From the NCBI RefSeq assembly GCF_013409595.1, contig NZ_JACCBD010000001.1, positions 1,240,001 to 1,304,000 of the forward strand: a stretch of 64,000 nucleotides of DNA. The letters are read 5' to 3'. The translations under genes were made by a program, and so were the position numbers. Shown one piece after another: positions 1-64,000 of this stretch. Origin of the DNA: Leucobacter aridicollis. GTDB taxonomy: Bacteria > Actinomycetota > Actinomycetes > Actinomycetales > Microbacteriaceae. Within the stretch, counting starts at the first letter, position 1. Each line of letters opens with the position of its first letter. The notes beneath the pieces are model-generated. The model saw nothing but the letters and a program-made list of their open reading frames with translations. It had not been told where the DNA came from and searched no databases.

Positions 1-633
1 GGCAAGCGCCCGCTGCCCTTCAACTTCCTCATCCCGATCATCACCCTCGTCGTCGTCACGATCCTCACCGAGGTCGACATCGTGAAGGGCGCCGCTGCTG
101 CGGTCGTCGTCGCGATCATCCTTTACCTCGTCCAGCGCCGCATGACGTTCAAGGACGTCGTGGAGCAGGCGTTCGAGGGCATCATGAGCATGTCGTACGT
201 CATGGTGCTGTTCGTGCTCGCCTTCATGGTGCAGCAGATCAACATGGACCTCCAGCTCGCTGACTGGGTCATCGGAGCGACCGAGCCCATCATGAACGGC
301 GCGCTGCTGCCCGCCATCGTGTTCCTCGTGTGCGGCCTGTACGCCTACGCTACCGGCGCGTTCTGGGACCTCGCCGCGGTCATCACTCCCGTCGTGCTGC
401 CGCTCGCGATTGCCGTTGGCGTGGATCCCGTGCTCGCCGGCGCGGCCGTGTTCTCGGGTGCCGCCCTCGGCTCGACGACCTGCCTGTACGGCGACGGCAT
501 GATCCTCGCCTCGAAGTCTGTCGGTGTGAAGCCGCTGAACCTCATGCTCTCGATCCTGCCGTACGCGGGCTTCGCAGCGGCGCTGTCGTTCATCGCGTAC
601 CTCATCGCGGGCTACGTCTCCTTCGGGGGCTAG
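1..633 (+). CDS. Na+/H+ antiporter NhaC-like transporter, C-terminal part
   Basis: The reading frame is open from the first base of the window, so the N-terminal part of the gene lies outside it; 210 residues are visible up to the TAG stop. They are almost entirely hydrophobic, with about five or six membrane helices. The stretch GAFWDLAAVITPVVLPLAIA followed by a conserved small-residue segment GAALGSTTCLYGD resembles the C-terminal half of NhaC-family Na+/H+ antiporters, integral membrane proteins that exchange sodium or organic ions for protons. The substrate cannot be fixed from this fragment; a dicarboxylate or amino acid antiporter of the same ion-transporter superfamily is also possible. 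A hairpin terminator follows 27 bases after the stop. Confidence 0.75.
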   Translation, partial: GKRPLPFNFLIPIITLVVVTILTEVDIVKGAAAAVVVAIILYLVQRRMTFKDVVEQAFEGIMSMSYVMVLFVLAFMVQQINMDLQLADWVIGATEPIMNGALLPAIVFLVCGLYAYATGAFWDLAAVITPVVLPLAIAVGVDPVLAGAAVFSGAALGSTTCLYGDGMILASKSVGVKPLNLMLSILPYAGFAAALSFIAYLIAGYVSFGG

Positions 634-659
634 CCACAGGACCCGCGAAAGCGGAGAGG

Positions 660-692
660 GTGCCCCGGTCGCGCGTGCGGCCGGGGCACTTC
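660..692 (+). terminator. Hairpin terminator after the antiporter gene
   Basis: GTGCCCCGG at 660-668 pairs with CCGGGGCAC at 681-689, and the stem continues inward through a U-G pair and CGC/GCG to a four-base loop. It is followed by a short TT only, so it is a GC-rich hairpin terminator rather than a classical U-tract terminator. Confidence 0.55.
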
Positions 693-765
693 GTCGTCTG
701 GCGACCGATCTCGCCGCTTGATAGGTTGGCAGGACACCACAGAGATCCACCAACGGAGGCCCCGC

Positions 766-1263
766 ATGCCCGCACCCACACCCTCGTCGCCGACACTCGC
801 GGTATCGTCGAATCCCCGCGCGCAGCGACGCCGGTCCGCGGTCACAGTCGCCGCACTCGCGGCCGCCGCAGGGCTCATGCTCACGGGGTGCACGTCGCCA
901 GCGTCGGCGCCCGAGACGAGCGACCCGGGCGGCGTCGTCGCGATCCCCGAGACCGCGGCGGCCGGCCAGATCGAGTGGGCGCTCGGGCTGCTCAACGCGG
1001 ACGCCGACATCACAGTCGACCAGCTCGAGGGCCGGTTCACGAAGGAATTCCTCGCACAGGTGTCGGTCGAGGACCTCGCGGCACAGCTGAACGAGGGGGT
1101 CCGGCCGCTCAAGCCGTTCAAGACGACGGACTACGCCGACGTGAGCGACGTCGTTGGCGCGGCGCGGATCACGGCGGCGAACGCCGAATCGTTCTCGCTT
1201 GAGGTGCGTGTCGAACCGGATGGCACGATCTCCGAGATGCTGATCCGTCCCGCGGCGAAGTAG
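766..1263 (+). CDS. Secreted lipoprotein, Cpe/LpqF N-terminal-domain-like
   Basis: Lipoprotein of 165 residues. A GGAGG ribosome binding site six bases upstream supports ATG 766 over the in-frame ATG at 718. The N-terminus is long and basic (Arg-Arg-Arg at 21-23), followed by a hydrophobic stretch and the lipobox LMLTGC with the lipidated Cys at 42. The mature part of about 120 residues contains the pattern FLAQVSVEDLAAQLN and resembles the small cystatin-like domain at the N-terminus of LpqF/ORF12-type serine hydrolases, but no hydrolase domain follows. It could be a stand-alone version of that domain; the function is unknown. It ends seven bases before the convergent response regulator. Confidence 0.7.
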   Translation: MPAPTPSSPTLAVSSNPRAQRRRSAVTVAALAAAAGLMLTGCTSPASAPETSDPGGVVAIPETAAAGQIEWALGLLNADADITVDQLEGRFTKEFLAQVSVEDLAAQLNEGVRPLKPFKTTDYADVSDVVGAARITAANAESFSLEVRVEPDGTISEMLIRPAAK

Positions 1264-1269
1264 CCGCAG

Positions 1270-2118
1270 CTATCCGGGAGGCGGCGGAACGAGCCGATAC
1301 AGCACCTCGGGCCGGCCGCGCTTGCCGTAGCGGTGAGACAGGTCGATCGACCCGATCTCCACGAGGTAGTCGAGATAGCGCCGCGCTGTCGCCGACGACA
1401 CCGAGCACGCTTCGGCGAGCGCGGCGGAGGTGAGCGGAATCACCGGATCCAGCGCGGCGACGATCTCGGTGAGCGTGACCTGCGAGATCCCCTTCGGGAG
1501 GCGTGCTGCGGGCGCCTGGGCGGCCTGTCTCGCCCGTCCGTCCGGCCCGACCTGCCGAACGGCGGCACGCCCAGCCTGCCCGGCATCGCCCTGCACTGTC
1601 GGCGACCGGTGCGCTCCCGGCGGCTCCCGCAGCGCCTGGACGCTGCCTGTCGACAGCAGCCTGTCGATCTCGCCCTGCGCGAGCGGCAGTTCCCGCGCGT
1701 CCTCGGGGCGCGCCTGGCCGCGCGCGAGGTCGCTGCGGTAGGCCTGCAGCCTGCCGAGGAGGGCCGCCTCCGTGAACGGTTTGACGAGATATCCGACGAC
1801 CTGCCCGGCGAGGGCCTGCCGTACCGTGACCCGGTCCTGGGAGGCGCTGATGACGAGCACGTCGGGCGACGCAGGCCCGAGCGTGCGCACCCGGTTCAGC
1901 ACTTCCACCCCGCTGATGTCGGGCAGCCGCATGTCGAGCAGCACGAGGTCGACCTCGCCGCGCACGATGCGCTCGACCGCAGCGAGCCCGGTGCCGACGG
2001 CGGCGACGACCGCGAAGCCCGCAGCGTTCGCGACGAAGCGGCTGTGGAGTTGCCGCGCTCCGGCGTCGTCGTCGACGATGAGCACCCGAGTGGCTTGCCT
2101 GGTGCGGGAATCGGTCAT
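1270..2118 (-). CDS. Two-component response regulator, CitB/DcuR type
   Basis: Response regulator of 282 residues. The receiver domain occupies about residues 10-130, with the acidic pocket Asp16-Asp17, the phosphoacceptor Asp62 in LLDMRLPD and the switch Lys in YLVKPF. A linker of about 50 residues rich in Ala, Gly and Arg (about 155-205) precedes a C-terminal winged-helix domain (LTSAALAEACSVSSATARRYLDYL), as in CitB/DctR-type regulators that answer to di- and tricarboxylates. The ATG overlaps the TGA of the sensor kinase gene by four bases, so the two are translationally coupled. The divergent tctCBA transporter is its likely target. The linker is longer than usual for the family. Confidence 0.9.
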   Translation of the reverse strand: MTDSRTRQATRVLIVDDDAGARQLHSRFVANAAGFAVVAAVGTGLAAVERIVRGEVDLVLLDMRLPDISGVEVLNRVRTLGPASPDVLVISASQDRVTVRQALAGQVVGYLVKPFTEAALLGRLQAYRSDLARGQARPEDARELPLAQGEIDRLLSTGSVQALREPPGAHRSPTVQGDAGQAGRAAVRQVGPDGRARQAAQAPAARLPKGISQVTLTEIVAALDPVIPLTSAALAEACSVSSATARRYLDYLVEIGSIDLSHRYGKRGRPEVLYRLVPPPPG

Positions 2119-3350
2119 CGCGCCTCCATCGTGAACCTGAACCTGGCGCCGCCCGACGCCGACCGGCCCACCTCCACCGCCCCGCCGCGGCCGGCGACCG
2201 TGCGACGCACGAGGTCCAGGCCGATGCCCCTGCCGGTGCCCGTGCGGTCGGCCTTCGTCGAGACGCCGCGCGTGAACAGGCGCTCGATGTCCGCGGGCTC
2301 GATCCCGTCGCCGTCGTCGGAGATGTCGCCGTGGAAGACGCCGTCGAGCTCGGACAGCGCGCAGTGCACGACCGTCGCGTGAGCCTCGCCCGCGTTCCTG
2401 CAGAGGTTCGCGATGACGAGGCTCACCTCCTCGTCGACCACGCTCGTGACGGCGAACTCCGCCTCGAGCCTGGCGCCGTGCGCGCTCAGTTCGGCGCGCA
2501 GCGCATCGACAGTGGCCCGCAGCAGCGGCTGGGTGCTCAGGCTCTCGCCGTGCACCGTCGTGGTGACGGGGGAGATCCCCTCGATGTAGCGCAGCGCCTC
2601 GCTCGTGTCGCCGTGGGTGACGAGCCCGTGGATCACGTGCAGCCGGGTCACGAACTCGTGCGACTGCTCCTGCAGCGCGGCCGCGGTGCGCCGCAACCCC
2701 GCGTATTCACGCGCCGCCGCGTCCAAGCGGCGAAAGCGGCGTTCGAGCAGCGCGGCAACCGTCGAGCTCAGCAGCGTTCCCACCACGAGCGCGCCGAGCG
2801 CCCAGGGGAGGAGCCGCCGGAGCGCCTCGGACGCGTCATCGGCGATACGGCTCTCAAGGATGCCGACGGAGAGCGCCCCGATGATCTCCCCGTCCGCGGC
2901 GCGAACCGGCACCTTCGCGCGCAGCGTGCGCCCGATCGTGCCGGTCTCCGTGCCGAGGAACGTCTCGCCGGCGATGACCGCCGAGTTGTCCGTCGAGACG
3001 CGCTTGCCGCGCTCCGCCGGGGTGGGGTGGGTGACGCGGATGCCGCGCTCGTCAGAGATCACCACGTAGTCGACGCCGGCGGCCCGTTCGATCACGTCGG
3101 CGAGGGGCTGCAGCTCCGCGGCGGCCGCGGAGACGTCTGAGTGGACGAGCGCGAGCGCCGAGCGCACCTGGGTGAGCTCAGCGAGGCTCGACGCGACACT
3201 CGACACGCGCTCGCCGGTGGTCTCGCGGATGCCCCGCTCCTGCACGGCGTACGCGATGCCGGTGGTGAGCACGACGACGGCGACAACGATCACGGTCGGC
3301 GCAAACAGCATGACGAGCCGCGCCCCGCGGGCAGTGAGCCTCTTCGCCAC
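2115..3350 (-). CDS. Sensor histidine kinase, CitA/DcuS type
   Basis: Membrane sensor kinase of 411 residues, starting at GTG with an excellent ribosome binding site (AAGGAGG). Two transmembrane helices (about 12-33 and 180-203) flank an extracytoplasmic sensor domain of the single-Cache/PAS type, the fold that binds citrate, malate or fumarate in CitA and DcuS. The phosphorylated His lies in EQSHEFVTRLHVIHGLV, the CitA/DcuS-type H box. The ATPase part shows the N box (NLCRNAGEA) and G boxes (DDGDGIE, GTGRGIGL). It precedes the response regulator with a four-base overlap and is divergent from the tricarboxylate transporter operon, so a tricarboxylate or related carboxylate is the likely signal. 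Confidence 0.92.
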   Translation of the reverse strand: MAKRLTARGARLVMLFAPTVIVVAVVVLTTGIAYAVQERGIRETTGERVSSVASSLAELTQVRSALALVHSDVSAAAAELQPLADVIERAAGVDYVVISDERGIRVTHPTPAERGKRVSTDNSAVIAGETFLGTETGTIGRTLRAKVPVRAADGEIIGALSVGILESRIADDASEALRRLLPWALGALVVGTLLSSTVAALLERRFRRLDAAAREYAGLRRTAAALQEQSHEFVTRLHVIHGLVTHGDTSEALRYIEGISPVTTTVHGESLSTQPLLRATVDALRAELSAHGARLEAEFAVTSVVDEEVSLVIANLCRNAGEAHATVVHCALSELDGVFHGDISDDGDGIEPADIERLFTRGVSTKADRTGTGRGIGLDLVRRTVAGRGGAVEVGRSASGGARFRFTMEAR

Positions 3351-3523
3351 CGTCGCTACCTCCTTGTCGACGCTTCAGTTTAGACCGCCCGCACGGCGCG
3401 CGTTCCCCCGCGCCGTGAGCATCAAAGAGGTTAAATGCGTGAGGCGGGCCGGCGAGGGCCGCGGCGTGGCACTGTTGGTGCCGAGTACGGCGCACCGGCG
3501 CCCTCACAAAGGAGTGAAAACCC
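3351..3523. promoter_or_regulatory. Divergent regulatory region between sensor kinase and tctCBA
   Basis: This 173-base gap must hold the promoters of both the two-component operon (leftward) and the transporter operon (rightward). It contains a perfect 9-bp inverted repeat, CACGGCGCG at 3392-3400 and CGCGCCGTG at 3409-3417, with an 8-base loop, and an AAAGGAG ribosome binding site for tctC at 3508-3514. The inverted repeat could be an operator or an RNA hairpin; which one cannot be told from sequence. Confidence 0.4.
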
Positions 3524-4546
3524 GTGGAAGAACCTTCCAGCGCGCACGAGCCGCGCGAACACCACCGGCGGGCGCGACCCGTCACGAGGCTCATCGGAGG
3601 CGTCATCGCCGTCGCCGCGATCGGCGTCGCAGCCTTCGGCTCCATCAGCTCGGCGTCGGCTGGGCAAGACATCACCTCGTCCCTCACGATCGTGGCCCCC
3701 GCGGCCGCTGGCGGCGGCTGGGACACTGTCGCCCGCGAGATGCAGCAGGCGCAGCGCGCGAACGGCCTCACCGCGAACGTGCAGGTCGTCAACATGCCCG
3801 GCGCCGGCGGCACGATCGCGCTCGGAAACATGACCCGTCTCGAGGGGCGAGCAAACACGATCCTCGTCGGCGGGACGGGGCTGCTCGCGGCGACCATCCA
3901 GTACGGCTCGGCTGCGACGCTCGACGACGTCACCCCGCTCGCGGTGCTGTTCGACGAGTACGACGTCATCGTCGTCCCCGCCGACTCGCCCTACGAGACG
4001 CTCGATGATCTCGTCGCCGCGTGGCAGGCCGACCCGGGGGCGGTGCCCTGGACGGGCGGCGGATCCTTCGATCAGCTTGTCGTGACTGACCTCGCGCTCG
4101 CCGCTGGCATCGACCCCGTCGACACCACCTACATCTCGTCGGACGGCGGCGGCGAGGCCGTCGCGGCGCTGCTCAACGGGACGGCGCAGGCCGCCGCCGG
4201 CGGGTACCCCGACAACATCGACCAGATCGAGTCCGGCCGCCTCCGGGCGCTCGCGTTGATCGCGGAGGAGCCCGTCGCTGGCATCGACATTTCGACCGCG
4301 CGCGAGCAGGGCTACGACGTCACCCTCGCGAACTGGCGCATGCTTGCGGCGCCCGCCGCGATCACCGACGAGGAGACGGCGCAGCTCACCGAGCTCATCG
4401 AGGACTCGGTCGCGACTCCGGAGTGGGAGTCCGCGGTCGGCCGCTATCACTGGAGCGAGCACTTCATTGTCGGCCCCGACGTCGCGGCATTCCTTCAGAC
4501 CGAACGCGAGCGCATCACGCGACTCTACGAGGAGATGGGGCAATGA
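3524..4546 (+). CDS. tctC: Tripartite tricarboxylate transporter substrate-binding protein TctC
   Basis: Extracytoplasmic solute-binding protein of 340 residues of the Bug/TctC family, the capture component of a sodium-driven tripartite tricarboxylate transporter. The GTG start has an AAAGGAG ribosome binding site nine bases upstream. A basic N-terminus and hydrophobic segment (about 21-44) end in a signal peptidase I-like site (SASA-GQD, about residue 46); no lipobox Cys is present, so the protein is either secreted or held by an uncleaved signal anchor. The APAAAGGGWDTVAREM and NMPGAGGTIAL segments are the typical ligand-binding loops. Its TGA overlaps the tctB start by four bases. Substrate class is inferred from the family; citrate is only one candidate. 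Confidence 0.9.
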   Translation: MEEPSSAHEPREHHRRARPVTRLIGGVIAVAAIGVAAFGSISSASAGQDITSSLTIVAPAAAGGGWDTVAREMQQAQRANGLTANVQVVNMPGAGGTIALGNMTRLEGRANTILVGGTGLLAATIQYGSAATLDDVTPLAVLFDEYDVIVVPADSPYETLDDLVAAWQADPGAVPWTGGGSFDQLVVTDLALAAGIDPVDTTYISSDGGGEAVAALLNGTAQAAAGGYPDNIDQIESGRLRALALIAEEPVAGIDISTAREQGYDVTLANWRMLAAPAAITDEETAQLTELIEDSVATPEWESAVGRYHWSEHFIVGPDVAAFLQTERERITRLYEEMGQ

Positions 4547-5190
4547 GCTACTCACACAATCCGACGGCGATGTCCGCCGTCGTCGGCGAAGAGATCACGC
4601 TGACGGCCGGGAAGGATCGCGGCAGGGCGCTACTCGTGCAGCTCATCATGCCGGCGGTGCTGTTGGCCTTCGCGGGATACCTCGCGATCGGCATGGTCAC
4701 CATGCGGGTGCCAGAGGGCACCGCGTTCCCCGGCCCGAGATTCTTCCCCGCGCTCATCGCCGGGGGGCTCACGCTCTTCGCGATCCTGCTCGCGGTCGCT
4801 GCGCTGCGCGAGCACCGGCGCGCGGCGACGCAGCAGCATGATGAGGATCCCGCGATCCTGATCGGCCAAGGCGCAGCTGGCGGCGCCGACGTCGACGCCG
4901 ACGTTGATGCCGATGGCGATCCTGCGGAGCCCGCCCGCGCGGTCAGGATCGACTGGGCCTCACTCGCATGGGTCATCGGATCGTTCCTCGTGTTTACGCT
5001 CGTGCTGCCCTACCTCGGGTGGATCATCGCCGCGGCGCTGCTGTTCTGGGGCGTCGCGCGGGGCTTTGGCACGCGGCGCCCGCTCGTGAGCCTCGTCGTG
5101 GGGCTCACGTTGAGCTCGCTCGTCTACATCGCATTCGACATGGCGCTCGGGATGTCGCTCCCGTCTGGCGTTCTGGGTTGGGAGTTCTGA
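4543..5190 (+). CDS. tctB: Tripartite tricarboxylate transporter small membrane subunit TctB
   Basis: Small membrane subunit of 215 residues. The ATG at 4543 overlaps the tctC stop and has a purine-rich site (GGAGATGGGG) just upstream. Helices are visible at about 30-55, 65-85, 145-165 and 175-210. Between helices two and three lies a cytoplasmic loop with a repeated Asp-Val/Asp-Ala run (GADVDADVDADGDP, about 111-124), a low-complexity acidic insertion not needed in the family. It works with TctA in the inner part of the transporter. The tctA gene starts one base after its stop. Confidence 0.88.
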   Translation: MSYSHNPTAMSAVVGEEITLTAGKDRGRALLVQLIMPAVLLAFAGYLAIGMVTMRVPEGTAFPGPRFFPALIAGGLTLFAILLAVAALREHRRAATQQHDEDPAILIGQGAAGGADVDADVDADGDPAEPARAVRIDWASLAWVIGSFLVFTLVLPYLGWIIAAALLFWGVARGFGTRRPLVSLVVGLTLSSLVYIAFDMALGMSLPSGVLGWEF

Positions 5191-5191
5191 C

Positions 5192-6733
5192 ATGGACACA
5201 CTGCAACTATTGCTTGACGGGTTCGCCGGCGCGCTGAGCCTGCAAAACCTGCTCTGGGTGCTCATCGGCTGCGTCCTCGGGACCGCGGTCGGCGTGCTGC
5301 CCGGGCTCGGATCGTCGATGGCGGTCGCCCTGCTCCTGCCGGTCACGTTCTCGCTCGAGCCGACCGCCGCGTTCATCATGTTCGCGGGCGTCTACTTCGG
5401 CGGCCTCTTCGGCGACTCGACGATGGGCATCCTCATGAACACCCCCGGGCAGGCGTCGGCGATCGCGTCGACTTTCGAGGGCCACAAGATGGCGCTCAAC
5501 GGTCGGGCCGCGCAGGCGCTCGCAACCGCGGCGATCGGCGCGTTCATCGGCGGAATCGTAGCCTCGGTCGTCGTCGTCTTCCTCGCGCCCGTGCTCGCCG
5601 ACTTCTCGACCCGGTTCGGCCCGGCCGAGTTCTTCGCGCTCGCCGTATTCGCGTTCGCGGCGACCTCGTCGGTCGTCACGGACAGCGCGATCCGGGGCCT
5701 CGCGTCGCTGTTCATCGGGCTCGGGATCGCGGTCATCGGGATCGACGGCGTATCCGGGGCGCCGCGCTTCACGATGGACTCGCCCAACCTGTTCGACGGC
5801 ATCTCGCTCGTTACCGTCACCGTTGCCGTGCTCGCGCTCGGCGAGGTGATCTACGTCGCCTGCCTCGAACGGCACGTCTCCGGCGGCAAGATCATCCGCC
5901 CCAAGGGGCGGCCGTGGCTGTCGCGCGCGGAGCTGCGTGAGGCGGCGCCAGCGTGGGCACGCGGCACCGCGATCGGGCTGCCGTTCGGCGTGATCCCCGC
6001 GGGCGGCTCCGAGATCCCCACGTTCCTCGCGTACGGGCTCGAGAAGCGACTCGACGCGCGGCGCGCACAGCCGAAGTTCGGCACGGGCGCGATCCGCGGT
6101 CTCGCCGCTCCGGAGGCTGCCGGCAACTCGACGACCGGCATGGCGATGGGCGCGCTGCTCGCGCTCGGGCTGCCGATCTCGGCGACCGCCGCGATCATGC
6201 TCGCCGCGTTCCGGCAGTACGGACTCCAGCCCGGCCCGCTGCTGTTCGAGCGCGCCCCCGACCTCGTGTGGGCGCTGCTCGCGAGCTTCTTCATTGCGAT
6301 GATCGTGCTGCTGATCCTCAACCTGCCGTTCGCGATGCTGTGGGCGCGACTGCTGCTCATCCCGCGGCCCTACCTGTACGCGGGCATTACGGTGTTCTGC
6401 GCGTTCGGGATCTACGCGACGTCGGGGTCGACGTTCGACCTGCTCGTGCTGCTCGGCGTCGGCATCGTCGGGTTCCTCATGCGGGCGCTCGACTTCCCGA
6501 TCGCCCCGCTCATCATCGGCATGGTGCTTGGCCCGCTCGCCGAGACGAGCCTGCGCGACGCGACCATGAGCGCGAACGGCGACTTCTCCGTGCTCGTGCA
6601 GGGGCCGATCGTGCTCACCCTGTACGCGCTGCTGATCCTCGTGCTCGGCTTCGCCGTGAGCGGGCGGATTCGGGCGCGCCGGGCTGCGCGTGCGCAGGCG
6701 CGGGCCGACGAGGAGGTCCTTGTGAGCCGCTAG
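5192..6733 (+). CDS. tctA: Tripartite tricarboxylate transporter large permease TctA
   Basis: Large permease of 513 residues, the usual length for TctA, with about 10-12 transmembrane helices. The conserved early segment GVLPGLGSSMAVALLLPVTF and the Gly-rich FGGLFGDSTMGILMNTPG segment are family hallmarks, as is the second repeat APEAAGNSTTGMAMGALLALGLP in the middle. It moves the substrate delivered by TctC across the membrane with sodium or protons. It is the last gene of tctCBA and is followed by a strong hairpin. Confidence 0.93.
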   Translation: MDTLQLLLDGFAGALSLQNLLWVLIGCVLGTAVGVLPGLGSSMAVALLLPVTFSLEPTAAFIMFAGVYFGGLFGDSTMGILMNTPGQASAIASTFEGHKMALNGRAAQALATAAIGAFIGGIVASVVVVFLAPVLADFSTRFGPAEFFALAVFAFAATSSVVTDSAIRGLASLFIGLGIAVIGIDGVSGAPRFTMDSPNLFDGISLVTVTVAVLALGEVIYVACLERHVSGGKIIRPKGRPWLSRAELREAAPAWARGTAIGLPFGVIPAGGSEIPTFLAYGLEKRLDARRAQPKFGTGAIRGLAAPEAAGNSTTGMAMGALLALGLPISATAAIMLAAFRQYGLQPGPLLFERAPDLVWALLASFFIAMIVLLILNLPFAMLWARLLLIPRPYLYAGITVFCAFGIYATSGSTFDLLVLLGVGIVGFLMRALDFPIAPLIIGMVLGPLAETSLRDATMSANGDFSVLVQGPIVLTLYALLILVLGFAVSGRIRARRAARAQARADEEVLVSR

Positions 6734-6740
6734 TTCGGCT

Positions 6741-6774
6741 GCAGTGCGGCCTCGCGGGTGCGAGGCCGCACTGC
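6741..6774. terminator. Bidirectional hairpin terminator between tctA and the TetR gene
   Basis: A perfect 15-bp stem (GCAGTGCGGCCTCGC at 6741-6755 with its complement at 6760-6774) with a GGGT loop lies between two convergent genes. There is no long U tract on either side, typical of GC-rich actinobacterial terminators. Confidence 0.75.
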
Positions 6775-6778
6775 CTCC

Positions 6779-7456
6779 TTACGGGAGCTGTGCGGCGACC
6801 GCGCGAAGCACGTCCTCGGGCGCCGCGTCGGCGCTGAACGACGCGACGACGACGCGCGAGGCGCCGCGTTCGCCGCCAAACCACGGCGCGAATCTGCCCA
6901 ACAGTTCCGTGAGCTCGCGCTCGAGCTCTTCGAATGCGTGGGTGTCGCCGAACTTCATCCAGCGGCGGAGCGCGGCGTTGTGGACTGCGACGATCGCCGC
7001 GGCGGCGGCGATCGAGCCCCAGTCGGGGGTCCCTGGAGCCGCGACGCGCGCGAGATAGCGCTGAAACATGCGCTCGTAGCGGTGCGTGATGACGAGTTCG
7101 CGCTCGCGCAGCAGGGGAGTGCTGCGGAGCAGCTGGGAGCGCATCCTGGCTGTGACCGGGTCGCGGGTGAGTACGCGCGAGACCTCGAGCGTGCCCTGGG
7201 CGATCGTCACGGATGCGCTGAGGTTGGAGGCATCGAGCTGCTCCTGGAGCTGGCTCAGCGCGAGGTCGTGGTCGGCGAAGACGACGTCCTCTTTGCTGCC
7301 GAACCGCCGGAAGAACGTGCTGCGGCTCATCCCGATTGCGTCGGCGAGGCTGCTCGTGGTGGTCTGCTCGTACCCGTGCTCGGTGAGATACCGCACGGCC
7401 GTCGCCTGCGGCGAGTCCGCTGGGGTGTGCTCAGTCGCTGGGTTTCGGTCGCTCAT
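6779..7456 (-). CDS. TetR-family transcriptional regulator
   Basis: Regulator of 225 residues. The N-terminal helix-turn-helix is clear: AVRYLTEHGYEQTTTSSLADAIGMSRSTFFRRFGSKEDVV at about 20-60. The C-terminal ligand domain is of the MftR/TetR_C type and not diagnostic. ATG 7456 is chosen because a TAACTT box (7464-7469 on this strand) ends seven bases before it and no ribosome binding site is present, which fits a leaderless mRNA. It is divergent from an acyl-CoA dehydrogenase, with a perfect palindrome between them, so it most probably represses that gene and responds to an acyl-CoA. Confidence 0.9.
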   Translation of the reverse strand: MSDRNPATEHTPADSPQATAVRYLTEHGYEQTTTSSLADAIGMSRSTFFRRFGSKEDVVFADHDLALSQLQEQLDASNLSASVTIAQGTLEVSRVLTRDPVTARMRSQLLRSTPLLRERELVITHRYERMFQRYLARVAAPGTPDWGSIAAAAAIVAVHNAALRRWMKFGDTHAFEELERELTELLGRFAPWFGGERGASRVVVASFSADAAPEDVLRAVAAQLP

Positions 7457-7547
7457 GGGTGAGAAGTTAGCACACGGGTGAAACCCGGTGCCGCATATGT
7501 ATCCCCGGGATGTGGGGGAAGTTGCGGCAATTGTGGGCCGAGTGGCC

Positions 7548-7576
7548 TTGATTTGAGACTGAGTCTCAGGCATACT
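7548..7576 (+). promoter_or_regulatory. Acyl-CoA dehydrogenase promoter with TetR-type operator in the spacer
   Basis: TTGATT (7548-7553) and CATACT (7571-7576) are separated by 17 bases, a good -35/-10 pair for the rightward gene. The perfect palindrome TGAGACTGAGTCTCA (7554-7568, 7+1+7) fills the spacer exactly. Binding there would block RNA polymerase. The divergent TetR gene is the obvious candidate for the binding protein. Confidence 0.7.
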
Positions 7577-7633
7577 TCTGGGGACGCGCCGCGACCACTG
7601 GCGCCCAGGACGACAAACGATGGAGTGTCGAGT

Positions 7634-9391
7634 ATGGCAATCGCAAATTTCGCCCAGCAGACTGTTCCCGATGGCGGAACGTACGTGCCGCCCGTCGCGG
7701 ACTACGCCTTCCTGCTCGGTGAGGCATTCGGCACCGACGTCGTGGCGCGGGCCACGGATGGCGCGCTGAGCGCGGCCGACGCAGGCGACGCGCTGGAGGC
7801 CGCGGGCGAGTTCGCCGCCGAGGTGTTCGCGCCGCTCGACCGCGTGGGCGACCAGCAGGGCGCCCAGCTCGTTGACGGCAACGTGCGCATGCCCGACGGC
7901 TTCACGGCGGCCTACAAGTCGTTCGCGGCGGCCGGCTGGGTCTCGGCGTCGGTCGCGGAGGACGCCGGGGGAGACGGGCTGCCAGGATCCGTCACCGCCG
8001 CGCTCTCGGAGTTCTGGAACGCCTCGAACGCCGCGTTCGCGCTCTGCCCGGCGCTGAGCCACGGTGCGATCCGTGCCATCCAGGCGAACGCGTCTGAGGA
8101 GCTCCGCGCCGCGTACCTCCCCAAGCTCGTGAGCGGCGAGTGGACGGGCACGATGAACCTCACCGAGCCACAGGCCGGCAGCGACCTCGGCGCGGTGCGC
8201 ACGATGGCCCGCGACAACGGCGACGGCAGCTGGGCCGTGAGCGGCCAGAAGATCTTCATCACCTGGGGAGACCACGACGTTGCCGACAACATCGTGCACC
8301 TCGTGCTCGCCCGCACCGAAGGCGCCCCCGAGGGACACCGCGGCCTCTCGCTCTTCGTCGTGCCGAAGTTCACACTCGACGCATCCGGTGCGCCCGGCGA
8401 GCGCAATTCGGTCGTCACCGTCGGGCTGGAGCACAAGCTTGGCATTCACGCGAGCCCGACCTGCGTGCTGCAGTTCGAAGACGCGACGGGCTACCTCGTC
8501 GGCGAACTCAATCAGGGCCTCATGGGCATGTTCGTCATGATGAACGAGGCGCGGGTCGGCATCGGCGTCCAGGGGCTCGGCGTGGCCGACCGCGCCTACC
8601 AGCGCGCGCTCTCGTACGCACACACGCGGGTGCAGGGTGCGGTGCTCGGGCTGCCCGACGGCACTCCGATCGCTGGACATCCCGACGTCCGCCGGCTGCT
8701 GCTGTCGATGTCGAGCCGGATCTCCGCGATGCGCGCGTTCTCGGTGCTCGTCGGTGACGTGCACGACCGCGCCGAGGCTGACGGCACGGGCGCGCTGGCC
8801 GAGCTGTTCGTGCCGATCCTGAAGTCGTGGCTCACCGAGCAGGCCGTGCACATCTCCTCCGACGCCGTGCAGGTGCACGGCGGCATGGGCTTCATCGAGG
8901 AGACTGGCGCGGCGCAGCACTTCCGCGACGCGCGCATCATGCCGATCTACGAGGGCACCACTGCGATCCAGTCGAACGACCTCGTCGGACGCAAGGTGCT
9001 CCGCGATAGCGGCCAGACGCTTGGGCAGGTGTTCGCGATGATCCGCGAGCAGACCGCAGCCCTCACCGCGACGGGCGACGCGCTCGCCGCCCGAGTGGCC
9101 GAGCGCACCGAGCGCGCCGTCGGAGCGGCAGAGCGCGCCACGCAGGCGCTCCTCGGCTTCGCGTCAACCCCGCGCGATGCGTACGCGGTGTCGGTGCCGT
9201 TCCAGGAGCTCCTGGCGACGTTGGTGGGTGGCTGGATGCACGCGACCATCGCGACCGCGGTGCTCGGGCACGGGGAGCGGACCGACGACGACGCGCGACG
9301 TCTCGCCGAGGCTGACTTCTACAGCGCGCATCACCTCGCTCAGGTCCACGCGCTTGCGGAGACCGTCGCCGCCGGCGAGATCGGCGAGTAA
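7634..9391 (+). CDS. Acyl-CoA dehydrogenase, large FadE5-like form
   Basis: FAD enzyme of 585 residues that introduces the alpha-beta double bond in acyl-CoA. ATG 7634 has a GGAG site upstream. The length and C-terminal extension fit the large acyl-CoA dehydrogenase subfamily (FadE5 and the DmdC-like 3-methylthiopropanoyl-CoA dehydrogenases) rather than the ordinary 380-residue enzymes. Family signatures are MNLTEPQAGSDLGAVRT (FAD contact), ISGKIFITWGDHD-like segment, and QVHGGMGFIEETGAAQHFRDARI with the following IYEGTTAIQ near the C-terminus. No electron-transfer flavoprotein or thiolase genes are next to it, so it stands alone under the divergent TetR regulator. Chain length of the substrate cannot be read from sequence. 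Confidence 0.93.
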   Translation: MAIANFAQQTVPDGGTYVPPVADYAFLLGEAFGTDVVARATDGALSAADAGDALEAAGEFAAEVFAPLDRVGDQQGAQLVDGNVRMPDGFTAAYKSFAAAGWVSASVAEDAGGDGLPGSVTAALSEFWNASNAAFALCPALSHGAIRAIQANASEELRAAYLPKLVSGEWTGTMNLTEPQAGSDLGAVRTMARDNGDGSWAVSGQKIFITWGDHDVADNIVHLVLARTEGAPEGHRGLSLFVVPKFTLDASGAPGERNSVVTVGLEHKLGIHASPTCVLQFEDATGYLVGELNQGLMGMFVMMNEARVGIGVQGLGVADRAYQRALSYAHTRVQGAVLGLPDGTPIAGHPDVRRLLLSMSSRISAMRAFSVLVGDVHDRAEADGTGALAELFVPILKSWLTEQAVHISSDAVQVHGGMGFIEETGAAQHFRDARIMPIYEGTTAIQSNDLVGRKVLRDSGQTLGQVFAMIREQTAALTATGDALAARVAERTERAVGAAERATQALLGFASTPRDAYAVSVPFQELLATLVGGWMHATIATAVLGHGERTDDDARRLAEADFYSAHHLAQVHALAETVAAGEIGE

Positions 9392-9403
9392 CCGGAGGTC
9401 TCG

Positions 9404-9431
9404 GGCGCCCGCCTCTGCGGTGGCGGGCGCC
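9404..9431. terminator. Hairpin terminator between acyl-CoA dehydrogenase and LysR genes
   Basis: GGCGCCCGCC (9404-9413) pairs perfectly with GGCGGGCGCC (9422-9431) across an 8-base loop, 12 bases after the stop of the dehydrogenase and before the convergent LysR stop. Confidence 0.65.
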
Positions 9432-9445
9432 TCTGCGTGCCGGCC

Positions 9446-10381
9446 CTATCCCTGGCCGACGTGGCGGGAGTCGAGCGCGCTGATCGAGCGCCGTACCGCC
9501 TCCGCGAGCTGCCGCACCGCGGCGCTCGGTCCCGCAGGGCCTGCCGGCGCGGCGAGCAGCAGCTCTCGTGTGAACCTGTCGTCCGCGATCGGCCGCAGCA
9601 CGACGCCCTCCGGCACGCTGGAACGCATGAGCGACGGCACCAGGGCAACGCCCATGTGCGCCGCGATGAGACCGAGTACCACCGCATAGTCGTCGGTGCG
9701 CACGGGCACCGTCAGCTTCACGCGAGTCTCCTCGAAGAGCTCGCGAACGAGATCGTCGAGGGTGTCGCCCGGCGTTGACCCCATGACCCAGTTCTCGCCG
9801 CCGAGTTGCAGCAGTGCCTGCGTATCGAACTCCTCGATGTGCGCGAGTTCGTGATTCGCCGGGAGCGCGAGCAGCATCGGGTCGGTGAACACGTGCGTCG
9901 TGTGCACCTCTGAGCGCAGCGGGAGCGCGTAGCTGCCCGCCGCATAGACGAGGGCGGCGTCAAGGGTGTGCTGGTTGACGCCGCCGACGAGCGGCATGAC
10001 CTCGGCGAGGGTGGCATCGAGCTCGATGCCGAGCTCCGAGAGTCGCGTGGCGATGCCGGGCAGGATTCGCGCCGCGGCTGTCGGAAAGATGCCGAACCGC
10101 AGCCTGACGTGCCCGAGCTGGGCGAGGTCGCGGACGTCGGTGAGGGTGCGGTCGGCGAGCCCGAGGATCTCCTCGCCGCGCTCGAGCATGAGCAACCCGG
10201 CGTTGGTGAGGCGCGATCCTCTGCTGCTTCGCGACGTGAGCTCCGTGCCAACGAGCCTGTCGAGATTCTTCAGGTGGTAGTCGACGGTGGGCTGGCTCCA
10301 CCCGAGCCTGGACGCGGCGCGGGCCACCGAGCCCTCTGCGGCGACGGCGCTGAGCGCCTGGAGTTGGCGAAGATCGATCAC
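9446..10381 (-). CDS. LysR-family transcriptional regulator
   Basis: LysR-type regulator of 311 residues, the usual size. The winged helix-turn-helix is at about 1-62 (LRQLQALSAVAAEGSVARAASRLGWSQPTVDYHLKNLDRLVG), followed by a linker helix and a two-lobed substrate-binding domain. GTG 10381 is preferred because the helix-turn-helix begins directly after it and GGGAG lies upstream; an in-frame ATG further upstream would add 25 residues that run into the promoter. The gene is divergent from an amino acid decarboxylase with a large dyad between them, so it most likely controls that gene. Confidence 0.88.
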   Translation of the reverse strand: MIDLRQLQALSAVAAEGSVARAASRLGWSQPTVDYHLKNLDRLVGTELTSRSSRGSRLTNAGLLMLERGEEILGLADRTLTDVRDLAQLGHVRLRFGIFPTAAARILPGIATRLSELGIELDATLAEVMPLVGGVNQHTLDAALVYAAGSYALPLRSEVHTTHVFTDPMLLALPANHELAHIEEFDTQALLQLGGENWVMGSTPGDTLDDLVRELFEETRVKLTVPVRTDDYAVVLGLIAAHMGVALVPSLMRSSVPEGVVLRPIADDRFTRELLLAAPAGPAGPSAAVRQLAEAVRRSISALDSRHVGQG

Positions 10382-10416
10382 GTGCGCTCCCGGAATAGCT
10401 GAGGTTACGGCGAAGA

Positions 10417-10462
10417 ATTCAGCGCCCTGATACATACAGTATATGTCTCTAGGGAGCTGAAT
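10417..10462. promoter_or_regulatory. Large dyad: probable LysR operator and divergent promoters
   Basis: An imperfect dyad covers 46 bases. From outside in, ATTCAGC (10417-10423) pairs with GCTGAAT (10456-10462), CCCT (10425-10428) with AGGG (10451-10454), and ACATA (10432-10436) with TATGT (10442-10446) around CAGTA. The centre fits the LysR T-N11-A pattern (T10431, A10443). A TATACT box for the leftward regulator gene lies at 10438-10443 inside it, so binding would control its own promoter and that of the decarboxylase. Confidence 0.65.
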
Positions 10463-10495
10463 CAGGGGTTCTCCTGGGAACCGGGCGAGGCCACT

Positions 10496-12025
10496 ATGAA
10501 AGGTATGCCTATTGAGACCCATGTGACCCAGCAGGACGCCCCCTACGCGTCCGCCCTCGAGCGCTTCGCCGATGCGGGGCCGCAGAGTTTGATGGTGCCC
10601 GGGCACGGCTGCGCACCCGAGGCCGGCGGGGAACACCTCGCGCGACTGTTCGGCGAGCGCGCAGTGCAGCTCGACGTGCCGCTCATGCTCGACGGCATCG
10701 ACCTCGGGCCCGGCTCGCCGCTCGCGCAGGCGCTCGAACTCGCTGCGGACGCGTGGGGCGCTCGCCGCACCTGGTTCCTTACGAACGGCGCCTCGCAGGG
10801 CAACCGCACCGCGGCCTTCGCTGTGCGCGGGCTCGGCGAGCGCGTGCTCATGCAGCGCAGCTCGCACTCAAGCTTCACCGACGGCGTGCTGCTCGCGGGC
10901 CTTATCCCGGCCTTCGTCGCGCCGAACGTCGACCACGACCACGGCATCGCTCACGGACTCACCCCTGAGGTGCTCGAGGACGCGCTCGCGACCGAGGCCG
11001 AGGCCGGCCGCGCGGTGCAGAGCGTCTACGTGGTCTCGCCGAGCTACTTCGGTTCGACCGCAGACGTCGCGGGCCTCGCACGCGTCGCCCACGCGCACGG
11101 CGCGGCACTCATCGTCGACGGCGCCTGGGGGGCGCACTTCGGCTTCCATGAGGATCTCCCGGACTCGCCCGTCCGTCTCGGCGCCGACCTCGTGATCTCG
11201 AGCACGCACAAGCTTGCGGGTTCGTTCACGCAGTCCGCGATGCTGCACATGGGCGACACCGAGTTCGCCGACAGGCTCGAGCCGCTCGTGAACCGCTCGT
11301 ACACGATGACCGCGTCGACCTCCGCGAGCGCGCTGCTCATGGGGTCGCTCGACTCGGCCAGGCACGCGCTCATGAACGGCACGGAGCAGATCGGTCGCTC
11401 GATCGAGCTGTCCGAGGAGTTCCGTGACCGCCTGCGAGCCAGCGAGCACTTCACGGTCATCAGCGATGACTTCGGGGACTTCCCCGACATCGTGAGCGTG
11501 GACCCGCTGCGGATCCCGATCGACGTATCGCGCCTCGGCCGCAGCGGCCACTGGGTGCGCGACCGCATGATCTCGGAGTACGGCGTGTACTTCGAGATGT
11601 CGACGGCCACGACGATCGTCGCGGTCATCGGCGCGCTCGCCACCCCGGACATCGACCGTGTCATGGCGGGACTCGAAGCGGTGGCCGAGGAAGCCCTCGC
11701 GAGCAACGGCGGCCCGAGCGAGCTCGGCGCGTTCCCCGAGCTGCCCGAGGCAGGCACGCTGCGCATGCTGCCCCGCGCGGCGTTTTTTGCGGAGAGCATC
11801 GTCGTCACCGCCCACCAGGCGATCGGCCAGATCTCGGCGGACACCCTGGCGGCATACCCTCCCGGGATCCCGAACCTGGTGCCCGGCGAGGAGATCACCG
11901 AGGAGACCGTGACGTTCCTGCAGGCCGTTGCCGCCTCACCGACGGGCTACGTGCGCGGTGCCGCCGACCCGCTGGTTGCGACGTTCCGCGTGGTCCGCGA
12001 CCCGCTGACTGCGAGCGCCAACTAG
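10496..12025 (+). CDS. Orn/Lys/Arg decarboxylase family PLP enzyme, short form
   Basis: PLP-dependent decarboxylase of 509 residues, similar in size to the Gram-positive SpeA/YaaO-type enzymes that lack the N-terminal wing domain of the E. coli inducible forms. The PLP lysine is probably Lys239 in SSTHKL; His124 in QRSSHSS would stack on the ring and Asp208 in IVDGAWGAHFG would contact the pyridine nitrogen. The C-terminal part (about 400-509) matches the small C-terminal domain of the family, including the PGIPNLVPGEEI motif. It makes a diamine or agmatine from lysine, ornithine or arginine; the exact substrate is open. A second ATG at 10505 is an alternative start. The divergent LysR gene is its probable regulator. 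Confidence 0.88.
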   Translation: MKGMPIETHVTQQDAPYASALERFADAGPQSLMVPGHGCAPEAGGEHLARLFGERAVQLDVPLMLDGIDLGPGSPLAQALELAADAWGARRTWFLTNGASQGNRTAAFAVRGLGERVLMQRSSHSSFTDGVLLAGLIPAFVAPNVDHDHGIAHGLTPEVLEDALATEAEAGRAVQSVYVVSPSYFGSTADVAGLARVAHAHGAALIVDGAWGAHFGFHEDLPDSPVRLGADLVISSTHKLAGSFTQSAMLHMGDTEFADRLEPLVNRSYTMTASTSASALLMGSLDSARHALMNGTEQIGRSIELSEEFRDRLRASEHFTVISDDFGDFPDIVSVDPLRIPIDVSRLGRSGHWVRDRMISEYGVYFEMSTATTIVAVIGALATPDIDRVMAGLEAVAEEALASNGGPSELGAFPELPEAGTLRMLPRAAFFAESIVVTAHQAIGQISADTLAAYPPGIPNLVPGEEITEETVTFLQAVAASPTGYVRGAADPLVATFRVVRDPLTASAN

Positions 12026-12042
12026 CCACCCGACCTGGCCAG

Positions 12043-12077
12043 GCCGGCTTGCGCGCTGGGAAGCCTCGCAAGCCGGC
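12043..12077 (+). terminator. Hairpin terminator after the decarboxylase gene
   Basis: GCCGGCTTGCG (12043-12053) pairs perfectly with CGCAAGCCGGC (12067-12077) across 13 bases, 17 bases after the decarboxylase stop. There is no U tract. Confidence 0.65.
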
Positions 12078-12150
12078 GGGCCTGTACTTCGCCTGCCCGG
12101 CGCCGACCGGGCGCCTCCGCCCGGGCGCCACTTGCTGTGTGCCACCCGCC

Positions 12151-12224
12151 GAAGAGCCCCTTCCCCGCAACAGAGGTACTTCCCAACCGTTGGATTGGGG
12201 TCGTTCAGCGAGGTAGGGGCTCTC
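12151..12224. other. Candidate structured intergenic element
   Basis: AGAGCCCCT (12153-12161) and AGGGGCTCT (12215-12223) form a perfect 9-bp outer stem, and inside it CCCAA and TTGGG near 12183-12200 can form a second stem. No coding frame with normal codon use covers it. It could be a small RNA, a repeat element or part of a terminator array between two convergent genes. I do not recognise the family. Confidence 0.3.
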
Positions 12225-12233
12225 CCTCGCGCG

Positions 12234-12275
12234 CGGCGCGTGGTGCCATGACTCGGGCTCGGCGCGTGGTGCCAT
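12234..12275. repeat. 16-bp direct repeat pair and nearby palindrome in intergenic DNA
   Basis: CGGCGCGTGGTGCCAT occurs at 12234-12249 and again at 12260-12275, ten bases apart. The 14-bp perfect palindrome GGCCAGGCCTGGCC follows at 12287-12300. Together with the two elements before it, this fills the 374-base gene-free gap 12026-12399, in which I see no coding region. Confidence 0.6.
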
Positions 12276-12353
12276 CAGCCAGGCCCGGCCAGGCCTGGCC
12301 AGGCTCGGGCGCGGCCCGCGCGGCGGCGCCCGCACCGCATCCGGGCACAACAA

Positions 12354-12386
12354 AGGGCGGGTCCGGCAACTGCCAGCACCCGCCCT
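12354..12386 (-). terminator. Intrinsic terminator of the small membrane protein gene
   Basis: AGGGCGGGT and ACCCGCCCT form a perfect 9-bp stem at 12354-12362 and 12378-12386. On the minus strand the stem is followed by a TTTGTTGT run, so this is a classical intrinsic terminator 14 bases after the stop of the leftward gene. Confidence 0.8.
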
Positions 12387-12399
12387 GTGCGTGAAGGCG

Positions 12400-12642
12400 T
12401 TAGGCCTTCTTCTTGCTCTTCTCGAAGAGGTTGCCGACGAGCGTCGAGGTCAGCAGCACGACGCCGAGCAGTACGATGCCGACGATCGAGATCGCGACGA
12501 CGTCTACGGGCTGGCCGGCAGCCGAGAACGGTGCGTGCGTGTCGACCTTCTCGACGCCTTCCGACGCGAACGCGGGCGCGCTGACCAGAACGGTAGCGAG
12601 CGCGACAGAAGCGGCGGTTGCAATGCGTGTGCGGATCTTCAC
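12400..12642 (-). CDS. Small membrane protein with signal peptide, unknown function
   Basis: Protein of 80 residues beginning at GTG with a GAGGAG ribosome binding site. Residues 1-26 form a signal peptide (basic MKIRTR, hydrophobic core, Ala-Phe-Ala cleavage site). A short polar segment follows, then one transmembrane helix (about 48-69) and the basic tail FEKSKKKA facing the cytoplasm. The mature protein would thus be a single-pass membrane protein of about 54 residues. Own terminator, good start site and normal codon use argue that it is real. I do not recognise the family; a small regulator or accessory subunit of a membrane complex is possible but unsupported. Confidence 0.7.
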   Translation of the reverse strand: MKIRTRIATAASVALATVLVSAPAFASEGVEKVDTHAPFSAAGQPVDVVAISIVGIVLLGVVLLTSTLVGNLFEKSKKKA

Positions 12643-12736
12643 TGTGTCTCCTCAGAAATCTGTGAGCGCGCGGCATCCTGCAGCGCACCCTCCTATTCTG
12701 CCCTATTTTTTGGCGGCGCGTGGATAAGCTCTCATC

Positions 12737-14491
12737 ATGAGTCTCGAACGCGAAACTACCGCCATTGACCAGATCGCTGAGGATTGGGTCGACGCGCTCA
12801 CAGAGCACGACCCCATCACCGGCAGCTACATCGGGCGTGAGAGTGCCCACGCCCGCCTGAACGACTTCTCGCCCGCCGGCAGCGACGCCGTGGCGTCCGT
12901 GATGCGCGACACCCTCGCGAAGCTGCGCGAGGCGACACCCGCCGACGACGTCGACCGCGTGACGAAGATCGATCTCACGGCCGAACTGGAGCTCTCGCTC
13001 GCGCGCCACGACGCTGGCGAGGAACTGCGCAATCTCAACGTCATCGAGTCGCCGAGCCAGCAGGTTCGCGACATCTTCGACATCATGCCGAGCGACACCG
13101 AGGCCGACTGGGCAAACATTGCGGCACGCATGGCCGCGGTGCCCGAGGCGATGCGGTCCTACCGCGAGTCGCTCGATGCCGGCGTCGCGCGCGGGCTGGT
13201 GCCTGCGCTGCGCCAGGTGCGTGAGGTCGCGGCCCAGCTGCGCCGCACCGCGGGGATGTCGCCGCTCATCCAGCCGCGCGGCGGGGTGCCCGGCGATGCA
13301 GGCCCCGGCGGTAAGCCCAAGGGGTTCTTTGCCGAGCTCGCCGAACGCGCGGGGGAGTCGGTCCCCGAATCGCTCCGTCAGGATCTCGCGACGGCTGCAG
13401 ACGCCGCCTCTGAGGCGTACGGGGGCCTCGCGAACTTCCTGGACACGCACCTCTCCGCGCACGCGCCTGAGACCGACGCGTTTGGGCGTGAGCGGTACGA
13501 GCTCGCGTCGGAGGTCTTCCTCGGGGCCAAGGTTGATCTCGACGAGACCTACGAGTGGGGCGTCGAGGAGCTGCGCCGCATGACGGAGGAGCAGGAGCGC
13601 ATCGCCGGGGAGATCCTTGGCGAGCGGCCGCGCCCCGGAATCGTCGCCGACGCGATCACGCACCTTGACGGCGACGCCTCGCGCAAGCTGCACGGCACCG
13701 AAGCGTTGCAGCAGTGGATGCAGGAGACGAGCGATCGCGCCGTCGCCGAGCTCGGCGCGACCCAGTTCGACATTCCCGAGGAGATCCGCACGCTCGAGTG
13801 CATGATTGCGCCGACGCAGGAAGGCGGGATCTACTACACCGGCCCGTCGAGCGACTTCTCGCGGCCCGGCCGCATGTGGTGGTCGGTGCCCGAGGGCGTC
13901 ACCGAGTTCGACACGTGGCGCGAGCTCACGACGGTCTACCACGAGGGCGTGCCCGGGCATCACCTCCAGATCGGCCAGGCCGTCGTGAACAGCGGCACGC
14001 TCAATGAGTGGCGCCGTCAGCTCGCGGGCAGCTCCGGGAACGCCGAGGGCTGGGCGCTCTACGCGGAACGCCTCATGGAACAGCTCGGCTACCTCGACGA
14101 TCCCGCTGACCGCCTCGGGATGCTCGACGGCCAGCGCATGCGCGCCGCCCGCGTCGTGCTCGACATCGGCGTCCACCTCGGCAAGCAGCGCCCGGACGGC
14201 GGCGGGGTCTGGGACGGCGACTACGCGTTCGAGTTCCTCGCCGAGAACGTCAACATGAACGACGGCTTCGTGCGCTTCGAGGTGCTCCGCTACCTCGGGT
14301 GGGCGGGCCAGGCGCCGTCATACAAGATCGGGCAGCGGATCTGGGAGGAGCTGCGCGACGAGGCTCAGGGCCGCGCCGAAGCCGGCGGCGGAACGTTCGA
14401 CATCCGCGACTTCCACCGCGAGGCGCTGCAGCTCGGCGTCACCAGGCTCGACACGCTCCAGGCCGCGATGCGCGGCCAGCTCGCCGGCTAA
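12737..14491 (+). CDS. DUF885 domain protein, probable metallopeptidase-like enzyme
   Basis: Cytoplasmic protein of 584 residues matching the DUF885 family over its whole length. The conserved motif YHEGVPGHH (His402, Glu403, His408, His409) and a later Glu in EGWALYAERL have the arrangement of zinc metallopeptidases of the gluzincin type, although activity of the family is poorly established. No signal peptide is visible. A TAAGCT box (12725-12730) ends six bases before ATG 12737 and there is no ribosome binding site, so the mRNA is probably leaderless. It is divergent from the small membrane protein gene and is followed by a strong terminator. Confidence 0.88.
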   Translation: MSLERETTAIDQIAEDWVDALTEHDPITGSYIGRESAHARLNDFSPAGSDAVASVMRDTLAKLREATPADDVDRVTKIDLTAELELSLARHDAGEELRNLNVIESPSQQVRDIFDIMPSDTEADWANIAARMAAVPEAMRSYRESLDAGVARGLVPALRQVREVAAQLRRTAGMSPLIQPRGGVPGDAGPGGKPKGFFAELAERAGESVPESLRQDLATAADAASEAYGGLANFLDTHLSAHAPETDAFGRERYELASEVFLGAKVDLDETYEWGVEELRRMTEEQERIAGEILGERPRPGIVADAITHLDGDASRKLHGTEALQQWMQETSDRAVAELGATQFDIPEEIRTLECMIAPTQEGGIYYTGPSSDFSRPGRMWWSVPEGVTEFDTWRELTTVYHEGVPGHHLQIGQAVVNSGTLNEWRRQLAGSSGNAEGWALYAERLMEQLGYLDDPADRLGMLDGQRMRAARVVLDIGVHLGKQRPDGGGVWDGDYAFEFLAENVNMNDGFVRFEVLRYLGWAGQAPSYKIGQRIWEELRDEAQGRAEAGGGTFDIRDFHREALQLGVTRLDTLQAAMRGQLAG

Positions 14492-14505
14492 CGGCGGAAC
14501 CACTC

Positions 14506-14563
14506 ACGATCTGGCCCGGCGGCCGCGCCTGACGAGGTGCGGGCGGCGGGCCAGATCGTTTTC
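14506..14563 (+). terminator. Intrinsic terminator after the DUF885 gene
   Basis: A perfect 13-bp stem (ACGATCTGGCCCG at 14506-14518 with its complement at 14547-14559) closes a 28-base loop and runs into TTTT at its 3' end. Confidence 0.8.
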
Positions 14564-14646
14564 GTCTGCCCGGAGCGGCCCCGTTCTGGGATGATTGTCG
14601 CAGGGGAGCTCCACGGGGGAGCGCCTACCGCGTCACGGAGGCAATC

Positions 14647-16098
14647 GTGTCCAACGAAGAACTATCGCCCTCACTCGTCGAGCGCACCGGGATCGAGATC
14701 GTGCCGGAGGGCGCCCGCACCGCGCGGCCACGCGACCTGTTCTGGCCGTGGTTCGCGGCGAACGTCTCGGTCTTCGGGATGTCGTACGGCTCGTTCGTCC
14801 TGGGCTTCGGCATCTCGTTCTGGCAGGCCACCGCCGTCTCCGTGATCGGCATCGTCGTGTCGTTCTTCCTGTGCGGCGTCATCGCGATCGCAGGCAAGCG
14901 CGGGTCCGCGCCGACGATGGTGCTGTCGCGCGCGGCCTTCGGCGTCCACGGCCAGAAGGTGCCCGGCATCATCTCCTGGCTGACCTCGATCGGTTGGGAG
15001 ACCTTCCTCGCGATCATGGCGGTGCTCGCCACCGCGACGGTCATCACGCAGCTCGGCGGCGACGGCGGCGTCGCGGTGAAGCTCGTCGCGACGATCGTCG
15101 TCGCCGCGCTCATCGTCGTGGCGTCCGTGCTCGGCTACCACACGATCATGAAGATGCAGTCGATCCTGACCTGGATCACGGGCGCCGTGACGGTCCTCTA
15201 CATCGTCCTCGCGGCGCCGCACATCGACCTCGCCGCGGTCATGGCGATCCCCGCCGGGAGCACCGGGAACGTCATCGGCGCGCTCGTCATGGTGATGACC
15301 GGGTTCGGCCTCGGCTGGATCAACATCGCCGCCGACTGGTCGCGGTACCAGCGCCGCGACGCCTCTGACGGGTCGATCATCCTCTGGAACACGATCGGTG
15401 GCGCGCTCGCACCCGCGATCCTCGTCGTCTTCGGCCTGCTGCTCGCCGGTTCCGACCCGGCGCTCATGGACGCCGTCGGGAACGACCCGATCGGCGCCCT
15501 CGCGACGCTGCTGCCGGTGTGGGTACTCATCCCGTTCCTGCTCACCGCCGTGCTCGCGCTCGTGTCGGGCGCCGTGCTCGGGATCTACTCGTCGGGGCTG
15601 ACGCTCCTGAGCCTCGGGATCCGGATCCCGCGCCCAGCCGCCGCGGGCATCGACGGGCTGATCCTCACCGCCGGAACGATCTGGGTCGTGTTCTTCGCGG
15701 AGGGCTTCCTTGGGCCGTTCCAGAGCTTCCTCATCACGCTCGGAGTGCCGCTCGCTGCATGGGCGGGGATCCTGATCGCCGACATCCTCCGCCGCAAGCG
15801 CGACTACGACGAGGTCGCCCTGTTCGACGCCCGCGGCCGCTACGGTGCGTGGGACTGGACCTCGGTCGCGATCTTCGTCGTCGCCTCGGCGATCGGCTGG
15901 GGGCTCGTGACGAACGGCTTCGCCGCCGACGCCCCGTGGAACAACTGGCAGGGGTACCTGCTCGGGTTCATCGGCGGCAAGGACGGCGACTGGGCGTACG
16001 CGAATCTCGGCGTGTTCTTCGCGCTCGTGTTCTCGTTCGTCGTCGCCTGGTTCGCGCGAGCTGGCAGGATCCACAAGCAGGAGATGATCGGCCGCTAG
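14647..16098 (+). CDS. NCS1-family purine-cytosine permease
   Basis: Integral membrane transporter of 483 residues with about 12 helices, of the nucleobase:cation symporter-1 family (CodB/PucI type) that brings in cytosine, purines, allantoin or related compounds with protons or sodium. The GTG start has a GGAGG site seven bases upstream. Characteristic segments are FWPWFAANVSVFGMSYGSF at about 36-55 and GFGLGWINIAADWSRYQRR in helix 6 and the following loop, with the substrate-contacting Trp and Asp. The cytoplasmic tail is short (RIHKQEMIGR). No catabolic gene lies beside it, so the nucleobase cannot be assigned. Confidence 0.9.
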   Translation: MSNEELSPSLVERTGIEIVPEGARTARPRDLFWPWFAANVSVFGMSYGSFVLGFGISFWQATAVSVIGIVVSFFLCGVIAIAGKRGSAPTMVLSRAAFGVHGQKVPGIISWLTSIGWETFLAIMAVLATATVITQLGGDGGVAVKLVATIVVAALIVVASVLGYHTIMKMQSILTWITGAVTVLYIVLAAPHIDLAAVMAIPAGSTGNVIGALVMVMTGFGLGWINIAADWSRYQRRDASDGSIILWNTIGGALAPAILVVFGLLLAGSDPALMDAVGNDPIGALATLLPVWVLIPFLLTAVLALVSGAVLGIYSSGLTLLSLGIRIPRPAAAGIDGLILTAGTIWVVFFAEGFLGPFQSFLITLGVPLAAWAGILIADILRRKRDYDEVALFDARGRYGAWDWTSVAIFVVASAIGWGLVTNGFAADAPWNNWQGYLLGFIGGKDGDWAYANLGVFFALVFSFVVAWFARAGRIHKQEMIGR

Positions 16099-16211
16099 CC
16101 CGCGGGGTAGGGCCTGGGCCTGCCGGCCCGGTCCTGCCGTGCCTGGTCCTGCATTCCCTCTGGCCGCGCCTCCTCCGGCCGTGCCCCCTCCGGCCGTGCC
16201 CCCCTCCGGCG

Positions 16212-16262
16212 GTTGGCAGTTGTTGTCGCTACGGCGACGCCATAACGGCAACAACTGCCAAC
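16212..16262. terminator. Long inverted repeat between permease and helicase genes
   Basis: GTTGGCAGTTGTTG (16212-16225) pairs perfectly with CAACAACTGCCAAC (16249-16262), and a few more pairs extend into the loop. It lies between two convergent genes and may act as a bidirectional terminator although no U tract follows. Just upstream, 16172-16210 carries about two and a half copies of a 15-16 base unit built on CTCCGGCCGTGCCC. Confidence 0.55.
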
Positions 16263-16315
16263 TCAGCAGTGGCGGCCGGCCCCCGGATGCCGCGGGCCGG
16301 CTCAATCAAATGCAG

Positions 16316-17884
16316 TTAGGCGCTGCGCTGACCGCCCTGGCGACGCTGGCCGCCGCCCTGGCCGCCGGAGCGCCCGCCGGGACGTCCGCCCTGGCCACCC
16401 TGGCCGCCCTGGCCGCCCTGGCCGCGCTGGCCACCCGAGCGCTGACCGCCCTGACCGCCGCGCTGGCCACCCGAGGCTGCGCCCTGTCCGCCCTGGCCTC
16501 CGCCACCACGGCGCGAGCGCTTACGCTTGGCGTTGGCACCCGTGGACGATCCCGACCCGGCGGGGTTGTGACCGGCGGCGCGCTGCTGCGCGGCCTGCGC
16601 CTCCGCGCGGCGCTGCTCGATAGCCTTCGGATCCTGGCGGGGAGCGACCTCGCCGATGAGGTCGAGGACCTCACGGTTGACGCTCTTCGCCATCGGATCG
16701 ACCTGCAGCGGCGTGACGTTGATCTTCGCCGCGCGCATGAGCTGGCGCATCTCGCCGCGCTGCTCGGGGAGCACGATCGTGACGACGTCGCCCTCGTTAC
16801 CGGCGCGCGCGGTGCGGCCCGACCGGTGCAAGTACGCCTTGTGCTCGACCGGGGGATCGATGTGGACGACGAGGTCGACACCGTCGACGTGCACGCCGCG
16901 GGCGGCGACGTCGGTCGCGACGAGCACCTTCGCCTCGCCCGAGACAAACTCAGCGAGGTTCCGGTCGCGGGCGTTCTGTGACAGGTTGCCCTGGAGCTCG
17001 ACGGCGGGGATACCGGCCGCGGTGAGCTGCTTTGCGAGCTTCTTCGCCTGGTGCTTCATGCGGGTGAACATGATCCTGCGGGCGGTACCGCTCGCGAGCG
17101 CCTCGATGAGGGCGTCCTTCTGGCCCTTGCCTGACACCTCGAAGATGTGGTGCGTGAGCTGCGGCACGGGGGACTCAGCGGAGTCGACCGAGTGCATCAC
17201 CGGATTGTGCAGGTACTTCTTCACGATGTTGTCGACGCCGTTATCGAGCGTCGCGCTGAAGAGGAGGCGCTGGCCCTGCTTCGGGGTCTTGTTCATGATG
17301 CGCGTGACCACGGGGAGGAAGCCCATGTCGGCCATGTGGTCGGCCTCGTCGAGCACGGTGATCTCGACGCCGTCGAGCGTCAGCACCCCCTGCTTGAGGA
17401 GGTCGTCGAGGCGGCCCGGGGCTGCGACGACGATGTCGACGCCGGCTTCGAGCGCGACCTCCTGGCGGCGTTGCGGCACGCCACCGAAGATCGTCGTGAC
17501 CTTCAGCCCGACGGGGTCGGCGAGCATCTTCAGCGTCTCCGCGATCTGCGTGACGAGCTCGCGGGTCGGGGCGAGGACGATGGCGCGCGGTCGCGACGGG
17601 CGACGCTTCTTCGCGGCCTCGCCCGCAGCGATTCCTGCCTCGCCGCCGGCGAGGTTCGCGGCGATCGGAATGCCGAACGCGATGGTCTTGCCCGAGCCGG
17701 TGCGGCCGCGGCCGAGCACGTCGCGCCCCTTCAGTGTGTCGGGGAGGGTGTCGCGCTGGATCGGGAACGGGGCAGTCTTGCCGTTCTTATCGAGTGCATG
17801 GGCGATGGGAGCGGGCACGCCGAGATCGGCGAAAGTCTGAGTGGTCACGCGGTGTCTAGTACTTCCTGCGTTGGTGTGAGTCAT
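16316..17884 (-). CDS. DEAD-box RNA helicase with Gly/Gln/Arg-rich tail
   Basis: ATP-dependent RNA helicase of 522 residues. All core motifs are visible: Q motif (FADLG to Gln43), Walker A GRTGSGKT (about 60-67), PTREL, DEAD (about 179-182), SAT, ARGVHVDGVDLV and HRSGRTARAG (about 351-360). From about residue 430 the tail becomes low-complexity, with a basic patch KRKRSRRGGGG followed by many GGQ and QRGG units, probably an RNA-binding disordered tail. In the usual actinobacterial RhlE/CsdA-like helicases such tails are shorter. A GTG 12 codons downstream is an alternative start. A perfect GGGGGATTTTCCCCC repeat sits immediately before the ATG. It is divergent from the TM0106 gene. Confidence 0.93.
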   Translation of the reverse strand: MTHTNAGSTRHRVTTQTFADLGVPAPIAHALDKNGKTAPFPIQRDTLPDTLKGRDVLGRGRTGSGKTIAFGIPIAANLAGGEAGIAAGEAAKKRRPSRPRAIVLAPTRELVTQIAETLKMLADPVGLKVTTIFGGVPQRRQEVALEAGVDIVVAAPGRLDDLLKQGVLTLDGVEITVLDEADHMADMGFLPVVTRIMNKTPKQGQRLLFSATLDNGVDNIVKKYLHNPVMHSVDSAESPVPQLTHHIFEVSGKGQKDALIEALASGTARRIMFTRMKHQAKKLAKQLTAAGIPAVELQGNLSQNARDRNLAEFVSGEAKVLVATDVAARGVHVDGVDLVVHIDPPVEHKAYLHRSGRTARAGNEGDVVTIVLPEQRGEMRQLMRAAKINVTPLQVDPMAKSVNREVLDLIGEVAPRQDPKAIEQRRAEAQAAQQRAAGHNPAGSGSSTGANAKRKRSRRGGGGQGGQGAASGGQRGGQGGQRSGGQRGQGGQGGQGGQGGRPGGRSGGQGGGQRRQGGQRSA

Positions 17885-17899
17885 GGGGGATTTTCCCCC
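17885..17899 (-). promoter_or_regulatory. Palindrome directly before the DEAD-box helicase start
   Basis: On the coding strand GGGGG-AAAAU-CCCCC stands directly before the ATG, so the only G-rich stretch that could serve as a ribosome binding site can pair with the five C bases next to the start codon. This could tune translation of the helicase. Confidence 0.4.
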
Positions 17900-18033
17900 G
17901 GTACTGTCAGTCTACTTGGCTCCCCTGTGGAGCGGCGGATGTCAGCGATCTCTGGACCGGAAGATGCCGACTGTCGGTGGTGCGCGGTAGCGTCGACTGT
18001 GCGCGGCGAGAGCCAGAACAGGAATGAGGCGCA

Positions 18034-21000
18034 ATGTTCGTTCGCGAGACCGAGACCGGGCCGCTGCTGGTCACGAGCGCCAGCGACCTCACGGCCGCGA
18101 GCGTGTGCGAGTTCGCGTTCCTGCGACGGGTCGACCTCAAGTTTGGCAGGGCCGTGGAGGTGCCTCCGGACGACGACGTGATGCTGGCGAGGGCTGGTGC
18201 GCTCGGCGATGAGCATGAGGAGCGGGTGCTCGCCGAACTACGTGAGACCTACGGGCGTGGTGAAGCCGGGGAGCCGGGAGGCGTCGTCGAGATTCCGCGA
18301 CCCACCGCAATGACGCCCGACGTGCTCGCCGCCGTTGCCGCTGAGACGGAGGTGGTCCTGGCGGGGAAAGCGAAGGTGGTGTTTCAGGCGACGTTCTTCG
18401 ACCCGGCGCAGCGGCCCGCGCGGCCCGAATCGGGCGAGCCCGCGATCGCGTTCCTCGGGTTCGCCGACTTCCTGGAGCTCCGCGACGACGGGACGTACGA
18501 GGTCCAGGACACGAAGCTTGCGCGCCGCGCGAAGGTCACCGCGCTGATGCAGCTCGCCGCCTACGCTGAGCAGCTCGACCGGCTCAGCGTGCCTGTCGCG
18601 GGCGAGGCGACGCTGATCCTGGGGTCGGGGGAGCGCACCTCACACAGGATCGCGGACATCGCACCCGTGTTTCGCCGCCGCCGAGCGCGGTTGCACCGGC
18701 TGCTGCTCGCAAGCTTCGCCGCGGTCGGAGCGGACGGGCTGCGGGCGAGCGCGCCTCCGGTCGCCTGGGGTGCCGACGGGGTCACTGCGTGCGGCCGCTG
18801 TGAGGTGTGCGAACCGGAGATTCGCCGGTCCCGAGATCCGCTCCTCATCGCCGGACTGTACCCGCGGCAGCGCGACGCCCTCGTCGCCGCTGGCCTGGCG
18901 ACGATTGACGCCGTCGCCGAGGCAGTTCCGGGCGTTGCGGACGGTTCGCTCGCGGTCCCCGGGCTCACCGGCGCGGCCCTCGAACGCATTGCGCTGCAGG
19001 CCGCCGTGCAGGTCGAGACGGAACAGGCCGCATCCGGAAGTACGGCGGCCACACCGCCCAGCGTGAGGGTCGTCGCCCCGGCGGCGCTCGCTGCGCTGCC
19101 CGCGCCGAACCCGGGTGACCTGTTCTTCGACTTCGAAGGCGACCCGTTCTACCGGGAGACCAGGGACGGCACCGCACACTGGAACCTCGATTATCTCTTC
19201 GGCATGGTCGACGAGCGCGAGGAATTCACGGCGCTCTGGGCGCACTCGCTGCGCGACGAGCGCGCCGCACTCGAACGCTTCATCGCGCTTGTGCGCGACC
19301 GGCGCGCGCAGTACCCGGGCATGCGGATCTATCACTACGCGAGCTACGAGCGCACGCACCTCCTGTCGATCGCGGCGCGCCACGGGGTGTGCGAGGCGGA
19401 GGTGGATCAGCTGCTGCGGGAGCACGTGCTCGTCGACCTGTATCCGGTCGTGCGGCAGGCGCTCCGTGTGGGATCGCGCTCGTACTCGATCAAGAAGCTC
19501 GAGCCGCTCTACATGGGCGCCGAGGTGCGCGCGGAAGACGGGGTGGTGAACGGTGCGCAGTCAGTCGTCGAGTACGCCGAGGCCGCCGCGCAGCTCGCAT
19601 CCGCCGACGCCGCCGAACGCGCAGCGGGGCAGCGCAGGCTCGACGACATCGCCGACTACAACAGGTACGACTGCGTCTCCACGCTCAGGCTGCGGGACTG
19701 GCTACTCGACATCGCCCGCGAGCACGGCGTTTCCCCGGCCTCGCCAGACGAGCTAGCGGGCAGCGGCGAGCCGCCCGTCGAACTCAGCAGGGTGGGAGAG
19801 CAGCTGCTTGAGCTCGCCGATACCGAGACCGACGCCGCCGCGCGGACGGCGCTGAAGCTCGCCGCGAGCGCCATCGACTATCACCAGCGCGAACAGAAAT
19901 CGTTTTGGTGGGCCCACTTCGCGAGGCTTGTCGATCCGGTCGAGGACTGGGCCGACACTCGCGATGTCGTCGTCGCAGACGCGGCGCTCAGCGAGGTCGT
20001 GGAGGACTGGCACCGGCCGCCACGCGCGCGCGTCGAACGGCGGCGCGTGCGGTTGCGCGGCGAGGTCGCCCCGGGCAGCACGCTGAAGCCCGGAACGCAG
20101 ATGTTCGCCCTGTACGAGCATCCGGCGCCGTTCCCGCAGTGGGGTGGGGCTCCCGGAGCGCGCGCCGCGCGTCAGATCGAGGTCATTGAACGCCACGAGG
20201 ACGGCGTGACGATCGAGGAGAAATTGCCGAATGATGCGATCCCGTTCGAGACGCTCCCGGTCGCGGTGACGCCGGGGTCGCCACCGCCCGCCGGGCGGCA
20301 GAAGGGCGCGATCGAGGAATGGGGGAGTTCGCTCGTCACGTCGAAACAGCTCGGCGTTGCTCCGCAGGACGCGGTCTATGCGCTGTTGACTCGCGCGCGG
20401 CCAACGCTGGTGAACGGGGCGGGGCTCGTCCCGCCGAGCGCTGACGAGGCGCTCGCCGCGGGCGGCAGCGAGGACGCGCGGACGATCGGGGCGGTGCTTG
20501 CGAGCCTGCGCGGCCTCGACCATGCCGCTCTCGCAGTTCAGGGCCCGCCCGGCACCGGGAAGACGTACCTCGCCGCTCGGGTGATCCGGCAGCTCGTCGA
20601 GCGCGACGGCTGGCGGATCGGGGTTGTCGCGCAGTCGCACAAGGTCGTCGAGAACGTGCTTGAGGGTGTCGTTGCGGCGGGGCTCGACGCCCGGCTTGTC
20701 GCCAAGGTGCCGCAGGGCGGCAAGCTCGCTCCCGGCGCTGAGCAGCCCGGGTATACCGTACTGGGACGCGACGGGTACGCCGCGTTCTTCGACGGCCTCG
20801 CCGGTCGCGGTGCCGTCATTGGCGGCACCGCGTGGGACTTCTCGAATGAGGATCGCTTCCCGCGCCGCAGCCTCGACCTGCTCGTCATCGACGAGGCAGG
20901 GCAGTTCTCACTTGCGCCGACGATCGCCGCGTCGGTCGCGGCCCGGCGCCTCCTGCTTCTCGGCGACCAGCAGCAGCTGCCGCAGGTGTCGCAGGGGTCG

Positions 21001-21714
21001 CACCCAGAACCCGTCGACCAGGCGGCGCTGTCGTGGCTGCTCGACGGCGGCGAGACGATGCCGGAGTCGCTCGGGTATTTCCTCGCCGAGACCCGGAGGA
21101 TGCACCCGGCGCTCACCGAGGTGGTCTCCGAACTTTCGTACGCCGGGCGGCTCCACGCCCACCCGACCACGCTGGACCGCTCGGTGGTTGGCGCCGACGG
21201 GCCCGGCCTGCACTGGCGTCCCGTCGAGCACCGCGGGAATTCGACGAGCTCCATCGAGGAGGCGGCGGCCGTGGTCGCGACGATCGAGCGGCTCCTTGGC
21301 GCGGGGGATCGGCCCGCGGCAGAACTGCACGAGGCAGGGGGCAGGCCGGCCGGCCGGGGCCGCCCGTTGACGGAATCCGACGTCATCGTCGTCGCGGCCT
21401 ACAACGCCCAAGTGGAGTGCGTGTCCGAGGCCCTCGCTGCGACCGGTCTCGAGCGCGTCAGGGTCGGCACTGTCGACCGCTTCCAGGGCCAGGAGGCCGC
21501 AATCTCGCTCGTGACCCTCGCTGCGTCGAGCCCCGAGGATGTGCCGCGCGGGCTCGAGTTTCTGCTCATGCGCAACCGTTTGAACGTCGCGATCAGTCGC
21601 GCCCAGTGGGCGAGCTACCTTTTCTCCGCCCCGAGCCTCGGCGACGGGCTTCCGGCATCGGCCGAGGGAGTTGCGGCGCTTTCGGGCTACCTTCGGCTCA
21701 CCGAGCGCGGGTAA
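18034..21714 (+). CDS. TM0106-family RecB-like nuclease fused to a DNA2-like helicase
   Basis: Large protein of 1226 residues. Three parts are visible. First, a RecB-like PD-(D/E)XK nuclease (about 25-260) with the catalytic strand around VQDTKLARRAK (about 155-165) and a Cys cluster CGRCEVC (about 251-257) that could bind a metal or iron-sulfur cluster. Second, after a helix-hairpin-helix-like stretch, an RNase H-fold exonuclease-like region with FFDFEGDPFYRE (about 364-375) and later YNRYDC. Third, a superfamily 1 helicase with Walker A GPPGTGKT (about 838) and Walker B LLVIDEAGQ (about 949), ending in VGTVDRFQGQEA and NRLNVAISRA. The family is widespread in actinobacteria and its role is not settled; DNA repair or defence is suggested by the domains. 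Confidence 0.9.
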   Translation: MFVRETETGPLLVTSASDLTAASVCEFAFLRRVDLKFGRAVEVPPDDDVMLARAGALGDEHEERVLAELRETYGRGEAGEPGGVVEIPRPTAMTPDVLAAVAAETEVVLAGKAKVVFQATFFDPAQRPARPESGEPAIAFLGFADFLELRDDGTYEVQDTKLARRAKVTALMQLAAYAEQLDRLSVPVAGEATLILGSGERTSHRIADIAPVFRRRRARLHRLLLASFAAVGADGLRASAPPVAWGADGVTACGRCEVCEPEIRRSRDPLLIAGLYPRQRDALVAAGLATIDAVAEAVPGVADGSLAVPGLTGAALERIALQAAVQVETEQAASGSTAATPPSVRVVAPAALAALPAPNPGDLFFDFEGDPFYRETRDGTAHWNLDYLFGMVDEREEFTALWAHSLRDERAALERFIALVRDRRAQYPGMRIYHYASYERTHLLSIAARHGVCEAEVDQLLREHVLVDLYPVVRQALRVGSRSYSIKKLEPLYMGAEVRAEDGVVNGAQSVVEYAEAAAQLASADAAERAAGQRRLDDIADYNRYDCVSTLRLRDWLLDIAREHGVSPASPDELAGSGEPPVELSRVGEQLLELADTETDAAARTALKLAASAIDYHQREQKSFWWAHFARLVDPVEDWADTRDVVVADAALSEVVEDWHRPPRARVERRRVRLRGEVAPGSTLKPGTQMFALYEHPAPFPQWGGAPGARAARQIEVIERHEDGVTIEEKLPNDAIPFETLPVAVTPGSPPPAGRQKGAIEEWGSSLVTSKQLGVAPQDAVYALLTRARPTLVNGAGLVPPSADEALAAGGSEDARTIGAVLASLRGLDHAALAVQGPPGTGKTYLAARVIRQLVERDGWRIGVVAQSHKVVENVLEGVVAAGLDARLVAKVPQGGKLAPGAEQPGYTVLGRDGYAAFFDGLAGRGAVIGGTAWDFSNEDRFPRRSLDLLVIDEAGQFSLAPTIAASVAARRLLLLGDQQQLPQVSQGSHPEPVDQAALSWLLDGGETMPESLGYFLAETRRMHPALTEVVSELSYAGRLHAHPTTLDRSVVGADGPGLHWRPVEHRGNSTSSIEEAAAVVATIERLLGAGDRPAAELHEAGGRPAGRGRPLTESDVIVVAAYNAQVECVSEALAATGLERVRVGTVDRFQGQEAAISLVTLAASSPEDVPRGLEFLLMRNRLNVAISRAQWASYLFSAPSLGDGLPASAEGVAALSGYLRLTERG

Positions 21715-21723
21715 CGTGGAGTC

Positions 21724-22995
21724 ATGGTAAAGGTTCCTGGCCCCTTCAAGACGCCGCCGTCGATCACGCTCGACCCCAAGCCGCTCGCAGACGTACCTGA
21801 CACGCCACTCACGCCCGAGTCTGGCGATGCTCGGGCGCCGCGGAGCGCGTCGCGCCGCTCTGAAATCCCGGTGTTCGAGGTGATGCAGATCACCGACGAG
21901 GTCGCGCGCCGACGGCACGCCGGCCACGATGTCGTCTCACTTTGCGCCGGAGAACCGAGCGCCCGCCCGGCTCCGGGGACGCTCCAGCCCGCCGGCTACA
22001 CCGGGCCGCTCGGTACGACGCCGCTGCGGGAAGCCATTGCCGGACACTACCGCGACTGGTACGGCGTCGAGGTCGACCCGGGGCGCGTGGCGGTGACGAC
22101 CGGGTCATCTGGCGCGTTCCAGCTCGTGTTCCTCACCGCGTTCGACCCGGGAGACAGGGTCGCGCTCGTGAGCCCCGGGTATCCCGCCTACCGGAACATC
22201 CTCACGGCCCTCGGCGTGCACGTAGTCGAGATCGCCACCGGGCCGGAGACGCGGTATCAGCCGACGCCGCAGCTCCTCGACGAGGCCGTTCGCGAGCACG
22301 GCGACCTTGCCGGGCTCATCGTCGCGTCACCGGCGAATCCGACAGGCACGATGCTGGCGCGGTCCGAGCTCCAGTCGCTCGTCGAGTGGTGCTCCGCGAA
22401 GGGCGCACGCTTCATCAGCGACGAGATCTACCACGGCATCACCTTCATCGACGCCGGCCCCGACAGCCGCGGCGTGAGCGCTGTTGAGCTCGACAGCGAC
22501 GCGATCGTCATCAACTCGTTCTCGAAGTACTGGGGCATGACCGGCTGGCGACTCGGGTGGGCGCTGCTGCCCGAAGACATGGTCGCCCCCTTCGAGGCGC
22601 TCGCGTCGAACTTCGCGCTGTCGCCCCCGGCTCCCGCCCAGGAACTCGCGATGCGGGCGTTCGCGCCTGAGACCTATGCGGAGCGCGACAGCGTCGTCCA
22701 GGGATTCGCGAAGGCCAGGGCGCTGATCCTCGACGCCGAACAGTCACTGAACTGGGGCGCGGCGGCGCCGTCCGACGGTGCGTTTTACTACTACTCGGAG
22801 CTGGGTCCGCAGCTCGAGCGGTTCGGCGACTCATCCTCGTACGCCCGAGCCCTGCTCGAGGGCGCCGACGTCGCGGTCGTGCCTGGCGGCGACTTCGACC
22901 CCGTCGCCGGGCATCGGGCCGTGCGGCTCTCCTACGCTGCGGGCGAGGCGGCGGTCGCGGAGGCGCTCGACCGCATTATCCGCTTCCAGGGATAG
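21724..22995 (+). CDS. Class I/II PLP-dependent aminotransferase
   Basis: Fold-type I aminotransferase of 423 residues. The PLP lysine is in the segment VINSFSKYWGMTGWRLGW, and the cofactor contacts ASPANPTG and DEIYHG are in place. An N-terminal extension of about 35 residues, rich in Pro and Ser, comes before the usual start of the fold. The amino acid specificity cannot be read from sequence; aspartate/alanine-like enzymes are closest. It follows the TM0106 gene after nine bases, but a TAACGT box overlapping that gene's stop ends six bases before ATG 21724, so a separate leaderless transcript is likely. A long hairpin follows the stop. Confidence 0.9.
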   Translation: MVKVPGPFKTPPSITLDPKPLADVPDTPLTPESGDARAPRSASRRSEIPVFEVMQITDEVARRRHAGHDVVSLCAGEPSARPAPGTLQPAGYTGPLGTTPLREAIAGHYRDWYGVEVDPGRVAVTTGSSGAFQLVFLTAFDPGDRVALVSPGYPAYRNILTALGVHVVEIATGPETRYQPTPQLLDEAVREHGDLAGLIVASPANPTGTMLARSELQSLVEWCSAKGARFISDEIYHGITFIDAGPDSRGVSAVELDSDAIVINSFSKYWGMTGWRLGWALLPEDMVAPFEALASNFALSPPAPAQELAMRAFAPETYAERDSVVQGFAKARALILDAEQSLNWGAAAPSDGAFYYYSELGPQLERFGDSSSYARALLEGADVAVVPGGDFDPVAGHRAVRLSYAAGEAAVAEALDRIIRFQG

Positions 22996-23041
22996 GCCAG
23001 ACCCGGGCCCGGCCCGGACCCCGCCCACTAGATCTGAATAA

Positions 23042-23087
23042 GACGCAGGGTATGCCCGAACTCGAGAAGTTGGGCATACCCTGCGTC
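23042..23087. terminator. 16-bp perfect hairpin between aminotransferase and hypothetical gene
   Basis: The 16 bases at 23042-23057 pair perfectly with 23072-23087 around a 14-base loop (GACGCAGGGTATGCCC is the left arm). It lies between convergent genes and can terminate both, although U tracts are lacking. Confidence 0.65.
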
Positions 23088-23156
23088 GATTGCATAGATA
23101 CGGGGTGGAGAGGCGCGGCCGAGACGTCCCGACGCCGCTGGCCCGGCAGCCGCCAG

Positions 23157-23690
23157 CTACTTGAGGCGGATGGGCGTGCCGGCCGTGATTCCGAAGCGTG
23201 CCTGGAGGGCGTCGGTGACGGTACCGGCGGTCTTCGGGTCATTCATCGGGGCTGGGGCCGCGCCGAGCGCAGCGACAACCGCCGCCCCGCCGGGCACGTC
23301 GAGCTCAATCGAGGTGATCGCCGAGGCGAGCGGCCCCTCGAGCCCGGCGACGGCGCGCGAGACCGCAGAGCGCACGGCCCGCGTGAGTGCTTCGATGTCG
23401 GCGGGGTCGATCAGCTCGCCGGAGTCGACGGGAAGCGGCCCGCCGACGGTGCGCGCCCGGCCGAGCTCGACCTCGCTCCGGGTGTAGGTGACGCCATCGC
23501 CGGTGACGACCTCGGCGATCGCCGTGGACCCCTCCGGCGAGGTCACGAGTCGCACGAGGACGTCGAGCTCGTTTGAGGTTGAGACGGGGGTCGATGCCGC
23601 GCCGGCAAAGGGGAGCGGAATGCCCGAAGGGGCGCCACCGTGATCGTGCTGATCAGGTGACGCCCCTCCGAAGGTGAACTTAAGATCCAT
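23157..23690 (-). CDS. Hypothetical protein upstream-oriented with ald
   Basis: Protein of 177 residues without signal peptide or membrane helix. The N-terminus has a His/Gly stretch (DQHDHGG), the middle is acidic and Ala-rich, and the C-terminus (TVTDALQARFGITAGTPIRLK) looks ordered. I do not recognise the family. Codon use is normal for the window. A TACTCT box (23698-23703 on this strand) ends seven bases before the ATG, so it may have its own leaderless transcript; it also lies only 24 bases after the alanine dehydrogenase stop and could be co-transcribed with it. Confidence 0.6.
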   Translation of the reverse strand: MDLKFTFGGASPDQHDHGGAPSGIPLPFAGAASTPVSTSNELDVLVRLVTSPEGSTAIAEVVTGDGVTYTRSEVELGRARTVGGPLPVDSGELIDPADIEALTRAVRSAVSRAVAGLEGPLASAITSIELDVPGGAAVVAALGAAPAPMNDPKTAGTVTDALQARFGITAGTPIRLK

Positions 23691-23714
23691 AGGATCCAGA
23701 GTACTCCTGCGCGA

Positions 23715-24842
23715 TTACGCGTTTGCTGCGAGAACCTCGTCGACTGCCTTGAAGGGCAGCTCGGGGAACGCGTCTACGACACCCTTGAAGGTGATGACGC
23801 CGTCGTGGGCGTTGAGGCCCTTCGCGAGTGCCTCGTCAGCCTGGAGCGCCTTGACCCAGCCCTTGTCGGCGAGTGCGACGACGTAGGGGAGCGTTGCGTT
23901 GGTGAGCGCAGCGGTCGAGGTCTCGGGGACCGCGCCCGGCATGTTCGCCACGCAGTAGTAGATCGAGTTGTGCACCGGGAAGGTGGGGTCGTCGTGCGTG
24001 GTGGGGCGCGAGTTCTCGAAGCAGCCGCCCTGGTCGATCGCGATGTCGACGAGGACCGAGCCGGCCTTCATCTGAGCGACCATCTCGTCGGTGACGAGCT
24101 TCGGAGCCTTCTCGCCCGGGATCAGCACGGAGCCGATCACGAGGTCGGCGTCCTTGAGCGCCTCGGTGATGTTGTGCGCGTTCGAGGTGCGGGTCTGGAT
24201 GCGACCGCTGAACTCGTCCTCGAGCTGCTTGAGGCGGGGGATCGCGATATCGATCACGGTGACCTCAGCGCCCATGCCGTACGCGATGCGTGCTGCCTGC
24301 TCGCCGGCTGCGCCGCCGCCGATGACGACAACCTTGCCGCGACGGGTCGCGGTGACGCCACCGAGGAGGATGCCGCGGCCACCGTTCGCCTTCATGAGCG
24401 AGTACGCGCCGACCTGAACCGAGAGACGGCCAGCGACCTCGGACATCGGTGCGAGGAGCGGGAGGCCGCGGTTCGCGAGCTGCACGGTCTCGTACGCGAT
24501 TGCGGTGGTGCCCGACTTGACGACAGCCTCGCTGAGAGTCTTGTCTGCGGCGAGGTGCAGGTAGGTGAAGAGCACCTGGTCCTTGCGCATCTTGTCATAC
24601 TCGGACGCGATGGGCTCCTTGACCTTGAGGATCATGTCGCTCTCGGCCCACACCTGGTCTGCCGAGGGGACGATGGTCGCGCCTGCGGCTACGTACTCAT
24701 CATCGGTGATGGCCGAGCCGAGGCCGGCGCCTGCCTGCACGAGTACCTCGTGGCCGCGGCGCTTGAGTTCGAACACGCCCGCCTGCGTGATGGCGACGCG
24801 GTTCTCGTTGTTCTTGATTTCGGTGGGAATACCGACGCGCAT
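23715..24842 (-). CDS. ald: Alanine dehydrogenase
   Basis: NAD-dependent L-alanine dehydrogenase (alanine to pyruvate and ammonia, reversible) of 375 residues, the normal length. The start is ATG 24842 with a GGAGA site; the upstream in-frame codons are not conserved. Active-site residues are present at the expected places: Arg15, Lys75 in KVKEP, His96 in TYLHLAADK and Asp270 in [11 protein letters not shown]. The Rossmann motif GGGAAG is at 175-180. The divergent Lrp-type gene is its probable activator, as in other actinobacteria where AldR controls ald. Confidence 0.96.
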
Positions 24843-25040
24843 GATCTTCTCCAAATAAATGCGTAACGGGTGTGTAGTTTGCATCGCGGTATCCGTTGAA
24901 GTTCGTCTACAAAAGGGTCGAAACAGCGGATGTGACGCGATAGACTTGAAGTATATTCGATATCCGCAGAGATTTGGTGAATTCTCTTCGGAATCAGTTG
25001 TTGAGCCTGCCGCATATGAAGTGGAAGAGGAAATTCACGC
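24843..25040. promoter_or_regulatory. Divergent promoter region of ald and the Lrp-type regulator
   Basis: This 198-base gap is much richer in A+T than its neighbours and must contain both promoters. Repeated GGTATCC, GATATCC and near-palindromic ATATTCGATAT (around 24953-24963) are candidate binding sites for the Lrp-type regulator. Ribosome binding sites are visible at both ends: GGAGA for ald and AGAGGAAA for the regulator. Confidence 0.45.
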
Positions 25041-25523
25041 ATGGAATCGAAGAATCTTCGCCTCGAGAACGATCTAGACGCGGTTGACCGTAAGATCATG
25101 GAGGAACTGCAGGCGAACGGCCGCATGACCAACGCGGAGCTCGCGGAGCGCGTCGGCGTGGCGGCGTCCACCTGCATCGCCCGCGTGCGCAGCCTCGTTT
25201 CCCGCCGTGTCATTACCGGATTCACCGCCGCCGTCGACCCGCGTGCGATGGGGCTCGACCTGCAGGTGCTCGTCAGCGTGACCGTCCGCTCGGGCGCCCG
25301 CCAGCGTATCGCCGAGATGAGCGAGGAACTGCGGGCGCTGCCCGAGGTGATGCAGCTCTTCTTCCTCGGTGGCGTCGAAGACTTCATCATTCACCTCGCC
25401 GCGCGCGACTCCGATCACGTGCGCGACTTCGTCATGGAAAACCTGTCGGCCCATCCGGCGGTCTCCTCCACGCGCACGAGCATCGTCTTTAGCCACCACC
25501 AGAACCCCGTCCGCCAGCCGTAG
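25041..25523 (+). CDS. aldR: Lrp/AsnC-family regulator, AldR-like
   Basis: Regulator of 160 residues with the N-terminal helix-turn-helix (DRKIMEELQANGRMTNAELAERVGVAASTCIARVRSLVSRRVI, about 16-60) and the C-terminal effector (RAM/ACT-like) domain that binds an amino acid. Its place next to and divergent from ald, together with the family, makes it the alanine-responsive regulator of ald. The symbol is given by context, not by direct evidence. The ATG has an AGAGGAAA site upstream. Confidence 0.9.
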   Translation: MESKNLRLENDLDAVDRKIMEELQANGRMTNAELAERVGVAASTCIARVRSLVSRRVITGFTAAVDPRAMGLDLQVLVSVTVRSGARQRIAEMSEELRALPEVMQLFFLGGVEDFIIHLAARDSDHVRDFVMENLSAHPAVSSTRTSIVFSHHQNPVRQP

Positions 25524-25632
25524 CGCGCCCGCCCGCACTCGGCGTAGGGTGGGGAACGGTCGCTGCAGGTCCGCGGCCGACCGCAGAAGCACCAGCCGCC
25601 GGCGATTCGGCGGAGAGAAGGGGTGGAACGCC

Positions 25633-26214
25633 GTGTCCCGTGCGCTACTCATCGTTGACGTGCAGAATGACTTCACGGAGGGCGGGGCCCTCGGAGTTGA
25701 TGGCGGCGCGGCCGTCGCGAAGGGCGTCACCGAACTCCTCAGGAACGAGCGGGAGGCCGAGCAGTACGCCCTCGTCGTTGCCTCCCGCGATTGGCACGAC
25801 GCCGACAACGACAACGGCGGGCACTTTGCGGCGCCGGGAACCGATCCTGATTTCGCGGGCACCTGGCCCGCCCACTGCGTCGGCGGCACGCCGGGCGCCC
25901 AGTACCACCCTGCGCTCGACATCGACCGCATCGATGTGCACGTGCGCAAGGGCATGGGCGAGCCCGCCTACTCCGCGTTCGAAGGCGTGGCAGGCGACGG
26001 CCGGACGCTCGCGGCGACGCTGCACGAGGCCGGCGTTGACGAACTCGACGTCGTCGGCATCGCGACCGACTACTGCGTCCGCGCCTCGGCCCTCGATGCA
26101 CAGGAGCTCGGCATGCGCGTGCGCGTGCGCGGCGACCTCATCGCCGGCGTCGCGCCGGAGACCTCGGTCGCCGCGATCCGCGAGCTCGCGTCCGCGGGCA
26201 TCGAGATCCTGTAG
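25633..26214 (+). CDS. pncA: Nicotinamidase/pyrazinamidase, isochorismatase family
   Basis: Amidase of 193 residues that converts nicotinamide to nicotinate in NAD salvage. GTG 25633 follows a GAGAAGGGG site. The catalytic triad is complete: Asp9 in VDVQNDF, Lys106 in VRKGM and Cys148 in ATDYCVRAS. The metal-site residues Asp53, His55 and His64 are in place too. The length fits PncA (about 186-210 residues). It stands alone between the Lrp-type regulator and a convergent permease. Confidence 0.93.
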   Translation: MSRALLIVDVQNDFTEGGALGVDGGAAVAKGVTELLRNEREAEQYALVVASRDWHDADNDNGGHFAAPGTDPDFAGTWPAHCVGGTPGAQYHPALDIDRIDVHVRKGMGEPAYSAFEGVAGDGRTLAATLHEAGVDELDVVGIATDYCVRASALDAQELGMRVRVRGDLIAGVAPETSVAAIRELASAGIEIL

Positions 26215-26215
26215 G

Positions 26216-26240
26216 GCCCGCGGGCAGGGCTCCCGCGGGC
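26216..26240 (+). terminator. Hairpin terminator after pncA
   Basis: GCCCGCGGG (26216-26224) pairs with CCCGCGGGC (26232-26240) around a 7-base loop, starting right after the pncA stop codon. Confidence 0.6.
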
Positions 26241-26316
26241 TCGGGGAGCAGCTCAGGATCTCACCGGTCAGGATCGCCGCCCGCGCCCGCAGAGCGCCCG
26301 CCGATCAGGATCGCCG

Positions 26317-27753
26317 TTAGTCGGTGACGCGCTCGGGGATGTCGATCGTCGCCGTGAGCGGCTGCCCGTTGCGGACGAGACGACGCTTGGTGACCTGCCA
26401 GGCGATCGCGATCGCGACGAACCAGATCGGCGTGAACATGAGCGGCAGCCGGGTGTCGTCGGCGAGGGCGAGCGTCACGAGGATGAACGCGAAGAACGCG
26501 AGCACGAGCCACGGGGTCACGCGCGTGAGCGGCGTGCGGAACTTCGAGCTGGCGTGCCGGTCCGGGTGCTTGCGCAGGTAGCAAATGAAGCTGATCGCGA
26601 TCATGCTCCAGACGAAGATGATGAACGTCGACGCGACCGAGGTCACGAACGTGAACGCCTCGATCACGCTGTCACCGAGCAGCAGGATCGGCACGACGGA
26701 CAGCACGAACACTGTCGAGAAGAACACCGCACGACGGGGAACGCCGCGGGCATCGGTGAGGGCGAAGCCGCGCGGCGCGTGGCCGTCGCGCGCTAGCGAG
26801 TGCATCATGCGGGTGCCCGAGTAGAACCCCGAGTTCGCGCTTGACGCCGCCGAGGTGAGCACGACGAGGTTGATCGCGAACGCCGCTGCGGCGAACCCCG
26901 CGTAGGCGAACGTCGTCACGAACGGGCTCTGGTCGGGGTCGAGCTTGTTCCACGGGGTGATCGCCATGATGACGGTGAGCGCGCCGATGTAGAAGATGAG
27001 CACGCGAACCACGATCGAGTTGATCGCCCGGGGAAGGTTGTGCGCTGGGTCCTTGGTCTCGGCGGCGGCAGTGCCGACGAGCTCGACGCCGATGAACGAG
27101 AAGATGCCGAGCTGGAAGCCGAGGAGGAAGCCGCTCGCGCCGAAGGGGAACAGGCCGCCGTGCTCCCAGAGGTGGGTGAGCGACGCGGTCGTCCCGGTGT
27201 CGGGGTTGGTGAAGCCGCTCACGAGCAGGAAGACACCGGTCCCGATGAGCGCGAGGATCGCGACGATCTTGATGAGCGAGAACCAGAACTCGAACTCGCC
27301 GAAGAACTTCACAGGCTGCAGGTTCAGGATGACGAGCACGGCCGCGGTGATGAGCGCCGGAACCCAGTTCGGGATGTCGGCGTTAATGTACGCGACATAG
27401 CTGGTGATCGCGATGATGTCGGCGATGCAGATGACGATCCACGTCACCCAGTACGTCCACGAGACGAAGAACCCGGCCCACGGGCCGATGAGATCCTTCG
27501 CGATGTCGCCGAACGTCTTGTAGTTCAGGTTCGACAGCAGCAGCTCGCCGAGCGCCCGCATGAGCAGGAACATCATGCAGCCGATGCCGGCGTAGATGAA
27601 GAGGACCGAGGGTCCCGTCAGGCTGATGACCTTGCCCGACCCGAGGAAGAGGCCGGTGCCGATCGCGCCGCCGATGGCGATGAGCTGCAGGTGCCGGTTC
27701 GAGAGTCCGCGTTCGAGTCCGTCGTGGGCGTCTGCGGGGGCCTGTCGGGCCAT
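26317..27753 (-). CDS. Amino acid permease, APC superfamily (CycA/AnsP-like)
   Basis: Transporter of 478 residues with 12 predicted helices of the amino acid transporter family of the APC superfamily. The N-terminal GLSNRHLQLIAIGGAIGTGLFLGSG is the classical substrate- and fold-defining first helix; FSFIGVELVGTAAAETKDP in helix 6-7 is also typical. The closest known types are the D-serine/D-alanine/glycine transporter CycA and asparagine permease AnsP, but the substrate cannot be assigned. ATG 27753 starts the family-conserved N-terminus. The 239-base gap upstream to 27992 contains no gene; it includes two copies of CCGCCGGAT near 27960. Confidence 0.9.
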   Translation of the reverse strand: MARQAPADAHDGLERGLSNRHLQLIAIGGAIGTGLFLGSGKVISLTGPSVLFIYAGIGCMMFLLMRALGELLLSNLNYKTFGDIAKDLIGPWAGFFVSWTYWVTWIVICIADIIAITSYVAYINADIPNWVPALITAAVLVILNLQPVKFFGEFEFWFSLIKIVAILALIGTGVFLLVSGFTNPDTGTTASLTHLWEHGGLFPFGASGFLLGFQLGIFSFIGVELVGTAAAETKDPAHNLPRAINSIVVRVLIFYIGALTVIMAITPWNKLDPDQSPFVTTFAYAGFAAAAFAINLVVLTSAASSANSGFYSGTRMMHSLARDGHAPRGFALTDARGVPRRAVFFSTVFVLSVVPILLLGDSVIEAFTFVTSVASTFIIFVWSMIAISFICYLRKHPDRHASSKFRTPLTRVTPWLVLAFFAFILVTLALADDTRLPLMFTPIWFVAIAIAWQVTKRRLVRNGQPLTATIDIPERVTD

Positions 27754-27992
27754 GGGGATGTTCCGTTTCTCTGAGAGGCGTCGGGTTCGCCGGGCGCTCT
27801 TCGAATCGTCACACGGCCACACCGACATATCACTGCTACGGGCGCTGGCGTCGGCGGGTGGGGCCGGTCGCGCAGGCACGCGCGTGTCACACGCTAGCAA
27901 CCCGCGCGCCCACGGCGCTCGCGGCTTGAGCAAACCTTGAGATTGGGATCGCGTAACCCGCCGGATCAGCCCGCCGGATGGGCCCGGCAGCC

Positions 27993-29729
27993 CTACTCTT
28001 CGACGAACGGCGAGAGCCGAGCCTCCTGCGCGTCGAGCGCCAGCCCGGCCGCGCGGAGCGCCTGCGAGCTGTAGCGGCCGATCGCGCGCTCCTCGATGAG
28101 GGTCGCGCGTTGGGCCTCGAGCGCGATGCGCGTGAGCCGAAGGTACGCCTCGGCGGGCGTCTCGGTGGCCGGGAGCGGGATCGCGCCGGTCTCGTGGAAC
28201 CGCAGGGCGAGCGGCCCGAGCGCGGCCTTCGTCGAGATCTTTGCCCGCTGCACGACGGTGTCGGACGTGAGCTGGCGATTCGGGTCCTCGCTCTCGACGG
28301 TGAGCTCGTCGTCGATCGCGCCGATGCCCGCGTCGACGAGGTCGTGGCTCAGCGCCAGGATCTCGGTCTCGTCCGCGCCGGACTTCACGCCGCGCGGCCA
28401 CAGCCACCGGATCACCGCGGGCAGCGTGAGCCCGTGCAGCAGGAGCGTCACAACGGCGACGAGGAACGCGATGAGGATGATCTGGGGGCGGTACGGCACG
28501 TCGGTCGAGATCGACTGCGCCGCCGCGAGCGTGACCACCCCGCGCATCGCGCTCCAGGTGAGCACGACGCCGTCGCGCCAGCCGAGCTGTTGCTCGAGCT
28601 CGTGGTCAAGGTCGGCTTTCGCGCGATCCTGCATGAGCTTCATGCGGCGCTTGGCCCGCTCGTCGTTGCCGCGGCCGTTCTTCGCGAGGCGCGCCTCCAT
28701 CCGCGCGAGCTCGTCGCCCCTGGCCTGCCTGCGCCGCGGCTCGCCGCGCATAAGGAAGACGAGCGGCACGACGAACAGTGCACGGGTGACGATGAGCAGC
28801 AGCACGAGCGCGCCGGCGATCAGCGCGACGTGCCCGAGGTGGAAGGTCGAATCGGTGACCTCGTTCACGAGCACGTGCAGTTGCAGGCCCATGATGAGGA
28901 AGACGCCGTTCTCCAGGATGAACTGCACGGTCCGCCAGTTGTGCCGCTCGTTCGTGCGGGCGATCGCGCTGAACCGGCGCACCGAGTGGTACCCCGTGTA
29001 CAGGCCGGTGACAACGACGGAGAGCACGCCAGACGCGCCGATGACCTCGGCGGGGATGAACGCGACGAACGGCACGACGAACGAGACGAGCGTGTCGTGC
29101 ACTGGGTTGTTGAGCCGGGCGCGGATCCACACGGTGAGGAAGCCCATCACCAGGCCGACCGCGATCGCCGCGACGACCGAGAACACGAACGCGCCGGCGG
29201 CCTCCCAGAACACGAAGCTGCCAGAGACCGCCGCGAGCGCGGTGCGGAGCAGCACGAGCGAGGTCGCGTCGTTCACGAGGCTCTCGCCCTCGAGGATCGA
29301 GACGATGCGGTCGGGGAGCCCCAGCCGCTTGCCGATCGACGTCGCCGCGACCGCGTCCGGCGGGCTGATCACGGCGCCGAGGGCGACCGCGGCCGGGAAC
29401 GGGAGCACGGGCACCGCGAGGTGCAGCAGCCATCCGACGAGCAGCGCCGAAATGATCACGAGCAGCACTGAGAGCCCCGCGACGGGGCGGAGGTTTCGGC
29501 GGAAGTCAACGAAGGGAACGTTCATCGCGGCCGAGTACAGGAGCGGCGGCAGCACTCCGAGCAGGATGATCTCGGGGTTGATCTCGATGAGGGGAACCCC
29601 CGGCAGATACCCGATCCCGATGCCAACGACGACGAGGACGAGTGGCGCCGCGATCCCGATGCGGCCGCTCACGAGCGACACCCCCACGAGCACGACGACG
29701 GCTGCTACTGCGACAAGTGCAAGCTCCAT
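27993..29729 (-). CDS. Na+/H+ antiporter, CPA1/NhaP type
   Basis: Monovalent cation/proton antiporter of 578 residues. The N-terminal 420 residues hold about 12 helices with the ion-binding segments GAVISPPDAVAATSIG and EGESLVNDATSLVL, hallmarks of the CPA1 family (acidic residues Asp in SPPDA and NDATS). A cytoplasmic tail of about 150 residues, rich in charged helices, follows. Between helices there is a basic loop around EPRRRQARGDELARMEARLAKNGRGNDERAKRR. It exports sodium or another cation for pH and salt homeostasis. It is the last gene of a three-gene leftward group with the AlkZ-like protein (22 bases upstream) and an Old Yellow Enzyme. Confidence 0.92.
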   Translation of the reverse strand: MELALVAVAAVVVLVGVSLVSGRIGIAAPLVLVVVGIGIGYLPGVPLIEINPEIILLGVLPPLLYSAAMNVPFVDFRRNLRPVAGLSVLLVIISALLVGWLLHLAVPVLPFPAAVALGAVISPPDAVAATSIGKRLGLPDRIVSILEGESLVNDATSLVLLRTALAAVSGSFVFWEAAGAFVFSVVAAIAVGLVMGFLTVWIRARLNNPVHDTLVSFVVPFVAFIPAEVIGASGVLSVVVTGLYTGYHSVRRFSAIARTNERHNWRTVQFILENGVFLIMGLQLHVLVNEVTDSTFHLGHVALIAGALVLLLIVTRALFVVPLVFLMRGEPRRRQARGDELARMEARLAKNGRGNDERAKRRMKLMQDRAKADLDHELEQQLGWRDGVVLTWSAMRGVVTLAAAQSISTDVPYRPQIILIAFLVAVVTLLLHGLTLPAVIRWLWPRGVKSGADETEILALSHDLVDAGIGAIDDELTVESEDPNRQLTSDTVVQRAKISTKAALGPLALRFHETGAIPLPATETPAEAYLRLTRIALEAQRATLIEERAIGRYSSQALRAAGLALDAQEARLSPFVEE

Positions 29730-29751
29730 CGCCCTAGTTTCTCACGCGCGG

Positions 29752-30933
29752 CTATGGGGTCGCGAGCGCGAGTTCCGGTTCGGGGTCGCCATAGAACGCG
29801 GCCAGCGGCGGGACGGCGCCAGCCAGCGCGTTGAGGTCGAGCTGCTCGCCGGCGAACGGGGAACAGACGATGGCGCGCGTCTTCGGGTCGCGCCGCCACG
29901 TCCCGACCGCGCGACCGCCGCGCACGACCGTCGCGAGGAACATGCCGTTCTTGCCCGGAATGAGCTGCCCAAGGTGCGCCGCGTCGAACTGCGGGGACCG
30001 GTCCGAGAAACCGAGGAGGTGTTCGTCGAAGGCCGGGAGGAGCTGCCAGCGATCCTGATCGACGCCCGACGCCGCGCTCTCGGCGGCCGCGAGCGCGTCG
30101 GGAGCGGCCCAGAGCGCGCCCGCGACGCCGGTCACGCCCTCGCGCCGCGCCTCAACGATCGCGCCCTGCTCGACCGCGAGCGCGAGACCGCGGGCAGCGC
30201 TCGCCGCCGGAAGCATCGCCCACGAGGCGAGGTCCTTGCGGCTCACAGCGCCCCGCCCGCGAACGTAGCGGGCCGCGAACTCCGCGAGCGCGTCGTCGCC
30301 CGCGAGGCTCCGTGGCCGCGGGATCCATTCCTCGGCGAGCACGAGCCGCGGTTCAGGATCGGCCTGCGCTGCCGCGCGCTCCGACACCGGCCCGAACGTG
30401 GTGAAGCCGTTCTGGCACAGCCACCAGATGAGGTGATACCGCCAGCTCGGCTGCCAGTCGATGCCCGCATCGGTCCACGCCTGGGAGAGCTCGGTGCGGG
30501 TGAGGCTCGTCCCAGCGAGCGCGGCGAGCGAGACCTCCGTCGCCCGCTCGAGGACGGCGTCGCTCATGCCGAGGAACGCGCGCCGCTTGGCCGCGCCAGC
30601 GACGACCCTCGGGTTCGTCAGCTGCTGCATCCAGCCGATGTCCTCGGCGGGCACGAGGTGGACGGTGCCGCGCATCGGCCACGACCGCACGACCGCGCCT
30701 ACGTTCAGCGCGGCGACGACGTCAGCGGAGGTCGTGCCGGGGGCGCGGACGCCGACCGCCCAGCGCGACGAGCGCCAGTCCTGGCCCTGCAGCGCGAACA
30801 GGTGGGCCACCACGCCGCGCACGCGCTCGGGGCCCGTGCTGCGCGCCTCCGTGTCCGCCGCGCCCGCGCCGTCGAGGCCGAGCGCGTGGAGCCGCGCCCT
30901 GAGCAGGGCCTCGTCGGTGAGCGTGAGCGCCAC
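29752..30933 (-). CDS. Winged-helix DNA-binding protein, AlkZ-like family
   Basis: Protein of 393 residues of the winged-helix family PF06224, whose studied members (AlkZ, YcaQ) are DNA glycosylases that open crosslinks or remove alkylated bases. The conserved HLFALQGQDWRSSRWAVGVR near the N-terminus and WPMRGTVHLVPAEDIGWM segment carry the Gln-x-Gln/Asp-type catalytic region, here QGQD. The central winged helices and the C-terminal barrel (LLPAFDEHLLGFSDRS, VGTWRRD) are complete. GTG 30933 starts three bases after the upstream oxidoreductase stop, so it is co-transcribed. Glycosylase activity is inferred from the family only. Confidence 0.8.
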   Translation of the reverse strand: MALTLTDEALLRARLHALGLDGAGAADTEARSTGPERVRGVVAHLFALQGQDWRSSRWAVGVRAPGTTSADVVAALNVGAVVRSWPMRGTVHLVPAEDIGWMQQLTNPRVVAGAAKRRAFLGMSDAVLERATEVSLAALAGTSLTRTELSQAWTDAGIDWQPSWRYHLIWWLCQNGFTTFGPVSERAAAQADPEPRLVLAEEWIPRPRSLAGDDALAEFAARYVRGRGAVSRKDLASWAMLPAASAARGLALAVEQGAIVEARREGVTGVAGALWAAPDALAAAESAASGVDQDRWQLLPAFDEHLLGFSDRSPQFDAAHLGQLIPGKNGMFLATVVRGGRAVGTWRRDPKTRAIVCSPFAGEQLDLNALAGAVPPLAAFYGDPEPELALATP

Positions 30934-30936
30934 GAG

Positions 30937-32022
30937 CTAGAACCTGGCCCGGTGATACTGCGGCGGCACGAGGCTCGCCGCCGACGGCGCGCGCAGCTCC
31001 GCCGCCCACTGGAGCGGCAGGTGCGGATTGGTGAGGAGCGGGCGGCCGAGGAACACGACGTCGGCCTGGCCGGTGACGAGAATGCTCTCGGCCTGCTGCG
31101 CTGACGTGATGAGCCCGACCGCGCCGACGGGGAGCGGCCCGCGGCCGACGCGCTCCGCGAGCGCGACCTGGTACGAGGGGCCGATCGCGGGCGGCGCGAC
31201 AGGGAGATTCCCGGCGGAGGAGACGTCGACGAGGTCCGCGCCGTCCTCGGCGAGCCACTCGGCGACAGTCGCCGCCTCCTCGACCTCGAAACCGCCGTCC
31301 GTCCATTCGCTCGCCGACATGCGCACGAGCACCGGAAGCTCCGGGTGCGCCGCGCGAATCGCGCGCACCACCTCACGGAGCAGGCGGGCGCGATGCTCGA
31401 GCGGGCCGCCGTACTCGTCGGTGCGCTCGTTCGACAGCGGCGAGAGGAACTCGTGCAGCAGGTAGCCGTGGGCCGCGTGCACCTCGACCGCGTCGAACCC
31501 CGCGCGGACCGCCCGCCCCGCGGCGGCCGTGAACGCTTCGACGAGGGCGGGAAGCTCTGCAGCATCGAGCGCGCGCGGCACCGCGTAGCCCTCCCCGAAC
31601 GGGATCGCTGACGGGGCGACAGGCTCCCAGCCGCCGGACTCCGCCGGCTCCGTGCCGGACGGGAGGCCGGGCCACGCGCGGTAGGTGGAGGCCTTGCGTC
31701 CGGCGTGGGCGAGCTGCACAGCGATCCGGGCGCCGTGCGCGTGCGCGATGTCGACGATGCGGCGGAACGCCCGCTCATGCTCGTCGCCCCAGATGCCGAG
31801 ATCCTCCGGCGAGATGCGGCCCTCTGGGACCACGGCGGTCGCCTCGACGACGACGAGCCCGGCGCCGCCGCGGGCCAGGCCGCCGATGTGCTGCAGGTGC
31901 CAGTCGCGCGGCACCCCGTCGCGCTCCTCAACCGAGTATTGGCACATCGGCGCCACCCAGAGTCGGTTTCGGACCTGAAGCCCGCGGAGTGTGAACGGCT
32001 GGAAGAGGAGCGGATTCGCCAT
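30937..32022 (-). CDS. Old Yellow Enzyme-family NADH:flavin oxidoreductase, YqjM-like
   Basis: FMN-dependent ene-reductase of 361 residues, close to the YqjM class in size. The barrel start LFQPFTLRGLQVRNRLWVAPMCQYS contains the class-typical Cys at about 26, and the substrate-binding pair appears as His in VQLAHAGRKAS and in VEVHAAHGYLLHEFLSPLSNERTDEYGG. It reduces activated C=C bonds of enals, enones or nitro compounds, often in stress response. A TACGCT box (32029-32034 on this strand) ends six bases before ATG 32022, so the transcript that also carries the AlkZ-like and antiporter genes probably begins at the start codon. Confidence 0.93.
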   Translation of the reverse strand: MANPLLFQPFTLRGLQVRNRLWVAPMCQYSVEERDGVPRDWHLQHIGGLARGGAGLVVVEATAVVPEGRISPEDLGIWGDEHERAFRRIVDIAHAHGARIAVQLAHAGRKASTYRAWPGLPSGTEPAESGGWEPVAPSAIPFGEGYAVPRALDAAELPALVEAFTAAAGRAVRAGFDAVEVHAAHGYLLHEFLSPLSNERTDEYGGPLEHRARLLREVVRAIRAAHPELPVLVRMSASEWTDGGFEVEEAATVAEWLAEDGADLVDVSSAGNLPVAPPAIGPSYQVALAERVGRGPLPVGAVGLITSAQQAESILVTGQADVVFLGRPLLTNPHLPLQWAAELRAPSAASLVPPQYHRARF

Positions 32023-32112
32023 GCCTTCAGCGTACCGCCGCGCCGCGCACCCGAGTGTCGGCCGTGCGTGAGAAGCTAGGGGCAGTATTCGACGAGCTGC
32101 CAAGGAGGCGAG

Positions 32113-33504
32113 ATGCGCGAGATCAAGTGCCCGCACTGCGGCGAGGCGTTCACTGTTGATGAGGCGGGCTACGCCGACATCTTGAAGCAGGTCAGAGACG
32201 CCGAGTTCGAGCAGCAACTGCACGAGCGGCTGGAGCTCGCGGAGCGCGACAAGCTCAGCGCCCTCGAACTCGCGCGCACGGCCGCCGAGGGCAAGCTCCG
32301 GGAGGCGGCGGCGGAGAAGGACGCCGCCATTCAGGATCTGCGGGCGAAGCTCGAGGCGGGGGAGACCGCCCAGCGGCTCGCCGTCGCGGAGGCGCTCGGC
32401 GACGTCGAACGGCAGCGCGACGCGCTCCAGACGCAGCTCGAGCAGTCCAAGCGCGACGCCGAGGCCGCGGTCGACCTCGCGGTTGCCAAGCTCGAGGCGG
32501 CGCAGCAGCGCGCCGCGGCCGAGAAGGACACGGAGATCCAGGCGCTGCGGGCGAAGCTCGAGTCCGTCGAGGTTGCGCAGCGGCTCGCGATCACCGAGGC
32601 GGTGAGCGTCGTCGAGCGCGAGCGCGACGAGCTCAAGAACGGGCTCGACCGCGCGGAGTTGTCGCAGCAGCTGTCGGAGCAGGCCCTGAAGGAGCGCTAC
32701 GAGACCCAGCTGAAGGACCGCGATGAGGCGATCGAGCGGCTCCGCGACATGAAGGCCAGGCTGTCGACGAAGATGGTCGGCGAGACCCTCGAGCAGCACT
32801 GCGAGACCACGTTCAACCAGATCCGCGCGACCGCGTTTCCGAATGCCTACTTCGAGAAAGACAACGACGCGTCCGCCGGGACGAAGGGCGATTACATCTT
32901 CCGCGATCTCGACGACGAGATCGAGATCGTCTCGATCATGTTCGAGATGAAGAACGAGAACGATACGACGCAGACGAAGCACCGCAACGAAGACTTCCTG
33001 AAGAAGCTCGACGAGGATCGGCGAGCGAAGGGGTGCGAGTACGCCGTGCTCGTGTCGCTGCTGGAGCCCGAGAGCGAGCTCTACAACAGCGGCATCGTTG
33101 ACGTGTCGCACCGGTTCGAAAAGATGTACGTGATCCGGCCGCAGTTCTTCATCCCGATGATCACGCTGCTGCGCAACGCCGCCCTCGGCGCGCTCCACTA
33201 CAAGTCCGAACTCGAGCTCGTGCGGTCGCAGAACATTGACATCACGAACTTCGAGAGCGAACTGGAGGCGTTCAAGGGTGCGTTCGGGCGGAACTTCGAG
33301 CTCGCCGAGCGGCAGTTCGGCGACGCGATCGACCGGATCGACAAGTCCATCGTCGAAATGCAGAAGGTGAAAGACTTGCTTATGCGGTCCGGCAACAACC
33401 TGCGGCTCGCGAACAACAAGGCGCAAGACGTGTCGATCAAGAAGCTCACCCGCGGCAACCCCACGATGCAGCAGAAGTTCGCGGAGCTCGATCCCGGCGA
33501 GTAG
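32113..33504 (+). CDS. DUF2130 domain protein with zinc knuckle, coiled coil and nuclease-like core
   Basis: Protein of 463 residues. Cys6 and Cys9 (CPHCGEAF) form half a zinc ribbon, residues about 25-225 are a long charged coiled coil with two similar blocks ([16 protein letters not shown] and [16 protein letters not shown]), and the rest is the DUF2130 domain. In that domain Asp260 ([10 protein letters not shown]) and Glu278-x-Lys280 (FEMKNEND) have the spacing of a PD-(D/E)XK nuclease core, followed by a Gln/Arg-containing helix. This suggests a nuclease, but it is inference. An AAGGAGG site precedes the ATG. The DUF3516 helicase follows on the same strand after 73 bases. Confidence 0.87.
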
Positions 33505-33577
33505 CCGCGACGACTGCCAGCACCGACGCGCACCACGGCACACGCCGCGCCAGCACTACCACCACAGTAAGGACACC

Positions 33578-36148
33578 ATGCATCTCGGAGAGATCCTCGA
33601 GACCGAGCGCTTCGCCGAACCCGACGAGATCTTCGCCGTGTTCGAGGAGTGGGCGTGGGAGGAGCGCGGGCTGCGGCTGTACCCGGCGCAGGAGGAAGCC
33701 ATCCTCGGGATGACCCTCGGGTCGAACGTCGTCCTCGCGACCCCGACCGGGACGGGCAAATCGCTCGTGGCGCTCGGGGCGCACTTCGCCGCCCTCGCCG
33801 AGGGGCGCCGGACCGTGTACACGGCGCCCATCAAGGCGCTCGTGAGCGAGAAATTCTTCGAACTCGTCGCCGTGTTCGGGGCCGACCGCGTCGGCATGAT
33901 CACCGGCGACACCGCGATCAACTCGGACGCGCCGATCATCTGCTGCACGGCCGAGATTCTCGCGAACCTCGCACTGCGGGACCGGACGGCGAACGGGATC
34001 ACCCAGGTCGTCATGGACGAGTTCCACTTCTACGCCGAACCCGACCGCGGTTGGGCCTGGCAGGTGCCGCTGCTGCTCATGGAGGACGCGCAGTTCCTGC
34101 TCATGTCGGCGACGCTCGGCGACGTCACCGAACTCGCAGACGACCTGAGCCGGCGGACGGGCCGCGACACCGAGCTCGTCACCGGCGTCGAACGGCCAGT
34201 GCCGCTCGACTTCAGCTATGCGGTCGCGCCAACGCACGAGGTCATCGAGCAGCTCGTTGAGGATCGCCAGACCCCGGCCTACCTTGTGCACTTCAACCAG
34301 TCGCACGCCGTCGAGCAGGCGCAGGCCCTCGCGAGCATCAAACTCGTCGATCGCGCCGGGCGCGACGAGATCGCTGAGGCGATCGGCGCCTTCCGCTTCT
34401 CGGCTGGCTTCGGTCAGACCCTCTCGCGGCTCGTCCGCTCGGGCATCGGCGTGCACCATGCAGGCATGCTGCCGAAGTACCGGCGGCTCGTCGAGCAGCT
34501 CGCTCAGCGCGGCCTGCTCAGGGTCATCTGCGGCACGGACACGCTCGGCGTCGGCATCAACGTGCCGATCCGCACAGTCGTCATCACGGCGCTCACGAAG
34601 TACGACGGCGAGAAGATGCGCCGCCTCTCCGCCCGCGAGTTTCACCAGATCGCCGGCCGCGCGGGCCGGGCCGGGTTCGACACGGAGGGCGACGTCATCG
34701 CGCTCGCGCCCGAGTTCGAGGTTGAGAACGCCCGCGCCGCAGCGAAGGCGGCCGCGAAGGCGAGCGGCGGCAAGAAGGCGAAGCCTGCGAAGAAGAAGTC
34801 GCCGCCGCAGGGCTTCGTCGCCTGGAACGAGCAGACGCTCGACAAGCTCGTGGCCGCGTCGCCAGAGCCGCTCGTGAGCCGCATGCGGATCACCCACTCG
34901 ATGGTGCTCGGCGTGATCGGCCGCGGCGAGGAATTCGAGGGCGACGCGCTCGCTACGCTCCGCACCCTCGTGTTCGACAGTCACGAGCCCCGCGCCGCGC
35001 AGTTCGCCCACGCGCGAACCGCGATCGAGATCTTCCGCACGCTCGTGCGCGGCGGCATCGTGGAGACCTACATTGACGGCTCCGGGCAGCGGCTGCTGCG
35101 CCTCACCGTCGAACTCCAGTCGAACTTCGCGCTCAATCAGCCGCTCTCGCCGTTCGCGCTCGCAGCGCTCGAGCTGCTCGACCCGGAATCGCCGAGCTAC
35201 GCGCTCGACGCGATCTCGGTCATCGAGGCGACCCTCGAGGACCCGCGCGCCATCGTGCGTGCCCAGGAGCACCGCGCACGCGGCGAGGCCATCGGCGCAA
35301 TGAAGGCCGAGGGCATCGAGTACGACGAACGCATGGAGCTGCTCGAGGAGATCACGCACCCGCAGCCGCTCGCCGACCTGCTCGGGGAGGCCTTCGAGGC
35401 CTACGTCAAGGAGGTGCCATGGGCGCGTGACTACGAGCTGCGCCCGAAGTCGGTCGTGCGAGACATGATCGAGCGCGCCTTCGGGTTCCGCGACCTCGTG
35501 AACTACTACGGCCTCGGCCGGGCCGAGGGCGGCGTGCTCCGCTACCTCAGCGACGCCTACCGCGCGCTCGAGCGGACCGTGCCCGAAGCGGCGAAGACCG
35601 ACGAGCTCGACGAGATCATTGAATGGCTGGGAGAGCTCGTCCGGCAGGTCGACTCGAGCCTCATCGACGAGTGGACGGAGCTTTCGAACCCAGACGTTGC
35701 GGCCGCCCTCGCGGCGCAGCGCGGCTCCGACGACACCGCGCTCGTCGGCCCACCGCCGGCCCGCTCGCTGCTTGCGAACGAGCGCGCCTTCCTCGTGATG
35801 GTGCGCAACGCCCTGTTCCGACGCGTGCAGGCCGCCGCGTTCGAACAGTACGACGAACTCGAAGCGCTCGACGCGTCGCACGGATTCGGCGTGCAGAAGT
35901 GGCGCGACGCTCTCGACGGGTACTTCACCGAGTACGACGACATCAGGGTCGATAGCGACGCCCGCGCCGCGGGCCTGCTGACGCTCGACAAGTCCCGCGC
36001 GGCCGACGGAACCTGGGGCTTCCGGCAGGTGCTGCTCGACCCGGCTGGCGACCGGGACTGGGGTATCGAGGGCGAGATCGACCTCGCAGCCTCGGAGCTC
36101 GAGGGCGAACCCGTCGTGCGCGTCACCCGCGTCGGCCCGACGGTCTGA
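33578..36148 (+). CDS. Superfamily 2 DEAD/DEAH-box helicase with DUF3516 C-terminal domain
   Basis: Helicase of 856 residues. Walker A is TPTGTGKS (about 59-66), motif II is DEFH in VMDEFHFY (about 147), motif III is SAT, and motif VI lies in REFHQIAGRAGRAGFD. The insertion with KASGGKKAKPAKKKSPPQ (about 390-407) is a basic low-complexity linker. The C-terminal half is the actinobacterial DUF3516 domain, so it belongs to a Ski2-like RNA helicase branch found mainly in actinobacteria; a role in RNA turnover is likely but not proven. An AAGGA site lies before the ATG. It lies downstream of the DUF2130 gene. Confidence 0.9.
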   Translation: MHLGEILETERFAEPDEIFAVFEEWAWEERGLRLYPAQEEAILGMTLGSNVVLATPTGTGKSLVALGAHFAALAEGRRTVYTAPIKALVSEKFFELVAVFGADRVGMITGDTAINSDAPIICCTAEILANLALRDRTANGITQVVMDEFHFYAEPDRGWAWQVPLLLMEDAQFLLMSATLGDVTELADDLSRRTGRDTELVTGVERPVPLDFSYAVAPTHEVIEQLVEDRQTPAYLVHFNQSHAVEQAQALASIKLVDRAGRDEIAEAIGAFRFSAGFGQTLSRLVRSGIGVHHAGMLPKYRRLVEQLAQRGLLRVICGTDTLGVGINVPIRTVVITALTKYDGEKMRRLSAREFHQIAGRAGRAGFDTEGDVIALAPEFEVENARAAAKAAAKASGGKKAKPAKKKSPPQGFVAWNEQTLDKLVAASPEPLVSRMRITHSMVLGVIGRGEEFEGDALATLRTLVFDSHEPRAAQFAHARTAIEIFRTLVRGGIVETYIDGSGQRLLRLTVELQSNFALNQPLSPFALAALELLDPESPSYALDAISVIEATLEDPRAIVRAQEHRARGEAIGAMKAEGIEYDERMELLEEITHPQPLADLLGEAFEAYVKEVPWARDYELRPKSVVRDMIERAFGFRDLVNYYGLGRAEGGVLRYLSDAYRALERTVPEAAKTDELDEIIEWLGELVRQVDSSLIDEWTELSNPDVAAALAAQRGSDDTALVGPPPARSLLANERAFLVMVRNALFRRVQAAAFEQYDELEALDASHGFGVQKWRDALDGYFTEYDDIRVDSDARAAGLLTLDKSRAADGTWGFRQVLLDPAGDRDWGIEGEIDLAASELEGEPVVRVTRVGPTV

Positions 36149-36225
36149 CGCGCGGGGCGTCAAGGCTGGCTGCGAGAACGCCGGGTCAACTCGCGCCGGC
36201 GTCGGCCACTATCTAGACTCAAACT

Positions 36226-36915
36226 ATGACTCCCCAGGCACTCACCCCTGAACACTTCCTCGCGAACGCAGACCACACGCTGCTCGCGCCCCCGACGACC
36301 GCAGCCGAGCTCGAAACTTTTCTCGACGACGCCGCGGCGCTCGGCGTCAAGCGCGTGTGCGTGAGCCCGTCGCTGCTCCCCGTCGACAAGCGCGGACTCG
36401 AGATCGTCACCGTCGTCGGCTTCCCCTCGGGCGTGCACAAAGCCGAGGTGAAGGCGTTTGAGGCGGCACGGGCCATCGCTGACGGGGCCGACGAGGTTGA
36501 CATGGTGGTGAACCCCGGGCTCGTCCACGCCGGCGATTGGGACGGTGTCGAGGCTGAGGTGCGCGCCGTGCGCGAGGCCAGCGCCGGCAAGATCCTGAAG
36601 GTCATCATCGAGAGCGCCTCGCTCACCGACGACCAGATCGTTGGCTGCTGCAAGGCATCTGAGGCCGCGGGCGCAGACTTCGTGAAGACCTCCACTGGAT
36701 TCAACGCCGCGGGCGGCGCGAGCGCTCACGCGGTCAAGCTGATGGCGGAGACCGTCGGAGGCCGCCTCGGCGTGAAGGCCTCGGGCGGCATCCGCGACGC
36801 CGAGACCGCGCGCGAGCTGTGGGCCGCCGGCGCGACTCGCTTTGGTGTCTCCGCGACCGGGGCCGTCGTTGCCGGGTGGGACTCGTCAGAGACCGCCACC
36901 GGATCGGGCTACTAA
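36226..36915 (+). CDS. deoC: Deoxyribose-phosphate aldolase
   Basis: Class I aldolase of 229 residues that splits 2-deoxyribose 5-phosphate into acetaldehyde and glyceraldehyde 3-phosphate, the last step of deoxynucleoside catabolism. The Schiff-base Lys154 in FVKTSTGF, the relay Lys184 in VKASGG and Asp92 in DEVDMVVN match the three catalytic residues of the E. coli enzyme. A TAGACT box (36214-36219) ends six bases before the ATG and no ribosome binding site is present, so it is probably leaderless. It is not in the nucleoside operon at 44334-51368, although it serves the same pathway. Confidence 0.95.
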   Translation: MTPQALTPEHFLANADHTLLAPPTTAAELETFLDDAAALGVKRVCVSPSLLPVDKRGLEIVTVVGFPSGVHKAEVKAFEAARAIADGADEVDMVVNPGLVHAGDWDGVEAEVRAVREASAGKILKVIIESASLTDDQIVGCCKASEAAGADFVKTSTGFNAAGGASAHAVKLMAETVGGRLGVKASGGIRDAETARELWAAGATRFGVSATGAVVAGWDSSETATGSGY

Positions 36916-36936
36916 CCGCGCGACGGAGCACCGCCA

Positions 36937-37443
36937 ATGACGGTTGAGATCCGTGAGCGGCGCGAGCCCGCGGCGGAGGCGCACGCCGAGATCGAGCGTG
37001 CAGCAGACGAGCTGTTCCGCGCGCATTTCGGCGTGCTTCCGTGGAACGAGGATGCGCCCGAGCCTGCGCTACACGGCCACGTCGAACGCGTGTTTGACGC
37101 GGTCGATGGTGCGACGCTTGTCGGATTTGCCAAGGTGATCGTTGCGGGGGAGTACCTCCACCTCGAGCAGCTCTCCGTCTCGCCGGACCACGCCAGGCGT
37201 GGCATTGGCGGCAGGCTCGTCAACACAGTGTTGTCGGCCGCCTGGGCCGAGGGCTTTCAGGCGGTCACGCTCCGCACCTTCGCGGACGTCCCCTGGAACG
37301 CCCCGTTTTACGAACGCCACGGGTTTCGTGTGGTCGACGCCGTGGACACCGAGTTCCATGCGGGGCTTGTCAGCACCGAAGCGAGCCTCGGGCTCATGGA
37401 GCACGGCGCGCGCGTGCATATGCTCGCGCCGCGGCCGCAGTAG
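36937..37443 (+). CDS. GNAT-family N-acetyltransferase
   Basis: Acetyltransferase-like protein of 168 residues. The acetyl-CoA binding motif A is LEQLSVSPDHARRGIGGRLVNTVL (R-R-G-I-G-G at about 88-93), and motif B region NAPFYERHGFRVVD is present. The substrate is unknown. The start lies 21 bases after deoC with a GGAG site, so the two are probably co-transcribed, but no functional link is obvious. Confidence 0.88.
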   Translation: MTVEIRERREPAAEAHAEIERAADELFRAHFGVLPWNEDAPEPALHGHVERVFDAVDGATLVGFAKVIVAGEYLHLEQLSVSPDHARRGIGGRLVNTVLSAAWAEGFQAVTLRTFADVPWNAPFYERHGFRVVDAVDTEFHAGLVSTEASLGLMEHGARVHMLAPRPQ

Positions 37444-37522
37444 GACGGCCCTCACGGGTCAGCCCTCCGGCGACCGTCGCTGACTCGTCGGCTGCGCCGC
37501 ATCCCATTCCCACCATCCCCAA

Positions 37523-37573
37523 TTTTTCCTTTTCACTCCAAACATCCGGGATATTTGGGGTGGAAAGGAAAAA
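37523..37573. other. AT-rich 20-bp hairpin in a GC-rich genome
   Basis: Bases 37523-37542 and 37554-37573 pair over 20 positions (18 Watson-Crick and two U-G pairs in the rightward RNA) around an 11-base loop. The outer arms are TTTTTCC and GGAAAAA. It lies between the convergent acetyltransferase and IclR genes. It could terminate transcription from both sides or be a dispersed repeat. The rest of the gap 37444-37654 holds nothing recognisable. Confidence 0.55.
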
Positions 37574-37654
37574 CTGGCTCGGGTGGGAGACGGGGGCCAG
37601 GATGCGAAGAACCCGGCTGCGCCGCGATGCGACCGCAGCCGACGCGGGGCGTGG

Positions 37655-38437
37655 CTAGCGACGGGCGCCGAGCAGCTCCGAGATGTCAGCGGCAGCGGCG
37701 ACTGCGCTCGGGCCGAACCGGCCGATCGAATCGTCAGGGTGCGTCACCACGAGTGACGAGATCGACAGGCTGTACGCGGGCTCGCCGCGGTGGTTGAAGA
37801 TCGGGGCCGACACGCACACGGTGCCAACCTCGTGCTCTTCGAGATCGAGCGCGTAGCCACGTTCGGCGACCTGTTCGAGTTCGTGCAGGAGCGCGTCGAC
37901 CTCGGTGAGCGTCGCCTCGGTCTGGGCCGGCAGTCCGGTGCGCTCGGCGTAGCTGTGCACCTCCTCCTCGGTGCGGTGCGCGAGCACCGCCTTGCCGAGC
38001 CCAGTGGTGTGCAGCCAGGCGGACCTGCCGGCCCGCGAGTGCACGCGATACGGGCGCTGGGACTCTGCCCCGAACAGGTAGGAGACCTCCTCGGAGGCAG
38101 CCTCGCCAATGTGCACGGTGCACTGAGTCGACGCGACGAGATCGGCGACGATCGGCTCCGCGAGCGCGACGATGTCGAGCTCGGAGAGCGTGCGGCCAGC
38201 GAGGAATGTGAACCGCTTACCCGCGCGATAGCCGTGCTCGGCGTCGCCCGAAATGAATCCCGAACCGATGAGCATCGCGAGGATGCGGTGCACGGTCGAC
38301 TTCGGGAGCTCGGCAGCGTCAACGATGTCGGTAAACCTGGTGTTCAGCAGGGCAGCTTCAAGCACTGCAAGGGTTTTTTGACTCGCGGTTTGCGGCCGCA
38401 GCAGGTACCCGTCGTCGTGCTGGCTCGTGCCTTGCAT
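37655..38437 (-). CDS. IclR-family transcriptional regulator
   Basis: Regulator of 260 residues. The N-terminal winged helix (SQKTLAVLEAALLNTRFTDIVDAAELPKSTVHRILAMLIGSGFI) is at about 18-62, followed by the GAF-like effector domain, with the typical GLGKAVLAH at about 140 and GYALDLEEHEVGTVCVSAPIFNHRGEPAYSLSISS towards the C-terminus. The ATG has an AAGGGAG site. No catabolic operon is adjacent, so the effector and target are unknown; the next genes upstream are a GntR regulator and a permease. Confidence 0.92.
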   Translation of the reverse strand: MQGTSQHDDGYLLRPQTASQKTLAVLEAALLNTRFTDIVDAAELPKSTVHRILAMLIGSGFISGDAEHGYRAGKRFTFLAGRTLSELDIVALAEPIVADLVASTQCTVHIGEAASEEVSYLFGAESQRPYRVHSRAGRSAWLHTTGLGKAVLAHRTEEEVHSYAERTGLPAQTEATLTEVDALLHELEQVAERGYALDLEEHEVGTVCVSAPIFNHRGEPAYSLSISSLVVTHPDDSIGRFGPSAVAAAADISELLGARR

Positions 38438-38577
38438 CTACTCCCTTTCGCCAATCTTTCTAGCGTAGTGCTCACAGCTGAGTGAGTGGGAAGACAGGCT
38501 GAAAACTTGAGATTTCACGAGCATCGAGTCTGACGGCTCACCCGCGCCGGCCCGCCAGCCTAACGGCGGCCCGACTC

Positions 38578-38946
38578 TCAGCGCGCGTCGAACGCCTCGC
38601 CGACCAGCGTGAGCGCGCGGGCCCGATCCACACCGAGTGCGGCGAGCTCCCGCGCGGCGCGGTTCGCGATCTCGCGCGCGCTGGCCTCGATCGGGTCGTC
38701 GCCGAGCGCGACGAAGGTGCCCGCCCGCCCGCGGCCCTCGACGATGCCGGCCTCCTCGAGTGCCCGGTAGGCGGACGCGACGGTGTTCGCGGCGAGGCCG
38801 AGGTCGGCGGCGAGCCCGCGCACTGTCGGGAGGCGCGACCCCGGCAGGAGGTCGCCCGAGTGCACGGCGCGCACCACCGCGTCGTGCAGCTGCCGGAACG
38901 GGGGAGTCGCAGACGCGGGGTCGACCTCGAACGCAAAGCTCGTCAT
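38578..38946 (-). CDS. Short GntR-family regulator, YtrA-like
   Basis: Regulator of 122 residues: a GntR winged helix (PPFRQLHDAVVRAVHSGDLLPGSRLPTVRGLAADLGLAANTVASAYRALEEAGIVEGRGRAGTFV) and a short helical tail, as in the YtrA subfamily, which often controls ABC transporters. Two ATGs compete. The upstream one (38958) lies inside a TATGCT box (38954-38959 on this strand), which ends seven bases before the second; ATG 38946 is therefore chosen as a leaderless start. It follows the permease gene on the same strand but is separated from it by a terminator. Confidence 0.85.
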   Translation of the reverse strand: MTSFAFEVDPASATPPFRQLHDAVVRAVHSGDLLPGSRLPTVRGLAADLGLAANTVASAYRALEEAGIVEGRGRAGTFVALGDDPIEASAREIANRAARELAALGVDRARALTLVGEAFDAR

Positions 38947-38959
38947 GCTGGCAAGCATA

Positions 38960-38993
38960 GGGCCCCGGCCACACCGAGGTGTGACCGGGGCCC
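38960..38993 (-). terminator. Hairpin terminator after the amino acid permease gene
   Basis: GGGCCCCGG and CCGGGGCCC (38960-38968 and 38985-38993) form a perfect 9-bp outer stem with an inner CACAC/GTGTG stem. It lies 23 bases after the permease stop and touches the GntR promoter. Confidence 0.7.
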
Positions 38994-39016
38994 ATTCGCG
39001 GCACCAAACGGCGAGG

Positions 39017-40444
39017 CTAGCCGATGCCGGCCATCTCCTCGACGTGGGTCTTGCCGACGCGGTCGAGCACGGCGGGGCGCTTCGCCTTGATCCACCAGTA
39101 GCGCGAGAACGCGGCGAGCATCGTGATCACGAAGAGGTACGGGATCACGTTCAGCGGGAACGCGGGCACGGGGTAGACGTTCGCCACGAACACGTAGGCC
39201 ATCGCGACGACAGCGACCGTCGCCGTCACCCAGATCATGCGGTTCTTGATGCCTTCGCGCGTCGTGTACACGACGCCGGCGATCGCCACGAGCGAGTACG
39301 CGACCATGTATCCGTACGTGCCGTAGGTGTCGACCCAGACGGTGATATCCATCGGGTGCGTCCCGGCGAGCAGCAGGATGATGTCGAGCACGATCGCTGC
39401 CGGTCCCGCGATGAGCAGCACGCGGTGCGGGGTGAGGTGGGTCTCGTGGGTGCGGCCGAAGCGCTCGGGCACCATGCCCTCCTTGCCCATCACGTAGATG
39501 ATGCGGCCGACGACGTTTAGCGGCGCGACGACGACGGCGAAGAACGACGCGGCGACGCCGAATACGAGGATCGGCGTGAACCAACCGGGCATGTTGACCT
39601 TTTCCGCGACCGCCTGCAGCGGGCTTGCGACCTCGCCGAGCTCGTCGCCGAGCACGGCGATCTGCGTGTAAGCGGAGAACACGTAGAGCACGCCAACGGC
39701 GACGGCGCTCCACATGATCGCGCGGGGGATCGCCTTCTTCGGATCCTTCGCCTCGCGCCCGAGGGCGTCAGCCGAGGAGAATCCGACGAAGCCGAGGATG
39801 CCGAGCACCATGCCGGCTGCGACGCCCTGGAACGGCACGCCCTCGAAGGAGAACTGCGAGGGATCCCACGCAGCGTCGCCGAGCACGATGAGTGCGGTGA
39901 CGAGCAGCACGAGGATGATCGCGACGGAGAGTAGTTCGAGGACGAGCGAGATGCGCGCCGAGATACGGATGCCGCGGATCGTGAAGAAGGTCGCGCCGCC
40001 GCCGATGATGACGGCGAGGGCGATGAGCCACGGCGTCGAGCCAGCGGACTCGATGCCGAAGATCACGAACAGGTCGGACATGTACGAGACGGCGCCGCCG
40101 AGCGAGCCCGCGGCGATGCCCCACGAGCCGATGAGGAGCGCGACGCCAGCGGCGAACGCGCCGGCCGGGCCGAGACCCTGCGCGACGTAGGTGTACAGCG
40201 AGCCCGCCGAAGCGTGGCGCTTCGCGAACATGCTGATGATGTAGCCGACACACAGGATGACGATCGTGGCGAGCACGAACGCGAACATGGTGCCGCTGCC
40301 AGCGCCGAGGAAGATCGACGCTGCAGTGAACGCGATGACCGCGCTGGGCGCGATGCTCGCGATGGCCTGCGCCGCGAGTTCGGGGCCGGACATGACCCCT
40401 TCGCGGAGGCCGGCGTCAGCCTTCTGGGTGGTGGACTGGGACAT
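39017..40444 (-). CDS. APC-superfamily amino acid/amine permease
   Basis: Transporter of 475 residues with about 12 helices. The first helix region ELAAQAIASIAPSAVIAFTAASIFLGAGSG and GFVGFSSADALGREAKDPKKAIPRAI in the middle match APC-type permeases related to the YjeH/ putrescine and ethanolamine transporter branch rather than to CycA. The ATG has an AAGGAGAG site. The gene lies 29 bases after the alcohol dehydrogenase gene on the same strand and is probably co-transcribed with it, which suggests that the substrate is an amine or amino alcohol oxidised after uptake. That link is inference. Confidence 0.88.
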   Translation of the reverse strand: MSQSTTQKADAGLREGVMSGPELAAQAIASIAPSAVIAFTAASIFLGAGSGTMFAFVLATIVILCVGYIISMFAKRHASAGSLYTYVAQGLGPAGAFAAGVALLIGSWGIAAGSLGGAVSYMSDLFVIFGIESAGSTPWLIALAVIIGGGATFFTIRGIRISARISLVLELLSVAIILVLLVTALIVLGDAAWDPSQFSFEGVPFQGVAAGMVLGILGFVGFSSADALGREAKDPKKAIPRAIMWSAVAVGVLYVFSAYTQIAVLGDELGEVASPLQAVAEKVNMPGWFTPILVFGVAASFFAVVVAPLNVVGRIIYVMGKEGMVPERFGRTHETHLTPHRVLLIAGPAAIVLDIILLLAGTHPMDITVWVDTYGTYGYMVAYSLVAIAGVVYTTREGIKNRMIWVTATVAVVAMAYVFVANVYPVPAFPLNVIPYLFVITMLAAFSRYWWIKAKRPAVLDRVGKTHVEEMAGIG

Positions 40445-40473
40445 TCAACTCTCCTTTGAGAAGTTCTTCGGGG

Positions 40474-41586
40474 TTACGGGATGAGCAGCGTGCGCAGCAC
40501 GCCGCCTGAAGCGAGATCGTCGAGGGCGTCGGCGGCTTCGTCGAGCGACCGGCGGCCGGAGATGAGCGGATCGAGCTTGAGCTGCCCGTCCATGTAGCGG
40601 TCCACGAGCGCGGGGATGTCGATCGACGGACGTACCGAGCCGTAGTTCGAACCGAGGATGCGCTGGTCTGCCTCCGCGAGCACGAGCGGCTCGAACGATG
40701 CCTTTGCGCCGGTGGGCGGCAGCCCAACGATCACGGCGGCGCCGCCGAGGCCGAGCATCTGGATCGCCTGCTCGGTGGTGACGGTGCGGCCGATCGCGTC
40801 GAACGCGTAGTCGACGCCGTCGGGGATGAGCTCGAAGAGCTGCTCGACCGCGTTGCCCTCGGATGCGTCGATGCGGTCGGTCGCGCCGAACTGCATCGCC
40901 ATGGCCGTCTTGTCGGCGACGACGTCGATCGCGATGATGCGCTCGGCGCCCGCGAGCTTGGCGCCCTGCACGACGTTCAGGCCGACGCCACCGCAGCCGA
41001 TGACGGCGACGGTCGAGCCCGGCTCGACGGCGGCGGTGTTCATGACGGCGCCGACGCCGGTCGCGACCGCGCAGCCGACGACGGCGATGACGTCGAGCGG
41101 TGCGTCGTCGCGGACCTTGATCGCGCCCGAGGCTGGAACGACGACCTCCTCGGCGAACGACGAGACCCCGAGGTAGTGGTGCAGCGGCTCCGCCTCACCC
41201 TCCTCGCCCTCGATGCTCAGGCGCGAGGTGCCGTCAAACAGCGAGCCCTTCGCGTTGATGACCTGCGCGACCTTCTGGCAGCGCGCCTCGTGCCCCTGCA
41301 GGCAGTAGCGGCACTCGCCGCACGGCGGCACCCAGCTGAGCACGACGTGGTCGCCAACGGCGAGCGAGGTCACGCCTTCGCCGAGCTCGACGACGACGCC
41401 GGATCCCTCGTGGCCCATGACCATCGGCGCGGGGGCTTCCCACTCGCCGCGCTTGACGTGCAGGTCGGAGTGGCACACCCCGGCCGCAGCGATCTTCACT
41501 CGAACCTCGCCCGCTTTCGGCGGTGCGAGTGTGACGTCGGCGACGGCGACGCGGGTGTTTGGCTCGCGAAAGACGACTGCCTTCAT
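40474..41586 (-). CDS. Zinc-dependent alcohol dehydrogenase, class III-like
   Basis: Medium-chain dehydrogenase of 370 residues. Catalytic zinc ligands Cys38 and His59-Glu60 are present, as is the structural zinc set Cys89, Cys92, Cys95 and Cys103. The NAD-binding motif GCGGVGLNV lies at about 195-203, and the domain continues to a normal end. It oxidises an alcohol to an aldehyde with NAD; this branch includes NDMA-dependent and formaldehyde-type enzymes, and the substrate is unknown. The ATG has a GGAGGAGG site. It is the first gene of the operon with the permease, and a PucR regulator is divergent from it. Confidence 0.92.
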   Translation of the reverse strand: MKAVVFREPNTRVAVADVTLAPPKAGEVRVKIAAAGVCHSDLHVKRGEWEAPAPMVMGHEGSGVVVELGEGVTSLAVGDHVVLSWVPPCGECRYCLQGHEARCQKVAQVINAKGSLFDGTSRLSIEGEEGEAEPLHHYLGVSSFAEEVVVPASGAIKVRDDAPLDVIAVVGCAVATGVGAVMNTAAVEPGSTVAVIGCGGVGLNVVQGAKLAGAERIIAIDVVADKTAMAMQFGATDRIDASEGNAVEQLFELIPDGVDYAFDAIGRTVTTEQAIQMLGLGGAAVIVGLPPTGAKASFEPLVLAEADQRILGSNYGSVRPSIDIPALVDRYMDGQLKLDPLISGRRSLDEAADALDDLASGGVLRTLLIP

Positions 41587-41689
41587 GTTGTTCCTCCTCC
41601 ATTGGGGTGCGCGCTGAGTCGGCGCAAAAGTTCGTCGAAGAGATCGTAAGTACGCGGGGTGCGCAATGTCACTGCGCCAAAGGTCGAAT

Positions 41690-41720
41690 TTGAGAGATGC
41701 GGATCGGCATTTGGTACATT
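41690..41720 (+). promoter_or_regulatory. Promoter of the PucR-type regulator gene
   Basis: TTGAGA (41690-41695) and TACATT (41715-41720) with a 19-base spacer lie directly before ATG 41727, with six bases between the -10 box and the start codon, so transcription probably begins at the A of the ATG. Confidence 0.5.
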
Positions 41721-41726
41721 CAATGC

Positions 41727-43178
41727 ATGAGCTTCGACGTGCGAACCGTGACCCGGGTCGTTGGTGGCGCCTATGTCGATAACGGCATGAGCGACTACAC
41801 GCCGTGCGAGGGCCTCGCCCGCGTTGGCGAGTACGTGGTGGTCGCGAGCGCGGAACTCGCGACGCTCGTGACCGGAACCGTGGCGGAGCTCGGGGCGCGA
41901 TTCGCGCAGGGGAGTGAGGCGGCTGCCGTTACCGCGCGCGCGGTATTCGTGAGCCACGACGACACGCCTCGGCTGCGGCAGCTGCTCGCGGCGCACGGCA
42001 TGAGCGCCGTCCTCGGGGCCGCGGCCTCGGGCGACGCCCTCCACTACCGGCTCGCCGCGCTGCTCGCCGACGACAGGGCCGCAACGGACAGGCTCGTCGC
42101 CTCCGGAACGCGCGTGCTCACCCAGGTGGCCCGCCGCGGCGGCGCGACCGCGGTCATGGCGGAGCTCGCGCACCGGATCGACGGCTGGGCCGTGCTGCTC
42201 GACGCCCACGGCCAGCTCATCGCCAGCGCCGGAGCTGGCAGGCTCCACCTTGACGACGCGAAGGCCGTCGCGCTCGGGACGCCCGTGCGCGTGCGGCATC
42301 CCGGGCTCCAGACCCACCAGGTCGGGTCCGACCTTGACTTCACCGGGTACCTCGTCGTCGCGTCACGGTCGAGCGCGACGAGCAGGATCCGCGACCTTGC
42401 CTCGCAGGCCGCCGCGCTCTTCGATCTCGTGCTGCGCACGCGTGACCCGTCCGTCACCGAGCACCTCGGCCGCGAGGCCCTCCTCGAGATCCTCCACGCG
42501 GGCGGTAGCCCGGCGACGCAGCTGCTGCGCAAGTGGGGGGTGCGCGAGATCGAGCTCACCGCGTTCGTGCTCGGGACCCGGACCCGGACGGTCGATCTCG
42601 AGCGGCTCGTCGAGCGCTGGCTCGACGAGCTCGGCGTCGAGCACATCTTCGTCGGCGAGCCAGGCATCGTGCGCGGTTTCGTGCCCGAGCATCTCGTCGG
42701 CGACCTCGTCGCGCTCGCCGCGGGGTTCGAGCCGCTCGGCGCAACCTCGCTGCACCTCGGGGTCGGGTCCGCGGCGCCGATCGACACGCTCGGCCGGAGC
42801 GCCGTCCAGGCGCGGCAGGCGTTCGACGCCGCGTTTGACGCGGGCGCCAGCGCCCAGCGCTACGCGGAGCTGCCGACAGTCGACTTCGTACTCGACGTGA
42901 TCTCTGACGATCACCGCACCCAGCTGGGCGGGGTGCTCGACGAGCTGCGCGACGAGCGCGGCGAGCACGGGGAGCTGCTCGAGACGCTGCTCGTGTTCCT
43001 GTCGGAGAACGGCGCGCACCGGGCGAGCGCCGCGCGGCTCGGCATTCACCGGCAGACGCTGGTCTCGAGAATCCACCGCGTCGAGGAGCTCACCGGCCTC
43101 TCGATGGCGCGGCCGGACGATCGCGCGGCAGCCTGGCTCGCGCTCCGGGCGCTCGGACACGAGGCGTTCACGCAATAG
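41727..43178 (+). CDS. PucR-family transcriptional regulator
   Basis: Regulator of 483 residues. The N-terminal 270 residues form a sensory part without a clear known domain; the C-terminal PucR-type helix-turn-helix is clear (LLETLLVFLSENGAHRASAARLGIHRQTLVSRIHRVEELTGLSM, about 425-470). Family members control purine, GABA, amine and alcohol catabolism. It is divergent from the alcohol dehydrogenase/permease operon and is its likely regulator. ATG 41727 is chosen over an in-frame start ten codons upstream, which would lie in the promoter. The stop is followed by the ppx gene after ten bases. Confidence 0.88.
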   Translation: MSFDVRTVTRVVGGAYVDNGMSDYTPCEGLARVGEYVVVASAELATLVTGTVAELGARFAQGSEAAAVTARAVFVSHDDTPRLRQLLAAHGMSAVLGAAASGDALHYRLAALLADDRAATDRLVASGTRVLTQVARRGGATAVMAELAHRIDGWAVLLDAHGQLIASAGAGRLHLDDAKAVALGTPVRVRHPGLQTHQVGSDLDFTGYLVVASRSSATSRIRDLASQAAALFDLVLRTRDPSVTEHLGREALLEILHAGGSPATQLLRKWGVREIELTAFVLGTRTRTVDLERLVERWLDELGVEHIFVGEPGIVRGFVPEHLVGDLVALAAGFEPLGATSLHLGVGSAAPIDTLGRSAVQARQAFDAAFDAGASAQRYAELPTVDFVLDVISDDHRTQLGGVLDELRDERGEHGELLETLLVFLSENGAHRASAARLGIHRQTLVSRIHRVEELTGLSMARPDDRAAAWLALRALGHEAFTQ

Positions 43179-43188
43179 AATCGTGCTC

Positions 43189-44148
43189 ATGCGACTCGGA
43201 GTCATCGACGTAGGTTCGAATACCGTTCATCTCCTCGTGGTTGACGCCCATCCCGGCGCGAGCCCCAACCCGTACCACTCGCAGCGCTCGACGCTGCGGC
43301 TCATGCGCTATCTCGACGATGACGGCGCGATCAGCGAGGAGGGCGTCACCCGCATCATCGCCGCGATCGCGGACGCGGTGCGGACGGTGCAGGAGATCGG
43401 CGTCGACGACCTGCTCGCGACCGCGACCTCGGCGATCCGCGAGGCCGCCAACGGCGAGGAGGTGCTCGCGCGCATCGAGCGCGAGACCGGCCTGAAGCTC
43501 GACGTGCTCTCTGGCGAGGACGAGGCGCGGATCACGATGCTCGCCGTGCGCCGGTGGCTCGGATGGTCGGCGGGCGAGATCCTGCTCTTCGACATCGGCG
43601 GCGGTTCGTTCGAGATCGCGCAGGGCGCCGACGAGTACCCGGACGTGCAGGTCTCGCTGCCGCTCGGGGCGGGGCGCTCGACGATCCTGTACCTCCCCGA
43701 GGACCCGCCGACCGCCGAGGGCATCTCCCGGCTGCGCGCGCACGCCCGCGAGGAGTTCACGCGGGTGCGCAAAGAGATGTTCAAGGGGAGGCCGAAGCCG
43801 AAGCGTGTCGTCGGCACCTCGAAGACGATCCGCTCGCTCGCGCGCCTCATCGGCGGACCGCCGGATCCCGCGACCGGCGACCTCGCCGAGCTGCACTACG
43901 CCGGCCTGCGCGAGTGGGAGCCGACCCTCCGCGACATGCCTGGCTCCGTTCGCGAGTACCTGCCGGGGATCACGCCCGAGCGTGGCTACCAGATCATGGC
44001 GGGCGCGGTCGTGCTCCGCACCGCGATGAAGGTGTTCGATGTCTCGACGCTCACGATCTCGCCGTGGGCGTTGCGCGAGGGGATCGTGCTGCGCTACATC
44101 GACGCGCTCGATGGCCGCGGAACCGACCCGGTCTCCGAGGACGGATAG
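43189..44148 (+). CDS. ppx: Exopolyphosphatase-like Ppx/GppA phosphatase, Ppx1 type
   Basis: Protein of 319 residues of the actin-fold Ppx/GppA family, short form without the C-terminal HD domain. The phosphate loops are visible: DVGSNTVHLLVVD (about 7-19), TSAIREAANGEE and LFDIGGGSFEI. The first segment is the form found in mycobacterial Ppx1, which removes terminal phosphate from short polyphosphates and affects (p)ppGpp level. TAGAAT (43176-43181) overlaps the stop region of the upstream regulator and ends seven bases before ATG 43189, so this gene probably has its own leaderless transcript; a GTG six bases upstream is less likely. Confidence 0.9.
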   Translation: MRLGVIDVGSNTVHLLVVDAHPGASPNPYHSQRSTLRLMRYLDDDGAISEEGVTRIIAAIADAVRTVQEIGVDDLLATATSAIREAANGEEVLARIERETGLKLDVLSGEDEARITMLAVRRWLGWSAGEILLFDIGGGSFEIAQGADEYPDVQVSLPLGAGRSTILYLPEDPPTAEGISRLRAHAREEFTRVRKEMFKGRPKPKRVVGTSKTIRSLARLIGGPPDPATGDLAELHYAGLREWEPTLRDMPGSVREYLPGITPERGYQIMAGAVVLRTAMKVFDVSTLTISPWALREGIVLRYIDALDGRGTDPVSEDG

Positions 44149-44333
44149 CGCCCAGTTATCGGGTAGTTTTAGCGGAAGGTACAAACGCTTAACGTAGCTT
44201 CCGTGGGGTTGATATCGAAAACGCAACCATTTCCACTCTCGCGGTGCGTCGAAGGCTGTCGTGCTGTAGGAATACACTAATGAATCTCATTCGCCCGCGG
44301 CAGGCGCGGGCGCTCATCCATGGGGGTTAACCA

Positions 44334-45437
44334 TTGACCATCTCAACAACTAAGAAGATGCTCGGCCTCACCGCCGCGGCGGGGCTCGTGCTCGGCCTCT
44401 CGGCGTGTGGCCAGGCACCCGAGGCTGGCGGCGAAAGCGGCGGCGCAGAGGCCGTTGCCGGCTTCAAGCCCTGCATGGTGTCGGACGAGGGCGGCTTCGA
44501 CGACAAGTCGTTCAACCAGCTCGGCTACGAGGGCCTGACCAAGGCTGCCGAAGAGCTCGAGGTTGAGGCCGGCGAGACCGAGTCGAAGAGCGCGAGCGAT
44601 TACGCATCGAACCTCAGCGGCCTCGTTGACGCAGGCTGCACCTTCATCGTCTCGGTGGGCTTCATGCTCTCGGAGCCGACGGTGAACGCGGCGAAGGCGA
44701 ACCCCGACGTGCAGTTCGCGATCATCGACGACTGGGCTGACAACGACTTCGACGGCGAGACTGACGCGCCGAACATCAAGCCGCTCGTGTTCGACACGGC
44801 GCAGGCAGCCTTCCTCGGCGGCTACGCGGCGGCAGCCGTCTCGGAGACCGGCACCGTCGGCACCTTCGGCGGCGCGAAGATTCCGCCGGTCACCATCTTC
44901 ATGGATGGCTTCCAGGACGGCGTCGACTACTTCAACAAGGAGAACGGCAAGGACGTCAAGGTCATCGGCTGGGACGTCGCGAAGCAGGACGGCCAGTTCA
45001 CCGGCGAGTTCGCCGCGAACGACACCGCGAAGCAGATGGCACAGGGCATCCTCGACCAGGGCGCAGACGTGCTGCTCCCCGTCGGCGGCCCGATCTACCA
45101 GTCGGCTGGTGAGGCGATCCGCGACTCCGGCGGCACCGCGAAGCTCGTCGGCGTTGACGCCGACGTCTACCAGACCGACCCGAAGGTGCAGGACATCCTT
45201 TTCACCTCGATCATGAAGAGCATGGACATCGCTGTGTACGACGCAGTGATGGAGGCCGCTCAGGGCAAGTTCAGCGCTGAGCCGTTCGTTGGTGTACTCG
45301 AGAACGACGGCGTGAGCCTCTCCGGGTTCAACGACTTCGCCGACAAGGTCCCCGCAGACCTGCAGAAGCAGCTCGACGAGATCAAGGCCGGCATCATCGA
45401 CGGCTCGATCAAGGTTGAGTCGCCCTCTTCGCCGTAA
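44334..45437 (+). CDS. BMP-family ABC transporter substrate-binding lipoprotein (nucleoside uptake)
   Basis: Lipoprotein of 367 residues. The TTG start, with GGGGG upstream, gives a proper signal peptide: basic TTKK, hydrophobic stretch and lipobox LSAC with Cys25. The mature protein is the BMP/Med-type binding fold (CMVSDEGGFDDKSFNQLGYEGL near the N-terminus; GADVLLPVGGPIYQSAGEAI in the middle), the capture component for purine and pyrimidine nucleosides in this class. A TACACT box lies at 44273-44278. The other components follow after a 22-bp hairpin and a second promoter. The gap 44149-44333 has no gene. Confidence 0.93.
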   Translation: MTISTTKKMLGLTAAAGLVLGLSACGQAPEAGGESGGAEAVAGFKPCMVSDEGGFDDKSFNQLGYEGLTKAAEELEVEAGETESKSASDYASNLSGLVDAGCTFIVSVGFMLSEPTVNAAKANPDVQFAIIDDWADNDFDGETDAPNIKPLVFDTAQAAFLGGYAAAAVSETGTVGTFGGAKIPPVTIFMDGFQDGVDYFNKENGKDVKVIGWDVAKQDGQFTGEFAANDTAKQMAQGILDQGADVLLPVGGPIYQSAGEAIRDSGGTAKLVGVDADVYQTDPKVQDILFTSIMKSMDIAVYDAVMEAAQGKFSAEPFVGVLENDGVSLSGFNDFADKVPADLQKQLDEIKAGIIDGSIKVESPSSP

Positions 45438-45445
45438 GGCACTGT

Positions 45446-45492
45446 GATGGCGGGCCGGTGGGCGATCTCTGATCGCTCACCGGCCCGCCATC
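45446..45492 (+). terminator. 22-bp hairpin between binding protein and ABC ATPase genes
   Basis: The arms 45446-45467 and 45471-45492 pair over 22 positions with one G-U pair and a three-base loop (TCT). No U tract follows. Such a stem after a binding-protein gene would lower expression of downstream genes or protect the upstream mRNA from decay. Confidence 0.75.
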
Positions 45493-45545
45493 GTGGATTC
45501 ACCAGGGGTTGTGCCGCCGCACTACCCCAGAGAAACGAACTTGGA

Positions 45546-45551
45546 TAGATT
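45546..45551 (+). promoter_or_regulatory. Internal -10 box before the nucleoside ABC ATPase gene
   Basis: TAGATT ends six bases before ATG 45558, and there is no ribosome binding site between them. This fits a separate leaderless transcript for the ATPase and permease genes. No clear -35 box is seen. Confidence 0.45.
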
Positions 45552-45557
45552 TACGGC

Positions 45558-47072
45558 ATGACGCTCGAACTGCGCGGGATCACGAAGCGATTCGGATCAT
45601 TCACCGCGAACGACCGCATCTCAATCGAGGTGCGACCCGGAGAAATTCACGCCCTGCTGGGTGAGAACGGCGCCGGCAAGTCCACACTGATGAACGTGCT
45701 CTACGGGCTGTACCAGCCTGACGAGGGAGAGATCGTCGTCGACGGCGCCGTGCAGCACTTCAAGGGGCCGGGCGACGCGATGGCCGCCGGCATCGGCATG
45801 GTGCATCAGCACTTCATGCTCGTCCCGGTGTTCACCGTCGCCGAGAACGTCATGCTCGGACACGAGAGCACGAAGTTCGCCGGCGCACTCGACCTTGCGA
45901 GCGCACGCGCCCACGTGCGCGAGGTTGCCGACCGCTTCGGGTTCGAGGTCGATCCCGACGCCGTCGTCGAAGACCTACCCGTCGGCGTGCAGCAGCGCGT
46001 CGAGATCATCAAGGCGCTGTCGCGCGATGCGAAGGTGCTCGTGTTCGACGAGCCGACTGCCGTGCTCACGCCGCAGGAAACCGATGAGCTCATGCAGATC
46101 ATGCGCCAGCTGCGCAGCGAGGGCACGGCGATCGTGTTCATCACGCACAAGCTTCGCGAGGTCCGCGAGGTCGCCGACCGGATCACCGTCATCCGCCACG
46201 GCAAGGTCGTCGCCGAGGCCTCGCCCGAGTCCTCGACGAACGAGCTCGCCTCGCTGATGGTCGGCCGCGCCGTCGAGCTCACCGTCCAGAAGGACGCGCC
46301 GAAGGTTGGCGACGGCGGGCTGCGGCTCACGGACGTCACGATCGCCGACAGCACGGGCCACATCGTCGTTGACCGCGTGAACCTCGAGGTTCGCCCCGGC
46401 GAGATCCTCGCGATCGCGGGCGTGCAGGGCAACGGCCAGACCGAGCTCACCGAGTCGCTCGTCGGGCTGCAGCAGCTCACGTCGGGCGACATCACCCTCA
46501 ACGGGACGTCGCTCGTTGGCAAGCCCGTGAAGCAGATTATCGACGACGGCGTCGGGTTCGTGCCGGAGGACCGGATCGAGGACGGCCTCGTCGGAACGTT
46601 CTCCGTCGCGGAGAACCTCATGCTGAACCGCACGAGCGACCCCGAGTTCGTGAAGGCCGGAACTGTCAGGCGCGGCGTCCTCACCGACTTCGCCGAGGCC
46701 AAGATCGCCGAATACGACATCCGCACGCAGGGCCCGGACGCCCTCGCAGGCAGCCTGTCGGGCGGTAACCAGCAGAAGGTGGTGATCGCCCGCGAGCTCA
46801 GCCGGCCGCTGAACCTGCTCGTCGCTTCGCAGCCGACGCGCGGCGTCGACGTCGGCTCGATCGAGTTCATCCACACCCGGATCGTTGAGGCGCGCGACGC
46901 CGGCGTCCCGGTCGTGCTCGTCTCAACCGAGCTCGACGAGGTCTCCGCACTCGCGGACCGCATCGCCGTGATGTACAAGGGAACGATCATCGGCATCGTT
47001 CCAGGCAACGCTTCGCGCGAAACCCTCGGCCTCATGATGGCCGGCGAAACCCCCGAAGGAGTCGCGGCGTGA
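45558..47072 (+). CDS. Nucleoside ABC transporter ATP-binding protein (double ATPase)
   Basis: Protein of 504 residues with two ABC ATPase domains, as in RbsA- and NupO-type systems. The first has Walker A GENGAGKSTLM (about 36-46), a signature region around LPVGVQQRVEI and Walker B VLVFDEPTAVL. The second (from about 255) has a degenerate Walker A (AGVQGNGQTEL), the signature LSGGNQQKVVIA and Walker B LLVASQPTRGVD, where Ala-Ser-Gln replaces the usual Asp-Glu pattern. This degenerate second site is normal in the family. Its stop overlaps the start of the first permease gene by four bases. Confidence 0.93.
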   Translation: MTLELRGITKRFGSFTANDRISIEVRPGEIHALLGENGAGKSTLMNVLYGLYQPDEGEIVVDGAVQHFKGPGDAMAAGIGMVHQHFMLVPVFTVAENVMLGHESTKFAGALDLASARAHVREVADRFGFEVDPDAVVEDLPVGVQQRVEIIKALSRDAKVLVFDEPTAVLTPQETDELMQIMRQLRSEGTAIVFITHKLREVREVADRITVIRHGKVVAEASPESSTNELASLMVGRAVELTVQKDAPKVGDGGLRLTDVTIADSTGHIVVDRVNLEVRPGEILAIAGVQGNGQTELTESLVGLQQLTSGDITLNGTSLVGKPVKQIIDDGVGFVPEDRIEDGLVGTFSVAENLMLNRTSDPEFVKAGTVRRGVLTDFAEAKIAEYDIRTQGPDALAGSLSGGNQQKVVIARELSRPLNLLVASQPTRGVDVGSIEFIHTRIVEARDAGVPVVLVSTELDEVSALADRIAVMYKGTIIGIVPGNASRETLGLMMAGETPEGVAA

Positions 47073-48325
47073 GCGCACCGACAATTGACACGAACGGGCA
47101 GCCCGCAGGGTCGAAGCCCGCGACGGCGGAACGCCCGCCGCAGAACAAACTCATCACGGAGCTGCTGTCGAGCTCAGTGACGACGACAGTGCTCGCGATC
47201 GTCCTGTCGATGCTCATCGGCGGCCTGCTCATCGCGTTCACCGATGCCAAGGTCATTGAGGCAGCGGGCTACTTCTTCCAGCGCCCAGCGGACACGTTCG
47301 TCGCGCTCTGGGATGCGATCTCCGGCGGCTACGCCGCGCTCTTCCGCGGCTCGATCTTCAACTACGAGGCGCCGAGCTTCCTCCGCGCGATCAAGCCGCT
47401 GTCCGACACGCTGAACTTCGCCACGCCGCTCATCATGGCCGGCCTCGGCGTCGGCCTCGCGTTCCGCGTCGGCCTGTTCAACATCGGTGGCCGCGGCCAG
47501 ATGCTCATGGGCGCGGCGGCCTCCGGCTTCGTGATGTTCGGCGTCGACCTGCCGTTCGCGCTGCACCTGCCGCTCGTCATCATCGCGGGCATCGCTGGCG
47601 GCGTCATCTGGGGCGGCCTCGTCGGCTTCCTCAAGGCACGCACCGGCGCGCACGAGGTGATCCTCACCATCATGCTGAACTTCGTCGCGTTCTACTTCAT
47701 CGCGTGGCTGCTGTCGACCCCTGGGCTGCTCATGCGCCCGGGCGGCAACCAGCCGATCTCGCCGGTCACCCCGGAGAGCGCGAAGTTCCCGCTGCTGTTC
47801 GGCGCGCCGCTGACGACGCACTGGGGCTTCATCGTCGCGCTGCTCGCGGCCGGCTTCGTCTGGTGGCTGATGGAGCGCTCGTCGCTCGGCTTCCGCATGC
47901 GCGCCGTCGGCGAGAACCCGCACGCGGCCCGCGCCTCGGGCATCAAGGTCGAGCGGATCATCTTCTACGCGATGGCGATCGCGGGCGGTCTCGCCGGTCT
48001 CGCCGGCGCGAACCAGATCGCCGGCACGATCACGACGGGCTTCGGCAGCCACATCGACGCGGGCATCGGCTTCGACGCGATCACCGTCGCGCTGCTCGGG
48101 CGTTCACGCGCGTGGGGCGTCGTCTGGGCTGGCCTGCTGTTCGGCGCGCTCAAGGCCGGCAGCTTCACGATGCAGATCGCTGAGAAGATCCCCGTCGACA
48201 TCGTGCTCGTCGTGCAGGCGCTCATCGTGCTGTTCATCGCGGCACCGCCGCTCGTGCGCACCGTCTTCGGGCTCAAGCGCTTTGACCGAGTGCACGCACT
48301 CCAGCAGAAGGGGGCATCGGCATGA
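47069..48325 (+). CDS. Nucleoside ABC transporter permease, first subunit
   Basis: Permease of 418 residues of the BPD_transp_2 family (RbsC/NupP type). The GTG start overlaps the ATPase stop. About 8-10 helices are visible; the family motif GENPHAARASGIKVERIIFYAMAIAGGLAGLAGA (about 280-310) is the ATPase-coupling region. The polar N-terminal 30 residues are cytoplasmic. It overlaps the second permease gene by four bases, so the two are made together as a heterodimer. Confidence 0.92.
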   Translation: MSAPTIDTNGQPAGSKPATAERPPQNKLITELLSSSVTTTVLAIVLSMLIGGLLIAFTDAKVIEAAGYFFQRPADTFVALWDAISGGYAALFRGSIFNYEAPSFLRAIKPLSDTLNFATPLIMAGLGVGLAFRVGLFNIGGRGQMLMGAAASGFVMFGVDLPFALHLPLVIIAGIAGGVIWGGLVGFLKARTGAHEVILTIMLNFVAFYFIAWLLSTPGLLMRPGGNQPISPVTPESAKFPLLFGAPLTTHWGFIVALLAAGFVWWLMERSSLGFRMRAVGENPHAARASGIKVERIIFYAMAIAGGLAGLAGANQIAGTITTGFGSHIDAGIGFDAITVALLGRSRAWGVVWAGLLFGALKAGSFTMQIAEKIPVDIVLVVQALIVLFIAAPPLVRTVFGLKRFDRVHALQQKGASA

Positions 48326-49611
48326 GCGCGGTCCACGAACTCACCGGCACCCAGGTCGTCGTCGACGGCGCTGGCGTCGTCCGCACCCGCAGCCTGAAGG
48401 CGCCGATCGCGTTCGCGATCGTCGCGGCGATCGGGCTCCTGCTCGCGTTCCCCGGCTCGCGCGCGGGGGAGAGCACGTTCCGGCTTTCCGACCGCACCCA
48501 GTCGCTGCAGCTGCCTGACGTCGCGCTGCCGACGGCGGGCACCGTCATCGCGTGCGCGCTGATCCTGACCGTGATGGCGGCGCTGACGTTCGTCTTCTCC
48601 GCCCAGTACAAGCGCATCCCGCTGTGGTTCACCGTGGTCTTCGCGATCGTCGGCATCTTCCTGTTCCTCACCTGGTCCGCCGCCGGTGGCGTCGTCCCCG
48701 TGACGGGGCTGCTGTTCGGCGCGCTGTCGCTGTCGGTGCCGCTGATCTTCGGCGCCCTCGGAGGCGTCATCGGCGAGCGCGCGGGCGTCGTCAACGTCGC
48801 GATCGAGGCGCAGTTCCTGTTCGCCGCGTTCACGAGCGCGCTCATCGCCTCGATCACCGGATCCTACGTCGCCGGCCTCATCGGCGCGCTCATTGCGGGC
48901 GCCCTGGTCGCCGCGATCCTCGCCGTGTTCTCGATCACCTACGTCGTCACGCAGGTCATCGTCGGTGTCGTGCTCAACGTGCTCATCACCGGCCTCACGA
49001 GCTTCCTCCACGGCGCGCTGCTGCAGCCGAACGCGGCGACTCTGAACTCGCCGCCGCGCTTCCCGCGGTGGGCGATCCCGGGGCTCAGCGAGATCCCGAT
49101 CCTCGGACCGGTGCTCTTCAACCAGACCCTCATCGTCTACCTCGCCTACATCATCGTGCCGCTCGTCACGTGGGCGCTCTACCGCAGCCGCTGGGGCCTC
49201 CGCCTCCGCGCCGTCGGCGAGCACCCGCAGGCGGCCGACACCGTGGGCATCAAGGTGAATCCGACGCGGTTCTGGAACCTGCTGCTCGCTGGCGCGATCG
49301 CCGGCATCGGCGGCGCCTACTTCACGCTCGGCTCCGTCGGGGCGTTCGACAAGGAGATGGCTGGCGGTCTCGGCTTCATCGCTCTCGCCGCGGTGATCTT
49401 CGGCGGCTGGGATCCGTGGCGGGCGACCCTCGCTGCGCTGCTCTTCGGCTTTACGAAGAACCTCGAGACGCTGCTGAACAACCTCGGCTCGCCGATCCCG
49501 TCCGAGTTCATGTCGATGCTGCCGTACGTCGTGACGATCCTCGCGGTCGTCGGATTCTCCGGCAAGTCGCGGGCGCCCGCCGCGAGCGGCAAGCCCTACG
49601 TGAAGGGATAA
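48322..49611 (+). CDS. Nucleoside ABC transporter permease, second subunit
   Basis: Permease of 429 residues, paralogous to the first one (NupQ type). The coupling motif is GEHPQAADTVGIKVNPTRFWNLLLAGAIAGIGGAYFTLG. Around ten helices are visible, with a longer N-terminal extension that carries two extra helices compared with RbsC. The ATG overlaps the stop of the first permease gene. The cytidine deaminase gene begins five bases after its stop. Confidence 0.92.
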   Translation: MSAVHELTGTQVVVDGAGVVRTRSLKAPIAFAIVAAIGLLLAFPGSRAGESTFRLSDRTQSLQLPDVALPTAGTVIACALILTVMAALTFVFSAQYKRIPLWFTVVFAIVGIFLFLTWSAAGGVVPVTGLLFGALSLSVPLIFGALGGVIGERAGVVNVAIEAQFLFAAFTSALIASITGSYVAGLIGALIAGALVAAILAVFSITYVVTQVIVGVVLNVLITGLTSFLHGALLQPNAATLNSPPRFPRWAIPGLSEIPILGPVLFNQTLIVYLAYIIVPLVTWALYRSRWGLRLRAVGEHPQAADTVGIKVNPTRFWNLLLAGAIAGIGGAYFTLGSVGAFDKEMAGGLGFIALAAVIFGGWDPWRATLAALLFGFTKNLETLLNNLGSPIPSEFMSMLPYVVTILAVVGFSGKSRAPAASGKPYVKG

Positions 49612-49616
49612 CGGCC

Positions 49617-50036
49617 GTGACAGCACACGATCACCGAGTCGACTGGGCGGGGCTCCGCGCCGCCGCGGTCGCGGCGCTCGACCACGCCTACGTGCCGTAC
49701 TCGAACTACCCGGTGGGGGCCGCCGCGCTTACCGACTCGGGCAGGATTGTCTCGGGCTGCAATGTTGAGAACGCCTCGTACGGGTTGACGCTCTGCGCCG
49801 AGTGCGCCCTCGTCGGCGACCTCCACATGGGCGGCGGCGGCAAGCTCGTCGCGTTCGTCTGCGTGAACCGCGCCGAGGAGACGATCATGCCGTGCGGACG
49901 CTGCCGTCAGCTCCTGTACGAACACTCTGCCGAGGGCATGCTGCTCGAGACCGTGTCGGGCATCCGCACGATCGACGAGGTGCTGCCCGACGCGTTCGGC
50001 CCGCGCGACCTCGAGCGCGTCGCCGAGGCGACCTGA
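49617..50036 (+). CDS. cdd: Cytidine deaminase
   Basis: Small tetrameric-type cytidine deaminase of 139 residues that turns cytidine and deoxycytidine into uridine and deoxyuridine. The GTG 49617 start gives the usual length. Zinc ligands are Cys60, Cys93 and Cys96 (CAE at 60-62 and PCGRC at 92-96), and Glu62 is the catalytic acid. SGCNVENASYGLTLCAE is the family signature. It sits between the nucleoside permease and thymidine phosphorylase genes, in the usual order for this operon. Confidence 0.95.
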   Translation: MTAHDHRVDWAGLRAAAVAALDHAYVPYSNYPVGAAALTDSGRIVSGCNVENASYGLTLCAECALVGDLHMGGGGKLVAFVCVNRAEETIMPCGRCRQLLYEHSAEGMLLETVSGIRTIDEVLPDAFGPRDLERVAEAT

Positions 50037-50063
50037 CCCCACACCCCACTGGAAGGAACCATC

Positions 50064-51368
<1,305 letters not shown>

Positions 51369-51408
51369 GGCGCGGCGCGCCCGGCGGCCGCGAGTCGCCG
51401 GGCCGGTT

Positions 51409-51437
51409 TTGAGTTCCGTGGGGAAACCGGGTAAAGT
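51409..51437 (+). promoter_or_regulatory. Promoter of the tRNA-Gln gene
   Basis: TTGAGT (51409-51414) and TAAAGT (51432-51437) are separated by exactly 17 bases and end 42 bases before the mature tRNA, a convincing sigma-70-type promoter. Confidence 0.7.
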
Positions 51438-51479
51438 AATCTCTTGGTGCGGCGCTCGAAAGAGTGGCCACAGCCACAG

Positions 51480-51554
51480 TGGGATATGGTGTAATTGGCA
51501 ACACTACGGTTTCTGGTACCGTCATTCTAGGTTCGAGTCCTGGTATCCCAGCCA
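51480..51554 (+). tRNA. tRNA-Gln(CTG)
   Basis: The acceptor stem TGGGATA (51480-51486) pairs with TATCCCA (51544-51550), followed by discriminator G and an encoded CCA. The anticodon arm is ACGGT-TTCTGGT-ACCGT with anticodon CTG, which reads CAG (glutamine). The T arm carries GGTTCGAGTCC. A U at position 1 and pairing with A72 are usual for tRNA-Gln. Confidence 0.95.
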
Positions 51555-51557
51555 CAG

Positions 51558-51583
51558 AAAAGCCCCGGTCATCCGGGGCTTTT
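51558..51583 (+). terminator. Intrinsic terminator of the tRNA-Gln gene
   Basis: AAAAGCCCCGG and CCGGGGCTTTT form an 11-bp stem with a four-base loop TCAT, ending in TTTT. It begins four bases after the tRNA. Confidence 0.9.
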
Positions 51584-51613
51584 CGCGTTAAATCAGGTCG
51601 TGTTGGCTGCTCA

Positions 51614-53209
51614 CTACGCGTGAGGTCGGTCACTCTCGCCTGAAAGCGTGATGCGAAGCGACGGCTGCCAGATCTCAGACGATCGGTGCGTCACGAGGAC
51701 GACCGTGCCGCGTGTCGCAGCGATCGACTCTACGACAGTGCGCTCAGCCTGAGCATCCAACGCCGACGTGGCTTCGTCGAGCACCAATACCGGTGCATTC
51801 TTGAGTAGCGCCCGAGCAATCGCAACGCGCTGGCGTTCACCTCCTGAGAGATTGGCTCCGCGGTGACCGGCTTCCTGGTGCACGCCCAACGGGGAGCGGG
51901 CGATCACCTCGCCGAGTGCCGCCCTGCGCGCAGCATCGATGACTGCATCGTCGCTTGCGGCAGGGTCGCCGAGGCGGATGTTCTCCGCAAGGGTGCCGGA
52001 GAACACATCCGGATGCTGCGGTACATACGCAACATGCTCCATGAGCTGTGCGTGGTGCATGTCCCTGAGATCTGCGCCGCCGAGCAGCACCCGACCCTCG
52101 TCAGGATCGTCAAACCGCAACAGCAAACTAAGCAGGGTGCTTTTCCCGCTCCCAGTGGGGCCCTCCACAATGACGGTCGATCCCTCGGGGAGTACCGCAG
52201 ACACATCGCTGAGGACGGGCGAGTGCGAAAGCCGTTCGAACTCGATGACGTGGCCGCGAATGGCACCGGGACGCGATGGCTCAGGTAGATCTGGGGCATT
52301 GACGATCGTACCGAGCCGGGTGACGGCGTGACGTAGGTCGTTCACCGAGAGAGCAGCAAGCGCGAACGCTTCGAGCGGGGCAGACGCGCGCAGCGCGAGA
52401 ATCGCCGTCGCGAGCAGCACGGAGGAGTCATACCCACCCGTAACTGCGCCCCACAGGATGATGCCGAGGACGGGAAGTACGCTCACCGCGGTAGCGAGAA
52501 AAGCTGCGGTCGCGGTAGCACGATTAGTGTTCCGTAGCGCTTGCGCTTGCGCTTCCCAGCGGTCTGTGAGGCGGTCAACTGCGTGGCGATTGCCGAGGGC
52601 GGATCGAAGCAACTCGAGGTGGTCAAGGAATTCGAAGGCAGACTCATGTGCCTCGTGTTCGCTTCGCCCCCGCGCGGCGTCAGCCCGGGCCAGCGAGCGC
52701 TGGGCGGCAACTTGTGCCGCGAATGCAACGCCAATTAGTACGGCAACGACCGCGGCGAGCCACCCATCACCCACGATCCAGACGCCGATGACCAGCAATA
52801 CGGGAAGCAGCGGCGCAACCAAGAGGGTCTGGAGCTGGTGCGCAGGAACGCTCATGAGTGACGGGATGGTTCGGCCTGCGACATCACCTGCCAGAGCCCG
52901 GTTCGATTCAGTGAACCACGAGAGCTTTGCGCGTGAGAAGGTCTCGCCGACTGCGCGATAGAGATCCGCGGCGAGGCCTGCGCCGGTTATATACCCGCTT
53001 CGCGAGACCACGACCGTGACGGCTATCGCGACAACCGCAGTGACCAAGACCCAGGCCGGGCCCTGCTGCCTCGCAATCGACGCTCCCAGGGTGGTGTAGG
53101 CAGCGGCCTCGGTGAAAGCGACCAGGACCCAGCCGAGCGAGATCGAGGCAATCTTTCGCTTCACCACGGTTGGGAAGCCCGGGCTGAGCTGTTGAGGTGC
53201 AGAGGTCAT
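51614..53209 (-). CDS. Exporter-fold ABC half-transporter, IrtB/YbtQ-like
   Basis: Protein of 531 residues: a six-helix exporter-type membrane domain (about 25-310) fused to an ABC ATPase (Walker A GPTGSGKSTLL at about 355, signature LSGGERQRVAIA, Walker B VLVLDEATSALD). Alone it could be any CydCD-like or multidrug half-transporter. Its partner is translationally coupled upstream (four-base overlap) and both close a siderophore uptake operon, so the best match is the heterodimeric IrtAB/YbtPQ type that imports ferric siderophores although built like an exporter. Export of the spent siderophore is the alternative. It ends 31 bases after the tRNA terminator on the opposite strand. Confidence 0.85.
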   Translation of the reverse strand: MTSAPQQLSPGFPTVVKRKIASISLGWVLVAFTEAAAYTTLGASIARQQGPAWVLVTAVVAIAVTVVVSRSGYITGAGLAADLYRAVGETFSRAKLSWFTESNRALAGDVAGRTIPSLMSVPAHQLQTLLVAPLLPVLLVIGVWIVGDGWLAAVVAVLIGVAFAAQVAAQRSLARADAARGRSEHEAHESAFEFLDHLELLRSALGNRHAVDRLTDRWEAQAQALRNTNRATATAAFLATAVSVLPVLGIILWGAVTGGYDSSVLLATAILALRASAPLEAFALAALSVNDLRHAVTRLGTIVNAPDLPEPSRPGAIRGHVIEFERLSHSPVLSDVSAVLPEGSTVIVEGPTGSGKSTLLSLLLRFDDPDEGRVLLGGADLRDMHHAQLMEHVAYVPQHPDVFSGTLAENIRLGDPAASDDAVIDAARRAALGEVIARSPLGVHQEAGHRGANLSGGERQRVAIARALLKNAPVLVLDEATSALDAQAERTVVESIAATRGTVVLVTHRSSEIWQPSLRITLSGESDRPHA

Positions 53210-54813
53210 GCGAGTTCTCCTGAGGCCGTGACGTGATCCGCGCCGAGATCGAGCCGTTCGTCGGCAAGTTGTGCCATGCGCGTGTCGTGCGTGACGAACA
53301 CGACGGCGCGATCCTCATCGTGCGCAAAGCGCACCAGCTCGGCGACGAGTGCGTGGCCTGTGGCGTCATCAAGCGCGCTCGTTGGCTCGTCGAGCAGGAT
53401 CAGGGATGCATCACTGAGGAACGCCCGTGCAATGTTTACCCGCTGTCGCTCGCCGCCGGATAGCGGGCGGGCGGGTGTCTCGGGGCTGGCAGCCAATTGG
53501 GCCTGCTTCAGTGCTCGCACAACCTGGGTGCGCTGCGCATCACCGGTGCCGAGACGCACATTCTCCGCAATCGTCCCAGGCAGTAGGTCGCTACTTTGAG
53601 GGATGAGTAGTGGTACGGCACGCTCGGCCGCTCCAAGAGGGTTCGTTCCGAAGCGGATCTCACCCCGATCCGGTGAGTCGAGGCCGGCAATCGCTCGGAG
53701 CAGGGTTGACTTTCCGCAGCCACTTGGCCCAGTGATTGCGGTCACTTTTCCGCGAGCAAAGGAGTGGGAGAGTCCTTCGACAAGTGTCCGATCTCCAGTG
53801 CGTAGCGTGACGTCAACGATCTCAGCGACTGCACCCGAGTCGACCGCTGCCGCAAAGTTCTCTGGGACAGTGGCCTGGTGGAACAGGCCGGTCACCCGGT
53901 GAGCCGCTTCTCGGCCCGTGCGAATGTAGTCGATGCCGTGTCCCAGCCGCATCGCGGGCGTCACTATCGCAAGTCCGAACAGGAGCATTGCTGCGAGGGC
54001 CTCGGGATCCGCTGAATAGCCCAGCGCGTACGCGATTGCGTATGTCGCGACGGCCTGCATAAACGCGGTCGCTAGGGCCGAAAGCGTTGCAACCTTGCGG
54101 ACGTAGCGCACGAATCCATCGGTGAAGTTCCGTGTGGCGGAGGCGTAGTCTGCGGCAGCGCCGCTTGTTGCGCCGAACACTCGACAGGTCTGCATGCCAT
54201 GGGCGTAATCGTCGACCGCGGTGATAATCTCGCCCATGACGCGGGCGTTGCGGTCACCGTGCCGGCGTGAGAGTTTCGGGACGACGAGCAGGAAGTGCGC
54301 TGCTGCGAGGAACCCCGGGACGAGCGCAAGGAGCGACACCGGCCCCGCGAAGCTCAAAAGCGCCCCAATTGTCGCGACGGGCACGACGACAAGCATTGTG
54401 AGCTCGGAAGGGAGATGAGCGACCATATGGTGCAGCGCCGAAATATCGTCTCCGATCAGGCGCCGGAGATCATTTCCGCTGTACCGTGAGAGGGTTCGGC
54501 TCGGTAGTGCGGCAATGTGGGTTGCGGTCTGGCGGCGGAGGCTGGCCGAGAACCGCCCCTCGCCTTCGTGTGCCAGCCACGACGAAAGCGCAGCGCCTAG
54601 CGCACTGAGCACCCACAACCCGCATATTGCCGCGGCGAGCGGCACGGATGGAGAAACCACGGTGCGAACGACGCACCACAGTGCCCCCACCATAGCGAGA
54701 CCGCTCGCGGCAGCGGTGATCACCGCGATGGTGAGCTGCCACGCGCCGCGTGTCAGCGCAGAAGCGATCGACGGTTCGCGCCTGACTCCTTCGGAATTGC
54801 CAGCTGCAGTCAT
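53206..54813 (-). CDS. Exporter-fold ABC half-transporter, IrtA/YbtP-like without SIP domain
   Basis: Protein of 535 residues, partner of the preceding half-transporter. Six helices (about 18-300) are followed by an ATPase with Walker A GPSGCGKSTLL (about 368), signature LSGGERQRVNIA and Walker B LILLDEPTSALD. Mycobacterial IrtA carries a siderophore-interacting (SIP) flavin domain at its N-terminus; here that domain is missing and a separate SIP gene lies at the head of the operon. ATG 54813 overlaps the stop of the FepC-type ATPase gene by four bases. Base composition is less G+C rich than in the core genes of the window. Confidence 0.85.
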   Translation of the reverse strand: MTAAGNSEGVRREPSIASALTRGAWQLTIAVITAAASGLAMVGALWCVVRTVVSPSVPLAAAICGLWVLSALGAALSSWLAHEGEGRFSASLRRQTATHIAALPSRTLSRYSGNDLRRLIGDDISALHHMVAHLPSELTMLVVVPVATIGALLSFAGPVSLLALVPGFLAAAHFLLVVPKLSRRHGDRNARVMGEIITAVDDYAHGMQTCRVFGATSGAAADYASATRNFTDGFVRYVRKVATLSALATAFMQAVATYAIAYALGYSADPEALAAMLLFGLAIVTPAMRLGHGIDYIRTGREAAHRVTGLFHQATVPENFAAAVDSGAVAEIVDVTLRTGDRTLVEGLSHSFARGKVTAITGPSGCGKSTLLRAIAGLDSPDRGEIRFGTNPLGAAERAVPLLIPQSSDLLPGTIAENVRLGTGDAQRTQVVRALKQAQLAASPETPARPLSGGERQRVNIARAFLSDASLILLDEPTSALDDATGHALVAELVRFAHDEDRAVVFVTHDTRMAQLADERLDLGADHVTASGELA

Positions 54814-55685
54814 GATATCACCGCCTCTCGTTCGGCGGTCACACCTTCCAGATGAGTCCGCCCGAGCGGGATGACCTGCGGGGTGCCGGCGACCGGGTCT
54901 GGGACCACCCTGCATGGGAGGTCGAACACGTGCTCGACGAGTTCTTCGGTGAGGACAGCCGCCGGCGCCCCTTCCGCGACGATTGCCCCGTCTCGCATCG
55001 CGATGAGGTGGGTCGCGTAGCGTGCGGCCTGGTTGAGATCATGGAGCACCGCGACGAGCGTCCGCCCTGAGCGGTGGAGATCGGTGAACAGTTCAAGGAG
55101 TTCGATCTGATGCGTGAGGTCGAGGTAGGTAGTGGGCTCGTCAAGGAGCAGCACGTCAGTCTCTTGGGCGAGTGCCATGGCAACCCACACCCGTTGGCGC
55201 TGCCCGCCAGATAGCTCATCAAGAAGCCGACCGGAGAGCTCGTGCACGCCGGTCGCGTCCATCGCCTCCGAGACCGCGGCTTCGTCGGACGGGCTCCACT
55301 GCCGAATGAGCTTTTGGTAGGGGAATCTCCCGCGGGCGACTAGGTCGGCGACGCGAATGCCGTCGGGCGCGATCGAGGTCTGGGGGAGAAGCCCGAGGCG
55401 CCGTGCAACTTCCTTCGCGGGATAACCGTGAATGTCGCGTCCATCGAGTACCACCTGCCCAGCTTCGGGCTTGAGTAGGCGCGATAGTCCACGTAGGAGC
55501 GTTGACTTTCCGCACGCGTTCGGGCCGATGATCACCGTAAACGAGCCATCAGGAATCGCGACGGTGAGGTCAGAGGCGATTGTGCGCTTGTCGTAGGCGA
55601 GCGCCAGGTGCTCGGCTCGCAACCGGTGCTCGGTGTGTGTCTCCGGGGCGCCGCTTGCGCGGCTGGGAAGGGACATGTGTGTCAA
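54810..55685 (-). CDS. Ferric-siderophore ABC transporter ATP-binding protein, FepC type
   Basis: ATPase of 291 residues that drives a FecCD-type siderophore importer. Walker A is GPNACGKSTLL (Cys in place of the more usual Gly), the signature is ELSGGQRQRVWVAMALAQ and Walker B is VLLLDEPTTYLD, all typical of the FepC/FhuC group. The frame is open to a TTG at 55685 that overlaps the permease stop by four bases (chosen because all genes of this operon couple in that way); ATG 55676 is the alternative. It overlaps the following half-transporter gene by four bases. Confidence 0.92.
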   Translation of the reverse strand: MTHMSLPSRASGAPETHTEHRLRAEHLALAYDKRTIASDLTVAIPDGSFTVIIGPNACGKSTLLRGLSRLLKPEAGQVVLDGRDIHGYPAKEVARRLGLLPQTSIAPDGIRVADLVARGRFPYQKLIRQWSPSDEAAVSEAMDATGVHELSGRLLDELSGGQRQRVWVAMALAQETDVLLLDEPTTYLDLTHQIELLELFTDLHRSGRTLVAVLHDLNQAARYATHLIAMRDGAIVAEGAPAAVLTEELVEHVFDLPCRVVPDPVAGTPQVIPLGRTHLEGVTAEREAVIS

Positions 55686-56764
55686 AGTGATTTTCTCGTT
55701 TCTCGGATGAGCAGCCAGATCAGGTAGAGACCGCCAAGGCAGACCGTGATCAACCCGACGGGAATTGGCCGGTAGAGCTCTGCGATCAGTAGTGAGAGTG
55801 CGTGGGCGCAGGTGAGCAGAGCTGCCCCCATGCAGGCAGCGCCGCCGACGGTGACTCCTGGAGTGCCGGCAAGACGTCTGGCCAGTTGCGGTGCAGCGAG
55901 AGCGACGAACCCGATCGGGCCGGCGGCCGCGGTCACCAGCGCTGTCGCAGCGACGCCGGTGATGAGCAGCGCTGGGCGCGAGCGGTTGGCATTCAAGCCC
56001 TGAGAGAGCGCCGCATCGTCGCCGAGCTCAAGCTGCCTGAGTGCGGGGGCGAGTGTCGCGATGAGGCCGACGATGATGAGGCCCCCGATCGTGGCGGGGA
56101 ACAGCCCCTCCCACCCGACCCTGCTCAGGGAACCGGCTGCCCAGAACCCGACGCTCATCGAATCGGTGATGTCTGCCCGGGTGACGAGGTAAATGTTGAC
56201 GGCCCCCAGCATTGCGGAGACCGCGATACCCACGATGATGAGCCTGAAACCCTGAACGCCTCGCCGATAAGCCAGTAGGTACACGATCGCAGCTGTCGCG
56301 AGCCCACCGATCAACGCGGCAGACGCGACGCCCCAGTAGTTTTTTGTGCCCAGCGTCAATACGGCGATTGCGACCGCGGTGTAGGCCCCGGTGTCAAACC
56401 CGATAACGTCTGGCGACCCGAGCGGGTTGCGCGTGAGCGACTGAAAGACGGCGCCGCCGATGCCGAGGAGTAAACCGAAGAGGAGCGCAGCGAGGGCGAC
56501 GGGAAGACGCCACTCGATGACAATCATGCGCTGGAACTCGTCGCCCTGCCCGGCCAGGGCGGCTACCACTTCCGCAGGGCTGAAAGGGTAATCGCCGAAG
56601 CCGAGCGCGAGCACCGCAGCAACGAGAGCGATGGTAACGAGCGCGGCGTTGACCGCGACACTGCGAACACTCCAGCGAAGCGAGACTTGCGCGCCAAGGC
56701 GAGTCTGACGCGAGCTGTAGCCGAAATCGATGGGGGTTCTTTCCGGGGTGACACTCGCGCTCAT
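55682..56764 (-). CDS. FecCD-family siderophore permease, second subunit
   Basis: Permease of 360 residues with about ten helices of the BtuC/FecD family. The segment RLPVALAALLFGLLLGIGGAVFQSLTRNPLGSPDVIGFDTGA (about 95-135) is the family hallmark, and GPIGFVALAAPQLARRLAG near the C-terminus is the ATPase-coupling region. The N-terminal 45 residues are polar and cytoplasmic. ATG 56764 overlaps the stop of the first permease gene by four bases; the open frame continues further upstream only as a shadow of that gene. Confidence 0.93.
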   Translation of the reverse strand: MSASVTPERTPIDFGYSSRQTRLGAQVSLRWSVRSVAVNAALVTIALVAAVLALGFGDYPFSPAEVVAALAGQGDEFQRMIVIEWRLPVALAALLFGLLLGIGGAVFQSLTRNPLGSPDVIGFDTGAYTAVAIAVLTLGTKNYWGVASAALIGGLATAAIVYLLAYRRGVQGFRLIIVGIAVSAMLGAVNIYLVTRADITDSMSVGFWAAGSLSRVGWEGLFPATIGGLIIVGLIATLAPALRQLELGDDAALSQGLNANRSRPALLITGVAATALVTAAAGPIGFVALAAPQLARRLAGTPGVTVGGAACMGAALLTCAHALSLLIAELYRPIPVGLITVCLGGLYLIWLLIRETRKSL

Positions 56765-57813
56765 AACGTGGATGCCTTTCTGCGCCGCACGAGCGCGATG
56801 AGAACGGGGGCGCCGAGAACCGCGGTCATCACGCCGGCTTCGATCTCGCCGGGGCGCGCAACGACTCGTCCGAGAACGTCCGCGCTGAGCACGAGCACCG
56901 GAGAGGCGAGGGCTGTGTACGCGACTATCCAGCGCTGATCGGGTCCCGTAAACCAGCGAACGAGGTGCGGCACAGCGAGCCCGACGAACGCGATGCCTCC
57001 AGTGAGCGCGGTCGCGGCCCCTGCGAGAAGTGTGACGCTGATGAGTCCGATCGTGCGTGTCCGGGCGATGTTTGCCCCGAGCGATGCGGCCTGATCGTCT
57101 CCGAGCGCGACCGCGTTGAGCGATCCTGAGATGACGACAGCGAGCACCAAACCCAGAACAATCAGCGGCAACACGGTGAGTGTGTCTGATACAGAGACCC
57201 GAGCGAGCGAGCCGAGGCTCCAATTCCGGAATGAGCGGAAGGTCTCCTCGTTGATGAGTTGGAGGAACGTCGCGAAGGCTGTGAGTACTGCCGCGAGCGC
57301 GACACCGGCGATAACGAGGGTGACGGGGGAGGCGCTGCCGCTGCCCGAGGCGCCGATGAGGTACACGAGAACGGTCGCGAGGACTGCTCCGGCGAACGAA
57401 AACCAGACGTACCCGGCGATCCCCGTCACTCCGAACACGGCGACACCGACGGTGATAGCAAAGCCGGCCCCGGCATTCACACCGAGAATCCCAGGGTCAG
57501 CGAGCGGGTTTCGAGTGATGGCTTGGATGAGCGCGCCAGCGACCCCGAACGCCGCCCCAGCTACGATCCCAACGAGCGTGCGGGGTGCGCGCAGCGTCCA
57601 GACGATTGAGGAGGCCTCGCTCCCGTCTGAGTCGAACACGGTTCGCCACACCTCCGACATTGGAACGGGGTTCGCGCCGTAGGTGATGCTCAACACGAGC
57701 ACGAGGCAGAGTGCTGCTATGAGGGCTGCGATTCCGAGAAGTCGCCGCTGCGTTGCGTGGCCCTTGGCACGTAATGGGCGCGCTGCGTTCTCAGTGTGAA
57801 CAGGGGAGGTCAT
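56761..57813 (-). CDS. FecCD-family siderophore permease, first subunit
   Basis: Permease of 350 residues of the same family (FepD type). The hallmark segment is LRAPRTLVGIVAGAAFGVAGALIQAITRNPLADPGILGVNAGAG, and the coupling region is GGIAFVGLAVPHLVRWFTGPDQRW. It forms a heterodimer with the second subunit. It lies 71 bases after the binding-protein gene, and a hairpin sits in that gap. The start region has AGGGGAGG-like purines upstream only weakly; ATG 57813 fits the family N-terminus. Confidence 0.93.
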   Translation of the reverse strand: MTSPVHTENAARPLRAKGHATQRRLLGIAALIAALCLVLVLSITYGANPVPMSEVWRTVFDSDGSEASSIVWTLRAPRTLVGIVAGAAFGVAGALIQAITRNPLADPGILGVNAGAGFAITVGVAVFGVTGIAGYVWFSFAGAVLATVLVYLIGASGSGSASPVTLVIAGVALAAVLTAFATFLQLINEETFRSFRNWSLGSLARVSVSDTLTVLPLIVLGLVLAVVISGSLNAVALGDDQAASLGANIARTRTIGLISVTLLAGAATALTGGIAFVGLAVPHLVRWFTGPDQRWIVAYTALASPVLVLSADVLGRVVARPGEIEAGVMTAVLGAPVLIALVRRRKASTL

Positions 57814-57838
57814 CTAGGTTCCTGGAAGTAGGGTCAAA

Positions 57839-57871
57839 CTGGGCGCGGAGCCTCGTCGGCGCCGCGCCCAG
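57839..57871 (-). terminator. Attenuating hairpin between binding protein and permease genes
   Basis: CTGGGCGCGG (57839-57848) pairs perfectly with CCGCGCCCAG (57862-57871). On the transcribed (minus) strand TTTGA follows the stem, so it resembles a weak intrinsic terminator that would make more binding protein than membrane components. Confidence 0.6.
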
Positions 57872-57884
57872 CTTGGACGAGTTG

Positions 57885-58949
57885 CTAGAACTTCTCGGCG
57901 AGCAGCGGCACGAGTTGTTCGGCCGCCCACGCGTTTCCGATCGGCCCACCGCTGGTGATGGCCCAGAGGAGGTCACCGCCGTCGTCGGTTTTCGGGGGGA
58001 GCTGGACGAACCTGCCAGACTTCACCGCTCCGAGGCTGGTGAACAGGTCGGTGCCGGTCACGCGCTCAGCCATTTCCTCGAGGGTCGTGGCCTCGCTCTG
58101 CCCGAGCACCAGCACGTCTGCATCGATCTTCGAGATCAACTCGTCGCTCACGGTCGTATCCTTCGCGAACGCGGCTGCGCCCGGGTTCGGGGCGAATCCA
58201 AGGTCGGTGAGGAAGAGCTCGGGCGCTGCTCCGTTCTGCGAGAAGTACTGGAGCCCGGTCGCCGGGCCGTAGTAGATCGCCCACGTTGCCGTCTTGCCGT
58301 CGAACTCTGGGTGCGCCTCTCGGATCCCCGAGAAGAGTTCTTCGTGCTCATCAATCACAGCTTCTGCTCGGTCGCTCAGGTCGATGGCCTCGCCGAGCAG
58401 CCGGATCGACTCTTGCCAGGGAACGATGCGCTGGTCGGACGCCGGGCTGGTGAGAACGGGCGCGATTTTCGCTAGCCGATCGTAGATGTCCTCCACGCCG
58501 CCAAATCCCGGCACCCAGCCCACCGTGACGATGAGATCTGGCTTGGCCGCTGCAACGGCTTCCATCGGCACGTCCTCGCCCCGCACATATTCGTAGGTAT
58601 TGAGATCAGCCGCGCCGTGAGCGTCGAGGTAGCCGCCCTCGGAGACCATGTTTGAGTTGAGCACGGGAGTCACCCCGAGCGACAGTAGAAGCTCGGTATC
58701 TACGCCGTTGGGTACGATCGCCGCGATCCGTGTTGGACGTTCCTTGAGTACTGTCTCGCCGTACGGGCTATCGAGGGTGAGCGGATAGGACGTAGTTCCC
58801 TCGGCGGCTGGCACGAGCTCTGAAGCCTCGGCTGCGGCGCTGTCGTTCGAGCTGGATGCTGCTGGCGCCGAGCACCCGACGAGCAGGAGCAGCGCGGCGA
58901 GCGCTGACCCGACAAGGGCGGTTGAGTGAACATTTCTTCGCAGGGGCAT
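57885..58949 (-). CDS. Ferric-siderophore substrate-binding lipoprotein
   Basis: Lipoprotein of 354 residues of the FepB/FhuD-type class III binding proteins. ATG 58949 gives a good signal peptide (MPLRRN, hydrophobic core) and lipobox LLVGC with Cys26. The mature part has two lobes joined by one long helix: PTRIAAIVPNGVDTELLLSLGVTPV in the first lobe and DADVLVLGQSEATTLEEM in the second. It captures the iron complex outside the cell for the FecCD permeases. The ligand (catecholate, hydroxamate or heme-free mixed type) cannot be told from sequence. An open frame extends upstream but lacks conservation. Confidence 0.93.
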   Translation of the reverse strand: MPLRRNVHSTALVGSALAALLLLVGCSAPAASSSNDSAAAEASELVPAAEGTTSYPLTLDSPYGETVLKERPTRIAAIVPNGVDTELLLSLGVTPVLNSNMVSEGGYLDAHGAADLNTYEYVRGEDVPMEAVAAAKPDLIVTVGWVPGFGGVEDIYDRLAKIAPVLTSPASDQRIVPWQESIRLLGEAIDLSDRAEAVIDEHEELFSGIREAHPEFDGKTATWAIYYGPATGLQYFSQNGAAPELFLTDLGFAPNPGAAAFAKDTTVSDELISKIDADVLVLGQSEATTLEEMAERVTGTDLFTSLGAVKSGRFVQLPPKTDDGGDLLWAITSGGPIGNAWAAEQLVPLLAEKF

Positions 58950-59025
58950 GATTGCCTTTCGTGAGTGGACGAGTTCTGAGATTTCGAGACTGTGTGGTTG
59001 GCGACTGAAGAGGGCCTGAGCTGGC

Positions 59026-59874
59026 TCAGGGTGCGTCTGACGCGTCAGGCACGGGAACGCCTGACTGCCCGCGTTTCCAGTAGCCGGTGAAACTGATCGC
59101 GGCCCGCGGCAGCTCCCATGTCTGCACAAGGAAGCGCCGGATCTCGCGCACTTCTGCCTGCTCCCCAGCAACCCAGACGGCGAGGTTCTCGCGCGGCAGA
59201 GTTGTCGCCTCGAGCGCTACAAGCAGGGGGCTCCTGGTAGGGCTTGCAACTGCGTCCGCATTGATCCAGCGAACACGTACGCCCGCGGGGGCTTGAAGTT
59301 CGTATCGGTACTCCTTGCCGGGCACGCTGAGCAGCACCTCGCCTGTTGCTCGCTCGGGCAGCTGCTCGAGTAACCGCGCGACAGCCGGGATCGCGGTGTC
59401 GTCGCCGAGGATGAGGTAGTTGTCGGCGCCGCTCGGAAGATCGAGGGTTTTTCCGGGCCCCACGACATACATGACATCTCCGACTGATGCCGTCGACGCC
59501 CACGTCGAGGCAACGCCTGTGCCATGAAGCACGATGTCGATGTCGAGCTCGCGGGTCGTGGGGTCAAAGCGTCGGACCGTATAGGCGCGGGCGATCGGGC
59601 GGCGGCCAGGCGCAAACGTGACTCGCCCGTGTTCGATTTCAGGCAATACAGGGGTCAGATCTCCCGGGTAGGGGAACAGCAGCCTGACGTCATCGTCGAA
59701 CCCCGGGCTCGAGAACGCCGGCGTGACGTTACCGGCCTGGTCTGTGTGGGCGTCAAGGGCCGCGCCGGTGAGCGTGATGCGCAGCATCGTTGAAGTGACC
59801 TCGGTGAGCCTGCCGACCCTGAGTGGTCGGATGCCAACGGGCATGAGCTGTACCGTTCGAGCGGATACGGGCAA
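59026..59874 (-). CDS. Siderophore-interacting protein (FAD-dependent ferric-siderophore reductase)
   Basis: Flavoprotein of 282 residues of the SIP family (ViuB/FscN type), which reduces the imported ferric siderophore in the cytoplasm to release Fe(II). The FAD-binding motif RAYTVR is at 96-101 and the NAD(P)H-binding segment GDDTAIPA at 157-164; the C-terminal YWKRG is typical. The start is uncertain. TTG 59874 has a GAGGGAG ribosome binding site eight bases upstream and is preferred; TTG 59934 would add 20 residues and ATG 59844 would remove 10. It is the first gene of the operon. Confidence 0.9.
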   Translation of the reverse strand: MPVSARTVQLMPVGIRPLRVGRLTEVTSTMLRITLTGAALDAHTDQAGNVTPAFSSPGFDDDVRLLFPYPGDLTPVLPEIEHGRVTFAPGRRPIARAYTVRRFDPTTRELDIDIVLHGTGVASTWASTASVGDVMYVVGPGKTLDLPSGADNYLILGDDTAIPAVARLLEQLPERATGEVLLSVPGKEYRYELQAPAGVRVRWINADAVASPTRSPLLVALEATTLPRENLAVWVAGEQAEVREIRRFLVQTWELPRAAISFTGYWKRGQSGVPVPDASDAP

Positions 59875-59946
59875 GTCGTGTTCTCCCTCGGAGAGTTCCC
59901 GTCTGATGCGGGACCGGTGTACCTCACCGGCCAATGAGAAAGGCTA

Positions 59947-59974
59947 TTGTTGGAATCATCAGATGATTTATCCT
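59947..59974. promoter_or_regulatory. Divergent siderophore-locus promoter with palindromic operator
   Basis: For the rightward regulator gene, TTGTTG (59947-59952) and TATCCT (59969-59974) are 16 bases apart. The perfect palindrome AATCATCAGATGATT (59954-59968, 7+1+7) lies within that spacer. It is not an iron box of the DtxR/IdeR consensus. Binding there could control both the regulator and the uptake operon. Confidence 0.6.
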
Positions 59975-60006
59975 GATGCGCAAAGATCACATACTGAGGG
60001 GGTTCG

Positions 60007-61611
60007 GTGCCGCAAGATTCGCACTGTGTGCTGCTCGAATCGAACGAATTCGCCGCTGCGGTCGCTGAGAAGGTTTGCAATTCGCGCGAGCCATCCCTTA
60101 TTTGGGCCTATGCGGGACAGGGGCGCGTCTCCATCGGCAATCATGTCTATCCGCTGCGCCAGGGCGACGCGATCTGGGTGCCGGCGGGCCTGGAGTACGA
60201 TATTCGAAGTTCCCCGAACAGCGTGCTTATCCCAATCTTCCCGGCAGCCAGGCGGGCCCACTTTGCGCTCTCGACGCCAACGAGAACGCACTTCGCTGCT
60301 GAATGGAACGACTGGCTTGTCTATCAGTTCGCACGGAGCATCGGGTACCTCCGTGGCGCGGCTGCCGCCCAGGGGCTTGCGGGTGTCGTCGTCGGTTCTC
60401 CCGGGTCAACCCCAGGAGGCACACCGATGCCCGCGGCACCTGTGCCGCTGCCTCCAAGGCCGAACTCGCCCGAGGCCTCACGGGTCGCATTGCGTCTCAT
60501 GCAGGATCCTGCCGATTCTGCTTCGATCGATGAACTCGCCTCGGGTGTGAGCGTCTCCGTACGAACGCTGCAGGCGCAGTTTTCGAGCGAAACCGGCTTC
60601 GCGATATCGGAGTGGCGAGCCCAAGTTCGTATCGCGGCAGCAGCGACGTATATCGATCTTGGCCACGACATTGGGTGGACTGCGCAGCAGGTCGGGTATG
60701 CCACTCCCGCAGGGTTTACCAAAGCATTTTTCAGGCAAACGGGGGTGACCCCGAGCGCTTTCGCACAGCGCAGAGGGCAGCGGGTCCGCCCTAGCGAGCC
60801 AGTGTCTGATTTGGCCCCTCCTGGTGAGGCCGGCGAGACTGCTGCATCTCGTCGAGGCGTTCCTCCCGTCGTGCCTGCGAGCAAGACTTGGGACAGGGTG
60901 AGCGATTTCCATGTGCTCGTGTGGGTGTATCGAGGTTCAGCACGGGTGGAAATCGCAGGCGAACTGTTCAACCTGCGCCAAGGCGAAGCCGCCTGGCTAC
61001 CGGCTGGCCTCTCGAACAGTGTCAGCTTGCCCGCAGGGTCGATCCTGCTGCCCCTTGGATCACAGGAAGTGAATTACGGGGCGGACGCTCCGGATGTTCT
61101 GGTGCAGCGGTTCTCTGACGATGCTGGGCTGTTTCTCATGCACACAATGGTGGCCAACTACTCGCGCCTTCGCCCCACAATCCACGACCCGCATGCGATC
61201 ACGCGGGCGTTTGCTCAGCAGAGCGCGGTTATGGGCGTCTCCGCGGGGGTGCGTACTTCATCCAATGCCTCGCGCGTTCAGGCGCTCGCGGCCGAGCTGC
61301 ATAGAACCCCCGCAGATCGAAGAAACCTGAGTGAGTGGGCCGGCCATTTCGAGATCGAACCCGCTCAGCTGGCGTCGGCGGTCTTGTCGATTACCGGAAT
61401 GGAGTTCAGCCGGTGGCAGAGCCAGATCCGTATGACGATGGCCCGCCGCTACCTGGCAGAGGGGATGAGCGTGGCTCGGGTAGCGAGGACTCTCGGTTAC
61501 GCCCACGCCTCCGGCTTTGGACAGGTGTTTACGCGGAAGCACGGACTCTCCCCGCGCGACTATCAACGCGAAGGGTGGCAGCAGACTGCCGAGCCATTGA
61601 TTGTCCCCTGA
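60007..61611 (+). CDS. Tandem double AraC-family regulator of the siderophore locus
   Basis: Protein of 534 residues made of two complete AraC-type modules. Module one has a cupin-like sensor (about 30-100; VSIGNHVYPLRQGDAIWVPAGL) and an AraC helix-turn-helix (about 156-256; GFTKAFFRQTGVTPSAF at its end). Module two repeats this: cupin (about 303-352; VEIAGELFNLRQGEAAWLPAGL) and helix-turn-helix (about 424-524; GFGQVFTRKHGLSPRDYQ). The two are linked by a Pro/Ser/Arg-rich segment (about 257-300). Ordinary family members have one module and about 260-330 residues. The GTG start has GAGGGG upstream. It is divergent from the siderophore operon and is its likely regulator, as YbtA-type proteins are. 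Confidence 0.9.
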   Translation: MPQDSHCVLLESNEFAAAVAEKVCNSREPSLIWAYAGQGRVSIGNHVYPLRQGDAIWVPAGLEYDIRSSPNSVLIPIFPAARRAHFALSTPTRTHFAAEWNDWLVYQFARSIGYLRGAAAAQGLAGVVVGSPGSTPGGTPMPAAPVPLPPRPNSPEASRVALRLMQDPADSASIDELASGVSVSVRTLQAQFSSETGFAISEWRAQVRIAAAATYIDLGHDIGWTAQQVGYATPAGFTKAFFRQTGVTPSAFAQRRGQRVRPSEPVSDLAPPGEAGETAASRRGVPPVVPASKTWDRVSDFHVLVWVYRGSARVEIAGELFNLRQGEAAWLPAGLSNSVSLPAGSILLPLGSQEVNYGADAPDVLVQRFSDDAGLFLMHTMVANYSRLRPTIHDPHAITRAFAQQSAVMGVSAGVRTSSNASRVQALAAELHRTPADRRNLSEWAGHFEIEPAQLASAVLSITGMEFSRWQSQIRMTMARRYLAEGMSVARVARTLGYAHASGFGQVFTRKHGLSPRDYQREGWQQTAEPLIVP

Positions 61612-61806
61612 CTCCGCTTCGGCGGACCACGCCCCTCCGGTGCGAGTGTGACTGGGGCGAGCCGCACGCGCCGCACGCGCCGAGGCTCCGGAATCCCCGC
61701 GACGATTTGCGTTCGGTGCGCGGATGGGGGACGGTGGCGCCATGGCGGGTCCTTCTACGGCATCGTCCGACGGCCGACGCTCAGGTCGGCGCATGCCGCA
61801 GATTCG

Positions 61807-62298
61807 ATGCGGCGAAGAGCGCTCGAAATGGCGTTGGTGATGGCAGCGCTTGCAATTGTGATTACCCTTGGCCTCGCGACGGAGGACACGCTTTCGTCAC
61901 TTGCAAAGCAGACGCACGAACGGATCGGCCCCGTGCACCTCATGCCAGAAAGGGGAGAGCCGGGCGTTGAGCCCTTCACAGATGTCATGCTGGACGCGGC
62001 TGTTGAGCCGTTCACCAGCGACGACGCGGAACGCGAAATACGCGTGCTCGTCGAGGCGGCACTGGCGGAGCCCAACGGGCCCGCAACGACGAGCGAGCGG
62101 ATGAGCGAGCCCTCCATCGAGTTCGACGCAGCTCACCCGCCGATCGACGGGCAGAGCTGCGGCTGCGCCACCGCCCCCCTACAGCGTCGGGATGTTCGCG
62201 AGCAGCTCCTTCGTGTAGGCGTGCGTCGGGTTGTTGAGCACCTCGTCGACCGGGCCGTCGTCCACGATTTCGCCACGGTTCAGCACGGCGACGCGTGA
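61807..62298 (+). other. Doubtful open frame in a gene-poor stretch, possible small membrane-anchored protein
   Basis: The gap 61612-62178 has no convincing gene. One open frame could code for 163 residues: MRRR, a hydrophobic helix (about 8-25) and an acidic, Glu-rich soluble part. Its first half has mixed codon use and its second half has the usual G/C third positions. Against it: no ribosome binding site or TANNNT box, and its last 40 codons run antisense through the end of the ABC ATPase gene, where they look like a shadow. It may be a decayed or frameshifted gene. I do not recognise it. Confidence 0.25.
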
Positions 62299-64000
62299 CG
62301 CGATGTGGCGCGCCAGCGCGATGTTGTGGGTGACGAAGAGTACCGTGAGATCACGCTCTTCCTGCAGGGTGTGGAGCAGCGAGATGATGTTCGCCTGCAC
62401 GGAGACGTCGAGCGCCGACGTGATCTCGTCGCACACGAGCACCGACGGCATGTTGACGAGGGCCCGCGCGATCGCGGCGCGTTGCCGTTCGCCGCCCGAC
62501 AGGTCGCCTGGCCGCCGGTCGTAGAACTGCCGCCCGAGCTGCACGGCGTCGAGGGCGTCACGCACGCGTTCGCGGCGCTCTTCCGCGCTGTACTCGCTCG
62601 CCATCTCGAGCGGCACGAGGAGTGACTGCCCGAGCGTGCGGCGCGGGTTCAGTGACGAGAACGGTGACTGGAAGATGTACTGGATCTGCCGCCGCTGCTC
62701 CTGGGTCCGCCCTCGCGTTGACTTCGCAAGCTCCTGGCCGTGGTAGCTCACCGAGCCCTCGTAGTCGCTGAGCAGGCCGGCGATGGAGCGGGCGAGTGTC
62801 GTCTTGCCCGATCCTGATTGGCCGAGAAGGAGCGTGCTCTCGCCCGGCGCGAAATCGAGATCGATGCCGCGGAGCACCTGATTCTTGCCGTAGGCGACGC
62901 GGAGGTCTCGGATCGAGATCCGTGGATCCGCTGCACCCGGCGCCCCCGTCGTGGCGTCCACACCGGGCTCCGGTGGCGCGTCGACAGGCACTGCCGCCGC
63001 CGCGCCCGCATGGGCGCCGCCGGCACCGTGAGCGCCGGGACCGTGCGCACCGGCGCCCTCGCCTGCTCCGGCGCCTTCGCCAGCGCTTCCGCCCGCATCG
63101 CCGTCACCCGAGCGGGAGACGACCTTATCGGGCGCGGTGTGCTTGAGGATGTCGAGCTCGCCGGTGAGGAACTCCGCGGTGCGCGCGTCCATCTTCGAGA
63201 GCTTCCCGATCTGGTTCTTCCCGGCGAGGTCGGGCACGGCGGCGAGCAGCCTGCGCGTGTAGTCGTGCTGCGGCCGCACGAGCACCTGGCTGGTGTCGCC
63301 GACCTCCACGATCTCGCCGCGAAGCATCACCGCGACGCGGTCCGCGATCTCCGATACGACGGCGAGGTCGTGCGTGATGTACAGCCCGGCGACCCGGTTC
63401 TTCACGGTCATGTCGCGGATCGTGTCGAGCACCTGCTCTTGCGTGGTAACGTCGAGGCCTGTCGTCGGCTCGTCGAGCACGATGACGTCTGGGTACATTG
63501 CGAACGCCATCGCGATCCCGATCCGCTGCTGTTGCCCGCCGGACAGCTGGTGCGGCCAGCGGCGCTGGTACTCGTCGCTGTCGGGGAGCCCGACCTCCCG
63601 CAGCACCGAGCGCACCCGGTCCGCGCGGTCGGCCTCGGACGCGCCGAAGCCGTGAATGTCGAGCACCTCGCGAATCTGGGCACCAACCCGCATGCTCGGG
63701 TTCAGCGAGAGCGCCGGGTCCTGCGGCACGTAGCTGACGCGCGCACCGCGGAGCTGGCGCCTCGCGGACTCGCCCAGCGTGAGCATCTCGGCGAGGTCGG
63801 GGCTGTCGGACGGATACAGCGTGACCGTTCCGCCGGTGTGCGCGAGGCCCTCGCGGATGTGGCCGAGCACTGCGAGGCCGACTGTCGTCTTACCCGATCC
63901 CGACTCGCCGACGAGCGCGAGGATCTCCGCCGCCCGCAGGTCGAGGTTCACGTCGGACACCACGGCGAGGCCGGTGGCGGTCGCCGCGATCGTGAGGTCG
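62179..64000 (-). CDS. Oligopeptide/dipeptide ABC transporter ATP-binding protein, fused DppD-DppF, 5'-truncated
   Basis: The frame is open to the last base of the window, so the N-terminus is missing; a GTG at 63963 is not the start because the conserved strand DLTIA lies upstream of it. At least 607 residues are visible with two complete ATPase domains. The first has Walker A GESGSGKTTV, signature QLSGGQQQRIGIA and Walker B VIVLDEPTTGLD. The second has Walker A GQSGSGKTTLA, signature DLSGGERQRAAIA and Walker B VLVCDEITSALD. Between them is a low-complexity linker of about 60 residues full of Gly, Ala, Glu and His (GAGAGEGAGAHGPGAHGAGG). It energises peptide or nickel-type uptake; the permease genes are outside the window. 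Confidence 0.92.
   Translation of the reverse strand, partial: DLTIAATATGLAVVSDVNLDLRAAEILALVGESGSGKTTVGLAVLGHIREGLAHTGGTVTLYPSDSPDLAEMLTLGESARRQLRGARVSYVPQDPALSLNPSMRVGAQIREVLDIHGFGASEADRADRVRSVLREVGLPDSDEYQRRWPHQLSGGQQQRIGIAMAFAMYPDVIVLDEPTTGLDVTTQEQVLDTIRDMTVKNRVAGLYITHDLAVVSEIADRVAVMLRGEIVEVGDTSQVLVRPQHDYTRRLLAAVPDLAGKNQIGKLSKMDARTAEFLTGELDILKHTAPDKVVSRSGDGDAGGSAGEGAGAGEGAGAHGPGAHGAGGAHAGAAAAVPVDAPPEPGVDATTGAPGAADPRISIRDLRVAYGKNQVLRGIDLDFAPGESTLLLGQSGSGKTTLARSIAGLLSDYEGSVSYHGQELAKSTRGRTQEQRRQIQYIFQSPFSSLNPRRTLGQSLLVPLEMASEYSAEERRERVRDALDAVQLGRQFYDRRPGDLSGGERQRAAIARALVNMPSVLVCDEITSALDVSVQANIISLLHTLQEERDLTVLFVTHNIALARHIASRVAVLNRGEIVDDGPVDEVLNNPTHAYTKELLANIPTL

Follow-up and report, generated by a model that had tools for sequence, protein, structure and literature searches.

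The window analysed here, a stretch of 64,000 nucleotides from Leucobacter aridicollis, contains an open reading frame (60007..61611, +) for a double AraC-type regulator of 534 amino acids, a call that draws on the frame itself, Pfam, an alignment of half against half and a protein search. The frame has a GTG start with a purine-rich GAGGGGG just upstream, and runs for 534 codons without an internal stop. Its product consists of two successive units, each made of a cupin and an AraC DNA-binding domain. In the N unit the cupin occupies residues 28-78 (60088..60240, +; Pfam AraC_binding/Cupin_2, bounds set by eye on alignment A1) and the DNA-binding domain about residues 158-257 (60478..60777, +; HTH_18 at residues 177-255); the corresponding domains of the C unit lie at residues 300-351 (60904..61059, +; Pfam and A1) and about residues 425-525 (61279..61581, +; HTH_18). 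Between the units is a poorly conserved linker (residues 258-286; 60778..60864, +; mean entropy 2.85 bits), which, counted from residue 255 to residue 298, measures 27-76 amino acids in A1 and 34-49 in 36 of the 38 rows of that alignment (made without P0001 and P0025).

A preliminary description of this DNA had proposed two complete AraC modules in one chain and a separate domain search of each half, and both proposals hold. Against Pfam, the whole chain matches HTH_18 in two stretches (115 bits in total) and AraC_binding in two (38.9 bits). Searched separately, residues 1-256 and the remainder score 59.4 and 60.9 bits for HTH_18, both above the cut-off of 33.6, such that each half has such a domain rather than one half only; for AraC_binding the first half scores 22.5 bits and the second 19.3, with a cut-off of 21.1, which places the C cupin alone just below it. 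The N and C halves align with 27% identity across 233 residues (E 9e-24, for a single comparison), and the cupin motif described as shared between them (LRQGDAIWVPAGL / LRQGEAAWLPAGL) is present in the protein. From HTH_18 above the Pfam cut-off twice, and from a cupin-type ligand domain (common in AraC/XylS proteins, not universal), we infer that the regulator belongs to AraC/XylS, with DNA binding and transcription control as predicted functions. None of the best 25 of 31 NCBIfam models, AraC, RhrA and Btr among them, passes its cut-off, the top score being 80.5 bits versus 208 for AraC.

Genes for siderophore uptake adjoin the regulator divergently. The nearest encodes a siderophore-interacting protein (SIP; 59026..59934, −; Pfam SIP 118 bits, FAD_binding_9 98 bits), followed by an iron-siderophore binding protein of uncertain start (57885..59093, −; Peripla_BP_2 76.5 bits, and siderophore/iron binding proteins in the PDB), two FecCD-type permeases (56761..57813, −, PF01032 301 bits; 55682..56764, −, PF01032 248.5 bits) and an ABC ATPase that is of the FecE type by position (54810..55685, −; ABC_tran 100.5 bits). 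Beyond these come an ABC exporter-fold subunit that is IrtA-like without a SIP domain (53206..54816, −; PDB match IrtA 7wiu) and its partner subunit, IrtB-like by position (51614..53209, −; ABC_tran). IrtA 7wiu is second among the PDB matches of the former (residues 65-524), with ABCB and CydC proteins scoring close, and the best NCBIfam models for the latter are of type I secretion/CydC types and fall below cut-off. A tRNA-Gln gene (anticodon ctg; 51480-51554) is located just past the 3' end of the IrtAB-like operon, and a dipeptide/oligopeptide-type ABC ATPase with two ATPase domains (62179-63963) reads towards the regulator gene.

A protein search, limited in scoring to the 7996 candidates with most words in common, listed 39 proteins, 38 of them covering 88-100% of the query and one (P0025, 398 amino acids) covering 74%; repeating it with the family alignment returned the same 39. 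One listed protein, at 99% identity, is the window's own or a near copy, which leaves 38 further relatives, 37 of them over 88-100% of the length. The listed proteins come from Leucobacter, Streptomyces, Corynebacterium, Microbacterium, Kocuria, Aeromicrobium and others, and a Leucobacter komagatae protein is 86% identical to the regulator along its full length. In total, 80 double proteins were collected, none identical to another in either unit, and in A1 conservation is similar in the N and C units, with the variable linker between them. The search for other proteins of the double layout, suggested in the preliminary description, has thus been answered. Its worry that a sequencing error might have merged two adjacent genes across a real stop near codon 257-300 is excluded by the 38 of 39 listed proteins that match over 88-100% of the query. 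That the gene is an artefact or a recent accident, a merger of genes without function, has in our judgement a negligible probability: its one point of support is that the reading frame is broken inside the gene at two related loci (L092 and L133), and it is refuted by the protein search (including the full-length Leucobacter komagatae match), the set of 80 non-identical double proteins and the conservation of both units. The two broken frames (about 8256-9774 at L092 and about 8103-9504 at L133) are either broken genes or assembly errors, and the siderophore-uptake genes adjoining them still give matches.

Across the phylum the double AraC family is widespread, though scattered. Searched with the family alignment, 2 of 396 genomes from the whole phylum have a full-length double match (any match at E 1e-40 in 5), as do 7 of 398 genomes of the family (any match in 21) and 19 of 54 genomes of the genus (any match in 25), where two additional genomes, G818 (broken) and G828, hold the double gene. 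In a second family, 9 of 301 genomes match at E 1e-70; for one genome the match is confined to the C unit, though the frame holds both units. In the genus of G161, 4 of 246 genomes match. Double matches were tallied from match ranges, and all genome counts are lower bounds because few candidates were scored per genome (3-5, and up to 27 in the genus sample). A scan of genome contigs gave one distant match (28% identity, residues 434-522). In the plasmid collection searched, the family was not seen as a plasmid trait: 72 records have matches, and in just one does the match extend over 80% or more of the query (27% identity).

The history of the two units was approached through a quick maximum-likelihood tree of 123 units (46 N, 46 C and 31 single, the singles having been picked for similarity). 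Doubles at least 72% identical to a kept one had been removed, which reduced 80 to 46, and identical rows were dropped, as were L018x6 and two L059 pieces (broken genes, the same as L092 and L133) and the shortened P0025; the unit collection had also left out the L008 and L009 matches and two open reading frames without a full unit (L018_o9 and L004_o7). One branch sets off all 46 N units and another all 46 C units, each with an SH-aLRT of 99, and this grouping is most simply explained by a double layout that arose once and was then long retained. When the N and C units are held together against the 31 singles, the best tree gains 9.85 log units over the free quick tree, and the AU test does not reject it (p-AU 0.653). 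The origin by duplication of a whole AraC-type gene, as first proposed, is therefore upheld only in part: duplication of one gene is compatible with the tree that keeps N and C together, and fusion of two already distinct paralogues may also account for it.

Proximity to siderophore uptake is a regular feature of this family. We probed 48 double loci from 38 genomes, selected by the regulator alone and including the two broken genes, with seven window proteins (IrtB-like, IrtA-like, FecE, FecD, FecC, binding protein and SIP). A binding protein, FecC/FecD or SIP lies within 7 kb at 44 of the 48, compared with 1 of 20 control stretches (taken at round coordinates in 11 of the 38 genomes), where four of the 48 loci (L103, L109, L123 and L127) are shorter because they lie near a contig end, and the score thresholds, identical for loci and controls, were fixed after a first look at the neighbour matches. 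At 41 of the 48, a binding protein or SIP stands divergent within 700 bp upstream. The expectation that a set shared next to FecCD/IrtAB-like operons in many genomes would mark a distinct family is thus borne out, and we propose a double-AraC siderophore-locus family, putatively characterized by a single origin of the N units and of the C units and by uptake genes next door, both of which are found here. The best explanation of these sequence patterns is that the regulator belongs to an old actinobacterial family that accompanies siderophore uptake loci.

Several loci count against a role in siderophore sensing: the probed uptake genes are absent near the double gene at three of the 48 (L093, L103 and L119), and at L100 the IrtAB-like genes are the only probed genes nearby. 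Scanned open reading frames include sugar enzymes, among others, at L093, and a DUF418 protein and an ABC ATPase at L119. At L103 (1-6822) about 1 kb separates the double AraC gene from a large non-ribosomal peptide synthetase upstream of it, and hence this branch may also control siderophore making. Among the 31 singles, all five whose loci were inspected (L130-L132, L135 and L136) have genes for siderophore uptake within 7 kb, so this AraC branch may have had its ancestral home at siderophore loci.

The host genome (one contig, 3.57 Mb) carries another double AraC gene, 32% identical to the first and with HTH_18 in two stretches, which belongs to a separate clade and has its own promoter block. 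Its locus (L104:7961-14353; G000:C1 about 2044600-2051000) has the gene divergent to a binding protein-FecC-FecD-FecE-SIP run. A genome-wide scan for HTH_18 returned 22 stretches, and the only genes with two stretches are these two; both are near FecCD genes, which occur within 10 kb of 3 of the 18 other AraC genes.

Between the regulator and SIP lies a divergent intergenic region (59935..60006; longer if SIP starts downstream of its TTG). An alignment of 10 chosen loci of the query-like clade shows in this region a DtxR/IdeR-like palindrome and, downstream of it, a conserved block, TTATCC-N4-GnGC-N5-TCnCATAC (59968..59994, +, in the window), which is a candidate operator and/or promoter; TC and A-AC within it keep fixed spacing, and L100 departs from TTATCC. 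Other groups have blocks of their own: loci of the G161 group carry GTGCGCAGACTGCC or a variant after their box, in place of the TTATCC block, and most members of the paralogue clade have a GTTGAT...GTGTTAC block. The window's block has one exact site genome-wide, and the regulator therefore looks like a local one. A further 9 sites are found at 3 mismatches versus 6 for the reversed control, and since these numbers are comparable no regulon is claimed beyond the gene's own promoter. A description of the block as two direct AraC half-sites was dropped, its spacing and sequence being too unclear.

The candidate iron box seems to have been kept unevenly among these promoters. Scored with a DtxR consensus, and searched within about 330 bp upstream of the double gene, a DtxR/IdeR-like box of at least 13 of 19 positions occurs at 39 of the 48 double loci, as against 5 of 240 stretches drawn randomly from the same loci, which are not independent of one another. 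At the window's gene and two close relatives (L084-086) the best box is not better than chance (10, 10 and 9 of 19), and the window has no match allowing up to 3 mismatches, which counts against the iron-box part of the interpretation. These three genes keep the AAGGCTA half alone at the box position (in the window, the half-box AAGGCTATTG at 59940..59949, too degenerate to be called a box), and seem to have lost the box that most of their relatives keep. The box is accordingly usual, not defining, in the proposed family, and the window's gene does not carry it.

The two units are unequal in several details of their sequence. The C cupin is better conserved than the N cupin (mean major-residue frequency 0.71 versus 0.59 in A1). 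In the first helix-turn-helix, the C unit departs further from the consensus of the singles than the N unit does, and it is more variable (entropy 1.78 bits versus 1.53). Counted in aligned columns, His stands at a first cupin place in 27 of 31 singles and in 1 of 46 units of either kind, and at a second place in 30 of 31 singles, 13 of 46 N units and 9 of 46 C units (the commonest residues there being Tyr, in 16 N units, and Asn, in 28 C units). At a third place the residue is His in 19 of 31 singles, 4 of 46 N units and 41 of 46 C units, which shows that some His persists in the C cupin; a regular-expression count of PxG-xx-His is lower, with His in 18 of 31 singles and the motif missing in 10. 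In sequence, then, the two cupins differ from their single relatives and from each other, and these His changes, with the drift of the first helix-turn-helix, point to specialisation of the two halves.

One reading of this asymmetry, which we judge improbable, is that a single unit works and the other is structural, serving as a regulatory lid or dimer partner; the drifted first helix-turn-helix of the C unit and the loss from both cupins of some His of the singles would agree with it, but the second helix-turn-helix is about equally conserved in the two units (mean major-residue frequency 0.69 and 0.67 over 38 rows), and both units reach about 60 bits with HTH_18. Another, to which we give a low probability, assigns the two cupins to different siderophore forms or kinds (ferric and iron-free, for example), from which the chain would compute a ratio or an AND; with the SIP gene next door, both the imported and the reduced siderophore should be present in the cytoplasm, and the cupins have diverged from the singles and from each other, but divergence by itself is no proof of two ligands. 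It is similarly doubtful that the chain is an obligate heterodimer whose two non-equivalent pockets read two siderophore states, such as ferric and iron-free, at one promoter; were this so, uptake would be switched on only when import and iron release both work.

The interpretation that we favour, and consider probable on the sequence evidence, makes the protein a pair of AraC units in a single chain that would respond to a siderophore signal in the cytoplasm by activating the uptake operon divergent to it. Ferric siderophore would enter through the FecCD system, the IrtAB-like exporter-fold pair or both, and SIP would then reduce it; the siderophore or its complex would bind one or both cupins; and the linked DNA-binding domains would bind the conserved block as a built-in pair, activating the operon. 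In relatives, iron-loaded DtxR/IdeR would override activation at plentiful iron. That the protein activates, and does not repress, is an assumption drawn from the AraC family, in which many members must dimerise to contact paired DNA half-sites. From the divergence of the cupins we suspect that the units are non-equivalent, and thus that the chain may act as a built-in heterodimer and not as two equal halves. It is unlikely, in our view, that two double chains still dimerise, with the tandem layout adding DNA contacts (a four-site operator) instead of replacing dimerisation. The frequent dimerisation of AraC-type regulators speaks for such an arrangement, as do partly conserved middle regions in both units (A1) that could hold dimer contacts, but AraC half-sites measure about 17-20 bp, so that the block of only about 27 bp in the query-like clade has room for at most about two; this objection is weak, as less conserved sites could flank the block.

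The double AraC regulator is a real, conserved AraC-family variant tied to siderophore loci and, as far as our searches reach, undescribed. Binding of its two DNA sites with no need to dimerise, and sensing of two ligands, both put forward in the preliminary description, are hypotheses. Six papers considered as reports of tandem AraC regulators (PMC9582017, PMC11854999, PMC11052242, PMC7051946, PMC8639528 and PMC10710014) were rejected: in the parts of them available, they concern pairs of distinct regulators, lists of gene symbols or the Ada entry COG2169, and no tandem regulator. Within the accessible text of the open literature (subscription papers being mostly outside it), we found no account of tandem AraC regulators at siderophore loci, in keeping with the preliminary description, which had known of none. 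A natural single-chain AraC pair, retained in several actinobacterial lineages and linked to iron scavenging, would offer a clean system for asking how a ligand held by one unit affects the way the other contacts DNA, and whether a siderophore can be sensed in two states by two pockets; proteins that at present carry just the name of helix-turn-helix or AraC family regulator would also gain a label.

Among described systems, Corynebacterium variabile has AraC regulators (siuR1-5 and fiuR1-3) in siderophore and iron uptake clusters with DtxR sites, according to the available portion of the report (PMC3219685). They share with the double loci an AraC regulator, a siderophore cluster and DtxR sites, and so support the favoured reading; the comparison is by description, the available text does not mention a double layout (PMC3219685), and some of them could be double. 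AraC regulators also flank the RUSTI iron island, as the available text has it (PMC5526665; PMC6579920); this island of Actinobacteria from cheese rinds comprises genes for siderophore import together with a siderophore reductase (PMC5526665). RUSTI is set apart from the double loci by its description as a horizontally transferred island (PMC5526665), with no mention of a double AraC regulator in the portions available (PMC5526665; PMC6579920). Closer at hand, the single cupin-AraC regulators at L130-L132, L135 and L136 resemble the double loci in standing beside Fec loci, and are near single relatives in the tree; they differ from the double proteins in having one unit and in mostly keeping the cupin His at the compared places. 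PchR, YbtA, AlcR, RhrA and Btr have an AraC DNA-binding domain, a gene beside siderophore genes and presumed activation by siderophore, as does the window's regulator, which the NCBIfam models of RhrA and Btr match weakly; a siderophore dependence like that of PchR/YbtA-like activators would be expected of it, judging purely from its neighbours. Each of these five has one AraC unit, and Btr carries a binding-protein domain instead; the window's regulator, by contrast, has cupin and AraC domain twice in one chain.
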